Notes under the pieces: model-generated
Seen by the model: the letters and a program-made list of their open reading frames with translations, nothing else
The model's database searches: none
What the model was told of the DNA's origin: nothing
Origin: Cellulophaga fucicola
GTDB lineage: Bacteria; Bacteroidota; Bacteroidia; Flavobacteriales; Flavobacteriaceae
Assembly: GCF_900119145.1 (NCBI RefSeq)
Contig: NZ_FPIY01000005.1
Span: 1-64,000 of the forward strand
Direction of reading: 5' to 3'
Length of the DNA stretch: 64,000 nt
Made by a program: the position numbers and the translations under genes
Part shown: one piece after another, positions 1 to 64,000 of the stretch
Layout: each line of letters starts with the position of its first letter
How positions within the stretch are numbered: position 1 is the stretch's first letter

Positions 1-1016
1 CGGGAGAAAAGCAAAAATTCACAGACTATATAAAAGTTACAATCCCTAAAAGCAATAATGCCTTTTCATTTTACAATACTGTTTTTATGGGCGATGCGGT
101 TACAAAAGAAAACGAAGAAGGAATTTTAGAGCACGAGTTAGTACATGTGAAACAAAAACACACTTTAGATTTATTATTTTTTGAGGTAATGCGCATTGCC
201 CTTTGGTTTAATCCACTAGTGTATGTCTACCAAAACAGAATAGCAGAAGTACACGAGTTTATAGCCGACTCTAAAGTGAAAAAAACGAGTAAAAAAGAAC
301 AGTATGAGTTACTGCTGTCTCAAATTTTTGAGACAAAAAATATCTCATTTATCAACCATTTTTATAAATCATCATTAATTAAAAAACGAATAGTTATGTT
401 ACAAAAATCAAAATCGGGCAAAGTTTTAAAGCTAAAATATTTAGCATTGGTACCATTAGTTGCTGGTATGTTATTTTATACCTCTTGTGAAACAGAAAAT
501 GAGGCAAAAATAGATGCCGTAGAAGCAAAAAGTAGTGTAAAAGTTGAAGAATTAAAAGAAACAACAATAGTTGCTCTTGCAGATCCTGACAAATTAGCTT
601 TAATTTCTGAACAAGAGATTATAGAGGATTCAAAAGATAAGTTTGATTATAGCAAATATAGCTCTAAGGATTTGGTGGCTTTTTCGGCTTTAGAAGTGAG
701 TCCTACTTTTCCAGGAGACGAAAATGCTGAAAATGGAAAACAAAGTTTTGATAAAGCTATAAATAAACACATAAGAAGGTATTTCATGTATCCAGAAGAT
801 GCACAAAAAAGAAGTGTTCAAGGAAAAATAAACGTAGGGTTTGTGATACAGGAAAATGGTTCTATTACAAATTTGGAAGCCTTTGGAGATGATGAGTCTC
901 TAAAAACAGAGGCAGTCAGAATTATTAGTAAATTACCTAAAATGAATCCTGGTATGAAAAATGGTAAGCCAGTTAAAGTTCCATTTGTTGTTCCAATTAC
1001 ATTTAAACTACAGTAA
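1..1016 (+). CDS. M56 (BlaR1-like) metallopeptidase with TonB-like C-terminus, 5'-partial
   Basis: The gene is cut by the left edge; the first complete codon is at position 3 and the frame is open to the TAA at 1014-1016. The first internal ATG (87) is not the start, because codons 3-86 continue the family sequence (SNNAFSFYNTVF, matching SNSAFSFFKTIF in the next gene). The zinc site HELVH is encoded at 132-146. A membrane segment near 440-490 is followed by a linker and a C-terminal TonB-like domain (from about 700), which opens with FPGDE and ends VPFVVPITFKL. M56 proteins of the BlaR1/MecR1 type are membrane sensors that cleave a cognate repressor. The TonB-like module is common in Bacteroidota and its role here is unknown. 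The cognate BlaI-type repressor, if present, is left of the window. Confidence 0.88.
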   Translation, partial: GEKQKFTDYIKVTIPKSNNAFSFYNTVFMGDAVTKENEEGILEHELVHVKQKHTLDLLFFEVMRIALWFNPLVYVYQNRIAEVHEFIADSKVKKTSKKEQYELLLSQIFETKNISFINHFYKSSLIKKRIVMLQKSKSGKVLKLKYLALVPLVAGMLFYTSCETENEAKIDAVEAKSSVKVEELKETTIVALADPDKLALISEQEIIEDSKDKFDYSKYSSKDLVAFSALEVSPTFPGDENAENGKQSFDKAINKHIRRYFMYPEDAQKRSVQGKINVGFVIQENGSITNLEAFGDDESLKTEAVRIISKLPKMNPGMKNGKPVKVPFVVPITFKLQ

Positions 1017-1033
1017 TAAAAATATAAAAAACG

Positions 1034-2767
1034 ATGGTGCAGTACGTATTAGAATGCTTAGCCTTTCAGTTAGTATTCCTTATTATTTATGATGTGTTTT
1101 TGAGAAGAGAAACCTTTTTTCAATGGAACAGATTGTATTTATTGGGTACGTGTGTGCTATCGTTTTTATTGCCACTAATAGCTTTAGATATATTTAAAAG
1201 TAAGGTTCCAGATGCAGTTGCCGTTTACACACCATTTATGTTTTCTAATTACGATTTAGAAACAAATGCAGCTCTTTTAAATGATGCCAATGTAGCACAA
1301 CAATTAACAATGCCTTGGTATGGTATTCTTTTTAGTATTGGAGTGGTGGTAGCACTTTTTTTATTTTTATTTAAAATACGTCAGCTTTACAAGCTACGTA
1401 AAAGAGGAGAAAAAACAGTTTATACAGATTTTACAGAGGTTATTTTAAAACAAAGTAATAGCGCTTTTTCATTCTTTAAAACCATTTTTCTGGGCGATAA
1501 AATAAAAACTAAAGAGTATCCTAATATTATTGCGCATGAGCTAGTACATATTAAACAAAAGCATACGTTAGATTTATTGTTTTTTGAAGTAATGCGTATT
1601 GCCTTTTGGTTTAATCCACTAGTATATATTTATCAAAGTAGAATATCAGAAGTACACGAGTTTATTGCAGACGCAAAAGTGGCTAAGACTCATAGAAAAG
1701 AACAGTATGAGTTATTGTTGTCTCAAGTTTTTCAAACAGAAAATATCTCATTTATAAATCACTTTTTTTCATCATCATTAATTAAAAAACGAATTAAAAT
1801 GTTACAAAAAAATCAATCTGAAAAAATATGGGCAAGCAAGTATTTGTTATTGTTACCAACCATAGTTTGTATCCTTTTTTACACATCCTCTAAAGGTCAA
1901 GAAAAAGATACAGATAAAGAAAACGACATTATAGAAGTAAAAGAAGCTCCGGTTAAACAAGATGTAATAGCAGATGTGCCTTTTGCAGTTATAGAAGATG
2001 TACCAGTATTTCCAGGTTGTGAAGATGCAACAGATAAAAGAGCTTGTTTTAATGAGCAAATGAACAAGCACATAAGAAAACACTTTACATACCCAAAAGA
2101 AGCAGCAGAAAAAGGAATAGAAGGTAGAGTTTCTTCGCGTTTTGTTATACAAGAAGACGGCAAAATAGGTGAGTTGCAAACTCGTGGGCCAGCTGTAATA
2201 CTCGAAGAAGAAGCAATACGTATTATAAAATTATTACCAAATTTTAAACCAGGTAAGCAAAGGGGAAAAGCAGTAAGAGTTCCTTTTGTATTACCAATTA
2301 CATTTAGGTTAACGCCAGAGACTGATAAAGAAAAACTAACTAAAGATGTAAAAACAGCATTGCTGCGTAAAGAACAAGAAGAAAAGGACAGGTTGTATAA
2401 AGATGCAAAAGAAGTTCCTTTTTCTGTAATAGATGAAGTTCCTGTTTTTCCGGGTTGTGAAAATGCAACAGATAAAAGAGCTTGTTTTAATGATAAAATA
2501 AATGAACATATTAGAAAACATTTTAGTTATCCAGAGTCTGCAAAAAAAGAAGGAGTACAAGGTAGAGTTTCTGTGCGTTTTGTAATGATGGAAGACGGTA
2601 GCATTGGTAAAATTCAGATGCGTGGACCAGATGTTAGGTTAGAAGAAGTTGTGTTGAATATTATAAAAAAATTACCAAATGTTACACCAGGTAAGCAAAG
2701 AGGAAAAGTCGTAAAAGTTCCTTTTTCATTGCCAATTACATTTAAGCTGCAGAAAAAAAATGACTAA
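1034..2767 (+). CDS. M56 metallopeptidase with two tandem TonB-like C-terminal domains
   Basis: 577 residues. Three N-terminal hydrophobic segments (about 1-20, 34-52, 93-112) precede the M56 protease domain, whose zinc motif HELVH is at 168-172. A fourth segment lies near 268-288. The C-terminal half carries two TonB-like domains (about 318-420 and 460-573) that share FPGCE, ATDKRACFN, HIRKHF and PGKQRGK, so one arose by internal duplication. Each copy has a matching cysteine pair (GCE and ACF) that the neighbouring paralogue lacks. The gene starts 17 bp after the upstream paralogue and overlaps the next gene by 8 bp, so the three are probably one transcript. A sensor/antirepressor role is inferred from the family; the ligand is unknown. 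Confidence 0.9.
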   Translation: MVQYVLECLAFQLVFLIIYDVFLRRETFFQWNRLYLLGTCVLSFLLPLIALDIFKSKVPDAVAVYTPFMFSNYDLETNAALLNDANVAQQLTMPWYGILFSIGVVVALFLFLFKIRQLYKLRKRGEKTVYTDFTEVILKQSNSAFSFFKTIFLGDKIKTKEYPNIIAHELVHIKQKHTLDLLFFEVMRIAFWFNPLVYIYQSRISEVHEFIADAKVAKTHRKEQYELLLSQVFQTENISFINHFFSSSLIKKRIKMLQKNQSEKIWASKYLLLLPTIVCILFYTSSKGQEKDTDKENDIIEVKEAPVKQDVIADVPFAVIEDVPVFPGCEDATDKRACFNEQMNKHIRKHFTYPKEAAEKGIEGRVSSRFVIQEDGKIGELQTRGPAVILEEEAIRIIKLLPNFKPGKQRGKAVRVPFVLPITFRLTPETDKEKLTKDVKTALLRKEQEEKDRLYKDAKEVPFSVIDEVPVFPGCENATDKRACFNDKINEHIRKHFSYPESAKKEGVQGRVSVRFVMMEDGSIGKIQMRGPDVRLEEVVLNIIKKLPNVTPGKQRGKVVKVPFSLPITFKLQKKND

Positions 2768-3917
2768 ATTTTTTTATGCAATACAATTAATTGTTCTGTT
2801 TTTAACTTTAAAAGCTGGGGCGCAACCCTCGGCTTTTAAAATTGCAGACAGTTTGTATAATACGGGTAGTTATACTGCTGCAATTAACGAGTATGCTAAA
2901 ATAAATAATACTAGTGCAAATCTTCAAATTGCAAAAGCATATAATGCTATTGGTAATTATGACAAAGCTATTGCTCAATACACTAGTGTTGTAACAAAAG
3001 ATACAAGTTTATTGGTTGCTAGATTTAACTTAGGCAAGTTATATTTAAAAACGAACAAGTATAAGCAAGCAACCATATTGTTTGGTAAGCTTGTACAAAT
3101 CTCTAAAGCTAATCCAGAATTTAGTTACAATTTAGCAAGAGCCTATAGTGGTATAAAACAAGATACTACAAGTGTATTATGGTATAAAAAAGCATTAGAG
3201 GTAGATAGTACTCATTTACGAGCGCTACAGCGTTTAAGTGTGTATTATGTAGCAGAGCATGAGAACGATTCTGTTGTGAAATATGCAGATAAAGGACTTC
3301 GTATTTTTGAGAACGATCCTGTACTTATAAACGTTAAGGCATTAGCGTTATTTAACAAAGACAATTTTAAAGAATCTGCGCTGTGGTATGAGAAATTGTT
3401 AAGCTTAGGGAAAATAGAAAAACAGATTTACAATAGGTTAGGGTACGCATACAATAAATTAGAGAAGTATAAAAAATCTGTAGAGAACTATAAGTTTCTT
3501 TTAAGTTATGATGATGAAGATGTAAAAACCTTACGTACAATTAGTGAGGTGTACAGAAAAGACAAAGAGCTAGATAGTGCAACGGTTTATATACACAAAG
3601 CCATAGCTGCACACTCTTACTCTTTAGATGAAGAGTACCAAGTTGCTGCACGTATTGCTGTTGATAAGAAAGATTATAAAACGGCTATTAAATATTATAA
3701 TATGGCTTTTGATGAAGACCCAACGAATCCATCATACTTATACCAGGCTAGTATTTATGCAGATAAGTTTTATAAAGACCCTAAAGTAAAACTTAATTAC
3801 TATACGCAATTAAAAGAAAAAACCGCATCCAAAGGGGTTAAGAATCAGTATTTTGTGAAGTTTGCAGAAAAACGAATTTCCGAATTAAAGAGTGAGATTT
3901 TTGCGAATGGCAGATAA
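2760..3917 (+). CDS. Secreted tetratricopeptide-repeat protein
   Basis: 385 residues with an N-terminal signal peptide (hydrophobic to about residue 20, ending AGAQ) followed by helical TPR repeats across nearly the whole chain, for example YNAIGNYDKAIAQY, NLGKLYLKTNKYKQA and LGYAYNKLEKYKKS. No catalytic domain is visible. It overlaps the upstream M56 gene by 8 bp (ATGACTAA), so it is translationally coupled to it. TPR proteins are protein-interaction scaffolds. A periplasmic partner role for the M56 sensors is an inference from the operon only. Confidence 0.85.
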   Translation: MTKFFYAIQLIVLFLTLKAGAQPSAFKIADSLYNTGSYTAAINEYAKINNTSANLQIAKAYNAIGNYDKAIAQYTSVVTKDTSLLVARFNLGKLYLKTNKYKQATILFGKLVQISKANPEFSYNLARAYSGIKQDTTSVLWYKKALEVDSTHLRALQRLSVYYVAEHENDSVVKYADKGLRIFENDPVLINVKALALFNKDNFKESALWYEKLLSLGKIEKQIYNRLGYAYNKLEKYKKSVENYKFLLSYDDEDVKTLRTISEVYRKDKELDSATVYIHKAIAAHSYSLDEEYQVAARIAVDKKDYKTAIKYYNMAFDEDPTNPSYLYQASIYADKFYKDPKVKLNYYTQLKEKTASKGVKNQYFVKFAEKRISELKSEIFANGR

Positions 3918-3958
3918 ATGTTACTAGATAATTAAAGATTTCCTCAAACTAGAGCAAA

Positions 3959-4003
3959 TTTTAAAATACAATATGCTAGTTATATTTTAAAATATTGTTT
4001 TTT
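3959..4003 (+). terminator. Possible weak intrinsic terminator after the M56/TPR operon
   Basis: A 10-bp inverted repeat TTTTAAAATA / TATTTTAAAA (3959-3968 and 3983-3992) is followed by TATTG and a run of T. The stem is entirely A/T, so it would be weak. It sits between the TPR gene and the LacI-type gene. Confidence 0.35.
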
Positions 4004-4042
4004 ATGTGTACTTTCATCAGTTACAAAAAACAAAGTCTCATT

Positions 4043-5068
4043 TTGAAAAAAGTTATCACCCTAAAACATATTGCAAGAGAATTAGAAGTATCTATTTCTA
4101 CTGTTTCTAAAGCACTTAAAAATAGCGAGGAAATTAGCAGAGATACTAAAGAGCGTATACAAGCTTACGCTAAACTCTACAATTATAGGCCTAACAATAT
4201 TGCGATTAGCTTAAAAAATAAACGCACAAAGAATATCGGTGTAATTATACCAGATATTGTGCATCATTTTTTTACAACGGTTGTTCGTGGTATAGAAAGT
4301 TATGCTAACTCTAAAGGGTATAACGTTATTGTTTGCTTGTCTGATGAGTCTTTTGATAAGGAAGTTATAAATATGGAAATGCTAGCCAATGGTAGTATAG
4401 ACGGTTTTATAATGTCTTTGTCTGTAGGAACACAATTAAAAAACGATTATAATCACCTTAAAGAAATTACAGAACAAGGAATTCCTTTGGTTATGTTTGA
4501 TAGGGTTACAGATGAAATTAAATGCGATAAAGTTATTATTAACGATAGAGAAGGTGCTTATATGGCGGTTAAAAAGTTAATAGGAAACGGACGAAAAAAA
4601 ATAGCATTAATAACTACAGATAATTACCTAAGTATTGGTAAACAACGTACAGATGGCTATCGTGATGCATTGCGTGATCACGGCTTAGAGGTGAATGAAA
4701 ACTTAATTTTAAGTATGCCTCAAATGAAAATGGACGAAAAAGCAATAAGCGATTTTTACGATAGAGAAGAGGTAGATGCTGTTTTGTGTGTGCACGAAAC
4801 ATTTGCAATGTATAGTATGCGTGTTGCGCTTAAAAAAGGATTAAAAGTGCCAGAAGATATAGAGTTTATTGGCTTTACAGATGGTAACTTGTCTAAATAC
4901 GCTTATCCTAGTCTTACTGCAATTGCACAACATGGCGAGCAAATGGGAGAAATGTCTTCTAAAATGCTAATAGAAAAAATAGAAAGCGAAAAAGAAGAAG
5001 AAGAGGAAACTTATGTTACAGAGGTGCTACAATCTACATTGGTAGAAAGAGAGTCTACAAAAAATTAA
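4043..5068 (+). CDS. LacI-family transcriptional regulator
   Basis: 341 residues from a TTG start at 4043 (MKKVITLKHIAREL). An in-frame ATG at 3995 exists, but it would add 16 residues absent from the family and place non-family sequence before the helix-turn-helix, so TTG is preferred. The HTH lies at residues 6-26 (TLKHIARELEVSISTVSKAL), with the LacI hinge helix at about 50-60 (NIAISLKNKRTKNIGVII) and a periplasmic-binding-protein-like sugar-sensor domain after it. It probably controls a sugar-use or central-metabolism gene; no target is adjacent except the downstream phosphodiesterase, from which a terminator separates it. The C-terminus carries an acidic run (about KEEEEE). Confidence 0.9.
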   Translation: MKKVITLKHIARELEVSISTVSKALKNSEEISRDTKERIQAYAKLYNYRPNNIAISLKNKRTKNIGVIIPDIVHHFFTTVVRGIESYANSKGYNVIVCLSDESFDKEVINMEMLANGSIDGFIMSLSVGTQLKNDYNHLKEITEQGIPLVMFDRVTDEIKCDKVIINDREGAYMAVKKLIGNGRKKIALITTDNYLSIGKQRTDGYRDALRDHGLEVNENLILSMPQMKMDEKAISDFYDREEVDAVLCVHETFAMYSMRVALKKGLKVPEDIEFIGFTDGNLSKYAYPSLTAIAQHGEQMGEMSSKMLIEKIESEKEEEEETYVTEVLQSTLVERESTKN

Positions 5069-5086
5069 AAATCTAAAATAGATTAC

Positions 5087-5119
5087 AAAGGACTAAAGCT
5101 AAGTTTTAGTCCTTTTTTT
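5087..5119 (+). terminator. Intrinsic terminator after the LacI-type gene
   Basis: AAAGGACTAAA (5087-5097) pairs with TTTTAGTCCTTT (5103-5114) around a short loop, followed by a T tract up to 5119. This is a strong hairpin 19 bp after the stop codon. Confidence 0.8.
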
Positions 5120-5146
5120 GTGCAGTTTTTTTACAATTTTACTTTG
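5117..5146 (+). promoter_or_regulatory. Bacteroidota-type promoter for the GDPD gene
   Basis: A -33 TTTG (5117-5120) is separated by 18 bp from TTACTTTG (5139-5146), one mismatch from the TAnnTTTG -7 consensus. Transcription would start near 5153, downstream of the first in-frame ATG at 5118, which supports the later start at 5175. The -33 element lies inside the T tract of the upstream terminator. Confidence 0.45.
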
Positions 5147-5174
5147 TGTATTTTTACTGCAAAGCTATACTTGT

Positions 5175-5867
5175 ATGAAAAATAAGTTACTCGTTATTGG
5201 TCACAGAGGAGCAATGGGGCACGAGACCGAAAACACTTTGGCATCTATACAAAAAGCCATAGATTTTAATGTAGATATGATAGAAATTGATGTCTTTAAA
5301 ATTAAGAGCGGAGAAATTATTGTATTTCATGATGATGAAGTAAACAGACTAACAAATGGTACCGGTAAGGTTGAAGATTATACGTGGAAACAATTGCAAG
5401 AGCTTACACTTGTAGGTAATCATAAAATACCACTACTAACAACTGTTTTAGATACTATTAATGCACAAGTACCTATAAACATAGAATTAAAAGGGAGCAA
5501 TACAGCCACAGATGTAAATACTATTATTAAAGATTATATAGCTATAAAAAATTGGAAATTAGAGCAGTTTCTTATTTCTAGTTTCAATTGGAAAGAGTTA
5601 ACTGCTATGCGCAATGTTAATGGTAAAATTGCTATTGGTGTGTTAACAGAAGAAGACCCGTTGCAAGCAATACCTATGGCCCAGGAGTTACAAGCTGTAA
5701 GTATTAATCCAGATGTAAAAGATGTAAATCTAAATGTGGTTATGGCTATTAAAAAAGCCGGATTTAAAATATACACGTATACCGTAAATGATCCGCAAGA
5801 AATAATAAAAATAAAAGGTATGCCTGTAGATGGTATATTTACAAATTATCCAGAACGTATTTATTAA
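5175..5867 (+). CDS. Glycerophosphodiester phosphodiesterase
   Basis: 230 residues from the ATG at 5175 (MKNKLLVIGHRGAMGHE). An upstream in-frame ATG at 5118 would add 19 hydrophobic residues, but it lies before the predicted transcription start. Family landmarks are present: HRG near residue 9 with ETENT, the EIDV metal-binding pair, the second catalytic His in FHDDEVNRLT, and NIELKG. It hydrolyses glycerophosphodiesters to glycerol-3-phosphate and an alcohol. Without the extra N-terminus the enzyme is cytoplasmic; with it, it would be exported. The stop codon shares one base with the next start (TAATG). Confidence 0.9.
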   Translation: MKNKLLVIGHRGAMGHETENTLASIQKAIDFNVDMIEIDVFKIKSGEIIVFHDDEVNRLTNGTGKVEDYTWKQLQELTLVGNHKIPLLTTVLDTINAQVPINIELKGSNTATDVNTIIKDYIAIKNWKLEQFLISSFNWKELTAMRNVNGKIAIGVLTEEDPLQAIPMAQELQAVSINPDVKDVNLNVVMAIKKAGFKIYTYTVNDPQEIIKIKGMPVDGIFTNYPERIY

Positions 5868-7147
5868 TGTTTGATGTTATTATAATTGGCGGTGGCGCCG
5901 CAGGTTTTTTTACAGCAATACAAATTGCAGAACAAAATAGTGACCTAAAAATTGCTATTTTAGAAAGAGGAAAAACAGTATTAGCTAAGGTAAAAGTATC
6001 TGGTGGCGGAAGATGTAATGTAACTCACGCTGAGTTTAATCCGTCAGATTTAGTGCTGAATTATCCGCGTGGAGAAAAAGAACTTTTAGGCCCTTTTCAT
6101 ACATTCTGTACAGGAGATACAATGGCTTTTTTTGAAGAAAGAGGTGTTCCTTTAAAAATAGAAGAAGACGGTCGTATTTTTCCAGAGAGCGACTCATCAC
6201 AAAGTATTATAGACTGTTTTATTAGTGAAACAGAACGCTTAGGCATTAAAGTAATGAAACTTTGCCCAGTTTCTAATGTTTCTTATGCAGATAAAGACAA
6301 TCCAGATATAGGTTTTGTAGTAGAAACTCCTAAAAAAGAATTTAAAGCTAAGAGCGTAGTATTAGCCACAGGTAGTAATCCTAAAATATGGAATATGCTA
6401 GAAGGTTTGGGACATACCATTGTACCGCCAGTACCTTCTCTTTTTACGTTTAATATAAAAGATGATCGTATTAGTGCTATTCCTGGAGTAAGTACCACAG
6501 CAAGAGTTACAGTTTTTGCATCTAAAAATAATGCAACTAAATTATCTAGTAAAATATCTACTAACGTTAGTAAAAAACCATTGTTAGAGGCAGAGGGTCC
6601 TTTGCTAATAACACATTGGGGAATGAGTGGTCCTGCAATTTTAAAATTATCTGCTTGGGGAGCTACATTATTACACGCTAAAAATTACCAGTTTACAATT
6701 CAGGTTAATTGGTTACCAGATATGGTTCCAGGTGCTGTTTTAGATTATTTGTATTCGGTAAAAGAAACAGATCCTAAGAAAACAATTTTACGAACCAAAA
6801 TACTAGACATTCCTAGACGTTTGTGGGTAAACTTGGTAAAAGCATCAGACATAGATGAAACTGTAAAATGGGCAGGAGCAACAAAAACACAATTGCAAAA
6901 TTTAGTAGATCAGTTAACAGAGGGCGAGTTTTCTGTAAACGGAAAAAGCACCTTTAAAGAGGAGTTTGTAACCGCTGGTGGTATAGATTTAAAAGAGGTG
7001 AATTTTAAAACTTACGAGAGTAAAGTAGCAAAAAATCTTTTTTTTGCTGGTGAAATTATAAACGTAGATGCAATTACGGGAGGTTTTAATTTTCAGAATG
7101 CGTGGACAGGTGGTTATATAGCAGCACAAGCAATATCTAAATTATGA
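5867..7147 (+). CDS. HI0933/BaiN-family FAD-dependent oxidoreductase
   Basis: 426 residues. The N-terminal dinucleotide-binding motif is IIGGGAAG (about 5-12), followed by the family signature KVSGGGRCNVTH (about 43-54) and a C-terminal FAD-binding block (GEIINVDAITGGFNFQ, AWTGGY). Length and motifs match the YhiN/HI0933 flavoproteins, whose physiological substrates are mostly unknown; one relative, BaiN, reduces bile-acid intermediates. One base overlaps the GDPD stop and 4 bp overlap the next gene (ATGA), so the three are coupled. Confidence 0.9.
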   Translation: MFDVIIIGGGAAGFFTAIQIAEQNSDLKIAILERGKTVLAKVKVSGGGRCNVTHAEFNPSDLVLNYPRGEKELLGPFHTFCTGDTMAFFEERGVPLKIEEDGRIFPESDSSQSIIDCFISETERLGIKVMKLCPVSNVSYADKDNPDIGFVVETPKKEFKAKSVVLATGSNPKIWNMLEGLGHTIVPPVPSLFTFNIKDDRISAIPGVSTTARVTVFASKNNATKLSSKISTNVSKKPLLEAEGPLLITHWGMSGPAILKLSAWGATLLHAKNYQFTIQVNWLPDMVPGAVLDYLYSVKETDPKKTILRTKILDIPRRLWVNLVKASDIDETVKWAGATKTQLQNLVDQLTEGEFSVNGKSTFKEEFVTAGGIDLKEVNFKTYESKVAKNLFFAGEIINVDAITGGFNFQNAWTGGYIAAQAISKL

Positions 7148-7680
7148 TAACATACATAGCACTTTTAAGAGGTATAAATGTTAGTGGTAAGAATAAAATT
7201 TTAATGGCAGATTTAAAACAGATGCTACTAAAATTAAAACTAACTAACGTAACAACATACATACAAAGTGGTAATGTTGTTTTTACAACTGATGAGGTTG
7301 ATGTTCCTGTTTTGTCAGAAAAAATAAAGAAAGAAATTTTTAAAGTATTTGGGTTAGATGTTCCTGTATTGGTATTAGCAGCATCAGCCTTGCAAACAAT
7401 TTTTAAGAATAATCCGTTTACAGCTGAAGAAGAAAAAGAAACCTATTTTGTGTTGCTAAAATCAGCCCCAGATACAGTGCTTATTTCAGAAGTAAACAAA
7501 GGAACTTATGCAACAGAGAAATTTGTAATAACTAATAGCTGTATCTATTTACGTTGCTTAAATGGTGCAGGTAAAGCAAAATGCAACAATAATTTTTTTG
7601 AGCGTAAATTAAAAGTACAAGCTACAACCAGAAACTACAAAACAATGGTAAAGCTTATAGAAATTAGTGAAACTTTATAG
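7144..7680 (+). CDS. DUF1697 family protein
   Basis: 178 residues. It opens with the family hallmark YIALLRGINVSGKNKI and continues with TYIQSGNVVF, typical of DUF1697. No catalytic residues are established for this family, and there is no signal peptide or membrane segment. Translation is coupled to the flavoprotein through an ATGA overlap. Confidence 0.88.
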   Translation: MITYIALLRGINVSGKNKILMADLKQMLLKLKLTNVTTYIQSGNVVFTTDEVDVPVLSEKIKKEIFKVFGLDVPVLVLAASALQTIFKNNPFTAEEEKETYFVLLKSAPDTVLISEVNKGTYATEKFVITNSCIYLRCLNGAGKAKCNNNFFERKLKVQATTRNYKTMVKLIEISETL

Positions 7681-7742
7681 GTTTAAATAGCTAAGATTAC
7701 TCTTTATTGGCTGTACCTCAATTCTGGTGGACTTTTCTTTTT

Positions 7743-7750
7743 TATATTTG
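7743..7750 (+). promoter_or_regulatory. -7 promoter element of the mevalonate/prenyl operon
   Basis: TATATTTG is a perfect TAnnTTTG box, 14 bp before the mvaD start. No convincing -33 TTTG is seen at the expected distance. Confidence 0.5.
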
Positions 7751-7764
7751 CTAAAATTTAAAAT

Positions 7765-8847
7765 ATGACCCAAGAGGAGTTTGTGCCTAAGGCCTATACA
7801 AATACTGTTTTAGAAGGAACTGTAAAATGGAAATCGCCCAGTAATATTGCTTTGGTAAAGTATTGGGGTAAAAAAGAGAATCAGATTCCTGCAAATCCAT
7901 CTATTAGTTTTACGTTAGATGCCTGTGCAACAACAACCTCTGTAACCTACAAAAAGTTAGATAAAAAAGGAACTAGCTTTTCTTTTGATTTATTTTTTGA
8001 AGGAAAACCTAAAGAAGATTTTAAACCAAAAATTGAAACTTTTTTAGCTAGAATTGAAGAATATCTTCCGTTTTTAAAGGAGTATCACTTTAAAATTGAA
8101 ACTTCAAACTCTTTTCCGCATAGTAGTGGTATAGCATCATCTGCTAGTGGTATGTCTGCTTTGGCGTTGTGTTTAATGAGTTTGGAGAAAGAACTAAATC
8201 CGTCTTTAACAACAGTGTTTTTTAATGATAAGGCATCTTTTTTAGCACGTCTAGGCTCTGGTAGTGCTTGTCGTAGTATAGAAGGCCCGTTGGTACAATG
8301 GGGAAACCACGCAAATACAGAAGGCAGTACAGATTTGTTTGGTATAAAATACCCAAACGATGTACATTCGGTTTTTAAAAACTACCACGATACTATTTTA
8401 CTGGTAGATAAAGGGCAAAAACAAGTAAGTAGCACAGTTGGTCATAATTTAATGCATGATCATCCATTTGCTAAAGAACGTTTTGCACAAGCACATACAA
8501 ATTTAGACGATTTACAAACTGTTTTTAAAGAGGGGAATTTAAAACGTTTTGTAGAAATTGTTGAGAGTGAGGCGTTAACGCTGCACGCAATGATGATGAC
8601 AAGTATGCCGTATTTTATTTTAATGAAGCCAAATACACTGCAGATAATCAATAAGATATGGGAATTTAGGGCAATAAATAAGTCAAATATTTGTTTTACC
8701 TTAGATGCTGGCGCCAATGTGCACGTTTTGTACCCAGAGAGCGAGAAAGAGCAAGTATACCAGTTTATTAAAGATGAGCTTGTTGCATATTGTGAAAACG
8801 AGCAGTATCTTTGTGATAGAATTGGTTTAGGCGCTAAACAATTGTAA
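7765..8847 (+). CDS. mvaD: Diphosphomevalonate decarboxylase
   Basis: 360 residues, the family's usual length. The N-terminal KSPSNIALVKYWGKK (about 23-37) is the decarboxylase signature. FPHSSGIASSASGMSA (about 116-131) is the GHMP-kinase phosphate-binding loop, and FTLDAGANVHVL near residue 310 contains the catalytic aspartate. The enzyme uses ATP to convert mevalonate-5-diphosphate into isopentenyl diphosphate. It is followed 22 bp downstream by a mevalonate-kinase-like gene, making a mevalonate-pathway operon with the UbiA enzyme that uses prenyl diphosphates. Confidence 0.95.
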   Translation: MTQEEFVPKAYTNTVLEGTVKWKSPSNIALVKYWGKKENQIPANPSISFTLDACATTTSVTYKKLDKKGTSFSFDLFFEGKPKEDFKPKIETFLARIEEYLPFLKEYHFKIETSNSFPHSSGIASSASGMSALALCLMSLEKELNPSLTTVFFNDKASFLARLGSGSACRSIEGPLVQWGNHANTEGSTDLFGIKYPNDVHSVFKNYHDTILLVDKGQKQVSSTVGHNLMHDHPFAKERFAQAHTNLDDLQTVFKEGNLKRFVEIVESEALTLHAMMMTSMPYFILMKPNTLQIINKIWEFRAINKSNICFTLDAGANVHVLYPESEKEQVYQFIKDELVAYCENEQYLCDRIGLGAKQL

Positions 8848-8869
8848 ATTAGTAATTAGATATTTAAAA

Positions 8870-9805
8870 ATGAAAGGACCTTTATTTTACTCAAAAATTC
8901 TATTATTTGGAGAGTACGGAATCATAAAAGATTCTAAGGGGCTTTCTATACCTTATAATTTCTTTAAAGGAGCATTAAAATCTTCTGAAGAATTATCTGA
9001 TGAATCAAAAAAATCTAACGAGAGTTTACAAAGGTTTGCTACATATTTAGAAAAGGTTTCTAAAGAAGACGCTAGTTTTTCTTTTGATATAGAGGCACTT
9101 AAAAAAGATGTAGAAGAAGGTATGTATTTTGATAGTTCTATACCGCAAGGATATGGAGTAGGTAGTAGTGGTGCACTTGTTGCAGCTATTTACCACAAAT
9201 ATGCACACAATAAAATTACAGTTTTAGAGAACTTAACTAAAGATAAACTACTTACGCTAAAAGGAGTTTTTAGTAAAATGGAATCTTTTTTCCACGGTAA
9301 ATCCTCTGGCTTAGATCCTTTAAACAGTTATTTAAGCTTGCCAATTTTAATAAATTCTAGAGACAATATAGAGTCTACAAGTATACCGTCTCAAAACAAC
9401 CAAGGTACGGGAGCAGTATTTTTATTAGATAGTGGTATAATTGGCGAAACTGCGCCAATGGTACAAATATTTATGGAACGTATGAAAGAAGATGGTTTTA
9501 GGCATATGCTAAAAGATCAGTTTATAAAACATACAGATGCTTGTGTAGAAGATTTTATTAACGGTAACGTAAAATCGCTTTTTGGTAATATTAAACAATT
9601 ATCTCACGTAGTATTAGATCATTTTAAACCAATGATTCCGTCTCAGTTTCATAAGATTTGGAAACACGGTATAGATACAAATAAGTACTATTTAAAACTT
9701 TGTGGTTCTGGTGGTGGTGGTTATATCTTAGGTTTTACAGAAGATATAGACGGCGCACGTAAGGAGCTAAAAGATTATAACTTAGAGGTAGTTTATAATT
9801 TCTAA
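8870..9805 (+). CDS. GHMP kinase, probable mevalonate kinase
   Basis: 311 residues. The chain begins FYSKILLFGEYGI, typical of mevalonate kinases. The ATP-binding loop is PQGYGVGSSGALVAA (about 98-112), the catalytic-Asp region is HGKSSGLDPLNSY, and the C-terminal glycine motif is CGSGGGGYILGF. It would phosphorylate mevalonate. It lies between mvaD and the prenyltransferase. Sequence alone does not fully exclude phosphomevalonate kinase activity, since a second divergent GHMP kinase sits beside HMG-CoA reductase at 48.4 kb. Confidence 0.85.
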   Translation: MKGPLFYSKILLFGEYGIIKDSKGLSIPYNFFKGALKSSEELSDESKKSNESLQRFATYLEKVSKEDASFSFDIEALKKDVEEGMYFDSSIPQGYGVGSSGALVAAIYHKYAHNKITVLENLTKDKLLTLKGVFSKMESFFHGKSSGLDPLNSYLSLPILINSRDNIESTSIPSQNNQGTGAVFLLDSGIIGETAPMVQIFMERMKEDGFRHMLKDQFIKHTDACVEDFINGNVKSLFGNIKQLSHVVLDHFKPMIPSQFHKIWKHGIDTNKYYLKLCGSGGGGYILGFTEDIDGARKELKDYNLEVVYNF

Positions 9806-9822
9806 ATTCTCATTTTTATTTT

Positions 9823-10728
9823 ATGCTTAACAGAAAGAACAAACTTATAGTTTTAAAGTTCTTAAGTCTGTTTTCAGTAGTAAGAGGTTACAATATATTA
9901 GTAATTGCTCTGGCTCAGTATTTGGCATCAATATACATTTTAGCGCCACATCTTCCGTTGCGTAAAGTAGTTCTAGATCTTAATCTTTTTATTATTGTAT
10001 TGGTATCTGCTATGGTAATAGCATCTGGCTATATCATTAATAATTTTTACGATTCAGAAAAAGACCTTATCAATAAACCTAAAAAAAGTATGTTAGATCG
10101 TTTGGTAAGTCAGCGTACCAAACTAACGACGTATTTTGTTTTAAACTTTTTGGCTGTATTTTTAGCCAGCTATGTATCTTTTAAAGCAGTACTTTTTTTC
10201 TCCTCTTATATTTTTGGAATCTGGTACTATTCACACAAATTAAAAAAGATACCACTTTTAGGTAATTTTGTATCTGCAACACTAGCAATAACACCTTTTT
10301 TTGTTGTTTTTGTATACTATAAAAACTTTGAAACAGTAATTTTTGTGCACGCTATATTCTTGTTTTTACTCATTTTAGCAAGAGAAATGATTAAAGATTT
10401 AGAAAACATAGCAGGCGATTTGGCACAGAATTACAAAACAATTCCTGTTATTTATGGGGCGCGAACTTCTAAAATTGCAATTACTATTTTAATTGCATCT
10501 AGTCTTGTGCCATCTTTGTTACTTATTTATAATTTTGATGTTGGCCATATGCACTACTACTTTAAACTAGTGGTTTTGTTGTTGGTTATTTTTTTAGCAC
10601 TATTATGGAAATCACAAACTAAAAAGCAATACAACACGCTACATAATATCTTAAAGTTTGTTATTATAAGCGGCGTTTTTAGTATTTTGTTGATTGATAT
10701 AAATCTCGTCCTAAACAGAATTTTATAA
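9823..10728 (+). CDS. UbiA-family prenyltransferase (geranylgeranylglycerol-phosphate type)
   Basis: 301 residues, almost entirely hydrophobic with about eight or nine membrane helices. The two Mg-diphosphate aspartate motifs are present: NNFYDSEKD (about 68-76) and REMIKDLENIAGD (about 187-199). In Flavobacteriia this UbiA protein commonly follows mvaD and mevalonate kinase and is annotated as geranylgeranylglycerol-phosphate geranylgeranyltransferase; the real acceptor is not established here. Its stop shares one base with the nitrilase start. Confidence 0.85.
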   Translation: MLNRKNKLIVLKFLSLFSVVRGYNILVIALAQYLASIYILAPHLPLRKVVLDLNLFIIVLVSAMVIASGYIINNFYDSEKDLINKPKKSMLDRLVSQRTKLTTYFVLNFLAVFLASYVSFKAVLFFSSYIFGIWYYSHKLKKIPLLGNFVSATLAITPFFVVFVYYKNFETVIFVHAIFLFLLILAREMIKDLENIAGDLAQNYKTIPVIYGARTSKIAITILIASSLVPSLLLIYNFDVGHMHYYFKLVVLLLVIFLALLWKSQTKKQYNTLHNILKFVIISGVFSILLIDINLVLNRIL

Positions 10729-11678
10729 TGAACAACATTTTAAAAGTTGGTTTGGCTCAAATTTCTCCGGTTTGGCTAGACAAAGAAGCAACCATAAAGA
10801 AAATTGAAGCTACAATTGTTGCAGCTGCAGAACAAAACACAGAGCTTTTAGTTTTTGGAGAAGCATTGTTACCTGGTTATCCTTTTTGGTTGGCGCACAC
10901 CAATGGTGCTTCATGGGATTTAAAAGTAAATAAAGAAATACACGCGCACTACGTGCGTAACTCCATACAAATAGAAGCAGGAGAGTTAAACAGCATATGT
11001 GCATTAGCTAAGACCTATAAAATGGCCATTTATTTGGGTATTATGGAACGTGCTAAAGACAGAGGCGGACATAGCATATATTGTTCTTTAGTATACATAA
11101 ATGAAAAAGGCGAAATAAAATCTGTACACAGAAAATTACAACCAACGTATGATGAGCGCTTAACTTGGGCGCCAGGAGACGGCAATGGTTTACAGGTACA
11201 CCCTTTAAAAGAATTTACGGTTGGCGGTTTAAATTGTTGGGAGAATTGGATGCCTTTACCAAGAGCAGCATTGTACGGTTTAGGAGAGAATTTGCATATA
11301 GCAGTTTGGCCTGGTAGCGAGCACAACACAAAAGATATTACACGTTTTATAGCACGTGAATCTCGTAGTTTTGTTATTTCTGTATCGTCTTTAATGAAAA
11401 AAGAAGACTTCCCTAGTAACACACCACACTTAAATAAAATTTTAGAAAATGCTCCAGATGTTTTAGCAAATGGAGGCTCTTGTATTGCTGGTCCAGATGG
11501 TGAGTGGGTAGTAGCACCTATTTTACATAAAGAAGGAGTAATATGTCAAAAAATAGACTTTAATAGGGTGTATGAAGAACGACAAAATTTTGATTCCGTA
11601 GGGCATTACTCAAGACCAGATGTTACTAATTTACAGGTGAATAGAGAGCGACAAAGCACTGTTAGGTTTAAAGATTAA
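10728..11678 (+). CDS. Nitrilase-family carbon-nitrogen hydrolase
   Basis: 316 residues. The catalytic triad is complete: Glu45 (FGEALLPGYPFW), Lys136 (HRKLQPTYDERL) and Cys170 (GGLNCWENWMPL). The Cys-Trp-Glu-Asn-Trp context and the PGYPFW motif point to true nitrilases or cyanide hydratases rather than ureidopropionase-type amidases. It would convert a nitrile to an acid and ammonia. It overlaps the prenyltransferase stop by one base, but its product has no obvious place in isoprenoid metabolism. The last 21 codons are duplicated about 2 kb downstream (13631-13692), marking the edge of an accessory island. Confidence 0.92.
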   Translation: MNNILKVGLAQISPVWLDKEATIKKIEATIVAAAEQNTELLVFGEALLPGYPFWLAHTNGASWDLKVNKEIHAHYVRNSIQIEAGELNSICALAKTYKMAIYLGIMERAKDRGGHSIYCSLVYINEKGEIKSVHRKLQPTYDERLTWAPGDGNGLQVHPLKEFTVGGLNCWENWMPLPRAALYGLGENLHIAVWPGSEHNTKDITRFIARESRSFVISVSSLMKKEDFPSNTPHLNKILENAPDVLANGGSCIAGPDGEWVVAPILHKEGVICQKIDFNRVYEERQNFDSVGHYSRPDVTNLQVNRERQSTVRFKD

Positions 11679-11680
11679 TT
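11617..11680 (+). repeat. 64-bp direct repeat, copy A (functional 3' end of nitrilase)
   Basis: This stretch encodes the last residues of the nitrilase (DVTNLQVNRERQS...) plus the stop and two bases. It matches 13631-13694 with four mismatches. Three of the four are synonymous in the nitrilase frame. Confidence 0.9.
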
Positions 11681-11702
11681 TTTTAGTTTAAATATTTATT
11701 TA

Positions 11703-11746
11703 ACGGCACAAACAAGATGCTTGCGCTAGCAGGGTGCTCGTGCCGT
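11703..11746. repeat. Hairpin-forming repeat, diverged copy 1
   Basis: ACGGCAC (11703-11709) and GTGCCGT (11740-11746) are perfect 7-bp inverted arms. Within them, 11707-11736 is a diverged copy of the 30-bp repeat also found at 11788 and 12314. It contains CAAGATGCTTG and GCGCTAGC. Read in the same frame as the other copies it gives HKQDACAS. Confidence 0.7.
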
Positions 11747-11787
11747 AACAGTATAAAGATAAATTAACAGTAAAAATAAGCAGTAGC

Positions 11788-11817
11788 AACACAAGCAATA
11801 TGCTTACGCTACCGGTG
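11788..11817. repeat. 30-bp repeat, copy 2
   Basis: AACACAAGCAATATGCTTAC followed by GCTACCGGTG differs by one base from the copy at 12314-12343. AAGCA-ATA-TGCTT forms a 5-bp stem with a 3-base loop. It sits 33 bp before the small membrane-protein gene. Confidence 0.8.
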
Positions 11818-11850
11818 TAATTATATGATGAGAATGTTTTATAAAACTAT

Positions 11851-12315
11851 ATGTTGCATAAAAAAATAAAAAAAGTAATACTAATTGCAATTATTATATT
11901 AGGAATATCTAGTTTAATAGATGGAATTGCTAATAACTTTAATAGCCAGAAGTGGCTTTACATTTCTATATTTTCAAAAGATCAAATAATCAAGAATGAA
12001 TTAATTATTCATAAAAAAACACCTAATGCAGGTAGAGGAGGCACAAATTTATATTATTATTTTGGAGTATTAAAGAAAGGCGGTGGATCAGCAAGAATTT
12101 TTGGAGATGAAAATACAATAGAAAAGTATATAACTTTAGATGGTAGCTTTCCAGTTTGGACTACACCAATAACAACTAGTGTTTTTAAAAGGAAAAATAA
12201 TATACCACCAAAGTTTTATCAATTTATTCACGCTATAATAATAATATTTGTATGGTTACTTTGGATCCCCTCTTTAGTGTGTTTAATCAAAAATAAAAAA
12301 CGATTTTTTAAATAA
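11851..12315 (+). CDS. Hypothetical small membrane protein of the accessory island
   Basis: 154 residues; no family recognised. A hydrophobic segment at about 8-26 and another at about 126-147 flank a polar central region containing GRGGTNLYYYFGVLKKGGGS, and the C-terminus is basic (KNKKRFFK). Both ends would face the cytoplasm, with the middle outside. The gene is much more AT-rich than its neighbours and lies between two copies of the 30-bp repeat. Size, topology and setting resemble orphan immunity genes near polymorphic toxins in Bacteroidota, but that is a guess without homology. Confidence 0.6.
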   Translation: MLHKKIKKVILIAIIILGISSLIDGIANNFNSQKWLYISIFSKDQIIKNELIIHKKTPNAGRGGTNLYYYFGVLKKGGGSARIFGDENTIEKYITLDGSFPVWTTPITTSVFKRKNNIPPKFYQFIHAIIIIFVWLLWIPSLVCLIKNKKRFFK

Positions 12316-12343
12316 CACAAGCAATATGCTTACGCTAGCGGTG
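12314..12343. repeat. 30-bp repeat, copy 3
   Basis: AACACAAGCAATATGCTTAC followed by GCTAGCGGTG begins at the last two bases of the preceding stop codon. It is open in the frame of the following 59-codon gene (reading HKQYAYASGG), back to a TAA at 12313-12315. Confidence 0.8.
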
Positions 12344-12369
12344 GTAGAGCCTATTTAAAAGGTAACTTT

Positions 12370-12549
12370 ATGAAAATGCTGAAATCTGACGAAGGCAGAA
12401 AGGCTTTGGAAGAATTAGATAAAACTAAACTTGGACAATTATTAAATTACAATAATATTAAAATTCAAACATCTACAAAAGCACAACTTGTCGAAGATTT
12501 AATTTTTAATTTAGATATACCTAGCAATTTTAATTCAATATTTCGATGA
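12370..12549 (+). CDS. Small hypothetical protein, 59 residues, coupled to the downstream gene
   Basis: The product starts MKMLKSDEGRKALEELDK and ends SNFNSIFR. It looks soluble, charged and mostly helical, with a segment KIQTSTKAQLVEDL. Its TGA (12547-12549) overlaps the ATG of the next gene (12546-12548), which strongly suggests both are translated together. The frame stays open upstream through the repeat to 12316 (GRAYLKGNF precedes the Met), so this could be the tail of a once longer protein. No family recognised. Confidence 0.5.
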   Translation: MKMLKSDEGRKALEELDKTKLGQLLNYNNIKIQTSTKAQLVEDLIFNLDIPSNFNSIFR

Positions 12550-13565
12550 TTTATAAAGCAAACATTAGAAAAATATCCAGTCAATTAATACTAATTGAAG
12601 ATAAAATATTTTATATCGACGATGAAAATAATTTTTGTGTTGATGGAGAAATCTTCTTAAAGGGGAATTACAGCATTTCTTATTCAATTAAAAATAAAAT
12701 TGCATTACTAGATGAAAATAACTTTAAAACAATCTTGATTAATGCAATAAACAATAAAATAGAAAATTTAGATTATGTTTTAATTTTATTAAATGATACG
12801 AATGGAATTTTCTTATCTAATGAAAACAATAAATGGAATATAATAAGAGTAATAAAAAAAAATAGTGAAATTATAAATAATAAATTCGACTTAAACTTAA
12901 TTAACAATGTACTTGATAATAATACTTTTCTTTCAACAAAAGAAAACAATCTAAGTTGCCATCAGTTAGAAAATGCAGAGGAACTATGGAAGTTAGATGT
13001 TTCTAAATTAGGAGAGTATCTACATTTAAAAGGTACAGAACACGAAGAATTACGTGTTGGTATTGTACATGAACTATACACTTACAATGCTATATTAGTA
13101 GCGCTATTGCGTAATGATACTATTATTGGTGTTGATAGCGCTAAAGGAGATGTGTTATGGCAAAAACCACTGTTTTTATTCATATCTAGACCAGTACAAT
13201 TAAATGATAAACTATATCATATTATTACTGGTGTTGATGTTAAAAATATGCTACAAGTATATGATTTAGCAACTGGCAAACTAGAACGTGAGGTAGAAAT
13301 TACACACCCAGTTCTTAAAGAAAATACATTTTTTACCAAACGCTTTATTAATGATACGTATATAGCACTCACTGCTACCAAAACAGGTGAAATTTTAGTA
13401 ATAAACCATAAAACCGCAATAGTTGAAGATTACGCTAAATTACCAAACCTAAAAGAAAAAATACCTATAGACAATATACCGCAAGTTCATCAAAATAAAG
13501 TTTATCAGTTAGATGGAGAAGGAACTCTTTATATTTTTGAAAAAGAAGAAATAATTAGTCAATAA
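12546..13565 (+). CDS. Hypothetical protein with beta-propeller-like C-terminal half
   Basis: 339 residues, no signal peptide. The C-terminal half (about 140-339) has repeating beta-strand patterns typical of PQQ-like or quinoprotein-type propellers: IIGVDSAKGDVLWQKPL, LQVYDLATGKLEREVEI and ILVINHKTAIVEDYAKL. The N-terminal half is Asn/Ile/Lys-rich and extremely AT-rich (about 13-23% GC in sampled lines), whereas DNA after about 12960 has near-host composition (about a third GC). The start overlaps the 59-codon gene. Similar propeller proteins occur near toxins as immunity-like genes, but no toxin is seen here; function unknown. Confidence 0.65.
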   Translation: MIYKANIRKISSQLILIEDKIFYIDDENNFCVDGEIFLKGNYSISYSIKNKIALLDENNFKTILINAINNKIENLDYVLILLNDTNGIFLSNENNKWNIIRVIKKNSEIINNKFDLNLINNVLDNNTFLSTKENNLSCHQLENAEELWKLDVSKLGEYLHLKGTEHEELRVGIVHELYTYNAILVALLRNDTIIGVDSAKGDVLWQKPLFLFISRPVQLNDKLYHIITGVDVKNMLQVYDLATGKLEREVEITHPVLKENTFFTKRFINDTYIALTATKTGEILVINHKTAIVEDYAKLPNLKEKIPIDNIPQVHQNKVYQLDGEGTLYIFEKEEIISQ

Positions 13566-13630
13566 ATTAGCTTAACTAAAGTGTAGTAGGAGCGTTGTAA
13601 AATTGAGTAAACTAAAATTGTATTCCAACT

Positions 13631-13694
13631 CAGATGTTACTAATTTACAAGTAAATAGAGAACGACAAAGCACTGTTACGTTTAAAGATTAATT
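13631..13694 (+). pseudogene. 64-bp direct repeat, copy B: orphan nitrilase 3' end
   Basis: The stretch repeats the last 21 codons and stop of the nitrilase gene (11617-11680) with four differences, and nothing upstream continues the homology. In frame it reads as the nitrilase C-terminus with one change (Arg to Thr). It marks the right edge of the inserted island. Confidence 0.85.
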
Positions 13695-13730
13695 AGTTAA
13701 ACTATTATATAGTTATTCAAATTCCTTTGC

Positions 13731-13738
13731 TACCTTTG
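13731..13738 (+). promoter_or_regulatory. -7 promoter element of the pseudouridine synthase gene
   Basis: TACCTTTG is a perfect TAnnTTTG box, 16 bp before the ATG at 13755. No clear -33 element is visible. Confidence 0.5.
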
Positions 13739-13754
13739 CAAAAAATATAATACA

Positions 13755-14591
13755 ATGAGTAAATCTGACTATAATAAGGACAGAAAATCTTCAGGAAAGG
13801 ATAATGGAGGCGCAAGAAAGAGGAATTTTACTGGTTCAGGTGCTCCAAAAGCAAAGAATCCTCCAAAGCCATTAGATCCTAACTCTATAAGATTAAATAA
13901 ATACGTTGCTAATTCTGGAGTATGCTCTAGAAGAGAAGCAGATGTTTTTATTGCGGCTGGTAGTGTTACTGTAAATGGTAAAGTAATATCAGAAATGGGA
14001 TATAAAGTTAAACTAGACGACGTTGTTAAGTTTGATGGTAGACATTTAAATCCTGAAAAAAGAGAATACGTTTTATTAAATAAGCCAAAAGATTTTAGCA
14101 CAACTGTTAGAAACGAACACGGTAAAAGAAATGTAGCTGGATTAATTTCTAGTGCTTCTAAATCTACTCTTTTACCAGTAGATAGAATGGCAAAAGCCTC
14201 TACAGGTTTATTGTTATTTACTAATGATATGGAATTAACAAGACGTTTGGTAAATCCTAAAAATGGTTTGCGTAAAATATACCACGTAGAACTTAATAAG
14301 CCTTTGCGTTCTGTAGATTTAAAAAGAATTCAAGACGGTATTGCTATAGATGAAAAAGTAGTAAACGTTCACGATATTAGCTATGTAGATAATGCTCCTA
14401 AAAACCAAGTAGGTATAGAGCTTTTTAGCAGCAGAAGTAATATTGTTACTAAAATATTTGAACACCTAGATTACGAAGTTTCTAAATTAGACAGAGTAAT
14501 ATATGGTGGTTTAACCAAAAAAGACTTGCCAAGAGGACATTGGCGTTACCTAACAAAACAAGAAGTTGTTAATTTAGGAATGGTTAACTAA
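13755..14591 (+). CDS. rRNA pseudouridine synthase, RsuA/RluB/RluF family
   Basis: 278 residues. A basic low-complexity N-terminus (about 1-40, rich in Lys, Gly, Ser) precedes an S4 RNA-binding domain (RLNKYVANSGVCSRREAD, VTVNG). The synthase core is LLPVDRMAKASTGLLLFTND, where the Asp of VDR is the expected catalytic nucleophile. It isomerises uridine in rRNA; the exact site cannot be assigned. In related genomes this gene commonly follows the UbiA prenyltransferase directly, so the nitrilase and island look like later insertions between them. Confidence 0.92.
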   Translation: MSKSDYNKDRKSSGKDNGGARKRNFTGSGAPKAKNPPKPLDPNSIRLNKYVANSGVCSRREADVFIAAGSVTVNGKVISEMGYKVKLDDVVKFDGRHLNPEKREYVLLNKPKDFSTTVRNEHGKRNVAGLISSASKSTLLPVDRMAKASTGLLLFTNDMELTRRLVNPKNGLRKIYHVELNKPLRSVDLKRIQDGIAIDEKVVNVHDISYVDNAPKNQVGIELFSSRSNIVTKIFEHLDYEVSKLDRVIYGGLTKKDLPRGHWRYLTKQEVVNLGMVN

Positions 14592-14598
14592 TTATTTA

Positions 14599-14629
14599 AA
14601 AGCTGTGTTTTATAACACGGCTTTTTTTA
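14599..14629 (+). terminator. Intrinsic terminator of the pseudouridine synthase gene
   Basis: AGCTGTGTT (14601-14609) pairs with AACACGGCT (14614-14622) with one G-U pair, followed by a run of seven T. Confidence 0.85.
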
Positions 14630-14632
14630 TAC

Positions 14633-14698
14633 TTAATAAGTAGTAACACTTAAAACAGCAACAATTAAAAGAATAATATAAACTAGAATAGATTTCAT
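14633..14698 (-). CDS. Possible 21-residue hydrophobic peptide
   Basis: On the minus strand an ATG at 14698 opens a 21-codon frame, MKSILVYIILLIVAVLSVTT plus Tyr, ending TAA. One lysine followed by a single hydrophobic helix is the pattern of a small membrane peptide. It is isolated between two terminator hairpins (14599-14629 and 14765-14800), and the leader before the ATG is A-rich, as usual here. Such a short frame can occur by chance. Confidence 0.35.
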   Translation of the reverse strand: MKSILVYIILLIVAVLSVTTY

Positions 14699-14764
14699 TT
14701 TTTACATTTTTAAGATAATGTAAAATTAGAAATTGCAATAGATGTTTTTTAGCTGATTTATAGC

Positions 14765-14800
14765 CAAAATAAACCCCCTGATATCAGGGGGCTTATTTTG
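14765..14800 (-). terminator. Strong terminator at the end of the arginine operon
   Basis: CAAAATAA and CCCCCTGAT pair with ATCAGGGGG and TTATTTTG around a near-perfect palindrome (one A/C mismatch). T-rich arms lie on both sides, so it can act in both directions. It is 24 bp past the argH stop. Confidence 0.85.
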
Positions 14801-14824
14801 TTTTAGGGAAAAAGATTTAAAAGT

Positions 14825-16099
14825 TTAATCAATCAATTTATTTCTAATTTCTTGTAAGCATAAATTACCTAAGCTACCTTGGTGTGTATGTTTAATATCC
14901 TTTTTAGGAGAAAAAGTACCTTCGTTAATTTCTTTGCCCATTTTTTTATAAGCATCTCTAAATGGCATTCCGCCTAAAACTAATTCGTTTAACGTATCTA
15001 CGCTAAACAAATAATCGTACTTAGGGTCTTCTAAAATAGTTTCATTTATGCGTATTTCTTTTAAGCTAAAAGTTAAAATCTCTAAACAGGCTTTTACATC
15101 TTGTATAGCAGGTATAATAACCTCTTTTACCAATTGTAAATCTCTATGATACCCACTAGGTAAATTGTTTGTTATTAAAATTAACTGGTTTGGTATAGAT
15201 TGTAATTTATTGCATTTACCACGTATAAGCTCAAACACATCTGGGTTTTTCTTGTGCGGCATAATGCTAGAGCCTGTTGTAAGTTCGTCCGGAAAAGAAA
15301 TAAAATTAAAATTCTGACTCATATACAAACAAATATCCATAGCCATTTTAGATAGGGTAGCGGCTACATTGCTAATGCCAAAGGCAGCAGCTTTTTCTAC
15401 TTTACCACGCCCCATTTGTGCTGCAACAACATTGTATTTTTGTGTAGCAAAGCCCATTTCTTTAGTGGTAAAATCTCTGTCTATAGGAAAAGAACTGCCG
15501 TAGCCAGCAGCACTACCAAGCGGATTCTGATCTGCTATTTTGTAGGCAGCATCAACAAAATACAAATCGTCTATTAAGCTTTCTGCATAAGCAGAAAACC
15601 AAAGACCAAAGGAAGATGGCATAGCAATTTGCAAATGTGTATAACCTGGTAATAATACATTTTTATGCTTATCAGCAAGATTTAAAAGTAGATTAAATAA
15701 AACTTTTACTTCATTTTTAATTTCAGACAATTCATCTTTTAAATACAAGTGCATTGCTACTAAAACCTGATCATTTCTAGAACGAGCAGTGTGTATTTTT
15801 TTTCCGGTGTCACCTAATTTTTTGGTTAATATAAACTCTATTTTAGAGTGCATATCCTCAAAAGAATCTTCAATGACAAAAGTTCCTTTTTCTATGGTTT
15901 GTGCAATAGCATCAAGCTCTTTAATTAGATTGTCTGCTTCTTGTGCTGTAATAAGACCTATTTTACCTAGCATTTTTGCGTGTGCTTTAGAAGCAACAAC
16001 ATCATATTTAGCAAGTAGTAAATCTAATTCTCTGTCGTTACCAACAGTAAAATGATCTATTTTTTTATCGGTACTGAATCCTTTATCCCAAAGTTTCAT
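14825..16099 (-). CDS. argH: Argininosuccinate lyase
   Basis: 424 residues. It contains the fumarase/aspartase superfamily signature GSSIMPHKKNPD (about 275-286), TARSRND and PGYTHLQIAMP. It splits argininosuccinate into arginine and fumarate, the last step of the pathway. It is the last gene of the nine-gene arg operon, 15 bp after argE, and a strong terminator follows. The chain is slightly shorter than proteobacterial ArgH (about 460), lacking the last part of the C-terminal domain, as usual in this phylum. Confidence 0.95.
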   Translation of the reverse strand: MKLWDKGFSTDKKIDHFTVGNDRELDLLLAKYDVVASKAHAKMLGKIGLITAQEADNLIKELDAIAQTIEKGTFVIEDSFEDMHSKIEFILTKKLGDTGKKIHTARSRNDQVLVAMHLYLKDELSEIKNEVKVLFNLLLNLADKHKNVLLPGYTHLQIAMPSSFGLWFSAYAESLIDDLYFVDAAYKIADQNPLGSAAGYGSSFPIDRDFTTKEMGFATQKYNVVAAQMGRGKVEKAAAFGISNVAATLSKMAMDICLYMSQNFNFISFPDELTTGSSIMPHKKNPDVFELIRGKCNKLQSIPNQLILITNNLPSGYHRDLQLVKEVIIPAIQDVKACLEILTFSLKEIRINETILEDPKYDYLFSVDTLNELVLGGMPFRDAYKKMGKEINEGTFSPKKDIKHTHQGSLGNLCLQEIRNKLID

Positions 16100-16114
16100 A
16101 ATCTTTTCGTTTTT

Positions 16115-17191
16115 TTAGTTGATTGCTTTTTGCAGAAACCCGTTTAATATTTTAATGTATAAATCTATACCTTCTTCAATCTCATTTACATAAATAAACT
16201 CGTCTGCAGAATGCGATCTAGTGCTGTCTCCTGGTCCTAATTTTAAAGATTGACAAGTTAATGCAGCTTGATCTGATAATGTAGGAGAGCCGTATGTTTG
16301 TCTTCCTAAAGCAATACCAGCTTGTACTAATGGGTGATTTTCGTTTATTGCTGAAGAATTTAACTTTAAACCACGAGGAGTAAGTTTACAAGGAGCTTCT
16401 TTTTGTAACATCTCTGCAACCTCTTTATTGGTGTATTTGTCATTTACCCTAACATCTATAACCAAGTCTACTTTTGCTGGTACAACGTTGTGTTGTTTAC
16501 CTGCATTAATTTGTGTTACTGTAAGTTTTACTTCGCCTAAAACATTAGAAACCTTAGAGAAAGAATAGTTTTTAAACCATTCTAAAACTTTTATAGTATT
16601 GTAAATTGAGTTGTCGTTGTTTGGGTGTGCTGCATGAGACGGAGTTCCTTTTACCTCGGCATCAAAAACAATAAGCCCTTTTTCTGCAATAGCCAATTGC
16701 ATTAAAGTAGGCTCGCCAACAATGGCAACATCTATTTTTGGCAACTTAGGTAATAAACCTCTTAAGCTATTTGGTCCGGCAGATTCTTCTTCCATAGAAG
16801 CAACCATAAGTATATTATGATTTAAGTTTTCTGCATTGTAAAAATGAGAAAATGTAGCCAATAAAGACACCAAACAACCACCAGCATCATTACTTCCAAG
16901 ACCATATAATTTACCATCTTCTATATGTGGATTAAAAGGGTCTTTAGTGTAAGCAGAGTTTGGTTTTACGGTGTCATGATGCGAGTTTAAAAGTAATGTT
17001 GGTTTGTTACTGTCCCAATGTTTGTTTTTTGCATAAACATTGTTATTGTCTCTAGTAAACGGAATGTTGAAACTTGTAAACCAGTTTTCTATTGCGTCTG
17101 CTGTTTTGTCTTCTTCAGAAGAGAACGATTGTATGGAGATTAGTTCTTTTAATAAGTCTAATGCCTTTTCTGTAAGTTGCTTTTGTTCCAT
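16115..17191 (-). CDS. argE: M20 deacetylase, acetylornithine/acetylcitrulline type
   Basis: 358 residues. Metal-site motifs of M20 peptidases are present: NSHHDT (about 68-73), GSNDAGG (about 97-103), MEEESAG with the catalytic Glu pair, and the dimerisation-domain AHPN. In this operon the carbamoyltransferase is of the acetylornithine type, so the substrate is likely N-acetylcitrulline (or acylcitrulline) rather than acetylornithine. It starts 1 bp after the argB stop. Confidence 0.9.
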   Translation of the reverse strand: MEQKQLTEKALDLLKELISIQSFSSEEDKTADAIENWFTSFNIPFTRDNNNVYAKNKHWDSNKPTLLLNSHHDTVKPNSAYTKDPFNPHIEDGKLYGLGSNDAGGCLVSLLATFSHFYNAENLNHNILMVASMEEESAGPNSLRGLLPKLPKIDVAIVGEPTLMQLAIAEKGLIVFDAEVKGTPSHAAHPNNDNSIYNTIKVLEWFKNYSFSKVSNVLGEVKLTVTQINAGKQHNVVPAKVDLVIDVRVNDKYTNKEVAEMLQKEAPCKLTPRGLKLNSSAINENHPLVQAGIALGRQTYGSPTLSDQAALTCQSLKLGPGDSTRSHSADEFIYVNEIEEGIDLYIKILNGFLQKAIN

Positions 17192-17192
17192 T

Positions 17193-17972
17193 TTATAATG
17201 TTATGCTAGTGTATAGTGTTTCGTTTTCTTGCAACATAGAAACATCTCCTATGCATACTGTTGTTACTTTTTTATGTAGCGCGTTAAAACAATTTTCAAG
17301 CTTTGGCAACATACCGTCAGCAATAATTTTACTGTCTAAAAGTTCTTTGTAGGTTTCTGTGTTTAATTTTTTAACTACAGATTTTTCATTTGTAATATCT
17401 AGTAAAACCCCTTTTTTCTCAAAACAATAATACAATGTAGTTTCATATAGGCTGCTCATTGCAATGGCAATTTCAGACGCTATAGTATCTGCGTTGGTAT
17501 TTAATAATTGTCCGGCTTTATTGTGTGTAAGTGCACAAAAAACAGGTGTCCAATTGTTTTTTAACATTGCATCTATAGCGTTGGCATTTACGGTAGTAAT
17601 ATCGCCAGCAAAACCATAATCTATATCTTTTACAGGGCGCTTTACAGCTTGTATAATATTAGCATCTGCACCGCTAAGACCAATTGCATTACAGTTTAGG
17701 GCTTGTAGTGCTGCAACAATTTGTTTGTTGACTAAACCTCCGTAAACCATTGTAATTAAATCTAAACTTTGATGATCTGTAATACGTCTTCCGTTTACAA
17801 GTTTTGAGGTTATGCCTATTTTTTCTCCTAATTCTGTAGCTAGTTTTCCGCCACCGTGTACTAGTATTTTTGGACCATTAATTTTAGAAAAAGCAATTAA
17901 GAATTTAGAGAGTTCTTCTTTGTTTTCTATTACGTTACCGCCAATTTTTACAATAGATACTTTTTGTGCCAT
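17193..17972 (-). CDS. argB: Acetylglutamate kinase
   Basis: 259 residues. It begins SIVKIGGNVIEN and contains KILVHGGGKLATELGEKIGI, both typical of amino-acid kinases of the ArgB type, and the sugar-free substrate loop GLSGADANII. It phosphorylates N-acetylglutamate. The short form without an N-terminal extension suggests the arginine-insensitive class, an inference from length only. It starts 2 bp after the carbamoyltransferase stop. Confidence 0.93.
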   Translation of the reverse strand: MAQKVSIVKIGGNVIENKEELSKFLIAFSKINGPKILVHGGGKLATELGEKIGITSKLVNGRRITDHQSLDLITMVYGGLVNKQIVAALQALNCNAIGLSGADANIIQAVKRPVKDIDYGFAGDITTVNANAIDAMLKNNWTPVFCALTHNKAGQLLNTNADTIASEIAIAMSSLYETTLYYCFEKKGVLLDITNEKSVVKKLNTETYKELLDSKIIADGMLPKLENCFNALHKKVTTVCIGDVSMLQENETLYTSITL

Positions 17973-17974
17973 AG

Positions 17975-18913
17975 TTAAAGGTTTTCTAGTATTTTTTTTA
18001 AAGCTATTTGTGCTGCAAAAGTTCTGTTGTTTGCTTGTTCTATAACCAGAGACTGGTTGCTATCTAAAACAGCATCTGCAACAATTACATTTCTACGTAC
18101 AGGCAAACAATGCATAAATTTAGCAGTGCCTAATTTGTCTAAAGTCATTGTCCAGTTTTTATCTTGATGCAAAATTTGTCCATAAATTTGATAGCTACTC
18201 CAGTTTTTAACATAAACAAAATCGGCATTTTCTAAGGCCTTATTTTGGTCATGTTCTATGGTTGCTCCTTTTGTAATTTTAGAATTTAACTCGTATCCTT
18301 TAGGGTGAGTAATTACAAAATCTACATCTTGTAAATGCATCATCTCTACAAAAGAATTGGCAACTGCGTGTGGTAAAGCTTTAGGATGTGGCGCCCAAGA
18401 AAGCACTACTTTTGGCTTAGATTTATTATTGTTTTCTGCTAAAGTGATAGCATCTGCTAAAGCCTGTAGCGGATGTCCAACAGAGCTTTCCATATTTAAA
18501 ATAGGAACAGTAGCGTGTTTTTTAAATCCGTTTATAACCAATTCTGCTTCATCTGCTTCCTTGTCTTGTAAATTAGCAAAAGCTCTAATACCAATAACAT
18601 CGCAGTACTGAGAAACCACTTGCGCAGCTTCTTTTACGTGTTCAGATTTTCCTTGGTCCATAACAGTACCATCTGTAAATTCTAGTGTCCATCCTTCAGA
18701 ACCAAAATTCATAACAATAACTTCCATACCTAAGTTTAGGGCAGCCTTTTGTGTGCTTAGTCGTGTTCTTAAGCTGTTATTAAAGAATAATAAAACAATA
18801 GTTTTGTTTTCTCCTAAACCTTTATGTGCTTTAGGGTGTTTCTTTAGTTCTATGGCCTCATCAACCCAAGATGGAAGTGAGTCTATGTCTGTTACAGATA
18901 GGTAGTTTTTCAT
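17975..18913 (-). CDS. argF': N-acetylornithine (or N-succinylornithine) carbamoyltransferase
   Basis: 312 residues. The carbamoyl-phosphate loop reads NNSLRTRLST instead of the STRT of ordinary ornithine transcarbamylases, and HPLQALADA replaces HPTQ. Both are hallmarks of the acylornithine carbamoyltransferases described from Xanthomonas and Bacteroides fragilis. HCLPVRRN is present near the C-terminus. It makes N-acylcitrulline, so acylation persists until ArgE. I cannot separate acetyl from succinyl specificity by eye. One base overlaps argD. Confidence 0.9.
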   Translation of the reverse strand: MKNYLSVTDIDSLPSWVDEAIELKKHPKAHKGLGENKTIVLLFFNNSLRTRLSTQKAALNLGMEVIVMNFGSEGWTLEFTDGTVMDQGKSEHVKEAAQVVSQYCDVIGIRAFANLQDKEADEAELVINGFKKHATVPILNMESSVGHPLQALADAITLAENNNKSKPKVVLSWAPHPKALPHAVANSFVEMMHLQDVDFVITHPKGYELNSKITKGATIEHDQNKALENADFVYVKNWSSYQIYGQILHQDKNWTMTLDKLGTAKFMHCLPVRRNVIVADAVLDSNQSLVIEQANNRTFAAQIALKKILENL

Positions 18914-20046
18914 TATAATTCTTTTAATTCGGCTTGTAAAGCGTCAAAAAATACATCTATTAAAGCTGTTGTTATGTTTAGTGCAGGCAGAATACGTAAT
19001 AAGGTTTTGTCTTTAGCTCCGCCAGTAAATACAAACTGATTGTATATTAGTTTTTTTCTAAGATCACCAACTTCAAAATCAAACTGAAGCCCTAGCATTA
19101 ATCCGCGACCTTTCACTTTTTTAATTTGTGGTATTGCAGCAGCTTTTTCTAAAAAGTACGCGTGCATTTTAGTAGCATTACGTATTAAATCTTCTTGCTC
19201 AATAACTTCTAATACAGCTAAAGAAGCGGCACACGCTAAATGGTTACCACCAAAAGTAGTTCCTAATAAACCGTGAGATGCTTTAATTTTTTCTTGAATT
19301 AGAACGCCACCAACAGGAAAACCATTACCCATACCTTTTGCTATTGTAATAATATCTGGTTGTATGTTGTGGTGCTGAAAAGCAAAGAATTTACCCGTTC
19401 TACCATAACCAGATTGTACCTCGTCTGCAATTAAAACAACATTATGCTTTTTGCATAAAGCTTCAATTTTTTGATAAAATTCTGTTGTAGGTTCGTCTAA
19501 ACCGCCAACACCTTGTACGGCCTCTAAAATAACAGCACAAACGTCATCTTTTTCAATTTCTGATGTAAATCCATTTATGTCATCAAACTCTAAAAAAGTA
19601 ACCTTTTGTTGTTTGTTAATAGGTGCATTTATAGCAGCGTTATCTGTAGCGGCTACAGCTGCAGAAGTTCTACCGTGAAATCCGTTTTTAAAAGCAATAA
19701 CTCTAGACTTGTTAGTGTAGAATGATGCTAGTTTTAATGCATTTTCATTTGCCTCTGCACCAGAATTACATAAAAATAAATTATAATCTGTACAGTTAGA
19801 TAATTGCACTAATTTCTCTGCTAATTCTCCCTGTAAAGGATTTTGAACAGCGTTGCTATAAAAGGCAATTTGGTCTAATTGTTCTTTTATTCTGCGTACA
19901 TAATGCGGATGAGAATGTCCTATAGAAATAACCGCATGGCCACCATAAAAATCTAAATATTCTTGACCTTTATCATCTACAACCTGGCTGCCTTTTGCAG
20001 AAACAGGAGTTACATTGTATAAAGGGTATACGTCAAATAAATTCAT
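18913..20046 (-). CDS. argD: Acetylornithine aminotransferase
   Basis: 377 residues of class-III aminotransferase fold. It has GAEANENALKLA, IADEVQSGYGRTG and the PLP-lysine region ITIAKGMGNGFPVGG, followed by TTFGGNHLACAA. It transaminates N-acetylglutamate semialdehyde to N-acetylornithine. It lies between proC and the carbamoyltransferase with a 2-bp gap and a 1-bp overlap. Confidence 0.93.
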   Translation of the reverse strand: MNLFDVYPLYNVTPVSAKGSQVVDDKGQEYLDFYGGHAVISIGHSHPHYVRRIKEQLDQIAFYSNAVQNPLQGELAEKLVQLSNCTDYNLFLCNSGAEANENALKLASFYTNKSRVIAFKNGFHGRTSAAVAATDNAAINAPINKQQKVTFLEFDDINGFTSEIEKDDVCAVILEAVQGVGGLDEPTTEFYQKIEALCKKHNVVLIADEVQSGYGRTGKFFAFQHHNIQPDIITIAKGMGNGFPVGGVLIQEKIKASHGLLGTTFGGNHLACAASLAVLEVIEQEDLIRNATKMHAYFLEKAAAIPQIKKVKGRGLMLGLQFDFEVGDLRKKLIYNQFVFTGGAKDKTLLRILPALNITTALIDVFFDALQAELKEL

Positions 20047-20048
20047 CC

Positions 20049-20846
20049 TTAATTTTTTACTTTAAACTCACTAATTTTATCAAAAGACGCTACAATTCCT
20101 CTAATTAAAGAAGAGCTAAGTCCTTGGTGTTCCATCTCATTTAAGCCTTTAATTGTACAGCCCATTGGTGTGGTAACACGATCTATTTCTTGTTCTGGAT
20201 GGTTGCCAGATTCTATTAGTAGACTAGCAGCACCATTACACGTATACATAGCTAATTCTTGTGCTTCTTTAGCATCAAAGCCCAGTTGTATTGCTCCTTG
20301 TGTGGTAGCGCGTATTAAACGCATCCAAAAGGCAATTCCGCTTGCGCAAATAACAGTTGCTGCTTGCATTTGACTCTCTGGAATTTCTAAAGAATGTCCC
20401 ATTCTATTAAAAATAGCTTTGGCTAAATCTATACGTTTTTTACCCATAGTATTACTGCAAATACAAGTCATAGATTGGCCAACAGAAATAGCCGTATTAG
20501 GCATACTCCTAATAATATAAGTTTCTTTGCCAACTACAGCTTCAATCTTTTTTATGCTAAAACCAGTTATGGTAGATATAACAATGTGCTTTTCTGTAAG
20601 CAAATCTTTTGCATCATTTAAAATACCTTCAAAATGATCTGGTTGTACAGCAAATATTAAAATATCAGAGTTTTGTACAGCTTCTCTGTTGTTAGCTGTA
20701 ACTGTAACATTTCCATAATTCTCAAACTCTTTAATACTATCTGTATTTCTTTTTGTTAAATACATAGTAGTAGCACCGTTAGAGTTTAAAATACCTTTGG
20801 CAATAGACAGTCCTAAGTTTCCTGCACCTATAATAGCTAGTTTCAT
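20049..20846 (-). CDS. proC: Pyrroline-5-carboxylate reductase
   Basis: 265 residues. An N-terminal Rossmann motif IGAGNLGLSIAKGIL is followed by IRSMPNTAISVGQSMT and the family's C-terminal signature VTTPMGCTIKGLNEME. It reduces pyrroline-5-carboxylate to proline. Its location inside the arginine operon links proline formation to arginine supply; an alternative role on an arginine intermediate is possible, since it lies between argC and argD. Confidence 0.9.
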   Translation of the reverse strand: MKLAIIGAGNLGLSIAKGILNSNGATTMYLTKRNTDSIKEFENYGNVTVTANNREAVQNSDILIFAVQPDHFEGILNDAKDLLTEKHIVISTITGFSIKKIEAVVGKETYIIRSMPNTAISVGQSMTCICSNTMGKKRIDLAKAIFNRMGHSLEIPESQMQAATVICASGIAFWMRLIRATTQGAIQLGFDAKEAQELAMYTCNGAASLLIESGNHPEQEIDRVTTPMGCTIKGLNEMEHQGLSSSLIRGIVASFDKISEFKVKN

Positions 20847-20873
20847 AATGGTTTTTTATTTTTTAGATTGATG

Positions 20874-21848
20874 TTAAAATGCAGAAGCTTTTAAGTTTAA
20901 CCCTTCAGTTTCTTTAAACCCAAACATTAAATTCATATTCTGTACCGCTTGTCCAGATGCACCTTTTAGTAAATTGTCTATAGCAGATGTAATTAATAAA
21001 TTGCCATTGTGTATATGTAAATGCAAGTGACATTGGTTGGTGTTTACAACTTGTTTTAAGTGTATTTCTGTGTCAGATACGTGTGTAAATTTTGCATTGG
21101 CATAAAAGTTATTGTATAATGCATAAGCATCTTCTAAGCTGCCTTTGTATTTTGTATATGCAGTAGCAAAAATACCCCTGGCAAAATTTCCTCTTTGCGG
21201 AAGAAACAATAATTCGCCAATTTCATTTTTATAAGAATGTAAACTTTCTCCTATTTCACCCAAATGCTGGTGTGTAAATGGTTTGTACCAAGACACATTA
21301 TTGTTACGCCAGCTAAAATGGGTAGAGTCAGATGGTTTTACACCTGCACCAGTACTACCTGTTACAGCATTTATATGTACATCATTATGCAAAATATTTG
21401 CTTTTGCTAAAGGCAATAATGCAAGCTGAATTGCTGTAGCGAAACATCCTGGGTTTGCAATAAAATTTGCAGATTTTATTTTTTCAATATTTGTTTCAGG
21501 TAAACCGTAGATAAATTCTTTTCCGCCTAGAATAGCATCAGTATGTAATCTAAAATCGTTACTTAAATCTATTATTTTAGTATTGTTAGAAAACAAATTT
21601 TCTTTTAAAAATGAAGTCGAGTTACCGTGCCCAAGACATAGAAAAACAAGATCTACGTTTAGATTTACATTTCCTGTAAACTCTAAATTTGTTTGTCCTA
21701 ATAAGTCTTGATGAGCCGATGCTATTTTTTTTCCAGCTCTTGTTGTGCTGTAAATAAAATCTATGTTAGCTTCTGGGTGATTTAAAAGTAACCTTATTAA
21801 CTCGCCTCCCGTATAACCAGAGCCACCTATAATACCAATATTAATCAT
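20874..21848 (-). CDS. argC: N-acetyl-gamma-glutamyl-phosphate reductase
   Basis: 324 residues. NAD(P)-binding GGSGYTGGELIRLL is at the N-terminus and the catalytic cysteine is in FIANPGCFATA. AVTGSTGAGVKPS and PFTHQHLGEI are also typical. It reduces acetylglutamyl phosphate to the semialdehyde. It overlaps argG by 8 bp, and 25 bp separate it from proC, the widest gap between argC and argE. Confidence 0.94.
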   Translation of the reverse strand: MINIGIIGGSGYTGGELIRLLLNHPEANIDFIYSTTRAGKKIASAHQDLLGQTNLEFTGNVNLNVDLVFLCLGHGNSTSFLKENLFSNNTKIIDLSNDFRLHTDAILGGKEFIYGLPETNIEKIKSANFIANPGCFATAIQLALLPLAKANILHNDVHINAVTGSTGAGVKPSDSTHFSWRNNNVSWYKPFTHQHLGEIGESLHSYKNEIGELLFLPQRGNFARGIFATAYTKYKGSLEDAYALYNNFYANAKFTHVSDTEIHLKQVVNTNQCHLHLHIHNGNLLITSAIDNLLKGASGQAVQNMNLMFGFKETEGLNLKASAF

Positions 21849-23037
21849 CTTTTAGATTTTTATTTACGTGATTATATATTTTACCAGCGTTAGCTAATAT
21901 TTTTATAAATCCTTTAGCGTCATCTGCTGTCCATCCTTTGTTCATTTCACCATAACTACCAAAAGAAGCATTCATAAGGTCGTGTTTAGATGCTATTCCG
22001 TTAAGCTCAAATCTGTATGGTTGTAGTGTAACAAAAACATCACCAGAAACATTTTTTTGCGTGTCTGCTAAAAATACTTCTATGTTACGCATAACTTCAT
22101 CTAGGTAATTACCTTCATGCAATAGCATGCCGTAAAAATTACCTTGTTGCTCTTTTTGGTATTGTTGCCACTTTGTTAGTGTGTGTTTTTCTAATAAATG
22201 GTGCGCTTTTATAATTATTAAAGATGCAGCAGCCTCAAAACCAACTCTACCTTTAATACCAATAATAGTATCGCCAACGTGTATGTCTCTACCAATAGCA
22301 AACAAAGAAGCAACTGTATTTAATTTTGTAATGTTGTTAATTGGTTTGTCTTCTTCACCATTAATAGCCGTTAACTCTCCTTTTGTAAAGGTTAATTTTA
22401 CATCTATAGGGTTTCTTTCTTCAAGCTGACTAGGATATGCTGTGTCTGGCAAAGGAGAGTGAGATGTGAGCGTTTCTTCGCCACCAACAGAAGTTCCCCA
22501 AAGCCCTTTGTTAATAGAGTATTTTGCTTTTTCCCATGGATAATCTACACCATTTTCTTTTAAGTATGCAATTTCTACCTCTCTAGACAACTGATTATCT
22601 CTAATAGGAGTAATAATTTCAATTTCTGGAGCAATGATTTGGAAGATCATATCAAACCTTACTTGATCGTTACCTGCACCAGTACTGCCGTGAGCAATAT
22701 ATTTTGCACCTACTTTTTTAGCGTAGTTTACAATTTCTATAGCTTGTACAATACGTTCTGCACTAACAGATAATGGGTAGGTGTTGTTTTTTAAAACATT
22801 CCCAAAAATTAGATATTTTACAACCTTTTTGTAAAATGTTTGTACAGCATCTATAGAAGTATAGCTTGTTGCACCTAATTCTATCGCTTTCTTTTTTATG
22901 TTGGCTATTTCTTCTTTAGAGAATCCGCCGGTGTTTACACTAACAGCGTGTACCTCAAAACCTTTGTCTTTTGATAAATATTTTGCGCAGTAAGACGTAT
23001 CTAAACCACCACTATATGCTAAAACTAATTTACTCAT
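21841..23037 (-). CDS. argG: Argininosuccinate synthase
   Basis: 398 residues, the normal length. The ATP-pyrophosphatase loop is LAYSGGLDTSYCAKYL (about 5-20), AHGSTGAGNDQVRF is the substrate site, and PLPDTAYPSQLEER is also present. It joins citrulline and aspartate. It overlaps both the acetyltransferase gene upstream (8 bp) and argC downstream (8 bp), so the first three genes are tightly coupled. Confidence 0.95.
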   Translation of the reverse strand: MSKLVLAYSGGLDTSYCAKYLSKDKGFEVHAVSVNTGGFSKEEIANIKKKAIELGATSYTSIDAVQTFYKKVVKYLIFGNVLKNNTYPLSVSAERIVQAIEIVNYAKKVGAKYIAHGSTGAGNDQVRFDMIFQIIAPEIEIITPIRDNQLSREVEIAYLKENGVDYPWEKAKYSINKGLWGTSVGGEETLTSHSPLPDTAYPSQLEERNPIDVKLTFTKGELTAINGEEDKPINNITKLNTVASLFAIGRDIHVGDTIIGIKGRVGFEAAASLIIIKAHHLLEKHTLTKWQQYQKEQQGNFYGMLLHEGNYLDEVMRNIEVFLADTQKNVSGDVFVTLQPYRFELNGIASKHDLMNASFGSYGEMNKGWTADDAKGFIKILANAGKIYNHVNKNLKDD

Positions 23038-23656
23038 CTTTATTTTTCTTTTTTAAGAACAAATGTTCTTTAATACTTTTTAATCTTTTAAATACTTTGC
23101 CGTCTACTTCTTTTTTATCGGTAGCTTTTGCCTTTGCAGCAGGATCATATAACATACCTGTACACAAACACATTTTTTGTTCTGTTCTGGTTAGAACGTC
23201 AAAATTTTTACAAGTTTGACATCCTTTCCAGAATTCAGGATCGTCTGTAAGTTCAGAAAATGTAACAGGTTTGTAACCAAGCTCGTAATTCATTTTCATA
23301 ACCGCTAAACCTGTAGTTATTCCGAATATTTTAGCTTCAGGAAATTTTTCTCTAGAGAGTTTAAAAATGTGTTCTTTAATTTGCTTGGCTAGCCCTAAAT
23401 TTCTGAAATCTGGGTGTACAATAAGACCAGAGTTGGCAACAAACTTATTGTGTCCCCAAACCTCTATGTAGCAGAAACCTGCAAATGTCTCTCCGTCTAA
23501 GGCAATAACGGCATTACCGTTTTGCAATCTTTTTTGGATATACTCTGGCGTACGCTTAGCAATACCTGTGCCGCGAACCTTAGCAGAATCTGTTATAGTA
23601 TCAGAAATTATCTGCGCATATTTAATATGCGATGCATTAGCAATTACAATTCTCAT
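23030..23656 (-). CDS. GNAT N-acetyltransferase, probable N-acetylglutamate synthase
   Basis: 208 residues. The GNAT acetyl-CoA loop is HPDFRNLGLAKQIKEHIF (about 88-105). The C-terminus carries a cysteine cluster (CQTCKNF, then KMCLCTG) not typical of ordinary GNAT enzymes, and a very basic tail. As first gene of an arg operon that otherwise lacks argA or argJ, it most likely supplies N-acetylglutamate. It is unlike E. coli ArgA because there is no kinase-like domain. Expression is probably governed by the leader at 23701-23830. Confidence 0.82.
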   Translation of the reverse strand: MRIVIANASHIKYAQIISDTITDSAKVRGTGIAKRTPEYIQKRLQNGNAVIALDGETFAGFCYIEVWGHNKFVANSGLIVHPDFRNLGLAKQIKEHIFKLSREKFPEAKIFGITTGLAVMKMNYELGYKPVTFSELTDDPEFWKGCQTCKNFDVLTRTEQKMCLCTGMLYDPAAKAKATDKKEVDGKVFKRLKSIKEHLFLKKKNKDE

Positions 23657-23700
23657 TGACTGTTGCTTTTTATGTTAATATTTTAAAATTTAATGTCTTG

Positions 23701-23729
23701 AAAAAACGGAACTGGACTCACCTAATTCC
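23701..23729 (-). terminator. Leader terminator of the arginine operon (attenuator)
   Basis: Read on the minus strand, GGAATT (23729-23724) pairs with AGTTCC (23713-23708). An inner GG/CC extends the stem past a bulged A, the loop is TGAGT, and G plus six T follow. It stands 44 bp before the first structural gene and 18 bp after the stop of the Arg-rich leader frame. TTGTTCC (23772-23766, inside the leader frame) can pair with the same GGAAT and so compete with the terminator. Confidence 0.75.
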
Positions 23730-23746
23730 AAAAGAAGTATATACCC

Positions 23747-23830
23747 TTACGGGCGGCGACGTGTAGGAACAAGCATAGCTAGGGGTGTAGAAACCCTGCT
23801 GGTAAATAATATGTTTGTGTTCTTGCTCAT
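23747..23830 (-). CDS. Candidate arginine leader peptide, 27 residues, with Arg-Arg-Arg near its end
   Basis: Minus-strand ATG at 23830, TAA at 23749-23747. The product starts MSKNTN, has a single Arg at 12, and ends VPTRRRP; residues 24-26 are encoded CGT CGC CGC. CGC is an uncommon Arg codon in this AT-rich sequence. The DNA is noticeably more GC-rich than its surroundings and folds locally: AGCAGGG pairs with CCCTAGCT inside the frame. A -7 box lies just upstream and an intrinsic terminator just downstream, followed by the complete arginine operon. Position, size, run of regulatory codons and terminator fit a ribosome-stalling attenuator peptide like those of trp, his or ilv operons. Confidence 0.72.
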   Translation of the reverse strand: MSKNTNILFTSRVSTPLAMLVPTRRRP

Positions 23831-23838
23831 TACAAGAT

Positions 23839-23846
23839 CAAATTTA
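23839..23846 (-). promoter_or_regulatory. -7 promoter element of the arginine operon leader
   Basis: TAAATTTG on the minus strand matches TAnnTTTG exactly. Transcription would start near 23832, leaving only a few bases before the leader ATG at 23830. A -33 TTTG is not clear (TTAG at about the right distance). Confidence 0.45.
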
Positions 23847-23865
23847 CAAATTATATTGAGCTGAC

Positions 23866-25239
23866 CTAATTTACTGTTTTATTTTTCGAAAAAAGTAGTT
23901 TTTGTTTGTTTAGCCTAAGTATTTCGTATAATATGTAGCCTAAAATTAAGGTATACTCAATTGTTAGTATTCCTAAATGCTCTGTAAAATCTGGATTAGA
24001 GTATGCCCAATAGCTTAGAAATACAGCAGCAGACCATAAAATAGCATATCTAAACCTAGTAAATAGACTAAGTATTACTAAAGAAATAATGTACCAAGGA
24101 TGCACTGTTGTAGAGATAAAGTAATAAATGGTAAGTACCCAAAGCATACTAGTGAATAAGCTAGTTACTGTTTTGTTGCTCTTTAAAAAGGAGAAAAGTA
24201 AAACAACAGTAATGGTTATATAGGGCGATATTTTACCAAATGCTCTTATGGTTTCCCAGTTTTTATTACCATTAAACTCGGCTATTTTTTTTATGATATT
24301 ATAAATACTGGCATTAAACTCAAAATTACTAAACCAGAGTCCTATTGTAGTGGCGTAGTTATTTATAAATTCTGATGAATAGAAAGGAAGTAGTAAAGCA
24401 AGTATTGTAATGCCTATTATTGTATAAAACTGAATAGCTTTTTTAAATCCTAAATGTCTTAAAAATAGAGGTAAAAATATAAGCGGCACTAACTTTACAG
24501 CGATAGAAAAGGCTAGGATGGGAGCTGCTAAAATATATTTTTTTAGACTGATGAGATACATACTCCAGATAAAGAAAAATAGCATTACACCTTCAAAATG
24601 AAGATTCCCTGTAAGTTCTATAATTACTAATGGGTTTAAAAAGTACCAAAATATTAAGTGTGATGATAAATTTAATTTTAAAAGTAATTTTCTTCCAAAG
24701 TATACAATGCCAATATCTGCTAAAATAATAATTAAGCGCATTGTAACAATGCCGCCAATGGCACTTTTGCCAGAAAACAAAGCTGCTAAAGCAAATAACA
24801 GTTGATTTAAAGGAGGGTAGTTGCTAAAGTTTTTTGCGCTAATTTCTCCCATGCTAGCATACATCTGTGCAGCATTTTCTATGAGAATAGTGCCTTCTTC
24901 TATTATAGTGTTTGGGGTCTGTAAATAGGGGTTTATGCCTTGTAAAACTAATTCTCCGTCCCAGATAAATCTATGAAAATCTTGAGAGAGCATTGGTGTT
25001 ACAAACAAAAAAACAAATCTAAACAGTATACCTGCAGTTAGCAGTAGTTTAAAATTCCATTTTTCAAACTGAATAAGCTTGTAACAAAGAAAAAATAGAG
25101 CTGCAGCAAGCGTAATAAGTTTTGGAAAGTCTGTACGATCTAAGTAATAAGCAAAAGTGTAATAAAAAAGTAGACTAGCAACAAGTAACAGTATAGGTAT
25201 TTTATGTAGCCTATAGTATGATAAAATTTTTACTAGCAT
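23866..25239 (-). CDS. GT-C-type membrane glycosyltransferase (mannosyltransferase-like)
   Basis: 457 residues with about eleven hydrophobic helices. The first periplasmic loop holds QDFHRFIWDGELVLQGINPY (about 84-103). This resembles the conserved catalytic-loop motif (Asp, Trp-Asp-Gly, Gly-x-Asn-Pro-Tyr) of DUF2029/GT87 and MptB-like polyprenyl-phosphate-sugar transferases. VHPWYIISLVI near the C-terminus is also typical. It would move a sugar from a lipid carrier onto an envelope acceptor. It is last in the redox/glycosyltransferase operon, 85 bp after the preceding gene. Confidence 0.78.
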   Translation of the reverse strand: MLVKILSYYRLHKIPILLLVASLLFYYTFAYYLDRTDFPKLITLAAALFFLCYKLIQFEKWNFKLLLTAGILFRFVFLFVTPMLSQDFHRFIWDGELVLQGINPYLQTPNTIIEEGTILIENAAQMYASMGEISAKNFSNYPPLNQLLFALAALFSGKSAIGGIVTMRLIIILADIGIVYFGRKLLLKLNLSSHLIFWYFLNPLVIIELTGNLHFEGVMLFFFIWSMYLISLKKYILAAPILAFSIAVKLVPLIFLPLFLRHLGFKKAIQFYTIIGITILALLLPFYSSEFINNYATTIGLWFSNFEFNASIYNIIKKIAEFNGNKNWETIRAFGKISPYITITVVLLFSFLKSNKTVTSLFTSMLWVLTIYYFISTTVHPWYIISLVILSLFTRFRYAILWSAAVFLSYWAYSNPDFTEHLGILTIEYTLILGYILYEILRLNKQKLLFSKNKTVN

Positions 25240-25324
25240 TACTAAAATTATAATTTACACCGAATATCGGAAAAATAAAACAAAGCAAAGCAGTAGCTAT
25301 TTTTACGATAATATAAACTGCAAA

Positions 25325-26809
25325 TTAAGCTTTAGCTGTAAGTGAATTAAAGAAAACGTAACCAAATCCTAAGAACAACATAAAGTGGAATGGGAACAAT
25401 CCAAAATCGTTAAGAGGAATTGCAGAGTACATGCCAAATAAGAAATATAACATTAAACCAAATTCTAAAATCATATTTGGAGATAATTTTTTAGCAAGGT
25501 ATTTGTTGCCTTTCCAACTATCAGATATGTTATTAATATTAAATTTAGGAGTACGTACAAATTCACTTCTTTTACCTCTGTGACCTTCTAAGACAGCAAG
25601 TGTATTGTGCAAAGAAAAGCCTAGAGCAATAGAAAAGAATGTAAAGAAAAGCCTTATGTAATCTATAAATTTACTAAAGCTACTACCTTGTATACTTTTA
25701 AATGTAAACCAGTAGCAAACAAATAAAATTACAGTACTTAAAATAAAGAAGCTAGTTACTTCAAAAACCCATCCTAAAGATTCGTTTCTGTTTTTTATGT
25801 AAAGCATTGGTATGCTTAAAAGAGCAACTAGAAATACACATAAAAACATTGAGCTGTTTAATAAGTGCATTACACCGTGGAATTTAGTTTTAAAAGATAT
25901 GTTTTTAGCAGTAACAACGCTAACTACAGATTTTCTAAAGTTTTCTGCACCACCTTTATTCCATCTAAATTGTTGAGAACGAGCAGCAGAAATAACAACA
26001 GGTAATTCTGCAGGTGTTTCTACGTCTTCTAAATATTTAAATTTCCAGTTTTTTAATTGTGCACGGTAACTTAAGTCTAAATCTTCAGTTAGGGTATCGC
26101 CTTCCCAGTTACCAGCATCTATAATACAGGTCTTTCTCCAAATACCAGCAGTACCATTAAAGTTTATAAAGTGTCCTTTAGCGTTTCTACCAACTTGTTC
26201 TAATGTAAAGTGAGCATCTAAAGCAAAGGCTTGTATTCTTGTTAAAACAGAATAATCTCTGTTTATGTGTCCCCATCTAGTTTGTACAACTCCTATTTCT
26301 TCATCTTTAAAGTAAATAACAGTTTTCTTTAGCCAGTCAGAATCAGGTAAGAAATCGGCATCAAAAATGGCAATAAAATCACCTTTTGCAGTAATTAAAC
26401 CTTCTTTTAGAGCGCCAGCCTTATAACCTTGTCTGTTGGTTCTTCTAATATGTTGTATATCTAAACCAGTTTTTTGAAGCTCTTCAATTTGTTTAGCCGT
26501 ATCTATAACAGAATCATCTGTAGAGTCGTCTAAAACCTGAATTTCTAATTTACTAGTTGGATATTCTATTTTTGCTATATTCTCTAATAGTCTTTCAACT
26601 ACATATTCTTCATTATAAATAGGAAGTTGTATAGTCACTAAAGGAATTTCTTTGGCATCTAAAAAGTTAAATTTAGGGGCATCTTTATTTCTTCTTTTGT
26701 AACCTAAATAATTGACTAGCAGATTAAGTTGTGCTAAGCTGTAGAAAAAAATCAACAAAAGAGCTAAACTGTAGATACCAATAATTATGTATGTAATTGC
26801 AATTTCCAT
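25325..26809 (-). CDS. Processive family-2 glycosyltransferase (cellulose synthase-like)
   Basis: 494 residues. One N-terminal membrane segment is followed by a GT2 domain with the D, DxD, TED and QxxRW signature: DDSTDD (about 92), FDADFLPD (about 149), TEDLDLS (about 241) and QQFRWNKGG (about 282). Four or more C-terminal membrane helices follow. This is the arrangement of CESA-like polysaccharide or glycolipid synthases. There is no PilZ domain. It begins 2 bp after the neighbouring GT2 gene. The product polymer cannot be inferred. Confidence 0.88.
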   Translation of the reverse strand: MEIAITYIIIGIYSLALLLIFFYSLAQLNLLVNYLGYKRRNKDAPKFNFLDAKEIPLVTIQLPIYNEEYVVERLLENIAKIEYPTSKLEIQVLDDSTDDSVIDTAKQIEELQKTGLDIQHIRRTNRQGYKAGALKEGLITAKGDFIAIFDADFLPDSDWLKKTVIYFKDEEIGVVQTRWGHINRDYSVLTRIQAFALDAHFTLEQVGRNAKGHFINFNGTAGIWRKTCIIDAGNWEGDTLTEDLDLSYRAQLKNWKFKYLEDVETPAELPVVISAARSQQFRWNKGGAENFRKSVVSVVTAKNISFKTKFHGVMHLLNSSMFLCVFLVALLSIPMLYIKNRNESLGWVFEVTSFFILSTVILFVCYWFTFKSIQGSSFSKFIDYIRLFFTFFSIALGFSLHNTLAVLEGHRGKRSEFVRTPKFNINNISDSWKGNKYLAKKLSPNMILEFGLMLYFLFGMYSAIPLNDFGLFPFHFMLFLGFGYVFFNSLTAKA

Positions 26810-26811
26810 AT

Positions 26812-27501
26812 TTATTTAAAGCTGTATTTAAATATCCATCCAAGGATCTTTACACCGGCAAATATAGTACCTTTTACTGTGCCTGAGACCTTTGATACGC
26901 CAATTCTTTTTTTATAACGTACAGGAACCTCTATATATTTTAACTTTTTCTTTAGAATTTTAAGTTGCATTTCAACCGTCCACCCATAAGTTTTGTCTTG
27001 CATATCTAAGGCTAACAGGGTATTGTATTTAATAGCTCTAAATGGTCCAAGGTCAGTAAAATTAGCCCTAAAGAAGATTTTCATTAACACTGTGGCAAGT
27101 TTATTTCCAAAAACTTGCTGGGGTGTCATACTTCCTTTTTCTCTTAATTTTCTGGTGCGTGCGCCTACTACAAAATCTAAATTATTTTTTAGTATAGGTT
27201 CTACTATTTTTGTTAATTCTTCAGGATAATCTGAATAGTCTCCGTCAATAAATACGATGATATCTGGCTTGTTAGACTTTTTGGCTATATAATCCATACC
27301 TTTTAAACAGGCATAACCGTAACCTTTTCTAGTTTCTGTAAGCACGGTAGCACCTGCTTTTTCTGCATTTATAACGGTATCGTCTGTAGAATTATTATTA
27401 ACTACAATAATTTCAGAAACAGAGGAAGGTAATTCTTTTATAACTTTACCAATAGAATCGGCTTCATTATAAGCCGGAATAATTACGTTTATTTTTGTCA
27501 T
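26812..27501 (-). CDS. Family-2 glycosyltransferase (dolichyl-phosphate-mannose synthase-like)
   Basis: 229 residues of a soluble GT2 domain: NVIIPAYNEADSIGKVI at the N-terminus, NNNSTDDT, the metal-binding FIDGDYSDYPEEL and GARTRKLREKG. It lacks the C-terminal membrane helices of larger relatives. It resembles enzymes that load a sugar on polyprenyl phosphate, which would supply the GT-C enzyme in the same operon (inference). It overlaps the MORN-protein gene by one base. Confidence 0.87.
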   Translation of the reverse strand: MTKINVIIPAYNEADSIGKVIKELPSSVSEIIVVNNNSTDDTVINAEKAGATVLTETRKGYGYACLKGMDYIAKKSNKPDIIVFIDGDYSDYPEELTKIVEPILKNNLDFVVGARTRKLREKGSMTPQQVFGNKLATVLMKIFFRANFTDLGPFRAIKYNTLLALDMQDKTYGWTVEMQLKILKKKLKYIEVPVRYKKRIGVSKVSGTVKGTIFAGVKILGWIFKYSFK

Positions 27502-27980
27502 TACCTTAAATCGGATAAGTTATTTTCCTTTTTAAAACCGGCAAAACTAAACCATTCTTTGATCTTTTTACCATTTTCATATTTTTCTGCAGAGGATAAC
27601 TTTTCATTTTTATACTTTAAGCAGTATCCATTTTTAACATCATATGCTAATTGGCACTTATGATTTATTTTGCCATTGCTTGTATAAAACTGCCACCAAC
27701 CTGTTTTTTGGTCATTTTTAAAACGACCTTCTTTTTCTAGTTTTCCTTCTGGAGAGTAAAAGTACCAATACTTTTCTTTTCTGTTGTCTTTGTAATGTCC
27801 TTGTTTGGCTAATGATTTGTCTTCGTAATAGAATTTCCAAAAACCTTCTTTTACATTATTTTGTGTCCATCCCTCAGCTTTTATTGCTCCAGATGGGTAA
27901 AACTCTTTGTTGTATTTTTTAGAACCTGTACTTGTAACTACTGTTAATAATACAGAAACTAGGATTAAACGGAAAAACAT
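27501..27980 (-). CDS. Secreted MORN-repeat (YwqK-like) protein
   Basis: 159 residues with an N-terminal signal sequence (about 1-20). Repeats of the MORN/YwqK type follow: GFWKFYYEDKSLAKQGHYKD, KYWYFYSPEGKLEKEGRFK and GWWQFYTSNGKINHKCQL. Databases often name such proteins YwqK antitoxins, but nothing here supports a toxin-antitoxin role. It sits 4 bp after the polyferredoxin gene and 1 bp overlaps the GT2 gene, so it is part of the operon; function unknown. Confidence 0.8.
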   Translation of the reverse strand: MFFRLILVSVLLTVVTSTGSKKYNKEFYPSGAIKAEGWTQNNVKEGFWKFYYEDKSLAKQGHYKDNRKEKYWYFYSPEGKLEKEGRFKNDQKTGWWQFYTSNGKINHKCQLAYDVKNGYCLKYKNEKLSSAEKYENGKKIKEWFSFAGFKKENNLSDLR

Positions 27981-27984
27981 ACTT

Positions 27985-29565
27985 CTATTTTTTATTTACC
28001 AAATCCATTAAGTCAACATCGTTACCTAATAAAACTTCTGTAGGGTTAATACGTCCCTCTTCTGGTCCGTTTTCTAATTTTAAAACTCCACGAGGGCAAA
28101 CAGCAGAACATACACCACAACCAACACAACTAGAACGTACAATGTTTTCTCCTTTTTGCGCATAAGCACGTACATCTATACCTTGCTCACAATATGTAGA
28201 ACAGTTACCACAAGAAATACATTGGCCACCGTTTGTTGTAATTCTAAATCTAGATTTAAAACGCTGTACAAAACCTAAATAAGCCGCTAAAGGACAGCCA
28301 AATCTACACCATACTCTGTTTCCAAAAATTGGGTAGAATCCTGTACCAATAACACCTGCGAAAATTGCACCTATTAAAAGGCTGTATACGTTTTGTACTG
28401 TTTGTGTTTTTATGCCTAATACGGTACTAGATTCTGCAAAGAAACTGTAAAGTGTCATAAGCGTCATACCAACTGCAAAAACAAGTACGGCGTGTATTAA
28501 CCAACGTTCTACTTTCCAAGAAAATAAAGATTTGCTAGAGTGTTGTCTGTATGGATCTCCTAATGTCTCGGCTAAACCACCACAACCACAAACCCAAGAA
28601 CAGTACCATCTTTTACCAAAGAAATAAACCATTACAGGTACAATTACAAGGGTTAGTACTATACCCCAAACAAGAATAAATATTCCTATTCCGCCATTTG
28701 CTATAAGATCTTTTAAATTCCATTGAAAAAAGAAATCATAATCTAGCGGAAACGCATTTTTAAAATCATAATACGGCATTTGTAAGCGCACCATAATTTC
28801 AGGAATTAAGAATGCAAATACAATCTGAAAAAACAATACAGATGTTGTACGGAATATTTGGTACATATTGTGTCTGTATTTAATGTACATACGCACAGCC
28901 ATAACAGCCATAACAACACAGTACATAAATCCGTAAACAAACCAATGACCTGCAGGGTTTCCACTAAGGGCTTCACTAATAGGGTCTACTAAAAATGTCC
29001 AGTTTACAGCATATTCAGAAAAGAAATAAAGTATAATATAAAAGCTTACTAGAAAGAAAAAAACAAGCCAGGCAACTAAGCCGCGATTTGTAGCACTTTG
29101 TAGGTAAATACCATCATTCTTTATTCCTTTTTTACCAAGTAAAACAATGTTGGGAAGTATAAAAAGTAGTGCGCCAATTATACCTAGTCCAAAGGTTAAA
29201 AACCACATAGTGCCTTTGTTTTCTGGAATAAAACCATAACTAGAAGATTTTCTAATTGCAGCAGCCATATTATCACCGCTTGCGTAAACCTTTTTGCCCC
29301 ACTCTTTGTTTTTTATGTGTATAGCATTGGCACTTTCTATTGCGTCTTCTAATACAGGAGCTAAAAACGTTGAGCTAGAAAAATCTTTGTTTATTATTTT
29401 AGAGCTAAGGTCTTTAATTAAGATATCACTTTTAATACCTTGACTCGTAATAATTTCATCAAAACCTTTTTGGTCTACTTTAAAATTCCCTAAAAAAGGT
29501 GTTGCTGCAAAAATGCCTAATCCTACTAAGAATATAACAAGGCCTAAATATTTAATTGTCTTCAT
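27985..29565 (-). CDS. Membrane-bound polyferredoxin (NosR/NapH/CcoG-like)
   Basis: 526 residues. About six to eight membrane helices are interrupted by Cys motifs WYCSWVCGCGG and CRFGCPL. The C-terminus carries two [4Fe-4S] ferredoxin motifs, CISCGNCSTYC and CVGCGVCSAVCP. An N-terminal periplasmic region (about 30-110) precedes the helices. The fold passes electrons across or along the inner membrane. It is 11 bp downstream of the FAD oxidoreductase, which probably feeds it. The terminal acceptor is not evident. Confidence 0.87.
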   Translation of the reverse strand: MKTIKYLGLVIFLVGLGIFAATPFLGNFKVDQKGFDEIITSQGIKSDILIKDLSSKIINKDFSSSTFLAPVLEDAIESANAIHIKNKEWGKKVYASGDNMAAAIRKSSSYGFIPENKGTMWFLTFGLGIIGALLFILPNIVLLGKKGIKNDGIYLQSATNRGLVAWLVFFFLVSFYIILYFFSEYAVNWTFLVDPISEALSGNPAGHWFVYGFMYCVVMAVMAVRMYIKYRHNMYQIFRTTSVLFFQIVFAFLIPEIMVRLQMPYYDFKNAFPLDYDFFFQWNLKDLIANGGIGIFILVWGIVLTLVIVPVMVYFFGKRWYCSWVCGCGGLAETLGDPYRQHSSKSLFSWKVERWLIHAVLVFAVGMTLMTLYSFFAESSTVLGIKTQTVQNVYSLLIGAIFAGVIGTGFYPIFGNRVWCRFGCPLAAYLGFVQRFKSRFRITTNGGQCISCGNCSTYCEQGIDVRAYAQKGENIVRSSCVGCGVCSAVCPRGVLKLENGPEEGRINPTEVLLGNDVDLMDLVNKK

Positions 29566-29576
29566 TTTTTTATTGA

Positions 29577-30920
29577 TTAAGCGATGTTGAATATTCTTTT
29601 TAAACTTTTCTTTTTTACTGATAAGCTAGTGTTAAATTCAGCATTGTATTTTGCTAAAATTTCTGTTTCGTATTGCTTATAAAATTCTGGGTCAAAATTG
29701 GCATCTTTTAAATATTGAAGCACATATTCTACTTCCTTTTTCTGGGTAAGCCACTTGTTAAAAACTTCGTGCCTCATGCGAATACCAAATGTGTTTATGC
29801 CTAAGAATTCTTTAGTGTCTTTATGGTAAGCAATTGTAATACATATTTTTTCTTTAGAATGTCTCCAGTGAAAATGAGCTTCGTGATCTTGTTTGCTACG
29901 TTCACTAAATACCCATCCGTAGGTTTGGTATTCTACATCTAAAAATTTAGCTGAGTTAAACCAGTGTCCTGGTTTGTATTCTGTTTGGTTACCACAAATA
30001 GTTTGTGCAAGAGTTTCTCCCATCATTCTTCCTGTATACCAAACTGCTTCAATTGGTCTTCTGTTGTCTATGCCTTGGTGTTGCTCTGCGCAATCTCCAA
30101 TAGCATAAATGTCTTTAATATTGGTTTCTAAAAGTCTGTTTACTTTTACGCCTCTACCTAATTCTATACCAGATTCTTTTAAAAACTCTACGTTTGGAGA
30201 TACACCTGCTGTAAGGCCAACAACGCTACATTCTATAGTTTCTCCTTTATCTGTAGTAATGGCTTTTACCCTACCGTTTTCATCAGAAATAATTTCTACT
30301 AAATTGGTGTTTAGGCGTAAATCTATATGGTGTTCTAGAATGTGCTCGTTAATAAGTTCAGATTCACCCTTAGGTAAAACGCCATTCCAAAAACTATTCT
30401 CTCTAACTAAAAAAGTAACTGGTATTTTGCGACTGCGGAGCATTTCAGCCATTTCTATACCAATTAATCCGCCACCTACTATTACAGCTCTTTTACAAGT
30501 TTTGTTGTCAGGAGCATTTTCTTGTAATTGTTCTAAATCTTGTTTAGAGTATAGGCCTTGAACGCCTTTTAAATCTTGTCCAGGCCATCCAAATTTGTTT
30601 GGTTTTGAGCCAGTTGCAATAATTAATTTATCATAAGAAATAGAAGAGTTTTCTAAGTCTACTTTTTTATTTGCGTGGTCTACATTGCTAACATATCCTT
30701 TCACAAGATCTATTCTGTTTTTTTTCCAGAACCAATTTTCATAAGGCTGCGTATGCTCAAATTTCATATGTCCCATATAAACATACATAAGCGCAGTTCT
30801 AGAAAAGAAGTACTCGGATTCGGCAGAAATAATTGTAATTTTTTTGTCAGATAATTTACGAATGTGTCTTGCAGCTGTTACGCCAGCAATACCATTTCCA
30901 ATAATAACAATGTGTTCCAT
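29577..30920 (-). CDS. NAD(P)H/FAD-dependent oxidoreductase
   Basis: 447 residues. The FAD motif IIGNGIAGVTAARHI is at the N-terminus, the NAD(P) motif RAVIVGGGLIGIEMAEML at about 163-180, and IYAIGDCAEQHQG closes the FAD site. The layout is that of rubredoxin or nitrite reductase NADH-binding subunits. A longer C-terminal part (about 320-447) has no known motif. It is the first gene of the six-gene operon and the likely electron donor to the polyferredoxin. Confidence 0.87.
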   Translation of the reverse strand: MEHIVIIGNGIAGVTAARHIRKLSDKKITIISAESEYFFSRTALMYVYMGHMKFEHTQPYENWFWKKNRIDLVKGYVSNVDHANKKVDLENSSISYDKLIIATGSKPNKFGWPGQDLKGVQGLYSKQDLEQLQENAPDNKTCKRAVIVGGGLIGIEMAEMLRSRKIPVTFLVRENSFWNGVLPKGESELINEHILEHHIDLRLNTNLVEIISDENGRVKAITTDKGETIECSVVGLTAGVSPNVEFLKESGIELGRGVKVNRLLETNIKDIYAIGDCAEQHQGIDNRRPIEAVWYTGRMMGETLAQTICGNQTEYKPGHWFNSAKFLDVEYQTYGWVFSERSKQDHEAHFHWRHSKEKICITIAYHKDTKEFLGINTFGIRMRHEVFNKWLTQKKEVEYVLQYLKDANFDPEFYKQYETEILAKYNAEFNTSLSVKKKSLKRIFNIA

Positions 30921-31085
30921 AGATTTAAAATAATAGTGTCTCTGTCGTGCTTAAATAGCTAAACTTAACTGAGAGTAGGTTATTTATATGTTTTCTAAAT
31001 AAGAATAAACTTGATTTCTTTCTGTTATGAAAATGTGATACTTAACCAGTTTCTTTGCTTCAGATAAAATAAAGATAATGATGTA

Positions 31086-31100
31086 TGTTTTGTTAAAACA
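31086..31100. promoter_or_regulatory. Palindrome in the divergent promoter region
   Basis: TGTTTT-GTT-AAAACA is a perfect 6-bp inverted repeat. It is also nested in wider arms, TATG and CATA, and lies 36 bp before the DUF547 gene. It could be an operator for one or both divergent transcription units at 30920 and 31136. The rest of the 215-bp gap shows nothing recognisable. Confidence 0.25.
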
Positions 31101-31135
31101 GATCGACATACTTATTAAATAACATCAATCATATT

Positions 31136-31855
31136 ATGAAAAATACTATTAAAATAATGGTAATACTCTTCTTTTTAAGTATTACATCTATTCATTCTCA
31201 GGATACAAATCAGTTTTTCACTAAAGCTAATACTTTTTTTAATACTTATGTGGCTAATGGTAAAGTAGCATATAAGGATATAAAGACAAACCCAGCATTA
31301 TTAAACGAACTGGTTACAGAAATTGTATCTATACAGGTAACAAAAAGTAAGTCGGCAGAATACCAAGCCTTTTGGATTAATGCTTACAATATATCGGTAA
31401 TTAAAAATGTAGTAGATAACTATCCTCTAAAATCTCCGCTAGATAAAGCTGGTTTTTTTGATAAAATAAAGCATACAGTAGCTGGTAAGAATTTAACTTT
31501 AAATGATATGGAACATAAGATGTTACGTGCTGTTTTTCCTAAAGAGCCGCGTTTTCATTTTGTACTGGTTTGTGCGGGCTTAGGTTGCCCTCCTATTATT
31601 AACGAGGCCTATATGCCTAATATGTTAGAAGATCAACTACAGATACAAACCCAAATAGCGATTAATAATCCAAATTTTATAATGGTAAACAAGAACAAGG
31701 TAAAGCTTTCTCAGATTTTTGAGTGGTACAAAGGAGATTTTACACAAGACGGTAAATCATTGGTAGATTTTATAAACCTATATAGAAAAGAAAAAATAGA
31801 TGCTAAAGCAAAAGTGTCTTATTATCCATACGATTGGACATTAAACAAGCAGTAA
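31136..31855 (+). CDS. Secreted DUF547 protein
   Basis: 239 residues with a signal peptide ending IHSQ (about residue 22). DUF547 landmarks are AFWINAYNISVIKNVVDNYP, NDMEHKMLR, PRFHFVLVCAGLGCPP and the closing YYPYDWTLN. The biochemical function of DUF547 is unknown. A paralogue sits at 37530-38282 in the arsenosugar-like cluster. It probably heads a transcript with the outer-membrane protein 40 bp downstream. Confidence 0.87.
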   Translation: MKNTIKIMVILFFLSITSIHSQDTNQFFTKANTFFNTYVANGKVAYKDIKTNPALLNELVTEIVSIQVTKSKSAEYQAFWINAYNISVIKNVVDNYPLKSPLDKAGFFDKIKHTVAGKNLTLNDMEHKMLRAVFPKEPRFHFVLVCAGLGCPPIINEAYMPNMLEDQLQIQTQIAINNPNFIMVNKNKVKLSQIFEWYKGDFTQDGKSLVDFINLYRKEKIDAKAKVSYYPYDWTLNKQ

Positions 31856-31895
31856 TTACATTAAAAAACAAATAACAATCAACAACAATACAATT

Positions 31896-32771
31896 ATGAA
31901 ACAAATAAAAACAATAGCCTTAGTATTAGGTTTGCTAACTGCGTTTTCAGGATATTCACAGGAAGAAGATGATGATCAAAAGAGTAATATACAACAGTAC
32001 ACACCATCCAAATTAATAGGGAAGGGACAGTTTGATATTAAATGGTTTAATAATATTTACACAGAAACAAGAAGTACATTTACAAGTGGTGAGCAGCCAA
32101 GACAAACATTTTTTACATCTACTTTAGAAGGGTATACCGGTGTTGGAGAAAACAATAGATGGAATGTTGGTGTAATACTTAAAATACGTTCTAATACCAT
32201 AAATGGTACTGAAACTTTAGATGCTTTAAAATTTAAGAGCGAAGATGGTATTTCTAGAGCAGGCTTAACATCTTTTGCACCCTCTGTAAAGTTTGTGCCT
32301 TTTGAGTCCGTTGGTAATTTTTCAATACAGAGTTCTTTATATATCCCTTTGGTAGATAATGAAACTGAGAATGGTGTTTTTCTAGATCAAAACGGATTTA
32401 TTTGGCAAAACAGATTTTTCTATGATTATACTTTTCCAGGAGATAAGTGGCAGCTGTTCACAGAGTTAAATACAGAGCTTAATTTTGGCGACAAAGAAAA
32501 AAGTTTTGCGAATAACAGTTTAGGGTTAACGCCAGGTGTTTTTCTAAGTTATTTTCCGGCAAATAAGTTTACAGTTTTAGCTTTAGCACAACACTCACAA
32601 CGTATAGATTTAGGTAACAATTTTAGTCAGAATTACACAGCCTTAGGTGGTGGTGCAAAGTACCAGCTTACAAATGCACTTAACTTAGAATTGTTGTATA
32701 CTAACTTTGTTGGAGGAGATAATACAGGACTTGGAGAAACATTTAACTTAGGACTTAGAGCAATTTTCTAG
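31896..32771 (+). CDS. Outer-membrane beta-barrel-like protein
   Basis: 291 residues. A signal peptide ends YSQ near residue 22, followed by an acidic stretch (EEDDDQKS). The rest is amphipathic beta-strand pattern ending in an aromatic residue (FNLGLRAIF), as in outer-membrane barrels. No specific family is recognised. It follows the DUF547 gene by 40 bp. Confidence 0.75.
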   Translation: MKQIKTIALVLGLLTAFSGYSQEEDDDQKSNIQQYTPSKLIGKGQFDIKWFNNIYTETRSTFTSGEQPRQTFFTSTLEGYTGVGENNRWNVGVILKIRSNTINGTETLDALKFKSEDGISRAGLTSFAPSVKFVPFESVGNFSIQSSLYIPLVDNETENGVFLDQNGFIWQNRFFYDYTFPGDKWQLFTELNTELNFGDKEKSFANNSLGLTPGVFLSYFPANKFTVLALAQHSQRIDLGNNFSQNYTALGGGAKYQLTNALNLELLYTNFVGGDNTGLGETFNLGLRAIF

Positions 32772-32818
32772 TAGCTATTATTAAATAACGTATTTTAGGA
32801 GGCTTAAAATTATAGTTT

Positions 32819-33820
32819 GTGAAAAAGTTAGGTCTCCTTATATTATGTTGCTTGCAATTCTCTTGTAATAGTCAAGTTGAAAAAAAAATAAACGGAGTAA
32901 GTTTTGTTTCTTCAAGAGATAAAGTTACTCAGAAAAATATAGCTCCTATTTTAGCTATAAATGCAAATGCGGCATCTGTTATGCCATTTGGTTTTATTAG
33001 AGATATAAATGAACCAGAGTTAATTTTTAATTCGGACAGGCAATGGTTTGGGGAGAGAAGTGATGGCATAAAGCATTATGTAGAAATATTACATAAAAAC
33101 GGAATTAGTGTAATGCTAAAACCGCAGATATGGATAAGAGATGGCAAATTTACTGGTACTTTAGAAATGAATTCTGAAGAGCATTGGCAAACGCTTGAAA
33201 AATCGTATTCAGATTTTATTTTGAGTTATGCGACTCTAGCGCAAGAAGTAAAAGTAGATGTTTTTTGTATTGGTACAGAGTTGAAAAAATTTGTATTGCA
33301 ACGACCAGATTACTGGAGCAAGCTAATACTAGAAGTTAAAAAAGTATATAAAGGTAAATTAACCTATGCTGCAAATTGGGACGAGTATCCTAAGGTGCCT
33401 TTTTGGGAGAAAATAGATTACGTAGGTGTAGATGCTTATTTTCCATTATCCAAAGAGCAACACCCAACTGTAGCGCAGTTAAAAACAGGTTGGCAGCCAC
33501 ATAAAAAAGCATTAAAACAAATGTCTGACTCTATTAGTAAGCCAATCTTGTTTACAGAATACGGATATAGAAGTATGGATTTTACAGGAGAAAGACCGTG
33601 GCTGGTAGATCGTAACCAAACTAATGTAAATTTAGAAGCGCAATCTAATGCAACTAAAGCTATTTTAGAAATGTTTTGGACCGAAGACTGGTTTGCTGGT
33701 GGTTATGTTTGGAAATGGTTTATAGATCATGATAATGTTGGAGGGTCAGAAAACAATAGATTTACACCGCAAAATAAACCAGCGGAATTGGTTTTAAAAC
33801 AATATTATGGCTTTAAGTAA
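32819..33820 (+). CDS. GH113-like glycoside hydrolase lipoprotein
   Basis: 333 residues from a GTG start. The lipobox LQFSC is near residue 16, so the mature protein is membrane-anchored. The TIM-barrel has candidate acid/base Glu154 (CIGTELKKF) and nucleophile Glu247 (LFTEYGYRS). VMLKPQIWIRDG and VGVDAYFPL also match GH113 beta-mannanase relatives. It likely cleaves an external or periplasmic polysaccharide, with mannan the family's known substrate. It overlaps the next gene by 14 bp. An AGGAGG at 32797-32802 is unusual for this phylum but lies 16 bp from the start. Confidence 0.82.
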   Translation: MKKLGLLILCCLQFSCNSQVEKKINGVSFVSSRDKVTQKNIAPILAINANAASVMPFGFIRDINEPELIFNSDRQWFGERSDGIKHYVEILHKNGISVMLKPQIWIRDGKFTGTLEMNSEEHWQTLEKSYSDFILSYATLAQEVKVDVFCIGTELKKFVLQRPDYWSKLILEVKKVYKGKLTYAANWDEYPKVPFWEKIDYVGVDAYFPLSKEQHPTVAQLKTGWQPHKKALKQMSDSISKPILFTEYGYRSMDFTGERPWLVDRNQTNVNLEAQSNATKAILEMFWTEDWFAGGYVWKWFIDHDNVGGSENNRFTPQNKPAELVLKQYYGFK

Positions 33821-34541
33821 ATTAAAATACTATTCTCTTTTTTTTATTTTGATGGTTTACGGCTGCTCAGAAGATAGCTTTACAGCTTTATCTTCTTTGG
33901 ATGTAGTATTAAATGGCGAGACTGTAGTTAAAGACAATGTAATTGCTTGCGCAGCTAGTGCAGATAAAGAGGGTTTTGTAAATGTATTTTTTTACCCAAG
34001 AGAAGGAGCTACAAACTTTAGGTGTTTTGAAACTGAAGATATAGAGGTTGATAAAAATAATTTTGAAGCTTACATAGAGAAAGCTCCAGATGTACTAGAT
34101 GTTTTTAATGGCAAGTTAAAACGATTTTCTGTTGAGACATCTAAAGAAAAATGGGTAATTGTTTCTTTTACAGAAGCAGGTAGTACACATATATCTAACC
34201 CAATACAATTAAAACATATTACAAAGCCTACAGAAAGGCTAAATACGGTAAACATAGATTCTGCTAATCCCATTATGCCTATTTTTACTTGGCAAGATGG
34301 TCTATATACAGATTCTGCTATATATTTTCAGGTAATAACAGATGTTAATTCTAATTTTTTGTCAGGAACGTATACTTTTGAAAAAATGTTTCAGTATTAT
34401 AATTTAGATAATGTTGTTTTAAATATTACTAAAAAATCACCACCAAACTTAATTCAAACCAAAAACTACGGTTTTACATTAATGGCAGTTAGCGAAGACA
34501 ATTGGGTTAACTTGCTTGTAGAAACCAACTTTTCTCCATAA
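33807..34541 (+). CDS. Hypothetical lipoprotein
   Basis: 244 residues. The signal sequence ends in a lipobox, LMVYGC, giving a lipid-anchored Cys near residue 20. The rest shows beta-rich sequence with no recognised family; DUF4249-like organisation was considered but not supported. It overlaps the GH113-like gene by 14 bp and precedes a BamA-like barrel by 2 bp, so it belongs to that operon. Confidence 0.7.
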   Translation: MALSKLKYYSLFFILMVYGCSEDSFTALSSLDVVLNGETVVKDNVIACAASADKEGFVNVFFYPREGATNFRCFETEDIEVDKNNFEAYIEKAPDVLDVFNGKLKRFSVETSKEKWVIVSFTEAGSTHISNPIQLKHITKPTERLNTVNIDSANPIMPIFTWQDGLYTDSAIYFQVITDVNSNFLSGTYTFEKMFQYYNLDNVVLNITKKSPPNLIQTKNYGFTLMAVSEDNWVNLLVETNFSP

Positions 34542-34543
34542 TT

Positions 34544-35806
34544 ATGAAAAAACTACTGCTCTTATTTCTATTTCTTTTTTCTGTAACGGGTTTTTCGCAA
34601 GAACTAAAAATAGCAGACATTAGTTTTGTTGGTGCTAAAAAAACCAAAGTATCTTTCTTAAAAAGTATTGTAACAATAGAAAAAGGAATGGCAACAGATT
34701 CTACGGCTATACTTATTGCTGTAAATCAGCTTAAAAAATTACCATCTATTGCAAATGCTACTTTTCAATTGAAGCAAAACACTGTAGATGCTAGTTATAA
34801 CTTAGTTTTTACAGTAGAAGAGAATTTTACTATTATACCGTTTGCAAATTTGTATACATCTTCTAACGACGATTTTGCTTTTAGGGTTGGTTTACAGGAG
34901 TTTAATTTTACTGGTCGAAATATTACAGTAGGTGGTTTTTATCAGAAAGACATATTTAACTCTTATGGTGTTTTGCTTAGAGCTCCGTATCTGTTTAGTG
35001 CAAAAGCGGGTTTAGCGGTTAGTTACAATAATTTAAAAACACAAGAGCCTATTTTTTTTGATGGATCTTCGGCAGATTATAAATATCACAATTCTTCTAT
35101 AGAGGTTCTTGGTTTGTATCAATTTAACCAAAACCACAGCATAGATTTAGGGCTTAATTTTTTCACTGAAAAATACAATTACATACGTGGTGCTACTAAC
35201 GAAACAGTGCCGCAAGCATTGGATGTAAATAAGTTTTCTTATAAAGCAATTTATAAATACAGTAACATACAATACCATTACCAATATTTAGATGGCTTTA
35301 AGAGCTCTTTAAATTTTCAGTACGTGCATAGTTCTACAAAAGAACTAGATAATTTTGTAGTAGCCTTTAATGACTTTGTTTACTACAAAAGAGTAGGTGA
35401 GCGTGGCAACTGGGCTAATAGATTGCGAGTTGGTTTGGCTACTAATGATGAAACACCTTTTGCGCCTTTTTCTGTGGATAACAATATAAATATAAGAGGG
35501 GTTGGTAATATTATAGATAGAGGTACTGGCGCTTTGGTTTTAAATACAGAGTATAGATATACCTTGGTAGATAAAAGTTGGTTTGTATTACAGGGAAATA
35601 CATTTGTAGATGCGGGTACTTGGCGTAATCCAGGAGGAGAGTTTCAAGATTTTTTAGAACCTGATAATATTAGAGTTTATCCGGGAGTTGGATTTCGATT
35701 TATGCATAAGAAGATTTTTAATGCCATATTTAGGATAGATTACGGCTATGGAGTAACAAAAAATGCATCAAAAGGATTAGTTTTTGGAATTGGGCAGTAT
35801 TTTTGA
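34544..35806 (+). CDS. BamA/TamA-like outer-membrane protein with one POTRA domain
   Basis: 420 residues. A signal peptide ends GFSQ (about 21). A single POTRA-like domain follows (about 22-95: KIADISFVGAKKTKVSFL, then VFTVEENFTIIP). The remainder is a 16-strand-type barrel containing NINIRGVGNII and ending YGVTKNASKGLVFGIGQYF. This is the Omp85 superfamily; canonical BamA has five POTRAs, so this is a minimal member. It may export or insert products of the same operon (inference). Confidence 0.82.
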   Translation: MKKLLLLFLFLFSVTGFSQELKIADISFVGAKKTKVSFLKSIVTIEKGMATDSTAILIAVNQLKKLPSIANATFQLKQNTVDASYNLVFTVEENFTIIPFANLYTSSNDDFAFRVGLQEFNFTGRNITVGGFYQKDIFNSYGVLLRAPYLFSAKAGLAVSYNNLKTQEPIFFDGSSADYKYHNSSIEVLGLYQFNQNHSIDLGLNFFTEKYNYIRGATNETVPQALDVNKFSYKAIYKYSNIQYHYQYLDGFKSSLNFQYVHSSTKELDNFVVAFNDFVYYKRVGERGNWANRLRVGLATNDETPFAPFSVDNNINIRGVGNIIDRGTGALVLNTEYRYTLVDKSWFVLQGNTFVDAGTWRNPGGEFQDFLEPDNIRVYPGVGFRFMHKKIFNAIFRIDYGYGVTKNASKGLVFGIGQYF

Positions 35807-35831
35807 TAATATTTGCGTAAAAGTCCTCTAA

Positions 35832-36848
35832 ATGATAATTAAGAAGTTTGTAATAGTTAGTGTTGCGTTTTTTTTATCGTGTACTCATCTCTATTCTCAA
35901 GATAAAGAAAAAACGGTTGTAGCTCAAAAAGGAGAAGGTATTTATACGTTACTTCGTAAGTTTGATATGAGTCCGTCTAAATATTACTCAGATTTTATAG
36001 CTTTAAACAAAGACAACCTTAGAAACGGAAAACATTTATACGAGGGTAGAACATATATAATTCCAGATAGACTTATTAAGGTTGATGGTAAAGAGGCATT
36101 ACCTGCAATAGTTAATGGGTATCCTATTTTTGGAAAAAAATACGCAACAGTAGAACAAAAAAGCACAAAACTTAAAGGTGCTGTTTATTATTTAATTTCT
36201 GGTCACGGTGGTCCAGATCCAGGAGCTGTTACAAAGTACGGGAAAAAGCTAATTTCTGAAGACGAATATGCATACGATATTACCTTGCGTTTAGGAAGAG
36301 AATTAATATCTCACGGAGCTTTGGTTTATATTATTATTAGAGATGAAAATGATGGAATACGTGATGAAAAATTGCTAACGGTAGATTATGATGAGGTGTG
36401 TTACCCAAATAAAGTAATACCATTAAACCAAGTAGAGCGTTTAAAGCAAAGAGTAGACGCTGTAAACGATTTGTACATGCAAAACAAGGGTAAGTATCAA
36501 AGATTAATAGTTACACATATAGATAGCAGAAGTGTGGGGCAAAATATAGATGTTTTCTTTTACCATCATGAAAAGAGTAGTAATGGTAAACGTTTAGCAG
36601 AAAGTATACACAAAACGTTTGATGATAAGTATAGAGAATATCAACCAAACAGAGATTATACCGGTACTTTTTTAGACAGAAGTGGTTTGTATTTGGTTAA
36701 AAATACAATGCCCGCTATGGCGTATATAGAAATAGGAAATATTAAGAATAAAAAAGACCAAAAACGTATATTGGTTCCAGAAAATAGACAAGCTCTTGCA
36801 AAGTGGATTAGTGAAGGTGTTTTGCTAGATCATAAAAAGAACAATTAA
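35832..36848 (+). CDS. N-acetylmuramoyl-L-alanine amidase (Amidase_3)
   Basis: 338 residues. A signal peptide (about 1-22) is followed by a LysM-like module (about 25-80: KGEGIYTLLRKFDMSPSKY, YEGRTYIIP). The zinc hydrolase domain has His125 (SGHGGPDPG), Glu143 or Glu145 (SEDEYAYD) and His229 (THIDSR), with a final Glu in MAYIEIGN. It removes stem peptides from peptidoglycan in the periplasm. Its TAA overlaps the TAA of the convergent glycosyltransferase gene in a shared TTAA. Confidence 0.88.
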   Translation: MIIKKFVIVSVAFFLSCTHLYSQDKEKTVVAQKGEGIYTLLRKFDMSPSKYYSDFIALNKDNLRNGKHLYEGRTYIIPDRLIKVDGKEALPAIVNGYPIFGKKYATVEQKSTKLKGAVYYLISGHGGPDPGAVTKYGKKLISEDEYAYDITLRLGRELISHGALVYIIIRDENDGIRDEKLLTVDYDEVCYPNKVIPLNQVERLKQRVDAVNDLYMQNKGKYQRLIVTHIDSRSVGQNIDVFFYHHEKSSNGKRLAESIHKTFDDKYREYQPNRDYTGTFLDRSGLYLVKNTMPAMAYIEIGNIKNKKDQKRILVPENRQALAKWISEGVLLDHKKNN

Positions 36849-37543
36849 CTCGCAATATTTTTTTTGTAGTAATTGTGAAGTTCTTCGGGGCTTTTTCCTA
36901 ATGTTTTCTTTAAGTGGATAACACCAAAATGATACTGAAGTGTAATCATTCCTTTTTGCTGGTATTTTCTAGCAGATGTAGTTACTTTGTCTTGAATAAT
37001 GGCGAATTTGGTAGATTTGTATAAGCGTTCTATAAGTTCTCCGTCTTCATAGATTATATATTCTTCGTTAAAACCGTTCAGATTAAAGAATAAATCTTTG
37101 GTAATAAAGAGCGATTGGTCACCACCTCTGCATACTTTATGATTTATACGAGTAAACCAGGCAAAGAATTTTAAGAAAAAACTTTTACTGTCAAACTGCA
37201 TTCTAAAACTGCCAGCAGCTTTATCTTTTGTGGTAGTTTTTAATATTTTACAATCAAATTGATATGGAGGAATAGTATCCGCGTGTAAAAAGTAGAGAAT
37301 ATCTCCTTTAGCGGCCTTTGCACCAGCATTCATTTGCTTGGCACGTCCTTTGTCTGAAGAAATTACGGTAACGTTAAGAGTAGACGCAATGGCAATAGTA
37401 TTGTCTATACTACCGCCATCGACTACAATTATTTCTGCTATTTGTTTAAAAGTGCTACGCTGTTTTATTGCGGTAATTAGTTTTGCAATAGTGGCCTCTT
37501 CGTTGTAAACAGGGATTATAATACTTAACTTATTTTGCTTCAT
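36845..37543 (-). CDS. Family-2 glycosyltransferase, TIGR04283-like (arsenosugar cluster type)
   Basis: 232 residues. Typical motifs are SIIIPVYNEEATIAKLI, VVDGGSIDNT, RAKQMNAGA and FLHADTIPP, which is the pattern of TIGR04283 glycosyltransferases found with arsenosugar biosynthesis genes. It overlaps the adjacent DUF547 gene by 14 bp and is last in the minus-strand set 36845-40260. It would add a sugar to the arsenoribose precursor, an inference from family and neighbours. Confidence 0.83.
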   Translation of the reverse strand: MKQNKLSIIIPVYNEEATIAKLITAIKQRSTFKQIAEIIVVDGGSIDNTIAIASTLNVTVISSDKGRAKQMNAGAKAAKGDILYFLHADTIPPYQFDCKILKTTTKDKAAGSFRMQFDSKSFFLKFFAWFTRINHKVCRGGDQSLFITKDLFFNLNGFNEEYIIYEDGELIERLYKSTKFAIIQDKVTTSARKYQQKGMITLQYHFGVIHLKKTLGKSPEELHNYYKKNIAS

Positions 37544-38282
37544 TAAGGCTCCAGTTATAATCTATATATTTTACCCTAGCATCTTCTGCTATTTTTACTG
37601 TAGCATATTTGTTTATAAAACCTATTAAAGATGTGCTCTCTGTAAAATCGCTTTTAAACCACTTAAATATTTCAGATAACTGAATATCATTAGCGCTTAT
37701 TTTATTTCTTTTTTTATCAGCTATAAAATCTTTGGCGGCGGTTTCTAATTGTGCATCCATAGTGTTGGCTAAGAAAGCTTTGTTTACTAGTTTAGGACAA
37801 GAGTAAGATGCGCAATTTATTGCAAAATGTATTCGAGGCTCATTCATTTTACGTAAAACCTTATGTTCTATATAGCCTAAAGAATACATTTTATCTCCAA
37901 TAGCAACAACATCTTTATCCCAAGGAGATTTTATGTCTTTTATACTTTTTGTTGGGTAATTGTCTACTATTAATTTTACAGTGCCAGCGTTGTAAAGGTT
38001 TATGTAATATGCTAATTTCTGATTTTTAGACCAATTTTTAGCAGGAGAGTTTTTTTGTAAAAGAGTAAGGTACTCTTCTAAAGCAGCCTTGTCTTGTAGA
38101 AAAGCTTTGTAGTTTACATCGCCATTAGCATTTACGTTTTTCTGAAGTAAAGCACTCCATTTTTCGTGACTAGGTACTTCATTAAATAAAGTCTCTTCGA
38201 TAGTTTTAGAAGGGCTAAAGTAAAAGTAACCAAGCGTTGCTATGGCAATTACTAGTGCAGATATTTTATAAACCATTTTCAA
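37530..38282 (-). CDS. DUF547 protein, membrane-anchored
   Basis: 250 residues with an N-terminal hydrophobic anchor (about 5-22). DUF547 motifs are LAYYINLYNAGTVKLIVDNYP, GYIEHKVLR, PRIHFAINCASYSCPKL and YIDYNWSLN. It is a paralogue of the gene at 31136 but has a shorter N-terminus. It lies within a tight cluster with PNP and two glycosyltransferases; function unknown. Confidence 0.85.
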   Translation of the reverse strand: MKMVYKISALVIAIATLGYFYFSPSKTIEETLFNEVPSHEKWSALLQKNVNANGDVNYKAFLQDKAALEEYLTLLQKNSPAKNWSKNQKLAYYINLYNAGTVKLIVDNYPTKSIKDIKSPWDKDVVAIGDKMYSLGYIEHKVLRKMNEPRIHFAINCASYSCPKLVNKAFLANTMDAQLETAAKDFIADKKRNKISANDIQLSEIFKWFKSDFTESTSLIGFINKYATVKIAEDARVKYIDYNWSLNEAK

Positions 38283-38320
38283 TTGTATTTTCTTAGTTTG
38301 TCTTTTTAAATCAGAAAAAC

Positions 38321-39136
38321 TTACATTGTCTTAAGCAGGCCTCTAAAAAGCTTTATCATTTGTGGTTCTGTTTCTCCGGCTATTCTAATAATTTCTTTAA
38401 TGTTAGCAGGTTCTAAATTGTCAGGATCACATTCGTCTGTTAATACAGATACGGCAACGATAGGTAGCTTTAAGTGATTGGCAACTATAACCTCTGGTAC
38501 AGTACTCATACCAACTGCATCTGCGCCAATAATTTTAAGCATTCGGTATTCGGCTCTGGTTTCTAATTGTGGACCCAATACAGATGCGTATACGCCAGAG
38601 CGCATAGTAATGTTTTCTTTTTTTGCAATACCTTGTAGTGTTTTACGCATTTCTACATCATATGGTTCGCCCATATCTACAAAGCGCTCACCAAACTGAG
38701 AAACACCTTTAAAAGCAAGCGGAGAGCCTCCTAAAAGATTTATGTGGTCTTCTAGTAACATAATATCTCCTTTTTTAAAGTCTAAGTTTATTGCGCCAGC
38801 AGCATTAGAAATAAAAAGTTTTTTAATGCCAAGCCTGTGCATTATACGTATTGGGTATGTTACGTCTTGCAAATCATAGCCCTCGTACATATGAAACCTA
38901 CCTTGCATTACTACTACTTTTTTACCTTCTAGTGTGCCGTAAATTAATTTTCCAGTATGAAACTCTACGGTTGCTAGTGGAAAAAATGGAATGTTGTTGT
39001 AATGAGCCTCAATTGGATTTTCTATTTCATTAGCTAAGCTACCTAATCCTGTGCCTAATACAATTCCTATTTCAGGAGAATCAAAACCTTTGTTTATTAA
39101 ATATGCTATAGAATCTTCAATTTCTTGTTTAATCAT
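38321..39136 (-). CDS. Purine nucleoside phosphorylase I
   Basis: 271 residues. GIVLGTGLGSLANEIENP binds phosphate, SNAAGAINLDFKKGDI and EDHINLLGG are typical, and the C-terminal block is VGMSTVPEVIVANHLKLPIVAVSVLTDEC. It cleaves purine nucleosides with phosphate. In the arsenosugar route it could remove adenine from the arsenic-adenosine intermediate, which would explain its place beside TIGR04282/TIGR04283 proteins. It overlaps the neighbouring gene by 8 bp. Confidence 0.92.
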   Translation of the reverse strand: MIKQEIEDSIAYLINKGFDSPEIGIVLGTGLGSLANEIENPIEAHYNNIPFFPLATVEFHTGKLIYGTLEGKKVVVMQGRFHMYEGYDLQDVTYPIRIMHRLGIKKLFISNAAGAINLDFKKGDIMLLEDHINLLGGSPLAFKGVSQFGERFVDMGEPYDVEMRKTLQGIAKKENITMRSGVYASVLGPQLETRAEYRMLKIIGADAVGMSTVPEVIVANHLKLPIVAVSVLTDECDPDNLEPANIKEIIRIAGETEPQMIKLFRGLLKTM

Positions 39137-39755
39137 TTTTTATATGTTTTAAAAAAGGTTTAAAAGCTTCAATGTCTTTGATGTCTTCGTAATAGTCAAC
39201 ATCATTTTTGGCTTCTAATAACTTTATGTTTTCGTCTTTTAAATTACCTAAAGTATCTTTTAATACAGTTTCTTTTCCCCATTCTTTATTAGAAAAAATA
39301 GCTGTATTTATTTTTTTCATTCCTAACAAATAGTATCCGCCATCTGTGGCAGGACCAATAACAAAATTATGTTGGTCTAATTGCTTAAATGCGTTATCTA
39401 AGTCTGCTGTTGTAATATCAAACATATCACTACCAATAATAATGATGTTTTTGTAGCCATCTGCAAAACCTTGTTTAAAGGCGTTTAGCATACGCATGCC
39501 AAGATCGTCACCGTCTTGTAGTTTTTTATTGTAGATGTTAGCGTCCCAAATGTCATTATCCCTAATTGCAACAGAGTAATGTACTTGTTTGTCTGCCTTT
39601 AAGTTCTGGGTAATAGAAACTGTGTGTGCTAATAAAAATTTGTAAATATCTAGAGCGACTTGGTCTCCTGTTTTGGCTGCTAAACGAGTTTTACATTTTC
39701 CTAATTCAGGGTTTCGTGTAAAAATTAACAGTAAGTTTTTGTTTAAATTCTTCAA
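39129..39755 (-). CDS. TIGR04282-like glycosyltransferase (DUF2064, arsenosugar cluster type)
   Basis: 208 residues. FTRNPELGKCKTRLAAKTGD is the family's nucleotide-binding start (nucleotide-diphospho-sugar transferase fold), with IIIGSDMFDITTADLD and GPATDGGYYLLGM. These belong to DUF2064/TIGR04282. It overlaps PNP by 8 bp and follows the rhodanese gene by 7 bp. Its role in arsenosugar assembly is known only from cluster association. Confidence 0.85.
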   Translation of the reverse strand: MKNLNKNLLLIFTRNPELGKCKTRLAAKTGDQVALDIYKFLLAHTVSITQNLKADKQVHYSVAIRDNDIWDANIYNKKLQDGDDLGMRMLNAFKQGFADGYKNIIIIGSDMFDITTADLDNAFKQLDQHNFVIGPATDGGYYLLGMKKINTAIFSNKEWGKETVLKDTLGNLKDENIKLLEAKNDVDYYEDIKDIEAFKPFLKHIKND

Positions 39756-39762
39756 AATATAA

Positions 39763-40260
39763 TTAATAAATTTTCACGGCTTTGGTCACTAATTTAGACC
39801 AATACTTACTGTGTGTATGTATATTATTTGTTTCTATATTGTCTGTAGTGTAAACAGGGTTGTTTTTGTTTTTCCATTCAAAAATACCTCCATATAAATT
39901 TTTTACATTGGTGTAGCCAGCAGCTGTTAGTTTTTCTCCAATATCTTCTGAGCGTATGCCAATAGAGCAGTAGACAATTATTTCTGTGCTTTTATCTTTT
40001 ATCTGGGTAGTTACCGTGTCTAGATTAAAAAAATCGTACCCAACACATGTAGCTCCTTTTATATGGCTTGTCTTAAATTCTACTTCTTCTCTTGTGTCTA
40101 ATAAAACAACATTTGTTTTGGTTAATAAAGAGTCTATAGAGATATAGGGTATGCTCTCTGTGTTGTGTTTTTTTAATAGCTTTTTTATAGAAGACTGCGT
40201 AAAACCTTGAAACGATAGAAAAAGAAATACGTAAAAAAGAAGTGTAGGTTTTTTAATCAC
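39763..40260 (-). CDS. Secreted rhodanese-domain protein
   Basis: 165 residues. A signal peptide (about 1-21, ending FTQ) is followed by a single rhodanese domain: NVVLLDTREEVEFKTSHIKGA and the active-site loop VYCSIGIRS with Cys near 109. The loop length fits sulfurtransferases. Being exported, it would act in the periplasm. It is first of five genes in the arsenosugar-like cluster. Confidence 0.85.
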   Translation of the reverse strand: MIKKPTLLFYVFLFLSFQGFTQSSIKKLLKKHNTESIPYISIDSLLTKTNVVLLDTREEVEFKTSHIKGATCVGYDFFNLDTVTTQIKDKSTEIIVYCSIGIRSEDIGEKLTAAGYTNVKNLYGGIFEWKNKNNPVYTTDNIETNNIHTHSKYWSKLVTKAVKIY

Positions 40261-40463
40261 AAGATTTTTTGTTTTAGGTAAAGATAAGTTTTTGTAGATT
40301 CTTTTAAAACTAGAAATATTAAAATATTGTTTTATGCCGATAAAATTAAAATAGAAAGTACTTTTTTAACCTATTTTTAAGGTTGTAATTTTTTTTAGAC
40401 TAAAATCTATTGATATTTTTACTAGAAAGAAAATGGATAAAATACTGTTGCTTAGGGTGTAGA

Positions 40464-40498
40464 AAAGAGAAAACCCGAACATTTCTGATCGGGTTTTT
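40464..40498 (-). terminator. Terminator of the tRNA-Phe gene
   Basis: AAACCCGA (40471-40478) and TCGGGTTT (40489-40496) form a stem read on the minus strand just after the tRNA, and a T-rich stretch follows. Confidence 0.8.
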
Positions 40499-40502
40499 AA
40501 AG

Positions 40503-40575
40503 TGGTGCCTCCAGGAATCGAACCAGGGACACATGGATTTTCAGTCCATTGCTCTACCAACTGAGCTAAGGCACC
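40503..40575 (-). tRNA. tRNA-Phe (anticodon GAA)
   Basis: The minus strand folds into a 73-nt cloverleaf: acceptor GGTGCCT / AGGCACC, D-arm GCTC-AGTTGGTA-GAGC, anticodon arm ATGGACTGAAAATCCAT with GAA, and T-arm with GGTTCGATTCC. The discriminator is A, and CCA is not encoded (CT follows). Confidence 0.97.
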
Positions 40576-40592
40576 ATGCCGTTAAGCGGGTG

Positions 40593-40623
40593 CAAATATA
40601 ATTGCTATTTTCGTATATCCAAA
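40593..40623 (-). promoter_or_regulatory. Promoter of the tRNA-Phe gene
   Basis: TTTG (40623-40620), 19 bp, then TATATTTG (40600-40593): a perfect Bacteroidota sigma-A-type promoter, 17 bp before the mature tRNA 5' end. Confidence 0.75.
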
Positions 40624-40674
40624 CAAAAAACAAAAAAAAGATTTTATTTTTTTTAATTTTATAATATTTGCAAG

Positions 40675-41403
40675 ATGAATTTAATTGTAGATGCAGGTAA
40701 TACCTCAGTAAAATTGGCGGTTTATAAGGGAAAAGAGTTTTTGACTTCTAAATCTTTTGAGTTGCAATTTTTTTTAAAAGAAGTAAAACAGGTTTTTCTG
40801 GAGTTTCCAGATATTAAAAATGCCATTGTATCTACAGTAGGGGCGTTAGGATCTAAAGAAATAACAAAGCTAGCCGTCTATTGTAATGTGCAAACGTTAA
40901 GTGCATCAACCAAAATACCTTTTAAAAATTTATACGGTACTCCAAAAACTTTAGGTGTAGATCGTATTGCTTTGGCTACAGCAGCTTTTTATCAATATAC
41001 GAATAAGAATACATTGGTTATAGATGCAGGAAGTTGTGTTACGTACGATTTTATAAATGGTAATGGAGAGTATCTTGGGGGGGCAATTTCTCCGGGTGTT
41101 GCTATGCGTTTTAAGGCAATGCATAACCAGACTGCTAATTTGCCGTTGCTAGAGAAAGATGGTGAAATTAAGCTAATTGGAGATTCTACAACTGCAAGTA
41201 TGAAAAGTGGAGTTGTTAATGGAATTTGTTTAGAAATTGATGGTGTAATTAGCGAATATAAGATTAGATTTGCAGATTTAACAGTTATTTTAACAGGTGG
41301 CGACGCTCATTTTTTGTCAAAACGATTAAAAAATACCATATTTGCGCATTCCAATTTTCTCCTAGACGGACTTAATTATTTGCTGGAATACAACAAAAAC
41401 TAA
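40675..41403 (+). CDS. coaX: Type III pantothenate kinase
   Basis: 242 residues. The N-terminal phosphate loop DAGNTSVKLAVY, the central GVDRIALATAAFY and VIDAGSCVTYDFI, and GGAISPGVAMRFKAM define CoaX. It phosphorylates pantothenate, the first step of coenzyme A synthesis. It heads an operon that runs through lptC and the CNNM protein; the next gene starts directly after its stop. The leader is short, with a -7-like AATATTTG close to the ATG. Confidence 0.95.
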   Translation: MNLIVDAGNTSVKLAVYKGKEFLTSKSFELQFFLKEVKQVFLEFPDIKNAIVSTVGALGSKEITKLAVYCNVQTLSASTKIPFKNLYGTPKTLGVDRIALATAAFYQYTNKNTLVIDAGSCVTYDFINGNGEYLGGAISPGVAMRFKAMHNQTANLPLLEKDGEIKLIGDSTTASMKSGVVNGICLEIDGVISEYKIRFADLTVILTGGDAHFLSKRLKNTIFAHSNFLLDGLNYLLEYNKN

Positions 41404-42681
41404 ATGATAAGAAAAATAATTATTGCAATAGTATGCTGTATGGCAGGTACTATTTACGCTCAAAACGGTACAGTTTCTCCATATTCTTACTTTGGATTAG
41501 GAGATTTAAGATCAATAGGTTCTGTAGAAAATCAAATGATGGGGGGTATTAGTATGTATGCAGATAGTATACACATAAACCTAAACAACCCAGCGGCTTA
41601 TGCTAATTTAAGGCAGACTGCTTATACGGCTTCATTATCTAGAAGAGAGTCAACTTTAAAAGGGGCAGATTCGAAACAAAACTCTAGTGTAACAAGTTTA
41701 GATTATTTGGCGATAGGGTTTCCTATAATAGATAACAAAGTTGGTATTGGTTTTGGTATTAAACCTTTTAGTTCTGTTGGTTATGAAGTGGAGTCAAGTT
41801 TTACAGATCCAGATGCAGGCCTTGTAACAAATAAATACACAGGAGAAGGTGGTGTTAATACAGTGTTCTTTTCTGTAGGGGGAAGAATTTTGCAAGATTT
41901 GACGGTTGGTGTAACTACCAATTTTAATTTTGGTTCTATAGAAACTAATAGAGTACAAGATGTAGAAAACGTGCAGTTTGGTACATTCGATTTTAGGGAA
42001 TCTAAAGTAAATAGTGCTAATTTTAAAATATCTGCAAACTATACACCAATGCTTACAGATAAGATTAGAATGAATACTTATTTTGGCGTCGAGACTCAGA
42101 ATAATTTATCATCTGATAATACAAAAACAATAGGTTCTTTTTCTTCTAGTACAGGACAGCAAATAGAAACTATAGATGTAGATTTAGATCGTTTGGGTCT
42201 TGCTAGTAGAGGAATAACAATACCAACAACTACAACAATTGGTTTAGGTTTTGGTCAAGATAGAAAATGGTTTGTTGGTACAGAATACAGTGCGCAGAAA
42301 CTAGAAGATTATACAGCTCCATTTTTTACAGTAGACAATTTAACTTATGAAAATTCTTCAAGGTTTGCTATTGGAGGTTTTTATACGCCAGACTATACTT
42401 CTTTTACGGATTATTACAAGAGAATAACATACAGAGCTGGGGTTAAGTATATTAACTCTGGAATGGTGGTTAATAATGAAGATATTACGGACTTTGGCAT
42501 AACTTTTGGAGTAGGATTACCATTGGACGCAATTAATGATCCTTTCTCTAATATCAATATAGGATTTGAAATAGGTAAAAGAGGAACAACTAGTGCGGAC
42601 TTAATACAAGAAAACTATTTTAAAATTAATCTAGGGATATCATTAAACTCTAAGTGGTTTAATAAGAGAACAATAAATTAA
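41404..42681 (+). CDS. Outer-membrane beta-barrel protein
   Basis: 425 residues with a signal peptide ending TIYAQ (about 20). The N-terminus of the mature chain, SPYSYFGLGDL, and the following NNPAAYANL are typical of FadL/OmpP1-like or PorP/SprF-like barrel proteins of Bacteroidota. Alternating beta-strand pattern continues to the end (KINLGISL). Substrate unknown. It starts one base after coaX. Confidence 0.78.
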   Translation: MIRKIIIAIVCCMAGTIYAQNGTVSPYSYFGLGDLRSIGSVENQMMGGISMYADSIHINLNNPAAYANLRQTAYTASLSRRESTLKGADSKQNSSVTSLDYLAIGFPIIDNKVGIGFGIKPFSSVGYEVESSFTDPDAGLVTNKYTGEGGVNTVFFSVGGRILQDLTVGVTTNFNFGSIETNRVQDVENVQFGTFDFRESKVNSANFKISANYTPMLTDKIRMNTYFGVETQNNLSSDNTKTIGSFSSSTGQQIETIDVDLDRLGLASRGITIPTTTTIGLGFGQDRKWFVGTEYSAQKLEDYTAPFFTVDNLTYENSSRFAIGGFYTPDYTSFTDYYKRITYRAGVKYINSGMVVNNEDITDFGITFGVGLPLDAINDPFSNINIGFEIGKRGTTSADLIQENYFKINLGISLNSKWFNKRTIN

Positions 42682-42716
42682 AAAAGTTTATAACCATTAA
42701 TAAAAACCAATTTAAG

Positions 42717-44105
42717 ATGAAAAAGAAACTTTACTTTATAGCGATTGCTTTTATAAGCGTTATGGGTGTAAGCTATGCTCAAGAAACGGCTGCGGCAACA
42801 GTAGACAAATCAGAATGTGCAAATAACTTTCAGTTGTATGCGCAAGATGCAAAAGTTAAAAATTATGACGCTGCTTATGGGCCTTGGAAAAAGGTGTATG
42901 AAGCTTGTCCAGATTATCATTATGCAAACTATGCATACGGCGAACGTATATTAAAGCATAAAATAGATAAGGCTACAGGTGCAGAAAAAACTGAGTTTGT
43001 AAATATGTTATTAGGAGTTTATGATAACTACCTAAAGTATTTCCCAACTAAAACATCTAAGGCAGAAATTCTTATTGACAAGCAATTGTTAAAGTATGAT
43101 GAAAAAATGTCTACAGATGCAGAAGACTATGCTGCTTTACATATTGCTTTTACAGAAGACAAAGAACATTTTAAAAATGCAAAGGCATTATATCTTTATT
43201 TTTCTAGTTTGGTAGATTTACACAAAGCTGGTAAAGAAGAGTTGCAAACTGTTTTTGATGTTTACGATGACGTAACAGAGAAAATAGAAGAAGAGAATAA
43301 AGAGTTGGTTGCAACTATTACAAAGTTATTGCCTAAAGAAGATGCTGGTACTTTAACTAAAAAGGAAAAGCAACTTTTAAGAGTTTCAAGTGCTAACTCA
43401 GAAAACTATGGTAAAATTGCTAGTAGTGTAGATTCTAAATTAGGTGACTTGGCAAACTGTGAAAACTTAATTCCATTATACGAGAAGAATTTTGAGGAAA
43501 AACAAAACGATCTTACGTGGGTAAAAAGAGCAGTAAGTAGAATGTACTCTAAAGAATGTTTAGATTCTCCAATGTTTAAGAAGTTGTTTGAAAAACAATT
43601 GGCTATGGAGCCATCTGCAAACGCTTATTTATACTCTGCATCTTTAAAATTAAAGTCAGGTGATAGTAAAGGTGCATTAGCAGATTTTACAAAAGCTAGT
43701 GAGTTAGAAACAGATCCTTACAAGAAAGCAAATATTTTATATAAAATTGCTAACAGTTACAGTAGAATTAGTAAGTCTACGTCTTATAGATATGCAGGTA
43801 AGTCTTTAGAGGCAAACCCATCTAACGGTAGAGCTTACTTGTTAATGGCTAGATTGGTTTCTAGTAGTGCTAACGATTGTGGTTCTACAAGATTCGAGAA
43901 ATTGGCTGTAAACTGGAAAGCTGCTGAATTAGCAAGAAAAGCAGGTAGAGTAGATCCTTCTTTAAAGTCTGCTTCTGCATCTGCAGCTAGTAGTTACTCT
44001 CAAAGAGCTCCTACTAAAACAGATATTTTTTCTAACAACATGCAGGGTAAAACTGTTACCTTTAACTGTTGGGTTGGTGGTAGTGTAAAGGTGCCTAACC
44101 TATAA
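42717..44105 (+). CDS. Secreted TPR protein
   Basis: 462 residues. A signal peptide ends SYAQ (about 21). The body is helical with TPR-like repeats, clearest at about 305-370 (ANAYLYSASLKLKSGDSKGALADFTKAS, then ANILYKIANSYSR). Cysteines appear in pairs (SECANNF, EACPDYHY). It precedes lptC by 1 bp in an order shared among flavobacteria (coaX, OMP, TPR, lptC); function unknown. Confidence 0.82.
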   Translation: MKKKLYFIAIAFISVMGVSYAQETAAATVDKSECANNFQLYAQDAKVKNYDAAYGPWKKVYEACPDYHYANYAYGERILKHKIDKATGAEKTEFVNMLLGVYDNYLKYFPTKTSKAEILIDKQLLKYDEKMSTDAEDYAALHIAFTEDKEHFKNAKALYLYFSSLVDLHKAGKEELQTVFDVYDDVTEKIEEENKELVATITKLLPKEDAGTLTKKEKQLLRVSSANSENYGKIASSVDSKLGDLANCENLIPLYEKNFEEKQNDLTWVKRAVSRMYSKECLDSPMFKKLFEKQLAMEPSANAYLYSASLKLKSGDSKGALADFTKASELETDPYKKANILYKIANSYSRISKSTSYRYAGKSLEANPSNGRAYLLMARLVSSSANDCGSTRFEKLAVNWKAAELARKAGRVDPSLKSASASAASSYSQRAPTKTDIFSNNMQGKTVTFNCWVGGSVKVPNL

Positions 44106-44106
44106 G

Positions 44107-44712
44107 ATGATCAAAATAAATACATATAATTTTTTTAAGAGCATTGCCATAATTTGTTTTATGGCAATGCTTTTTTCGTGTAATGATAATTACGAGCGTG
44201 TTGGTGTAGAGGCTAAAAAAGCAGTCTACCCACAAGGTGTCGCTAATAATTTAGTTTTTACTTATACAGAAACTACAGATCCGGTAAAAAACGAAAAAGA
44301 GGTAACGTCAAAAGTTTTGGCAGTACTTACAGCTCCTGTTAGAGAGGATTTTAATAATCTTAGCTTTCCTAGAGAAGTTTTTCCAAAAGGGTTAGAAGTT
44401 GAGTTTTTTGATGATAAAAATCAAAAAAGTACCATAACAGCAGATTACGGTATTAGTTATTCTACTACAAAATTAATAAGTTTACAAGGTAATGTGGTTA
44501 TTAATACGCACGACGGAAAACAGTTTAAGACACCACAATTGTATTATGACCAGACTAATAAATGGATCTTTACTCAAGAAAAATTTGAGTTTATAAATCC
44601 TGAGGATGAATCTGTAATGTATGGTCAAGGTTTTGATTCTGATAAGGATTTAAAACAAGTAAATGCGCACAAAACAACAGGTTTAAAAATAATAAAAGAC
44701 GAGGAAATATGA
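44107..44712 (+). CDS. lptC: LPS export protein LptC
   Basis: 201 residues. A lipobox-like LFSCND near residue 23 and the beta-jellyroll pattern (LEVEFFDDKNQKSTITADYG, LISLQGNVVINTHDGKQFKTPQLYYDQ) match LptC. This subunit passes lipopolysaccharide from the LptB2FG transporter to LptA. It appears anchored as a lipoprotein rather than by a helix. It overlaps the next gene (ATGA). Confidence 0.85.
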   Translation: MIKINTYNFFKSIAIICFMAMLFSCNDNYERVGVEAKKAVYPQGVANNLVFTYTETTDPVKNEKEVTSKVLAVLTAPVREDFNNLSFPREVFPKGLEVEFFDDKNQKSTITADYGISYSTTKLISLQGNVVINTHDGKQFKTPQLYYDQTNKWIFTQEKFEFINPEDESVMYGQGFDSDKDLKQVNAHKTTGLKIIKDEEI

Positions 44713-44912
44713 TGAAAATATTAAAGTATACAGAAGTTCTGTATTTGGGAGTTTTTTTACTATCCATTTATAAAGTGTATACATTATGGAGTGCAGGTCA
44801 AGAGTTTTATTTATTTGCTTTTTTTGCTGTAGTTTCTTTAGGTATGTTCTTTTTTCGTAGACATTATCGTAAAAAATTCGAAAAAAGAAAAGAAGATAAT
44901 ACTAAATCATAA
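44709..44912 (+). CDS. Small membrane protein, 67 residues
   Basis: Two hydrophobic segments (about 9-24 and 34-49) are followed by a basic tail (RRHYRKKFEKRKEDN). ATG ATG at 44709/44712 overlaps the lptC stop. No family recognised, but this small gene recurs between lptC and the CNNM gene in relatives as far as I recall. Confidence 0.65.
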   Translation: MMKILKYTEVLYLGVFLLSIYKVYTLWSAGQEFYLFAFFAVVSLGMFFFRRHYRKKFEKRKEDNTKS

Positions 44913-44914
44913 TC

Positions 44915-46204
44915 TTGGGAACTTCAATTTTAATTATTGTTGTATCATTATTACTTTCTGCATTTTTCTCAGGAATGGAGATTGCTTTTATATCTGCCAA
45001 TAGAATACATTTAGAAATAGAGAAAAAACAAGATGGTTTTTTGTCTACTGTTTTATCTAAATTAACAGCAAAACCCTCTAAGTTTATTGCAACAATGTTA
45101 ATAGGTAATAATATCTCTTTAGTGGTATACGGTATGTATATGGGAGATTTGCTTATGGCTTGGTTTGTAAGTATGTTGCCTACTGGTAGCGGTTTTTTTG
45201 ATGCCGTATTAATAGATTTTGGATTGTTGTCACAAACCATAATATCTACTTTGGTTATTTTAATTACTGCAGAGTTTTTGCCTAAAGTGCTTTTTCAGAT
45301 TTATGCTAATTTGCTGCTTAAAATATTAGCAATACCTGCTTATTTTTTCTACATATTTTTTTCTTGGATATCTAATTTTGTCATAAAAGTATCAGACTTT
45401 ATTTTAAGAGTCTTTTTTAAGACGGGCGGAGACCATAGTCAGCTTGCTTTTAGTAAAGTAGAATTAGGGGATTATATTACAGAACAGTTAGAAACAGTTA
45501 CAATAGAAGACGATGTAGATTCTGAGATTCAAATTTTTCAGAATGCATTAGAATTTGCGGCAGTTAAGGCAAGAGAAGTAATGGTTCCGCGAACAGAAAT
45601 AGTTGCGGTAGAACTACACGATTCGCCTAAAAACTTAACTAAATTATTTACAGAGACCGGTTTTTCTAAAATAATGGTATACAAAGAAACTATAGATAAT
45701 ATTATAGGTTACGTGCATTCTTTTGAGTTGTTTAAGAAACCAAAAACAATAAAGACAATACTTTTGCCAATAGAGTTTGTGCCAGAAACAATGTTGGTTA
45801 GTGATATTTTAGATTCGTTAACAAAGAAAAGAAAAAGTGTTGCAGTGGTGTTAGATGAGTATGGTGGTACATCTGGGATAATGACTGTAGAAGATATTGT
45901 AGAAGAACTTTTTGGAGAGATAGAAGATGAGCACGATTCTACAGATTTAGTAGAAGAACAAATAGATGAAGTAACATATAAATTTTCTGCAAGGCTAGAT
46001 GTAGACTATGTAAATGAAAATTATAAACTAGAACTTCCAGAAAGTGATGAGTACGAAACACTTGGTGGTTTAATAGTAAATGAAACTGGAGAGATACCAG
46101 AAAAAGACTCAGAAATAAAAGTTGAAAACTTCAATTTTAAAATAATAGAGGTGTCAAATACCAAAATAGATTTGGTAACCCTTCATATACTTGAAAAAGA
46201 GTAG
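44915..46204 (+). CDS. CNNM/CorC-type (hemolysin family) membrane protein
   Basis: 429 residues from a TTG start 2 bp after the upstream stop; no in-frame ATG precedes it after the stop at 44903. A DUF21/CNNM membrane domain (about 1-180, three or four helices) precedes a CBS pair (about 205-330: VMVPRTEIVAVE, VAVVLDEYGGTSGIMTVEDI) and a CorC_HlyC domain (about 345-428). Relatives move or sense Mg or Co ions. It ends the coaX-lptC operon. Confidence 0.87.
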   Translation: MGTSILIIVVSLLLSAFFSGMEIAFISANRIHLEIEKKQDGFLSTVLSKLTAKPSKFIATMLIGNNISLVVYGMYMGDLLMAWFVSMLPTGSGFFDAVLIDFGLLSQTIISTLVILITAEFLPKVLFQIYANLLLKILAIPAYFFYIFFSWISNFVIKVSDFILRVFFKTGGDHSQLAFSKVELGDYITEQLETVTIEDDVDSEIQIFQNALEFAAVKAREVMVPRTEIVAVELHDSPKNLTKLFTETGFSKIMVYKETIDNIIGYVHSFELFKKPKTIKTILLPIEFVPETMLVSDILDSLTKKRKSVAVVLDEYGGTSGIMTVEDIVEELFGEIEDEHDSTDLVEEQIDEVTYKFSARLDVDYVNENYKLELPESDEYETLGGLIVNETGEIPEKDSEIKVENFNFKIIEVSNTKIDLVTLHILEKE

Positions 46205-46260
46205 GGTTTTTGTGTTAAAAATTTGATAAAAATTAAATTTTTAAACCCAAAAAGAAATGG

Positions 46261-46268
46261 TATTTTTG
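46261..46268 (+). promoter_or_regulatory. -7 promoter element of the PpiD gene
   Basis: TATTTTTG matches TAnnTTTG exactly, 26 bp before the ATG. TTTG at 46222 is too far upstream to be its -33 partner. Confidence 0.5.
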
Positions 46269-46294
46269 CGCACTGATTTTAAACATTTTATAAA

Positions 46295-48397
46295 ATGGCG
46301 ATTTTAGAGAACATAAGAAAGAGAACTACGGTATTAATCCTAATTATAGGTTTGGCTTTATTTGCGTTTGTTATCTCTGGTATTTTTAGTGCTAATGGTA
46401 TGTCTGGTGAAAAAACTGGAACAACTGTAGCAGAAGTTAATGGAAAAGATATTTCTATTGATAAATTTAGAAGAGAGGTAGAGTCTGCTTCTAATCGTTT
46501 TGGAGCTGGTGCAACCTCTATGCAGGTTGTAAACTCAGTTTGGGATCAAGAAGTAAGAAATGCTATTTTAAGCGATGAGTTTGATGATTTAGGAATAGAT
46601 ATAGAACAAGATCAAATTATAAACTTTATTGCATCTAATCCTGGTTTTACTCAAAATCCACAGTATCAAGATGAGAATGGTGTTTTTGATGAGTATATTT
46701 TTAAAGAATTTATTTCTACGTTAAAAGAAGAAAGTCCTGCGCAATACCAGTTATGGTTACAACAAGAGGTAGCTATTATGCAAGCAGCAAAAGAACAAAC
46801 TTATTTTAACTTAGTTAAAGCTGGTTTAGGAGCTACTTTAAAAGAAGGAGAGTTAGACTATAAATTAGCAAATGATAAAATAGATGTAAAATATGTAAGA
46901 GTACCTTATACATCTATATCAGATAGTTCTGTAGCAGTTAGCAAATCCGAAATATCTTCTTATATAAAAGAACATAAAGATGATTTTAAACAAGAAAAAG
47001 CAAGAGATTTTCAGTTTGTTTATTTTGAAGAGAAGCCATCTTTAGAAGATGAAAAAGCAGTTAAAGAAGAAATTCTTACTTTGCTTAATGACAAAGTTGA
47101 ATACAATGACACAATTTTAGGTTTTAAAAACACTAAAAATGTTGAAGAATTTTTAGATCGTAATTCAGATTTAAAATACGATACTATATTTAAAACTAAA
47201 AATGTTCTTTCTCCAAAATTTGCAGATACATTAATGGCTTTAAATGTTGGTGATCTATACGGACCTTATCGTGATGGTAACTCTTTTAAGGTTACTAGAA
47301 TGATAGAGAAGAAAAAAGAAGGTAACGTTAAAGCTAGTCACATACTTGTTGCTTGGGAAGGTGCAGAAAGAGCAAATCCAGAAGTAAAAAGAACAAAAGA
47401 AGAAGCTAAGAAAAGAGCAGACGATTTATTAAAAGATGCAAAAAAGGGAGATGTTGAGTTTTCAGTTTTGGCTCGTGATAATTCAGATGGTCCTTCTGCT
47501 TCTAGAGGTGGAGATTTAGGTTATTTTCAAGAAGGTAGAATGACACCTAAGTTTAACGACTTTGCTTTTGGTAATAATGTAGGTCATGTAGGTATAGTGG
47601 AAACTGAATTTGGTTACCATATTGTAAAGGTAGATGATAAACAAGATTTAGTACGTGTAGCAACTTTAGCTAGAAATATAGAAGCTTCTACAGCTACAAT
47701 TAATGAGTTGTTCACTGCAGCTACTCAGTTCGAGAGTGATGCTAAATCTAGTGATAAAACATTTTTAGAATTATCAAAAGAGAAAAAATATATTGCAAGA
47801 CCTGTAAATAAGATAAAAGCTATGGACGAAAATCTTCCAGGTTTATCTGCACAGAGAGCAATTGTACAATGGGCTTTTAACGAAGATTCTGAAGTAGGTG
47901 ATATTAAACGTTTTCCTGTAAACAATGGTTACGCTGTTGTTCAGTTAACAGGTACATACGAAGAAGGCTTAATGTCTGCAGAAGATGCATCTTTTATTGT
48001 ATTACCTAAATTAAGAAAAGAGAAGAAAGCAGCACAGATTATTGCAGCTAATAAGGGTAAGAGCTTAGATGCTATTGCAAAAGATAATAATGTATCTGCT
48101 TCTACTGCTTCAGCTTTAACTATGAAGTCGCCAACTATTCCTGGTGCAGGTAGAGAGCCTTTTGTTGTTGGTAATGCTTTTGGTCTTAAACAAGGTGAAA
48201 CATCTGGTTTATTGCAAGGTGAAACAGGAGTATTTATGGTAACTGTAACTAAAAAGGAAGAAGCTCCTAAGTTAGATAACTATAGTACTTATTCTAATAT
48301 GGTACAGACAACAGCTATGCAGAGAGCAAATTCTGCTGTGTACAATGCATTAAAGAAATCTGCAACAATAGAAGATAATAGAGGAATGTTCTACTAG
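46295..48397 (+). CDS. Periplasmic peptidyl-prolyl isomerase (PpiD/SurA type)
   Basis: 700 residues. One N-terminal membrane anchor (about 12-32) is followed by a SurA_N-like chaperone region and a parvulin domain (about 342-455: VKASHILVAWEG, FSVLARDNSDGPSASRGGDLGYF, FGYHIVKV). The isomerase helps outer-membrane proteins fold. Length and single anchor match PpiD. It has its own -7 box and is followed by a bidirectional terminator. Confidence 0.92.
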   Translation: MAILENIRKRTTVLILIIGLALFAFVISGIFSANGMSGEKTGTTVAEVNGKDISIDKFRREVESASNRFGAGATSMQVVNSVWDQEVRNAILSDEFDDLGIDIEQDQIINFIASNPGFTQNPQYQDENGVFDEYIFKEFISTLKEESPAQYQLWLQQEVAIMQAAKEQTYFNLVKAGLGATLKEGELDYKLANDKIDVKYVRVPYTSISDSSVAVSKSEISSYIKEHKDDFKQEKARDFQFVYFEEKPSLEDEKAVKEEILTLLNDKVEYNDTILGFKNTKNVEEFLDRNSDLKYDTIFKTKNVLSPKFADTLMALNVGDLYGPYRDGNSFKVTRMIEKKKEGNVKASHILVAWEGAERANPEVKRTKEEAKKRADDLLKDAKKGDVEFSVLARDNSDGPSASRGGDLGYFQEGRMTPKFNDFAFGNNVGHVGIVETEFGYHIVKVDDKQDLVRVATLARNIEASTATINELFTAATQFESDAKSSDKTFLELSKEKKYIARPVNKIKAMDENLPGLSAQRAIVQWAFNEDSEVGDIKRFPVNNGYAVVQLTGTYEEGLMSAEDASFIVLPKLRKEKKAAQIIAANKGKSLDAIAKDNNVSASTASALTMKSPTIPGAGREPFVVGNAFGLKQGETSGLLQGETGVFMVTVTKKEEAPKLDNYSTYSNMVQTTAMQRANSAVYNALKKSATIEDNRGMFY

Positions 48398-48418
48398 TAG
48401 AACTTCGCATAAAATCAT

Positions 48419-48450
48419 AAAAAAGCCTCCAAATTTGGAGGCTTTTTTAT
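48419..48450. terminator. Bidirectional terminator between convergent genes
   Basis: AAAAAAGCCTCCAAA pairs with TTTGGAGGCTTTTTT as a perfect palindrome with A and T tracts on either side. The hairpin begins 22 bp past the PpiD stop and reaches the last codons of the GHMP kinase gene. Confidence 0.9.
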
Positions 48451-49370
48451 TTTATTAAATCTGTATATTTAAAAATAGTATTATATCCCTTTTGCTTAAA
48501 ATAAGTAAGAGTGTCCTCATCTCCTGTTGCAAGTATAAAATCTCCTCCCCATGCGCCTAAGCTTTTTATTGCGCCATTATAATTAGCAAACAATAATTCC
48601 TTCACTGTAGGTGTTTTTAAGGCTTTAGAAAGTAATACTTCGTGTTTGGTTATAAGTGTATTAAAAATAGCTAATGATGTTGTAGAGCTTATCTCTTTAG
48701 TTATTTGATTAATGTTTTTAATTAATTCTTCTTTGTTAAATGTGCTTTCCTTGTATTTAGAAATTGCATCTCTACTGTTTTGTTTTTTATTAAGGTGTAT
48801 AAAGTAGATATGTTCTATAAAAGAAGGGTTAAAATTTAAAGAAGTCGTTGTTGGTTTATTTGTTGTTTTCTGATAAAAAATAGGAGTATTGTTCTGTGCG
48901 CAAGCAATATCGTAACCGCTGCCACCCATAGTGTTTTCTAATAAATCAAAAGCATTTACGCTTGCCCAACTTGCAATATTATTAATAAGAGTAGAAGAAG
49001 AGCCTAAACCCCAATCTCTAGGAAAATCTAATTTTGTTTTAACAGCTAAACCTTTGCAGTCTTTTAAAAAGTTAGGATTTAAGATTTGTGCTTCTTTTAA
49101 AATAGATTGAAGCGTTTTGGCTGTGTTATTCCAAATCTCATCTTTTTTATCTGTATTTAAAATAGTTAAGTCACTACTGCTAAAATTAGCGCTAAACCAA
49201 ATCATGTTATTTACATCAAAACTTTTCCAACTAATATGGTTTTCTTCTGTATTGGTAACTACTAAGTTTTGACCGTAAATAGTTGGTACTGCTAAACTAA
49301 GTGCGCCGTCTAAAACAACATATTCTCCCGTAAGTAATAATTTACCATTACTATAAAACTCTTTAGTCAT
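48447..49370 (-). CDS. GYDIA-family GHMP kinase (candidate phosphomevalonate kinase)
   Basis: 307 residues. It begins YSNGKLLLTGEYVVLDG, as mevalonate and phosphomevalonate kinases do. DWGLGSSSTLINNIA is the ATP loop, and GSGYDIACAQ is the feature that names the family. The C-terminus has SLGAWGGDFILA. The window otherwise lacks a phosphomevalonate kinase, and this gene overlaps HMG-CoA reductase by 8 bp, so that missing activity is a reasonable guess. Confidence 0.82.
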   Translation of the reverse strand: MTKEFYSNGKLLLTGEYVVLDGALSLAVPTIYGQNLVVTNTEENHISWKSFDVNNMIWFSANFSSSDLTILNTDKKDEIWNNTAKTLQSILKEAQILNPNFLKDCKGLAVKTKLDFPRDWGLGSSSTLINNIASWASVNAFDLLENTMGGSGYDIACAQNNTPIFYQKTTNKPTTTSLNFNPSFIEHIYFIHLNKKQNSRDAISKYKESTFNKEELIKNINQITKEISSTTSLAIFNTLITKHEVLLSKALKTPTVKELLFANYNGAIKSLGAWGGDFILATGDEDTLTYFKQKGYNTIFKYTDLIK

Positions 49371-50682
49371 TTTTTAAATTGTTGTATGCTGTAACTACAG
49401 CGCTATGCGTTACAGTATTAGTTTTAAAATGAGTTGTAAGTAGTTGTTTTTCTTTGTCTGTTGCACCAAGCTGATTCAGGATATTTAATAAGTGCATTTT
49501 CATATGTCCCTCTTGTATGCCGGTAGTTACTAAAGAACGTAGTGCTGCAAAATTCTGGGCTAAACCAGTTGCAGCAACTATTTGCATTAACTCTTTAGCG
49601 GTTGGTTTTTGTAAAATCTCTAAAGCAACTTTTACCAATGGGTGTAAATTTGTTAACCCGCCGACAGTGCCTAAAGCAAGTGGAATATCAATCCAAAATC
49701 TAAATATGCCGTTTTCTATGCTTGCGTCTGTAAGGCTGCTGTATGTTCCATTTCTACTTGCGTAAGCGTGTATTCCGGCTTCAATGGCTCTAAAGTCATT
49801 GCCTGTGGCAAGTATAACAGAGTCAATTCCGTTCATAATACCTTTGTTGTGGGTAACAGCTCTGTATGGTTCTACTTTAGCTATGGTTACTGCTTGTACT
49901 AATTTTTCTGCAAGTTGAGACGATTTTATATTTGCATCTTCATTCAATTCTTCAACCTTACAACTTACTTCTGCTCTTACTATGCAATTGGGTACGTAGT
50001 TAGATAAGATGCTCATTACAACTTCTATATTCTTTTCGGTATCAGAAAAATTAGAATAAAGTAAAGCTTCTCTTTTTAGTGTTGTAGCAAATTGCTCTAA
50101 GCAAGAATTTATAAAATTAGCACCCATTGCATCTAATGTTTCAAAAGTGCAGTGTAGTTGGTAGTAATTAGCTAAATCTGTTGTTTTATTGCGTAGTTCA
50201 ATTTTAGAAATTCCCCCACCACGTTTTTTCATACTGGTAGTAAGGTTGTTAGAGTCACTAATAAGTAACGGTTTAACGCTATTAAAAAAAGATTCTAATT
50301 TTTGAGCATCACCCTTAAATATAAAATGTACTTGCCCTACTTTTTCTGTACCTAAAATTGTAGTTTTAAATCCGCCACGAGAAAGCCAAAATTTAGCTGC
50401 TTTACTTGCTGCTGCAACAACAGAACTCTCTTCTATAGCCATTGGTACAGCGTAGAGTTTGTTGTTAATTAAAAAGTTTGGAGCAATACCAAGAGGTAAA
50501 TAGTAATTAGAAATGGTATTTTCTATAAACTCATCATGTAGTTTTTGCAACTTAGTGTCAGAGTTCCAGTATACTTTTAAAACTTCTTTGGTATGCTCAG
50601 AATTTTTAGTGTAATTTTCTGCAATCCAGTTTATTTTTTCTTCTTTGGTAAGTTTAGAAAATCCTTGAATAGGGGTAATCAT
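49363..50682 (-). CDS. mvaA: Hydroxymethylglutaryl-CoA reductase, class II type
   Basis: 439 residues. Family motifs are FLINNKLYAVPMAIEESSVVA with the catalytic Glu, THNKGIMNGIDSVILATGND with Lys and Asp, and EGHMKMHLLNI with the catalytic His. The length and absence of membrane helices fit class II enzymes, called degradative in databases, though in flavobacteria it must serve mevalonate synthesis. It is co-transcribed with the GYDIA kinase. Confidence 0.92.
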   Translation of the reverse strand: MITPIQGFSKLTKEEKINWIAENYTKNSEHTKEVLKVYWNSDTKLQKLHDEFIENTISNYYLPLGIAPNFLINNKLYAVPMAIEESSVVAAASKAAKFWLSRGGFKTTILGTEKVGQVHFIFKGDAQKLESFFNSVKPLLISDSNNLTTSMKKRGGGISKIELRNKTTDLANYYQLHCTFETLDAMGANFINSCLEQFATTLKREALLYSNFSDTEKNIEVVMSILSNYVPNCIVRAEVSCKVEELNEDANIKSSQLAEKLVQAVTIAKVEPYRAVTHNKGIMNGIDSVILATGNDFRAIEAGIHAYASRNGTYSSLTDASIENGIFRFWIDIPLALGTVGGLTNLHPLVKVALEILQKPTAKELMQIVAATGLAQNFAALRSLVTTGIQEGHMKMHLLNILNQLGATDKEKQLLTTHFKTNTVTHSAVVTAYNNLKND

Positions 50683-50702
50683 AGTTGGTTTTTTTCAGGT
50701 GT

Positions 50703-50710
50703 CAAAGATA
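50703..50710 (-). promoter_or_regulatory. -7 promoter element of the mvaA/GYDIA operon
   Basis: TATCTTTG on the minus strand is a perfect TAnnTTTG box, 20 bp before the mvaA ATG (50682). No clear -33 is visible. Confidence 0.5.
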
Positions 50711-50784
50711 AACATAATGTATTAATTTTCTTTTGCAGATATATGTGTCAGTTTTACCTGTCTAATTACAATATTTAAGATAAA

Positions 50785-50818
50785 AAGTTTACTATTTATT
50801 AAAATTATTAGTAAACTT
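50785..50818. promoter_or_regulatory. 10-bp inverted repeat between divergent mvaA and POT transporter genes
   Basis: AAGTTTACTA (50785-50794) and TAGTAAACTT (50809-50818) are perfect inverted arms with 14 bp between them. It is about 100 bp from mvaA and 130 bp from the transporter, so it could be an operator or a hairpin. The 265-bp gap otherwise holds only the two -7 boxes. Confidence 0.4.
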
Positions 50819-50906
50819 GGTCTTTCTTAAAAGCATTTTATGAATTTAATAATTTAAGGCGAATTATTCTTGTTTTAAGATTGATGAAAATATGCTTTAA
50901 ATCTGT

Positions 50907-50914
50907 TATTTTTG
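50907..50914 (+). promoter_or_regulatory. -7 promoter element of the POT transporter gene
   Basis: TATTTTTG matches TAnnTTTG, 33 bp before the ATG; TTG at 50881 is a possible, rather distant -33. Confidence 0.45.
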
Positions 50915-50947
50915 ATGAAATCAAATTTATAAACTAACTAATTATAT

Positions 50948-52993
50948 ATGGAATTTAAATACGGAGGATCTGAAACTAATCAGAAGACAGTATTAGGGCA
51001 CCCATCGGGGCTTTTTGTGTTGTTTTTTACTGAAATGTGGGAGCGTTTTAGTTATTACGGAATGCGTGCGTTATTGGTGCTTTTTTTAACATCATCTTTA
51101 TTAAATGAAGGATGGGGTTGGGAGAGAGCAGACGCAACTATATTATATGGTTGGTATATAGGTTTGGTGTATTTAACGCCAATTATTGGCGGGTACATTG
51201 CAGATAAATTTTTAGGATTTAGAAATGCTGTAATATTAGGTGCTTTTATAATGACCTTGGGTCATGCTTCTATGGCTTTAGAAGGAGCTACACACTGGTT
51301 TTTTTATGCCGGACTTACATTACTAATTATTGGTAATGGTTTGTTTAAGCCAAATATTTCCTCAATCGTTGGTCAGTTATACAAAACTCAAGGAGAGGAA
51401 AAAGATGCAGGTTATACCATTTTCTATATGGGTATTAATGCAGGTTCTTTTTTAGGTATTCTTTTATGTGGTTATTTAGGAGAGAAAATAGGTTGGCATT
51501 ATGGTTTTGGTTTAGCTGGTGTTTTTATGTTTATTGGAATGGTACAGTTCTATTTGGCACAGAAAATATTTGGAAAAATTGGTCTAAAACCAAATACAAA
51601 TAAGAGTATAGAAGATACAATTGAGGATGATGCTGAAAAATTAGAAGAAACGGTAGAAGAGCTTGTAGGTGGAGTTTCTAAATCTAGAGTAGTATCTGAT
51701 AGAATGATAGTGATTGGTATTTTTGCCATATTTACAACATTTTTTTGGTGGGCTTTTGAGCAAGCAGGTGGTTCTATGACCATTTTTGCAGGCGATTATA
51801 CACAAAGAGTTTTAGAGGGATCTTCGGCGACCGCATTTAAAATAATAAACAGTATTATTGTTATTATTCCTTTAGGTATTATTACATATGTATTAAGCTT
51901 ATTGTTTAAAAAGACATTCTCTAAATTTTCTACTGCCAATATTGTGCTAGCATCTAGTTTTGTTATTGTTTGGGTTTTGGTACTTTGGATGTTACAAAAC
52001 GATTATAAGACTACATCTTACGCAGTAGCTTACACAGATGTGAACAATGTAGAACAAATTAAAGAGGTTAGAACTAGTGATCCTTTAGCTGTAGGCGATG
52101 TTGTGAATGTAAAAGTGAATAACAAATACGAGTTTTATAACCCTGCTGATAGTTTAAATTTACGTAATACAGTTAAAGAAGGTAACTTGTTAAATGAAGA
52201 TAAACATGCTATTGGTTACTTTTTTAATGCTAAAATAACAGACTTAAAAGAAGAACCAGCTAAAGGTTTATTTTGGAAAGATAATACATACGCTTCTTTA
52301 GTTTTTGAAAACCAAAAAAATGAAGCTTTACAACAAAGATTAGCTTTGTCTAAAGATACTACTTTTGTTGCGGGTACTACAGTACAATTAAAACTTACAC
52401 AGGATTTAGGTTATGTTAGTGAGGCTACAGAAGATACTGTTACAGCAAAAGTAACTGAGGTTAAAAGTTCACAAGTAGAAGTTTCGGCATCTTGGTTCTC
52501 TGTGTTAAATTCATTGTTTATTATTGTGTTTGCTTCTTTATTTTCTAAAATTTGGCAGTCTAAATACAACCCATCTGGCCCTGTTAAATTTGCTTTAGGT
52601 TTAATATTGGTTGGTGTTGGTTTTGCGGCATTGGCTTATGGTTCTTCTGGAATTCCAGAAGGAGCTAAAACAGCATCTGTAAGTATGGTCTGGCTAGTCT
52701 TAGCGTATCTTTTTCATACATTAGGAGAATTATGTGTGTCGCCAGTAGGTCTGTCTTATGTGAGTAAGTTAGCACCAGTAAAGTTTGTAGGTATTATGTT
52801 CGGAATTTGGTTTATATCTAATTTCTTGGCAGGTGTAATTGGTGGTTGGACCGGAAGTTTTATTGATCCAATTTCTGAAGAATATGGTTTATCTACTTTC
52901 TTTTTAATATTCACCTTAATTCCTGCAGGGGCCGGAGTTATTATGTTATTATTAAATGGTAAAATAAAGAAAATGATGCATGGTATAAAGTAA
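50948..52993 (+). CDS. POT/PTR-family peptide transporter with large internal insert
   Basis: 681 residues. FFTEMWERFSYYGMRALLVLFL carries the ExxER proton-coupling motif of the POT family, and FYMGINAGSFLGILLCGYLGE is the PTR2 signature. The usual size is about 450-500; the excess is a hydrophilic insert (about 360-505) rich in beta-like sequence (VNNVEQIKEVRTSDPLAVGDVV), known in Bacteroidota members. It imports di- or tripeptides with protons. Confidence 0.9.
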   Translation: MEFKYGGSETNQKTVLGHPSGLFVLFFTEMWERFSYYGMRALLVLFLTSSLLNEGWGWERADATILYGWYIGLVYLTPIIGGYIADKFLGFRNAVILGAFIMTLGHASMALEGATHWFFYAGLTLLIIGNGLFKPNISSIVGQLYKTQGEEKDAGYTIFYMGINAGSFLGILLCGYLGEKIGWHYGFGLAGVFMFIGMVQFYLAQKIFGKIGLKPNTNKSIEDTIEDDAEKLEETVEELVGGVSKSRVVSDRMIVIGIFAIFTTFFWWAFEQAGGSMTIFAGDYTQRVLEGSSATAFKIINSIIVIIPLGIITYVLSLLFKKTFSKFSTANIVLASSFVIVWVLVLWMLQNDYKTTSYAVAYTDVNNVEQIKEVRTSDPLAVGDVVNVKVNNKYEFYNPADSLNLRNTVKEGNLLNEDKHAIGYFFNAKITDLKEEPAKGLFWKDNTYASLVFENQKNEALQQRLALSKDTTFVAGTTVQLKLTQDLGYVSEATEDTVTAKVTEVKSSQVEVSASWFSVLNSLFIIVFASLFSKIWQSKYNPSGPVKFALGLILVGVGFAALAYGSSGIPEGAKTASVSMVWLVLAYLFHTLGELCVSPVGLSYVSKLAPVKFVGIMFGIWFISNFLAGVIGGWTGSFIDPISEEYGLSTFFLIFTLIPAGAGVIMLLLNGKIKKMMHGIK

Positions 52994-53004
52994 AAATACC
53001 ATTG

Positions 53005-55008
53005 CTAATCAAAAATATAAAATCCCTTTTCACCGGTATAGTGAAAAGGGATTTTTCTTTTTAGACAAGTTTTTCTCCAAAGTTCAACGGTGCTTTTATA
53101 ATTACTGCCATCCGCTATTATTTGTTTTGGATTTACTTCTGTAATTAAACGATCTAAATTTAGCTTCGCAGACTGTGTTAGTAAAATAGTATTGTTTTTA
53201 GTAATAGGGTAAACACCTAAACTATCAACAACAATAACAGTATGGCTCTTGTAATTGTAGCTGTTTTTAAGTTTTAAGTTAGATGTCGAGTCTATGCGTT
53301 CTGCAATACGTATAGCGTTAAATGTTTGATTGTTTTTTAGTGAGTCAGAAGATACTATTTTTAATGTTTTCCCAGTTTGATGCATTAAAATTGTATGCCT
53401 GCTTTTGTGTAATACGTATAACTGTTCTTGGGTATTAGCTTTGTAGTTATAAAAAATAATAACCCCTTGAAAAAGGATAATGCTAGAAAGTAATAAAGCT
53501 GTTTTTTTAAAATTATTTTTAGCTATAACCATTAAAAGTAGCACTAATGTAGCATAGCTTAATAATACTTGTGGTTTGTTAAAAGAAATATCTTTAATTA
53601 AAAAAGCATCTTGTGTGGCAACCCATTTTACAGCAGTATTCATTGCCAAAATAATGTTATTGTAAATCTGCACTAAAAATGCAGGCAACATATTACATAA
53701 AGCTAATGCTATAACAACAATTCCTAAGCCTAGAATAATTCCTAAAAAAGGAATAATAGCTAAGTTGGTTATAAAAAATAAGCTTGGAAATTGATGAAAA
53801 TAATATAAGCTGATAGGTAAAACACCAAGTTGAGCAGCAAAACTAACCGTTGTTAATTGCCATATTTTAGAAGTTAACCAATATTTAGGTTCCCATACTT
53901 TTTGAAAAATAGGATTAAAAAGAACAATAGAAAACACGGCAGCATAGCTCATTTGTAAGCCTACAGAAAACAATAAATTAGGCTGTATTAATAATATAAA
54001 GAAAAGTGACAAAGCTAAAATGTTAAAAGAACTTGTAGGTCTATTTAAGTACAACGCATATGCAACAAAAGTAAACATAGTTACGGCTCTAATAAGTGAG
54101 CTAGATAAACCTGCAAGTATGGCAAAACCCCATAGGAGAAAAACGATTGTAATAAGCTTTATTATTTTTCCTTTTGGTAAATATTCTAAAGGTGATAATA
54201 TAAACTGAAGAACCAACAAAAGAATACCTATATGTAATCCAGACAGTGCTAAAATATGTATTGCTCCTGCATTTTTATATGCAGTTAATGTATCTGGATC
54301 TATATTGTTGCGTTCGCCTAAAAGAAGCGCTTTAATTATGCTTAATTCTTGTTTGCTAAAGTTAGCTGCGTTAAGTTTTTCTATAATATTTTCTCTTGCT
54401 ATAACAGCTAATCCTTTAAGTGTTTTAGAGGGCGAATGTGTTAGTTGGTAATTTTGTTTTACTTCTAGTTGATGATATATTCCTAAATCCTCTAAATAAG
54501 AAGCATAATTAAATTGATGTGGATTTAGTGGTTTGTTTATATTGGCTACGTCACCAATAATGTTTAATTCATTATCTACGTTGAAGCTAGTAGAAGTGGA
54601 GTCTATAGGGATATTGAGTAAAATTTTGCCATACGATTTTTCATTGTTTATACTTTTAATGGTTGCAATGTATCTTTTAGTATAAAGGTTGGGTTTTAAA
54701 GTTTCATCAATCTTTAAATGCCATAAAGGAATAGAAGAGTATTCTTTGTTTGTATAATGTAATTTATTGTTTTTAGGGTTAGATGTACTGCTGGTAAATA
54801 TACCCAATGCAATAGTTGCTAAGGCTGCAATAATACCAAAACGTAAAGCTTTTTTTTTAGATGTAAGATAAAGAAACCCTAGTGTTATAATAAGTGATAA
54901 TAGAATACAAAAAGAGACGGTTACACTTGTGTTAAATAGTTGTTGCAAGAGTATTCCAGTAATTAGACATAGTGCTAATTTTACCGAAATAAACTGAAAC
55001 GGTTTCAT
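53005..55008 (-). CDS. comEC: ComEC/Rec2-family DNA uptake channel protein
   Basis: 667 residues. An N-terminal OB-like domain (about 95-200) is followed by a competence domain with many helices and the signature AGAIHILALSGLHIGILLL (about 250). The C-terminal region (about 530-667) is a degenerate beta-lactamase-like fold with no HxHxDH metal motif, so a nuclease role there is unlikely. It forms the inner-membrane channel for single-stranded DNA. It is 11 bp convergent to the transporter, and the terminator hairpin falls inside its last codons. Confidence 0.87.
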   Translation of the reverse strand: MKPFQFISVKLALCLITGILLQQLFNTSVTVSFCILLSLIITLGFLYLTSKKKALRFGIIAALATIALGIFTSSTSNPKNNKLHYTNKEYSSIPLWHLKIDETLKPNLYTKRYIATIKSINNEKSYGKILLNIPIDSTSTSFNVDNELNIIGDVANINKPLNPHQFNYASYLEDLGIYHQLEVKQNYQLTHSPSKTLKGLAVIARENIIEKLNAANFSKQELSIIKALLLGERNNIDPDTLTAYKNAGAIHILALSGLHIGILLLVLQFILSPLEYLPKGKIIKLITIVFLLWGFAILAGLSSSLIRAVTMFTFVAYALYLNRPTSSFNILALSLFFILLIQPNLLFSVGLQMSYAAVFSIVLFNPIFQKVWEPKYWLTSKIWQLTTVSFAAQLGVLPISLYYFHQFPSLFFITNLAIIPFLGIILGLGIVVIALALCNMLPAFLVQIYNNIILAMNTAVKWVATQDAFLIKDISFNKPQVLLSYATLVLLLMVIAKNNFKKTALLLSSIILFQGVIIFYNYKANTQEQLYVLHKSRHTILMHQTGKTLKIVSSDSLKNNQTFNAIRIAERIDSTSNLKLKNSYNYKSHTVIVVDSLGVYPITKNNTILLTQSAKLNLDRLITEVNPKQIIADGSNYKSTVELWRKTCLKRKIPFHYTGEKGFYIFD
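53020..53058. terminator. Terminator hairpin inside the comEC 3' coding end
   Basis: AAATCCCTTTTCAC (53020-53033) pairs with GTGAAAAGGGATTT (53041-53054), with a T run after it on the plus strand and an A/T-rich stretch on the other. It can terminate POT transcripts. It overlaps codons for the last residues of ComEC (HYTGEKGFYIF). Confidence 0.8.
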
Positions 55009-55011
55009 AGA

Positions 55012-55569
55012 TTATAGCACTCTTGTAGCTTTTACAAAGGCATAATTCCAATAGCCTTCTCGTAAAGATGAAACAATAACACCTCTAGAAGTGCTTGCGT
55101 GTATAAATTTAATTTCGTCATTGTCTGTGGCAACAACCAAACCAACGTGGTTAATTCTTTTTTTCTTTTTAGAAGTTCTAAAAAATAGCAAATCGCCTTT
55201 TTCTACATCTTTTACACGAACTTCTTTGCCTTCATCTGCCATAACGTAAGAAACGCGTGGTAAAGATATGTCGTGTTCAGAGAAAGCAACATACAAAAGG
55301 CCGGAGCAATCCATACCTCTTTTTGTTGTGCCCCCATACTTGTAGGGAGTTCCAGAAAAATTTAAAGCGGAGTTTATAATTTTATCGGCTTTTAGTTCTA
55401 CTAAAGCTTCTTCTGCTTTTCTTTCTGCTCTAGGAGAAGAATTACGTTCTATAATAACTTTAGATGGCGCAACACTAACTTTGCGGTCATTACTGTAGGT
55501 GGTTTTCTTTTTAGATACACAGCTGCTTAGCGCTAGTATTAAAAGAAGAATAGTTGCTTTACGGATCAT
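55012..55569 (-). CDS. NlpC/P60 (C40) cell-wall endopeptidase lipoprotein
   Basis: 185 residues. A lipobox LALSSC (Cys near 17) anchors it. The catalytic triad is complete: Cys in TKRGMDCSGLLYVAF (about 89), His in INHVGLVVA and a third His in IKFIHAST. It cleaves peptide bonds in peptidoglycan. Comparable to the Spr family. It ends 3 bp before comEC. Confidence 0.9.
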   Translation of the reverse strand: MIRKATILLLILALSSCVSKKKTTYSNDRKVSVAPSKVIIERNSSPRAERKAEEALVELKADKIINSALNFSGTPYKYGGTTKRGMDCSGLLYVAFSEHDISLPRVSYVMADEGKEVRVKDVEKGDLLFFRTSKKKKRINHVGLVVATDNDEIKFIHASTSRGVIVSSLREGYWNYAFVKATRVL

Positions 55570-55626
55570 TCCAAGAAAAATTTAGGACTCTTGGTTACCA
55601 AATTTAGTAAATTTTATTGAGTTTTT

Positions 55627-56751
55627 TTATTTATTAGGGTTTGTGCTGGCAACAATTAACTCAGCTGCTTTTTTACTAGCGCCTGTACCTCCAAGTTTTT
55701 TCTCTAAAGCATAGTACTCTTCAAACAATTTTTCTCTTGTGTTTTTAGATAATATTTTATGTAATTCAGAGCTAAGATTTTTTGTGGTTAAATCGTCTTG
55801 TATTAGCTCTTTAATAACTTCTTTATCCATTATTAAATTCACTAAAGAAATATATTTTAGAGTAATAATTTTTTTAGCAATGTAGTAAGATAACCAATGT
55901 GCTTTATAGCAAACTACTTGTGGTACTTTAAATAAAGCTGTTTCTAATGTAGCGGTACCACTTGTAACCAATGCAGCTGTTGATAATGCTAATAAATTAT
56001 AGGTTTGATTGGCAACAAAATTAACTTGAGGATTTTTTAAAAATGGAGCATAAAAATCAAGATCTAGGCTAGGTGCCCCAGCAATAACAAATTGGTATTC
56101 TGGAAAAGAAGGTGTTACGGAGAGCATAACATCTAACATTTTTTGTACTTCTTGTTTTCTACTGCCTGGTAATAGTGCTATAATGGGTTTGTTTGGGTCT
56201 AAATTATTGGTAGCTCTAAAATCAGTTTCATTAGGTAATTTTTGCTGACTAATGGCATCTAAAAGTGGGTGGCCAACAAAGTGTACTGGGTAATTGTGTT
56301 TTTTCTCGTAAAAATCTTTTTCAAACGGAAGAATAACATGCATTGCATCTATATCTCGTTTTATTTTAGAAATTCTACCTTCTCTAGAGGCCCATATTTG
56401 AGGAGATATATAGTAGTTTGTTCTGTAGTTATTTTCTTTTGCCCATTTAGCAATACGTAAGTTAAATCCAGAATAATCTATAAAAATTATTGCATCTGGT
56501 TTAAAAGCATCAATATCAGACTTACAAAATTTTAAGTTTTTAGATATGGTAGTAATATTACTTAAAACCTCTATAAAGCCCATAAAAGCCATACTTTTAT
56601 AATGCTTTACTAGTTCTGCGCCAGCTTGCTGCATAAGATCGCCACCCCAACATCTAATATTGGCTTTAGTATCTGTAGCTTTTATAGCTTTTATTAGGTT
56701 AGATCCGTGTAAATCGCCTGAAGCTTCACCGGCAATAATGTAATATTTCAT
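55627..56751 (-). CDS. lpxB: Lipid-A-disaccharide synthase
   Basis: 374 residues. It begins YYIIAGEASGDLHGSNLIKAI, with SPQIWASREGRI, LLPGSRKQEVQKML and SGTATLETALF, all characteristic of LpxB. It condenses UDP-diacylglucosamine with lipid X, making the lipid A disaccharide. A small membrane-protein gene lies 18 bp upstream and surE before that. Confidence 0.95.
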   Translation of the reverse strand: MKYYIIAGEASGDLHGSNLIKAIKATDTKANIRCWGGDLMQQAGAELVKHYKSMAFMGFIEVLSNITTISKNLKFCKSDIDAFKPDAIIFIDYSGFNLRIAKWAKENNYRTNYYISPQIWASREGRISKIKRDIDAMHVILPFEKDFYEKKHNYPVHFVGHPLLDAISQQKLPNETDFRATNNLDPNKPIIALLPGSRKQEVQKMLDVMLSVTPSFPEYQFVIAGAPSLDLDFYAPFLKNPQVNFVANQTYNLLALSTAALVTSGTATLETALFKVPQVVCYKAHWLSYYIAKKIITLKYISLVNLIMDKEVIKELIQDDLTTKNLSSELHKILSKNTREKLFEEYYALEKKLGGTGASKKAAELIVASTNPNK

Positions 56752-56769
56752 TTAAATCTATTGTATTTT

Positions 56770-57054
56770 TTAAAAAATCTTATAGTATAAAATAGCAAGA
56801 GCAGTTAATAGAGTAGCAATTAAAACACCTCTAGCTCTGTAGTCTCTTTTCATTTTTAAGAAAAGAAAAAAAGCAGCTAAATTTAAAATAGCCCCTAACG
56901 CTAAAATACTACCAATGTGTCCGTTTTCTATAGCGGCAATAAATGTTTCCTCAATACTAAGTTTAGAAAATAAAACAATGTATAAAAGTGTTCCTGCTGT
57001 ATTTGCAAGAAGGCCTACAAGAAACCCTATAATAACTTCTTTTTTAGTGTTCAT
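56770..57054 (-). CDS. Small membrane protein, 94 residues
   Basis: Three hydrophobic segments (about 8-27, 45-65 and 73-92) with a short basic loop (KMKRDYRARG). No family recognised. It overlaps surE by 11 bp and precedes lpxB in the operon, an arrangement that suggests a membrane or envelope role. Confidence 0.7.
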   Translation of the reverse strand: MNTKKEVIIGFLVGLLANTAGTLLYIVLFSKLSIEETFIAAIENGHIGSILALGAILNLAAFFLFLKMKRDYRARGVLIATLLTALAILYYKIF

Positions 57055-57829
57055 TTAAGTTCCAGTTATTTAATTGTTGTATGGTGTGGTGTGCGGTTAA
57101 ATCAAACTGTGTTGGTACCACAGAAATATAGTTGTTGGCTAAGGCAAACTCATCAGTGTCTTCACCTTTATCTAGTAATTCAAACTCACCTGTAAGCCAA
57201 TAGTAATCTTTTCCCATTGGATTTGTACGTTTGTCAAATTTTTCTTTCCAGTTGGCACGCGCTTGTCTGCAAATTTTTATACCTTTTAAAGGTTCGTTTT
57301 CAACATCAGGAATATTTACATTTAAGACAACTCCTTTAGGAATTCCGTTTGCAAGTGCTTGTTTTACAATTTTTTGTATGTATGGTTTTGCTTCTTCAAA
57401 ATTGGCATCTAAAGAAAAGTTGCATAAAGAAAAACCAATTGCAGGTATGCCTTCTATGCCTGCTTCTATGGCTGCACTCATAGTACCAGAGTAAATTACA
57501 TTTATAGAGGAGTTAGATCCGTGATTAATACCACTAACACACAAGTCGGGTTTGCGATCTAAAAGTTCCTGAAGGCCCATTTTTACACAGTCTGCAGGTG
57601 TTCCGCTACAGCTGTATTCTTGTTCTGCGCCATCTACATCATCTACAACAATAAGATTTGCATGTAGTGTGTTGTTAATGGTTATTGCATGTCCCATTCC
57701 AGATTGCGGACTATCTGGGGCAACCACGATAACATCGCCTATTTCTTTCATAAATTTTATTAATGATCTTAGTCCGGGAGCTGTAATTCCGTCATCATTA
57801 GTAACTAATATTAAAGGTTTTTGCATCAA
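57044..57829 (-). CDS. surE: 5'/3'-nucleotidase SurE
   Basis: 261 residues. It begins ILVTNDDGITAPGLRSL with the two metal-binding Asp, and has APDSPQSGMG, DLCVSGINHGSNSS and YSGTMSAAIEAGIEG. It dephosphorylates nucleoside monophosphates. It starts the operon surE, small membrane protein, lpxB. Confidence 0.93.
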   Translation of the reverse strand: MMQKPLILVTNDDGITAPGLRSLIKFMKEIGDVIVVAPDSPQSGMGHAITINNTLHANLIVVDDVDGAEQEYSCSGTPADCVKMGLQELLDRKPDLCVSGINHGSNSSINVIYSGTMSAAIEAGIEGIPAIGFSLCNFSLDANFEEAKPYIQKIVKQALANGIPKGVVLNVNIPDVENEPLKGIKICRQARANWKEKFDKRTNPMGKDYYWLTGEFELLDKGEDTDEFALANNYISVVPTQFDLTAHHTIQQLNNWNLNEH

Positions 57830-57941
57830 GATTATAATTTATACCGTAAAAATACGTTTTTAATATGTTTACAAGAATGCTTTTAAAAAATCTATCTTAA
57901 AAATTCATAAATTGGTTAAAAAACTGTTACAAACTTTATAC

Positions 57942-57957
57942 TGGCATAGTTTTTTCT
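57942..57957 (+). promoter_or_regulatory. Possible sigma-54-like promoter of the Prc protease gene
   Basis: TGGCATAGTTTTTTCT matches the TGGCAYRNNNNTTGCW consensus except T for G in the conserved -12 GC dinucleotide. It lies about 87 bp before the ATG. A housekeeping -7 box was not obvious. Confidence 0.3.
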
Positions 57958-58043
57958 GTATCTTGGTAAAATAATTAGGAATTATATAGTATAATATGAT
58001 TTTTAATGAATCCAAATTCTACTAAAAGTTAAAATAATAATAG

Positions 58044-60170
58044 ATGAAAAAGAATTTAATTGTTGTGTTGCTAGGAATGCTATTTGCTGTAGCGTCTTGC
58101 AGTTTTACAAATAAGTCTTTAGATACTGTTAATGACAGTGATAAAGATAAATTACTGATAGAGATAATTGCATATATGTTAGAAAAAGGTCATTACGAGC
58201 CTAAAGACATTAATGATGATTTCTCTGTGTCGGTTTTTGAAGAATTTATAGATGTTTTAGATCCTACAAAAAGATATTTTATAGAGAGCGATATAAAAGA
58301 GTTTGAAAAATATAAGTTTCAGATAGATGACCAAATAAAAAATACAGACATAAGCTTTTTTAATTTAGTTCATAAAAGACTAATGAAGCGTATGGACGAG
58401 GCATCAGATATATATAAAGATATTTTGAGCAAGCCTTTTAATTTTGATGCTAAAGAAACTATAGATATAGATTATGAAGATCAAACATTTGTAGCTAGTA
58501 AAAAAGAATTAAGAGAAAGATGGAGAAAGCAATTAAAATATGCTACCATTAGTACTTTTGATAGTAAATTAACAGATAAGGATAAGCCATTGTCTAAAAC
58601 GGAAGCAGAAAAAGCAGCAAGAGAATTAACTAAAACTACGTTAGATGATTTTTTTGATTTTGTAAATAATGAGTACGATCGTGAAGACTGGTTTGGGCAG
58701 TACATTAATACCATTGTAGAAGGTTTTGATCCACATACATATTACTTTGCTCCAGAAGATAAAGACAAGTTTGATGTTAGTATGTCTGGTAAGTTTGAAG
58801 GAATTGGAGCTAGATTGCAAAAGAAGAAAGACGAAATAAAAATAGTAGAAGTTATATCTGGTGGTCCAATTTGGAGAGATCAAAATATAGAAGTTGGAGA
58901 TGAAATTGTAAAAGTTGGTCAAAAACCAGATGAAGAACCTGTAGATGTTACAGGAATGCAATTAAACGATGCTATTAAGTTAATGAAAGGTCCTAAAGGA
59001 ACTAATGTGTACTTAACAGTTAAAAAAGTAGATGGTTCTGTACAGGTTGTAAAAATCACTAGAGATTTAGTAGAGATGGAAGAGTCTTATGCCAAGTCTG
59101 CTACTGTAGAAAAAGAAGATCATAAATACGGAATTATAAATTTACCAAAATTTTATATTGACTTTAAAGATTATAACAACCGTAATGCAGCTTCTGATGT
59201 TGCTAAGGAAATAGAAAGACTAAAAGAAGCCGGAATGGAAGGTTTGGTTTTAGATTTAAGAGATAATGGCGGTGGATCTTTACGTACTGTTGTAGAAATG
59301 GCAGGTTTGTTTATTAAAGACGGACCAGTAGTGCAAGTAAAATCTTCTGCAGGTACAGAAGAAAAAGTTGTGCATGAAGATAAAGATGAACGTATACAGT
59401 GGGATGGACCATTAGTATTGTTGGTGAATGAATTATCTGCTTCTGCATCAGAAATTTTAGCAGCAGCAATGCAAGATTATAAAAGAGCTGTTGTAATTGG
59501 TAGTAAGCAGACTTTTGGTAAGGGTACTGTGCAAAATGTATGGTCTCTATCAGACATAGTACGTAGTAACGAGCACGGTGATTTAGGAGCCTTAAAAGTA
59601 ACAACGCAGAAGTTTTACAGAATAAACGGTGGCTCTACACAGTTAGAAGGTGTTAAGAGTGATGTAGTTGTGCCAGACAAATATAGCTACATAGATTTAG
59701 GAGAAAGAGATCAACAAAATCCTTTAGCTTGGGATAAAATTAGTCCAGCAGATTATAAGCCTTGGAATGGTTATATAGATTACAAGCAAACAATTGCCAA
59801 TAGTACTAAACGTATGGAGGCTAATTCTCAGTTAAAGTTAATTGAGGAAAATGCAAAGTGGCTAAAAGAACAGCAAGATGAAAATGTTGTTTCATTAAGT
59901 TATAGCGATTATAAAAAAGAGAAAGAAGTAGTATTAGAAAAGTCTAAACACTTTAAAGATATTTACAATTATAAAACAGATTTAACTTTTGAATCTTTAA
60001 GATATGAGAAAGACCTTTTTGTAAAAGATACTGTTTTAAAAGAAAAAAGAGAAAGATGGCATAACGATCTTTCTAGAGATGTATATGTAGAAGAAGCTAT
60101 TAGTGTGCTTAAAGATTTAAAAATGAATAATATTAAAAACAATACAAAATTAGCAGCAATTAAAGGCTAG
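58044..60170 (+). CDS. prc: Carboxy-terminal processing (tail-specific) protease, Prc type
   Basis: 708 residues. A lipobox-like AVASC (about 20) gives a lipoprotein. An N-terminal helical domain (about 30-235), PDZ domain (about 240-335: GIGARLQKKKDEIKIVEVI, GDEIVKVG) and S41 peptidase domain follow. The catalytic dyad is Ser467 (NELSASASEI) and Lys493 (TFGKGTVQNV), aligned with E. coli Prc Ser430 and Lys455. It degrades periplasmic proteins from unstructured C-termini. Confidence 0.93.
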   Translation: MKKNLIVVLLGMLFAVASCSFTNKSLDTVNDSDKDKLLIEIIAYMLEKGHYEPKDINDDFSVSVFEEFIDVLDPTKRYFIESDIKEFEKYKFQIDDQIKNTDISFFNLVHKRLMKRMDEASDIYKDILSKPFNFDAKETIDIDYEDQTFVASKKELRERWRKQLKYATISTFDSKLTDKDKPLSKTEAEKAARELTKTTLDDFFDFVNNEYDREDWFGQYINTIVEGFDPHTYYFAPEDKDKFDVSMSGKFEGIGARLQKKKDEIKIVEVISGGPIWRDQNIEVGDEIVKVGQKPDEEPVDVTGMQLNDAIKLMKGPKGTNVYLTVKKVDGSVQVVKITRDLVEMEESYAKSATVEKEDHKYGIINLPKFYIDFKDYNNRNAASDVAKEIERLKEAGMEGLVLDLRDNGGGSLRTVVEMAGLFIKDGPVVQVKSSAGTEEKVVHEDKDERIQWDGPLVLLVNELSASASEILAAAMQDYKRAVVIGSKQTFGKGTVQNVWSLSDIVRSNEHGDLGALKVTTQKFYRINGGSTQLEGVKSDVVVPDKYSYIDLGERDQQNPLAWDKISPADYKPWNGYIDYKQTIANSTKRMEANSQLKLIEENAKWLKEQQDENVVSLSYSDYKKEKEVVLEKSKHFKDIYNYKTDLTFESLRYEKDLFVKDTVLKEKRERWHNDLSRDVYVEEAISVLKDLKMNNIKNNTKLAAIKG

Positions 60171-60191
60171 TTTTTTATTATCATATTTTAG

Positions 60192-60222
60192 AATGCCCAA
60201 TGTTTACGTTGGGCATTTTTTA
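60192..60222 (+). terminator. Terminator of the Prc protease gene
   Basis: AATGCCCAA and TTGGGCATT form the stem around TGTTTACG, followed by a T run; 21 bp after the stop. Confidence 0.85.
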
Positions 60223-60285
60223 TTTAAAATACTTTTATAGAATTAAATTCGTTTAGATTTTATAATTAACCTTAACTTATTTATT

Positions 60286-60645
60286 TTGAAAAAATTATTA
60301 CTTATTTTATTTGCTGTTACATTAGCAGTAAGTTGTTCTAAAGATGACGATTCTTCTTCTATTGTTGGTACTTGGGCAAATGATTATTCTATTACTTTTG
60401 AAAATCAACCAGAGCAAACATATAGAGATGAATGGAAATTTTCATCTGATGGAATGGGAACTTATAAAGAGTTTGATAACGGAGACTTAGATTTTGATAC
60501 TACTTTTTTGTGGTCACAAGACGGAGATGAGTTTTTTGTAGAATATACAGAAGTTAAGTCTAATGAGTCTTTTACTATTGGTAAAATACTTGGAAAAAAA
60601 TCTTTAGAAGATTCTGAAGGCTATACAGTTGCTATTAAAGAGTAA
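60286..60645 (+). CDS. Small lipoprotein, lipocalin-like
   Basis: 119 residues from a TTG start (MKKLLLILFAVTLAVSC). The lipobox Cys at 17 is followed by an acidic linker (SKDDDSSS). IVGTWANDYSITFENQ and WKFSSDGMGTYKEF are the pattern of small lipocalin-like calycin lipoproteins common in Bacteroidota. Function unknown. Isolated between two terminators. Confidence 0.75.
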   Translation: MKKLLLILFAVTLAVSCSKDDDSSSIVGTWANDYSITFENQPEQTYRDEWKFSSDGMGTYKEFDNGDLDFDTTFLWSQDGDEFFVEYTEVKSNESFTIGKILGKKSLEDSEGYTVAIKE

Positions 60646-60670
60646 AAACAGTGTTTTAATAAAATAAAGA

Positions 60671-60706
60671 AAAGCTTCTAAGATTAGTCTTGGAAGCTTT
60701 ATTTTT
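60671..60706 (+). terminator. Terminator of the lipocalin-like gene
   Basis: A 13-bp stem, AAAGCTTCTAAGA / TCTTGGAAGCTTT (60671-60683 and 60688-60700) with one T-G pair, is followed by ATTTTT. Confidence 0.85.
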
Positions 60707-60741
60707 GAACAAATATTTGAGTAAACTATAATTGATTTAGT

Positions 60742-61548
60742 ATGAATAAAAAAACGACATATGTAGTCTTGATGTTTATTTGTACTGTTGGTTTTTGGTT
60801 GTTTAATAACTTCTATACTCCAGATACGTACACAGATAAAAATGTTAGTGTTACTGATGTAGAGGTTGAAGACCTATATTATTTACAGCCATTATCTACT
60901 ACGGGTGATATTGTAAGGCATAATTATTACACGCTATCTTATAATGAAAAATATGAGCAAGCAGAATGGGTTGCCTACTCTCTAAAGAGAGAAGACTTGA
61001 CTAAAGACAAAAGAAAAAGGCCCTATTTTATTGAAGACCCAAAAGTAGAGACAAAATCAGCAGATTGGCGTAATTATAAACGTTCTGGGTATGATAGGGG
61101 GCATCTTTGTCCGGCAGGTGATCGTAAATTCTCTGTATACGCACACAACGAAACTTTTTATACAAGTAATATAACGCCGCAAAAAAATGATTTTAATGCT
61201 GGTATTTGGGGCGATTTAGAAAAAATGGTGCGTATCTGGGCAAAAAAGGATAAAGAGGTTTACGTTGTTACAGGAGGTGTTTTAAAAGGTGATATGGATG
61301 TAATAGGTGATGAAGATGTTGCAGTGCCTAATTACTTTTATAAAATAATAGCAAAAGGAAAAAAAGACAACTTAAAAGTAATTGCATTTTTGTTACCACA
61401 TAAAGAGAGTAGAAAACCATTAACTTCTTTTCTGGTGTCAGTAGATAAAATAGAAAAGGAAACTGGTATTAATTTTTTTGAAGCCTTACCAAACGAAATA
61501 GAGGATAAGCTAGAAAAAGGAATTAATAGATCTGGTTGGGTTTTTTAA
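60742..61548 (+). CDS. Secreted DNA/RNA non-specific endonuclease
   Basis: 268 residues with an N-terminal hydrophobic signal or anchor (about 7-24). The beta-beta-alpha metal motif YDRGHLCPAGDRK (His near 120) holds the catalytic base, and NITPQKNDFNAGIW supplies the metal-binding Asn. It cuts DNA and RNA outside the cytoplasm, perhaps for nutrients or biofilm DNA. The TAA stop is shared with the convergent rodA stop (TTAA). Confidence 0.9.
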   Translation: MNKKTTYVVLMFICTVGFWLFNNFYTPDTYTDKNVSVTDVEVEDLYYLQPLSTTGDIVRHNYYTLSYNEKYEQAEWVAYSLKREDLTKDKRKRPYFIEDPKVETKSADWRNYKRSGYDRGHLCPAGDRKFSVYAHNETFYTSNITPQKNDFNAGIWGDLEKMVRIWAKKDKEVYVVTGGVLKGDMDVIGDEDVAVPNYFYKIIAKGKKDNLKVIAFLLPHKESRKPLTSFLVSVDKIEKETGINFFEALPNEIEDKLEKGINRSGWVF

Positions 61549-62828
61549 TCCCACTCTTTTAATCTGTTTGCATCTAGCTTTAAAAAGATAAACAATAGTA
61601 GTGTAAATCCTAGTAAGCCAGAGCCACCATAGCTCATAAATGGTAAAGGAATACCTATAGTTGGCACTAAGCCTATTACCATACCAATATTAATAAGGTA
61701 GTGCACAAATAAAATAGATATTACTCCGTAACCGTATATTCTGCTAAAAGCATTTTTCTGCCGTTCTGCAATGTATACTAGTCGCAACAGTAAAATTGAA
61801 AATAATAATACAACGGTAGCTGTACCAACAAATCCCCATTCTTCTCCTATGGTTGTAAAAATGTAATCTGAATGTTGTTCTGGTACAAAGTCACCTTTTG
61901 TTCTTGTTCCTTGTAAAAACCCTTTACCAGTAAAACCACCAGACTCTATTGCTTTTTCAGATTGATATGTATTGTAGCCAATAGTTTTGCGTATTTGTTC
62001 TAGTTTTTTAGGGTCTTTTTCTAAGCGTAACCATAAGTTAAAACGATCTCTGTGGTGTTGTTCAAAAACAGAATCGAACACAAACCTTACTGAAAAGGAA
62101 ATTGAAACGGAAACAACAAAAAACAAAATAATAGGAAGAGGTGATATTTTGACTCTTTCTCTTTTTGTTAAGTAAAATAGCGCAATTAAAATACTTACGC
62201 CAATAATAACCCAAATGGTACCGAATTTAAGTGTAGCTACAAATATTAATAATACAACAAGTCCTATAGCCATATAATAAAGAGGCAAACCTTCTCTAAA
62301 TAGCACAAAAGTTAAGGCAAAGAATACTACGCCACTACCGGGATCTGGTTGTAAAACAATAAGTATTGCAGGTATAACTAATATTCCAAAAGCATATAAT
62401 TTATCTTTTTGTCGTCTTAGATCTGTTTGTATATCACTTAAATACTTTGCCATTGCAAGTGTTGTTGCTACTTTGGCAATTTCAGATGGCTGTAGGTTAA
62501 AAAAGCCAAGGTTGTACCAAGAAGTGGCGCCAGCTATGGTTTTTCCAAAAGGGAATAAGCCTAATAAGAGTACTATTCCAATAGTATATATAATTCCGGA
62601 AAAGCGCTCAAATAAGTTAGCTTCTGTAGCAAAGACAAAAACAATAGCAATTACGCTAACACAAATAAAGAAAAACTGTTTTCCGTAAAATGTACTAAAA
62701 TCAAAAAGAGACGGGTTACTTTCTGTAAAAGTACTAGAATAGATACTTAGCCAGCCAATAGCTGTTAGAGCAAAATATATAAAAACAGAAAGCCAATCTA
62801 TTCTTTTTAAAAAATTTTTTCCAGCCAT
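61545..62828 (-). CDS. rodA: Rod-shape peptidoglycan glycosyltransferase RodA
   Basis: 427 residues with ten or so membrane helices. SEDS landmarks are NLGFFNLQPSEIAKVATTLAMAKYL, LQPDPGSGVVF, GGFTGKGFLQGTRTKGDFVPEQHSDYIF (the loop with the catalytic Asp) and GIPLPFMSYGGSGLLGF. It polymerises lipid II for cell elongation with PBP2, whose gene is 42 bp upstream. Confidence 0.94.
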   Translation of the reverse strand: MAGKNFLKRIDWLSVFIYFALTAIGWLSIYSSTFTESNPSLFDFSTFYGKQFFFICVSVIAIVFVFATEANLFERFSGIIYTIGIVLLLGLFPFGKTIAGATSWYNLGFFNLQPSEIAKVATTLAMAKYLSDIQTDLRRQKDKLYAFGILVIPAILIVLQPDPGSGVVFFALTFVLFREGLPLYYMAIGLVVLLIFVATLKFGTIWVIIGVSILIALFYLTKRERVKISPLPIILFFVVSVSISFSVRFVFDSVFEQHHRDRFNLWLRLEKDPKKLEQIRKTIGYNTYQSEKAIESGGFTGKGFLQGTRTKGDFVPEQHSDYIFTTIGEEWGFVGTATVVLLFSILLLRLVYIAERQKNAFSRIYGYGVISILFVHYLINIGMVIGLVPTIGIPLPFMSYGGSGLLGFTLLLFIFLKLDANRLKEWD

Positions 62829-62870
62829 AAAGGAGTTTTCTTCTTGTGTTTAATGCTTAATTACAAAAGC

Positions 62871-64000
62871 TTACCAGCTTCTTTCGTTTATAATAAACGG
62901 TTCGCCGCTATAAGGTTTTGCATATTCTTTTTCTAAAGTTTTTTCAAGCATTTTCTTCTCTAAATCTTTTCTGGTAATTTCTCCTTTTAAATATTTTTCT
63001 ATCATTAAAGAGGCAATATGTCCTGCGTATCTACCTCCAAAATAACCATGTTCTATAAAAATGGCTATTGCAATTTTAGGATTTTGTACAGGGGCAAAAG
63101 CAACAAATATAGAGTGATCTGTTAATTGTGTTCTTACTCCGTTTATTCTAGTGTAGTTTTCTACAGTGCCTGTTTTGCCTGCAATGTCTATACCTGGTAC
63201 TTGTAACCAGTGTGCAGTACCGCCTGGTGTTTTGTACACAGCTTCCATACCTTTAATAACAGGGTCAAAATTTTCTTTATCTATTGTTGTATACTTTCTT
63301 TGTGTATACATAGGATCTGTAATTGGTTCACCTTCTATTTTTTTAAGAATATGAGGTGTATAATAATACCCTTTGTTACCTATAGCGGCAGTCATATTTG
63401 CAAGCTGTATAGGTGTTACGGCAACTTCTCCTTGTCCAAAAGAAAGAGAAACTATATAAGACCAAGACCACCTGTTATCTCCATAAACTTTATCGTAATA
63501 TTCTTTTCCAGGAATTCTACCTCGACTTCCAGTAGGTAAATCTGTTCCAAGATATTCGCCTAAACCAAAGCTTTTAACGTGTTTTTGCCAAACATCCATT
63601 GCTTCGTCAGTGGTGTCAAAATTGTCGAAAATTTGTTTAAAAGTACCAGCGAAATAGGCGTTACATGATTTGTATATACCGCTATTCATATCTCTTAAGC
63701 CACCACCACAATGACATCCTCTTTTAGTTCTATTTTTGCCAACATAAAAACCGTTATAGCAACGTATTTTGTCATCTGGTGTCATAACGTTTTCTTGCAA
63801 GGCAATAAGTGCATTAATTACTTTAAAGGGAGAGCCAGGAGATTCTTGAGCTAGTAAGCTTCTGTCCCAAGTAGGCTTTGCAATACTATCATAATACAGT
63901 TTACTGTAGTTAGCAGAACGCTTTCGACCAACTAATAGAGAGGGGTCGTAAGTAGGACCAGAGATTAGAGATAAAATTTCTCCTGAACTAGGATCTAGGG
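62871..64000 (-). CDS. mrdA: Penicillin-binding protein 2, 5'-partial
   Basis: The frame is open to the right edge; the first Met after the edge (63800) is internal, since codons 63801-64000 carry ISGPTYDPS and the active-site motif QESPGSPFK (Ser-x-x-Lys). The SxN-type SCNAYFAG and the AGKTGTVEN (KTG) motif complete the transpeptidase site. The C-terminus ends INERSW. It cross-links peptidoglycan with RodA. The N-terminal anchor and dimerisation region are outside the window. Confidence 0.93.
   Translation of the reverse strand, partial: LDPSSGEILSLISGPTYDPSLLVGRKRSANYSKLYYDSIAKPTWDRSLLAQESPGSPFKVINALIALQENVMTPDDKIRCYNGFYVGKNRTKRGCHCGGGLRDMNSGIYKSCNAYFAGTFKQIFDNFDTTDEAMDVWQKHVKSFGLGEYLGTDLPTGSRGRIPGKEYYDKVYGDNRWSWSYIVSLSFGQGEVAVTPIQLANMTAAIGNKGYYYTPHILKKIEGEPITDPMYTQRKYTTIDKENFDPVIKGMEAVYKTPGGTAHWLQVPGIDIAGKTGTVENYTRINGVRTQLTDHSIFVAFAPVQNPKIAIAIFIEHGYFGGRYAGHIASLMIEKYLKGEITRKDLEKKMLEKTLEKEYAKPYSGEPFIINERSW

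What the first reader, a model, noticed from the sequence alone, without database searches (positions are those of the whole stretch)
23701..23846. Arginine leader peptide with an Arg-Arg-Arg stop-side run and a terminator ahead of the arg operon
Minus-strand 23830-23747 encodes 27 residues ending VPTRRRP, with codons CGT CGC CGC. A -7 box (TAAATTTG, 23846-23839) precedes it and a terminator hairpin with six T (23729-23701) follows it by 18 bp. The next gene starts the complete arginine operon. This is the design of translation-coupled attenuation. A competing pairing (TTGTTCC in the frame with GGAAT of the terminator) is visible, but I cannot decide which structure a ribosome stalled at the Arg codons would favour. 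I know of no described peptide-leader attenuator for arginine in Bacteroidota.
Basis: partly seen in the sequence, partly recalled or inferred. Interest (0 to 1): 0.9.

Follow-up and report, generated by a model that had tools for sequence, protein, structure and literature searches.

The report
Arginine-sensing leader with conserved RNA hairpins
In front of the arginine-making genes of many flavobacteria lies a tiny gene packed with arginine codons, followed by two unusually conserved RNA hairpins; together they look like a gauge for arginine supply, but not of the textbook kind that works through a transcription terminator.

Summary
In detail: a 27-codon frame ending CGT-CGC-CGC-CCG-TAA, just after a -7 box and ahead of an arg operon. 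It is not chance. Of 173 loci, 172 keep Arg-Pro-stop in frame, with three stop codons in use. Arg fills 216 of 909 codons at -4 to -12 (first genes: 814 of 20787), and 191 of these 216 are CGT/CGC where own-gene usage predicts 57. This supports an arginine leader peptide.

The terminator half is not supported. A T run of 5 or more follows the hairpin in 8 of 173 loci, and no covarying competing pairing was found. Conserved instead is an RNA element without an Rfam match: hairpin P1 holds the stop codon; hairpin P2 has a covarying stem and the top GGUGNGUCC. It was found in 232 of 397 sampled genomes of the family. At 171 of 172 loci checked it precedes this GNAT or argG.

Best reading: a ribosome held at Arg codons keeps P1 open; P1 and P2 then set operon expression by a step not yet known, perhaps Rho. 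New variant of a known kind.

The parts
23839..23846 (-). -7 promoter box TAAATTTG; 8 nt lie between it and the start codon, so the leader mRNA is probably leaderless (inference)
   Evidence: sequence. In 99 of 173 loci (49 of 101 non-redundant) a TAnnTTT[G/A] box lies 3-8 nt before an in-frame start, 83 of the 99 at 7-8 nt; 0 such cases in the two other frames. The other 74 loci do not fit that pattern. The TAnnTTTG consensus is recalled knowledge.
23747..23830 (-). leader peptide ORF, 27 codons, MSKNTNILFTSRVSTPLAMLVPTRRRP*
   Evidence: single-base codon changes in 24 independent pairs are synonymous in 50 of 118 against 25.7% expected, p 6e-5
23777..23800 (-). P0, hairpin inside the ORF
   Evidence: 99 of 101 leaders have a hairpin, 76 of the 99 ending about 16-33 nt before the last Arg codon; median -5.1 against -3.4 kcal/mol in 34 shuffled regions; cognate halves U1 x U2 z -8.4
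23753..23761 (-). three regulatory Arg codons CGT CGC CGC
23742..23755 (-). P1, CGCCC-GUAA-GGGU(G/A) hairpin made of the last Arg codon, the Pro codon, the stop codon (in the loop) and the bases after it
   Evidence: in the window fold it forms with probability 0.97-0.99 when no ribosome covers it and 0.00 with one at an Arg codon or the stop
23708..23729 (-). P2, covarying stem, 5'-side bulge, GG/CC, loop UGAGU
   Evidence: all 6 lower-stem pairs show changes on both sides, 98.6% of cells paired; cognate arms z -18.9 and -18.0; loop UGAGU 150, UGUGU 20, UGCGU 3 of 173; GG/CC to GA/UC change in L206 (by eye)
23701..23706 (-). run of six T after P2; not part of the conserved element
23657..23700 (-). 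unstructured G-poor spacer to the first gene
   Evidence: (over the relatives): G 7.0% against 15.3% in an upstream control; folds less than shuffled
23030..23656 (-). first operon gene, GNAT-like acetyltransferase
   Evidence: family call by eye; no NCBIfam match; this GNAT follows the element in 170 of 172 loci, another GNAT-like gene (by eye) in L141 and L154
14825..23037 (-). rest of the operon: argG, argC, proC, argD, N-acetylornithine carbamoyltransferase, argB, argE/dapE-like, argH
   Evidence: argG follows in 110 of the 110 loci holding at least 1400 nt after the element

Best explanation
This is a ribosome-read arginine sensor controlling the arg operon. A probably leaderless 27-codon frame is translated as soon as it is transcribed. 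Its CGT/CGC codons are read by tRNA-Arg(ACG). When charged tRNA-Arg is scarce the ribosome is held at these codons and keeps hairpin P1, built from the last Arg, Pro and stop codons, open. When arginine is plentiful the ribosome finishes and leaves, and P1 folds, 11-15 nt before P2. P1 and P2 folded together are the 'off' signal; P2 folds in both states and is the part that something recognises. The off step is not an intrinsic terminator in most species. I think premature termination by Rho on the G-poor stretch after P2 is most likely, with mRNA decay or a dedicated protein as alternatives. Shown by comparison: conserved frame, Arg codon enrichment and codon choice, P2 covariation, no conserved T run, no covarying antiterminator found, link to arg operons. 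Inferred: translation itself, direction of regulation, the P1 switch, and the output step.
For: Arg-Pro-stop in frame in 172 of 173 loci with three stop codons and three Pro codons in use. Frame open at least 22 codons before the last Arg codon in 173 of 173, against 71 and 42 of 173 for the two other frames. Arg at -4..-12: 216 of 909, against 50 and 30 of 909 in the other two frames and 814 of 20787 in first genes; CGT/CGC 191 of 216 where 57 are expected. Arg positions drift, so codons rather than fixed residues seem selected. A tRNA-Arg(ACG) gene is in the genome. P2 covaries. In the window fold P1 is the helix of the element that ribosome position changes. This GNAT or argG downstream at 171 of 172 loci.
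Against: No expression data. P1 is nearly invariant, so its pairing has little covariation support, and its 5' side is also coding. In this window Arg codons lie only at -2 to -4 in the last ten, so a ribosome at Arg codons and one at the stop codon both open P1; the two states then differ in duration only. The spacer is G-poor but not C-rich (C 16.6%), a weak Rho site at best. The constancy of the P2 top is unexplained by codon sensing. P1's 5' strand (CGCC) could pair with the P2 top (GGUG): mean duplex energy -6.5 kcal/mol, own against permuted partners z -2.6. Both sides are nearly constant, so that test cannot judge it, and one search does not model loop contacts; only L206 speaks against.
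Confidence: 0.7

Rival explanations
1. Textbook attenuation: P2 plus the T run is an intrinsic terminator, and a ribosome stalled at Arg codons favours a competing antiterminator.
For: P2 followed by six T in the window; five T visible after P2 in 3 of the 9 same-genus loci with P1 printed (the window's own included); leader frame with Arg codons; striking linker/P2-arm hairpins in single loci such as L035 and L018 (by eye).
Against: T run of 5 or more in 8 of 173; 5 or more T in the 8 nt after P2 in 5 of 101. 0 terminator-like sites in the window region. Linker x P2 arm not clearly better than shuffled linkers (mean difference -0.17, s.e. 0.11 kcal/mol; z 0.0). No other partner of P2 or linker stands out. 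P2 forms at 0.92-0.97 in each of five ribosome states folded for the window.
Confidence: 0.08
2. Nascent-peptide arrest: like TnaC or SpeFL, the peptide itself jams termination at Pro-stop when it senses free arginine or a relative of it, and the stalled ribosome acts downstream.
For: Arg-Pro-stop kept in 172 of 173. [quoted passage not shown] Mild selection on the peptide (50 of 118 synonymous).
Against: Apart from the last three residues the peptide drifts widely over 101 non-redundant leaders. The Arg-Pro codons are also P1 bases. The CGY codon choice (191 of 216) is not explained by a residue requirement.
Confidence: 0.13
3. A pure riboswitch or protein-binding RNA: P1-P2 bind arginine or a regulator and the frame is incidental.
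For: Constant P2 top on a covarying stem; one match in each matching genome listed; at arg operons in 171 of 172 loci.
Against: Frame, start position, stop codon swaps and Arg codon enrichment at drifting positions.
Confidence: 0.08

Closest known systems
speF leader orf34 / SpeFL of Salmonella and E. coli
   Same: Short upstream frame with tandem Arg codons that sense arginine, hairpins at and after the stop codon, no intrinsic terminator seen, Rho involved (passages of PMC6386406).
   Different: Controls ornithine decarboxylase, not arginine synthesis; start codon of speF at nucleotide 516; 3 leader peptides of the present kind have no Pfam match, DUF2618 included.
LEU element upstream of leuA in Actinobacteria
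   Different: Leucine; a pseudoknot, with the codon run pairing with the leuA Shine-Dalgarno box. Here no clear pairing with the first gene's start region is seen.
cys leader peptides of Mycobacterium
   Same: Runs of end-product codons near the stop codon without conserved terminator hairpins; Rho suggested (passages of PMC1262725).
   Different: Cysteine; no P1-P2 element mentioned in those passages.
ilvB-II motif of Corynebacterium
   Same: A conserved RNA motif that proved to be a leader-peptide attenuator (abstract of PMC10272879).
   Different: Branched-chain amino acids, transcription attenuation.
trp/his-type ribosome-mediated attenuators (recalled)
   Same: Regulatory codons of the end product in a leader peptide.
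   Different: No conserved terminator and no covarying antiterminator found here.
TnaC
   Same: Pro-stop end; Rho as effector (passages of PMC8429421).
   Different: Induced by Trp through fixed peptide residues; here most residues drift.

Membership tests
Ribosome-mediated transcription attenuator (trp/his type) | Leader frame with clustered codons of the operon's end product | tested here: met
   (translation itself inferred)
Ribosome-mediated transcription attenuator (trp/his type) | Intrinsic terminator before the first gene | tested here: not met
   T run of 5 or more in 8 of 173; 0 sites in window region
Ribosome-mediated transcription attenuator (trp/his type) | Mutually exclusive antiterminator | tested here: not met
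   a CGCC/GGUG contact between P1 and the P2 top could not be judged
Ribosome-mediated transcription attenuator (trp/his type) | Read-through changes with charged tRNA | not testable with these tools
   needs expression data
Leader peptide plus structured RNA (LEU element kind) | Codon run plus conserved covarying RNA fold upstream of the matching biosynthetic operon | tested here: met
Leader peptide plus structured RNA (LEU element kind) | Codon run pairs with the ribosome-binding region of the first gene | tested here: not met
   (P1 x RBS z -0.8, U2 x RBS z -0.3; U1 x RBS z -2.2 is the third most negative of 26 pairs)
SpeFL/orf34 (DUF2618) | DUF2618 sequence match | tested here: not met
   0 Pfam and 0 NCBIfam matches at E up to 1 for 3 leader peptides of this kind; short peptides are hard for HMMs
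Termination-arrest peptide (TnaC kind) | Conserved residues upstream of the last few | tested here: not met
   only the last three residues are near-invariant in 101 non-redundant leaders
Termination-arrest peptide (TnaC kind) | Pro as last residue before the stop codon | tested here: met
   172 of 173
Any Rfam family | Covariance model match | tested here: not met
   whole window at gathering: only a tRNA; 23660-23900 at E up to 5: only a weak snoRNA match; 8 loci at gathering: none

The most novel reading that the evidence does not exclude
A two-input arginine sensor: codon-reading by a ribosome (P1) coupled to an RNA hairpin (P2) that is itself specific for arginine, or for an unknown arginine-responsive factor or an RNA polymerase contact. 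Grounds: the P2 top is kept far beyond what folding needs, and P1-P2 was found once in each matching genome listed and at arg operons in 171 of 172 loci. The models and patterns used contain the Arg-Pro codons of P1, so versions at other operons with other codons could have been missed. Nothing here tests ligand or protein binding.
Probability: 0.25. Interest if true: 0.85.

Novelty: new variant of a known kind. Interest (0 to 1): 0.64.

Why it matters
How Bacteroidota tune amino-acid synthesis at the RNA level is little described, and no arginine leader-peptide attenuator of this phylum shows in the titles and abstract openings listed by the searches made (open-access papers only, lists capped). 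The element was found in 232 of 397 sampled genomes of a large family, is small, is easy to mutate, and has a constant hairpin top whose partner is unknown. It makes a direct question testable: how does a ribosome in a leader switch an operon without a terminator, in a phylum that does not rely on Shine-Dalgarno sites?

Tried and rejected
Linker pairing with the P2 5' arm as an antiterminator: striking in single loci (L035, L018) but not in general (mean energy difference to shuffled linkers -0.17, s.e. 0.11 kcal/mol; mean fraction of shuffles at least as good 0.56, many ties; z 0.0).

P1 as a mimic of the tRNA-Arg acceptor stem: the tRNA-Arg genes found among 30 of the genome's 32 tRNA matches (UCU, UCG, ACG) do not share its sequence.

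P1 5' strand pairing with the P2 top (CGCC with GGUG): not rejected, only disfavoured. L206 changes GG/CC to GA/UC and keeps CGCC (by eye), but the pairing is energetically possible elsewhere and cannot judge it. P2 top as a complement of the 16S 3' end: an idea from recall, noted, not tested.

Frameshift past the stop codon: rejected by eye, since the P1-P2 spacing varies by single bases (11-15 nt in 172 of 173).

A P2-only covariance model: alignment A4 put the bulge variants out of register, so no model was built from it. A pattern search in 13 genomes was used instead: 19 matches to TAGGTGWGTCC, 18 read (L284 gave no row). Nine have P1 and a stem of 5-7 bp, one in each of the 9 same-genus genomes; the other nine lack P1 and have 0-6 bp, L285 being the one with 6. 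Genes next to these were not checked.

Weak class-wide matches: 6 of the weaker ones were read (L089-L094) and look like coding or unrelated DNA; the rest were not read.

Full report
Observation. The minus-strand frame 23830-23747 encodes MSKNTNILFTSRVSTPLAMLVPTRRRP*. Eight bases separate the TAAATTTG box from its ATG, so the message is probably leaderless (inference). Downstream lie a GNAT-like gene, argG, argC, proC, argD, N-acetylornithine carbamoyltransferase, argB, an argE/dapE-like gene and argH. The nearest named relatives are Cellulophaga. On its own the RNA does not fold better than shuffles; the case rests on relatives.

Loci used. Searches found further loci by RNA model only. The set scored is 173: the window, L002-L081, L087, L088 and L116-L205; all 173 matched the P1-P2 expression used, so none was dropped. 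Of the 232 matching genomes I used the 30 best loci returned by the tool and fetched 60 of the weaker listed matches; the rest were not fetched. Species may occur in both collections, so a 101-member set was made by removing leaders at most 15% different over the last 16 codons.

The frame. Among the 80 GNAT loci, 78 passed a simple Arg-end filter; the two misses, L031 and L050, carry the same element with CRRP and YRRP ends. All 81 rows have an in-frame ATG 21-29 codons before the Pro codon. In 172 of 173 loci the frame ends Arg-Pro-stop, using TAA 158, TAG 13 and TGA 1, and CCG, CCT or CCC for Pro. The exception, L088, runs on as RRPLGA*. The frame is open for at least 22 codons before the last Arg codon in 173 of 173, the other frames in 71 and 42. 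Several clades seem to start with GTG or TTG at the same place (by eye); some rows have no clear ATG. A TAnnTTT[G/A] box 3-8 nt before an in-frame start was found in 99 of 173 loci, in 49 of the 101 non-redundant ones, and in none of the control frames. Single-base codon differences in 24 independent pairs of these are synonymous in 50 of 118, against 25.7% expected.

The codons point to arginine. Leaving out the last two Arg codons, which lie in or next to P1, Arg makes up 216 of 909 codons at -4 to -12, against 814 of 20787 in the first genes and 50 and 30 of 909 in the other two frames. CGT/CGC make up 191 of 216, where each locus's first gene predicts 57. In 12 genes of the window AGA is the commonest Arg codon (75 of 124). 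The positions drift between clades, as codon sensing allows and a fixed arrest motif would not.

The RNA element. P1 is CGCCC-N3/4-GG(G/C)(U/C), with the stop codon in its loop. P2 starts 11-15 nt later (172 of 173) and has a stem of 5-7 bp (171 of 173), a short 5' bulge ending in A as a rule, GG/CC and the loop UGNGU (UGAGU 150, UGUGU 20, UGCGU 3). In alignment A3 (93 sequences) all 6 lower-stem pairs of P2 show changes on both sides, 98.6% of cells are paired, and 0 of 500 shuffles reach the covariation score. A3 was fitted to the model, which leans towards its structure, and the shuffles do not keep relatedness. An alignment-free test agrees: P2 arms pair better with their own partner than with another locus's (z -18.9; -18.0). 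P1 is nearly invariant, 3 of its 5 pairs never varying, so its helix rests on constancy and energy rather than covariation. A third hairpin, P0, lies inside the frame (z -8.4).

Terminator and antiterminator. A T run of 5 or more within the 20 nt tested occurs in 8 of 173 loci, and 5 or more T in the 8 nt after P2 in 5 of 101. Of the 26 segment pairs only P2's arms and P0's halves stand out; next come U1 x RBS (z -2.2) and U1 x P2 (z -1.5), while the spacer and start region pair worse than permuted (z +4.4). P1's strands were added: the lowest value besides P2's own arms is P1 5' strand x P2 top (z -2.6, energy -6.5 against -6.4 permuted), which this test cannot judge because both sides hardly vary. 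Linker against P2 arm fails by itself. Folding the window RNA with blocked footprints gives P2 at 0.92-0.97 in five states; P1 goes from 0.97-0.99 with no ribosome over it to 0.00 with one at two Arg codons or the stop. Footprint size was my assumption, and loop contacts are not modelled. The spacer after P2 is unstructured and G-poor, which fits a Rho site loosely but also an ordinary A-rich start region.

Distribution. Family: 232 of 397 genomes at E up to 0.001, each matching row with one match; the family is Flavobacteriaceae by the named relatives. I searched for the GNAT in 28 genomes without a match, 20 of the 165 unmatched and 8: it is absent in 18 of the 20 and present in the other 2 and in all 8. 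Of the 10 with GNAT, L206 and L208 carry a diverged element by eye (L206's genome is matched by model R2), L215 a remnant, L207, L209 and L210 another leader, and L211-L214 nothing I could see. Order, model R2: 22 of 296, all in the same family. Class, model R1: 69 of 295 at E up to 1, of which the three below E 1e-4 are in the same family; stricter filters were in force, so diverged copies may be missed. Gene context: this GNAT in 170 of 172 loci; L141 has another GNAT-like gene and then argG; L154 has another GNAT-like gene and ends there; argG in 110 of 110 loci long enough.

Mechanism. See best explanation. What comparison shows is a conserved, CGY-rich arginine leader frame joined to a specific RNA element at arg operons. 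The P1 switch and the Rho output are inference. The arrest-peptide rival is the strongest, because Pro-stop is also how TnaC stalls.

Known work. Passages of PMC9723704 report 'strong clues' for leader-peptide attenuation at amino-acid operons in Flavobacterium psychrophilum; its one mention of arginine in the main text is about cyanophycin; leaderless mRNAs are 5.5% there. Its supplement was not read. PMC6386406, PMC1262725 and PMC8429421 were seen in passages, PMC10272879 as abstract and outline. In the titles and abstract openings listed (5 of 5 papers; 20 of 41; 15 of 32; 15 of 18; 10 of 152; 10 of 36) I saw no description of this element; subscription journals are mostly outside that library.

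Noticed in passing
L207, L209, L210, L247-L271: In an unnamed large genus of the family (g2, probably Flavobacterium, inferred) some arg GNAT genes are preceded by a different conserved leader, about M(N/K)xxSLHITSxSRxxxPxTSPEVRxL, with CGG Arg codons and a CUUCNCCCGAAG hairpin: pattern found in 23 of 61 genomes, one copy each (the pattern itself fixes the second CGG); a GNAT-like start follows in 22 of 25 loci printed. No Rfam match in L207, L209, L210; one such peptide has no Pfam or NCBIfam match.
   Followed up: partly
L088 1501-1573 and L215: Diverged leaders read RRPLGA* and RRRLLA*: the P1 loop no longer holds the stop codon, which lies a few codons downstream (by eye).
   Followed up: no
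L141, L154: The first gene after the element is a different GNAT-like gene, as if the presumed acetyltransferase had been replaced while the leader stayed.
   Followed up: no
window 23030-23656: The leading GNAT-like gene of the arg operon has no NCBIfam match at E up to 1e-10; it may be the acetylglutamate synthase of this family (inference).
   Followed up: no
L206, upstream of the GNAT: A second short frame ending LLRRR* right after a TATATTTG box lies further upstream of the same gene (by eye).
   Followed up: no
window 20049-20846: proC sits inside the arg operon between argC and argD.
   Followed up: no
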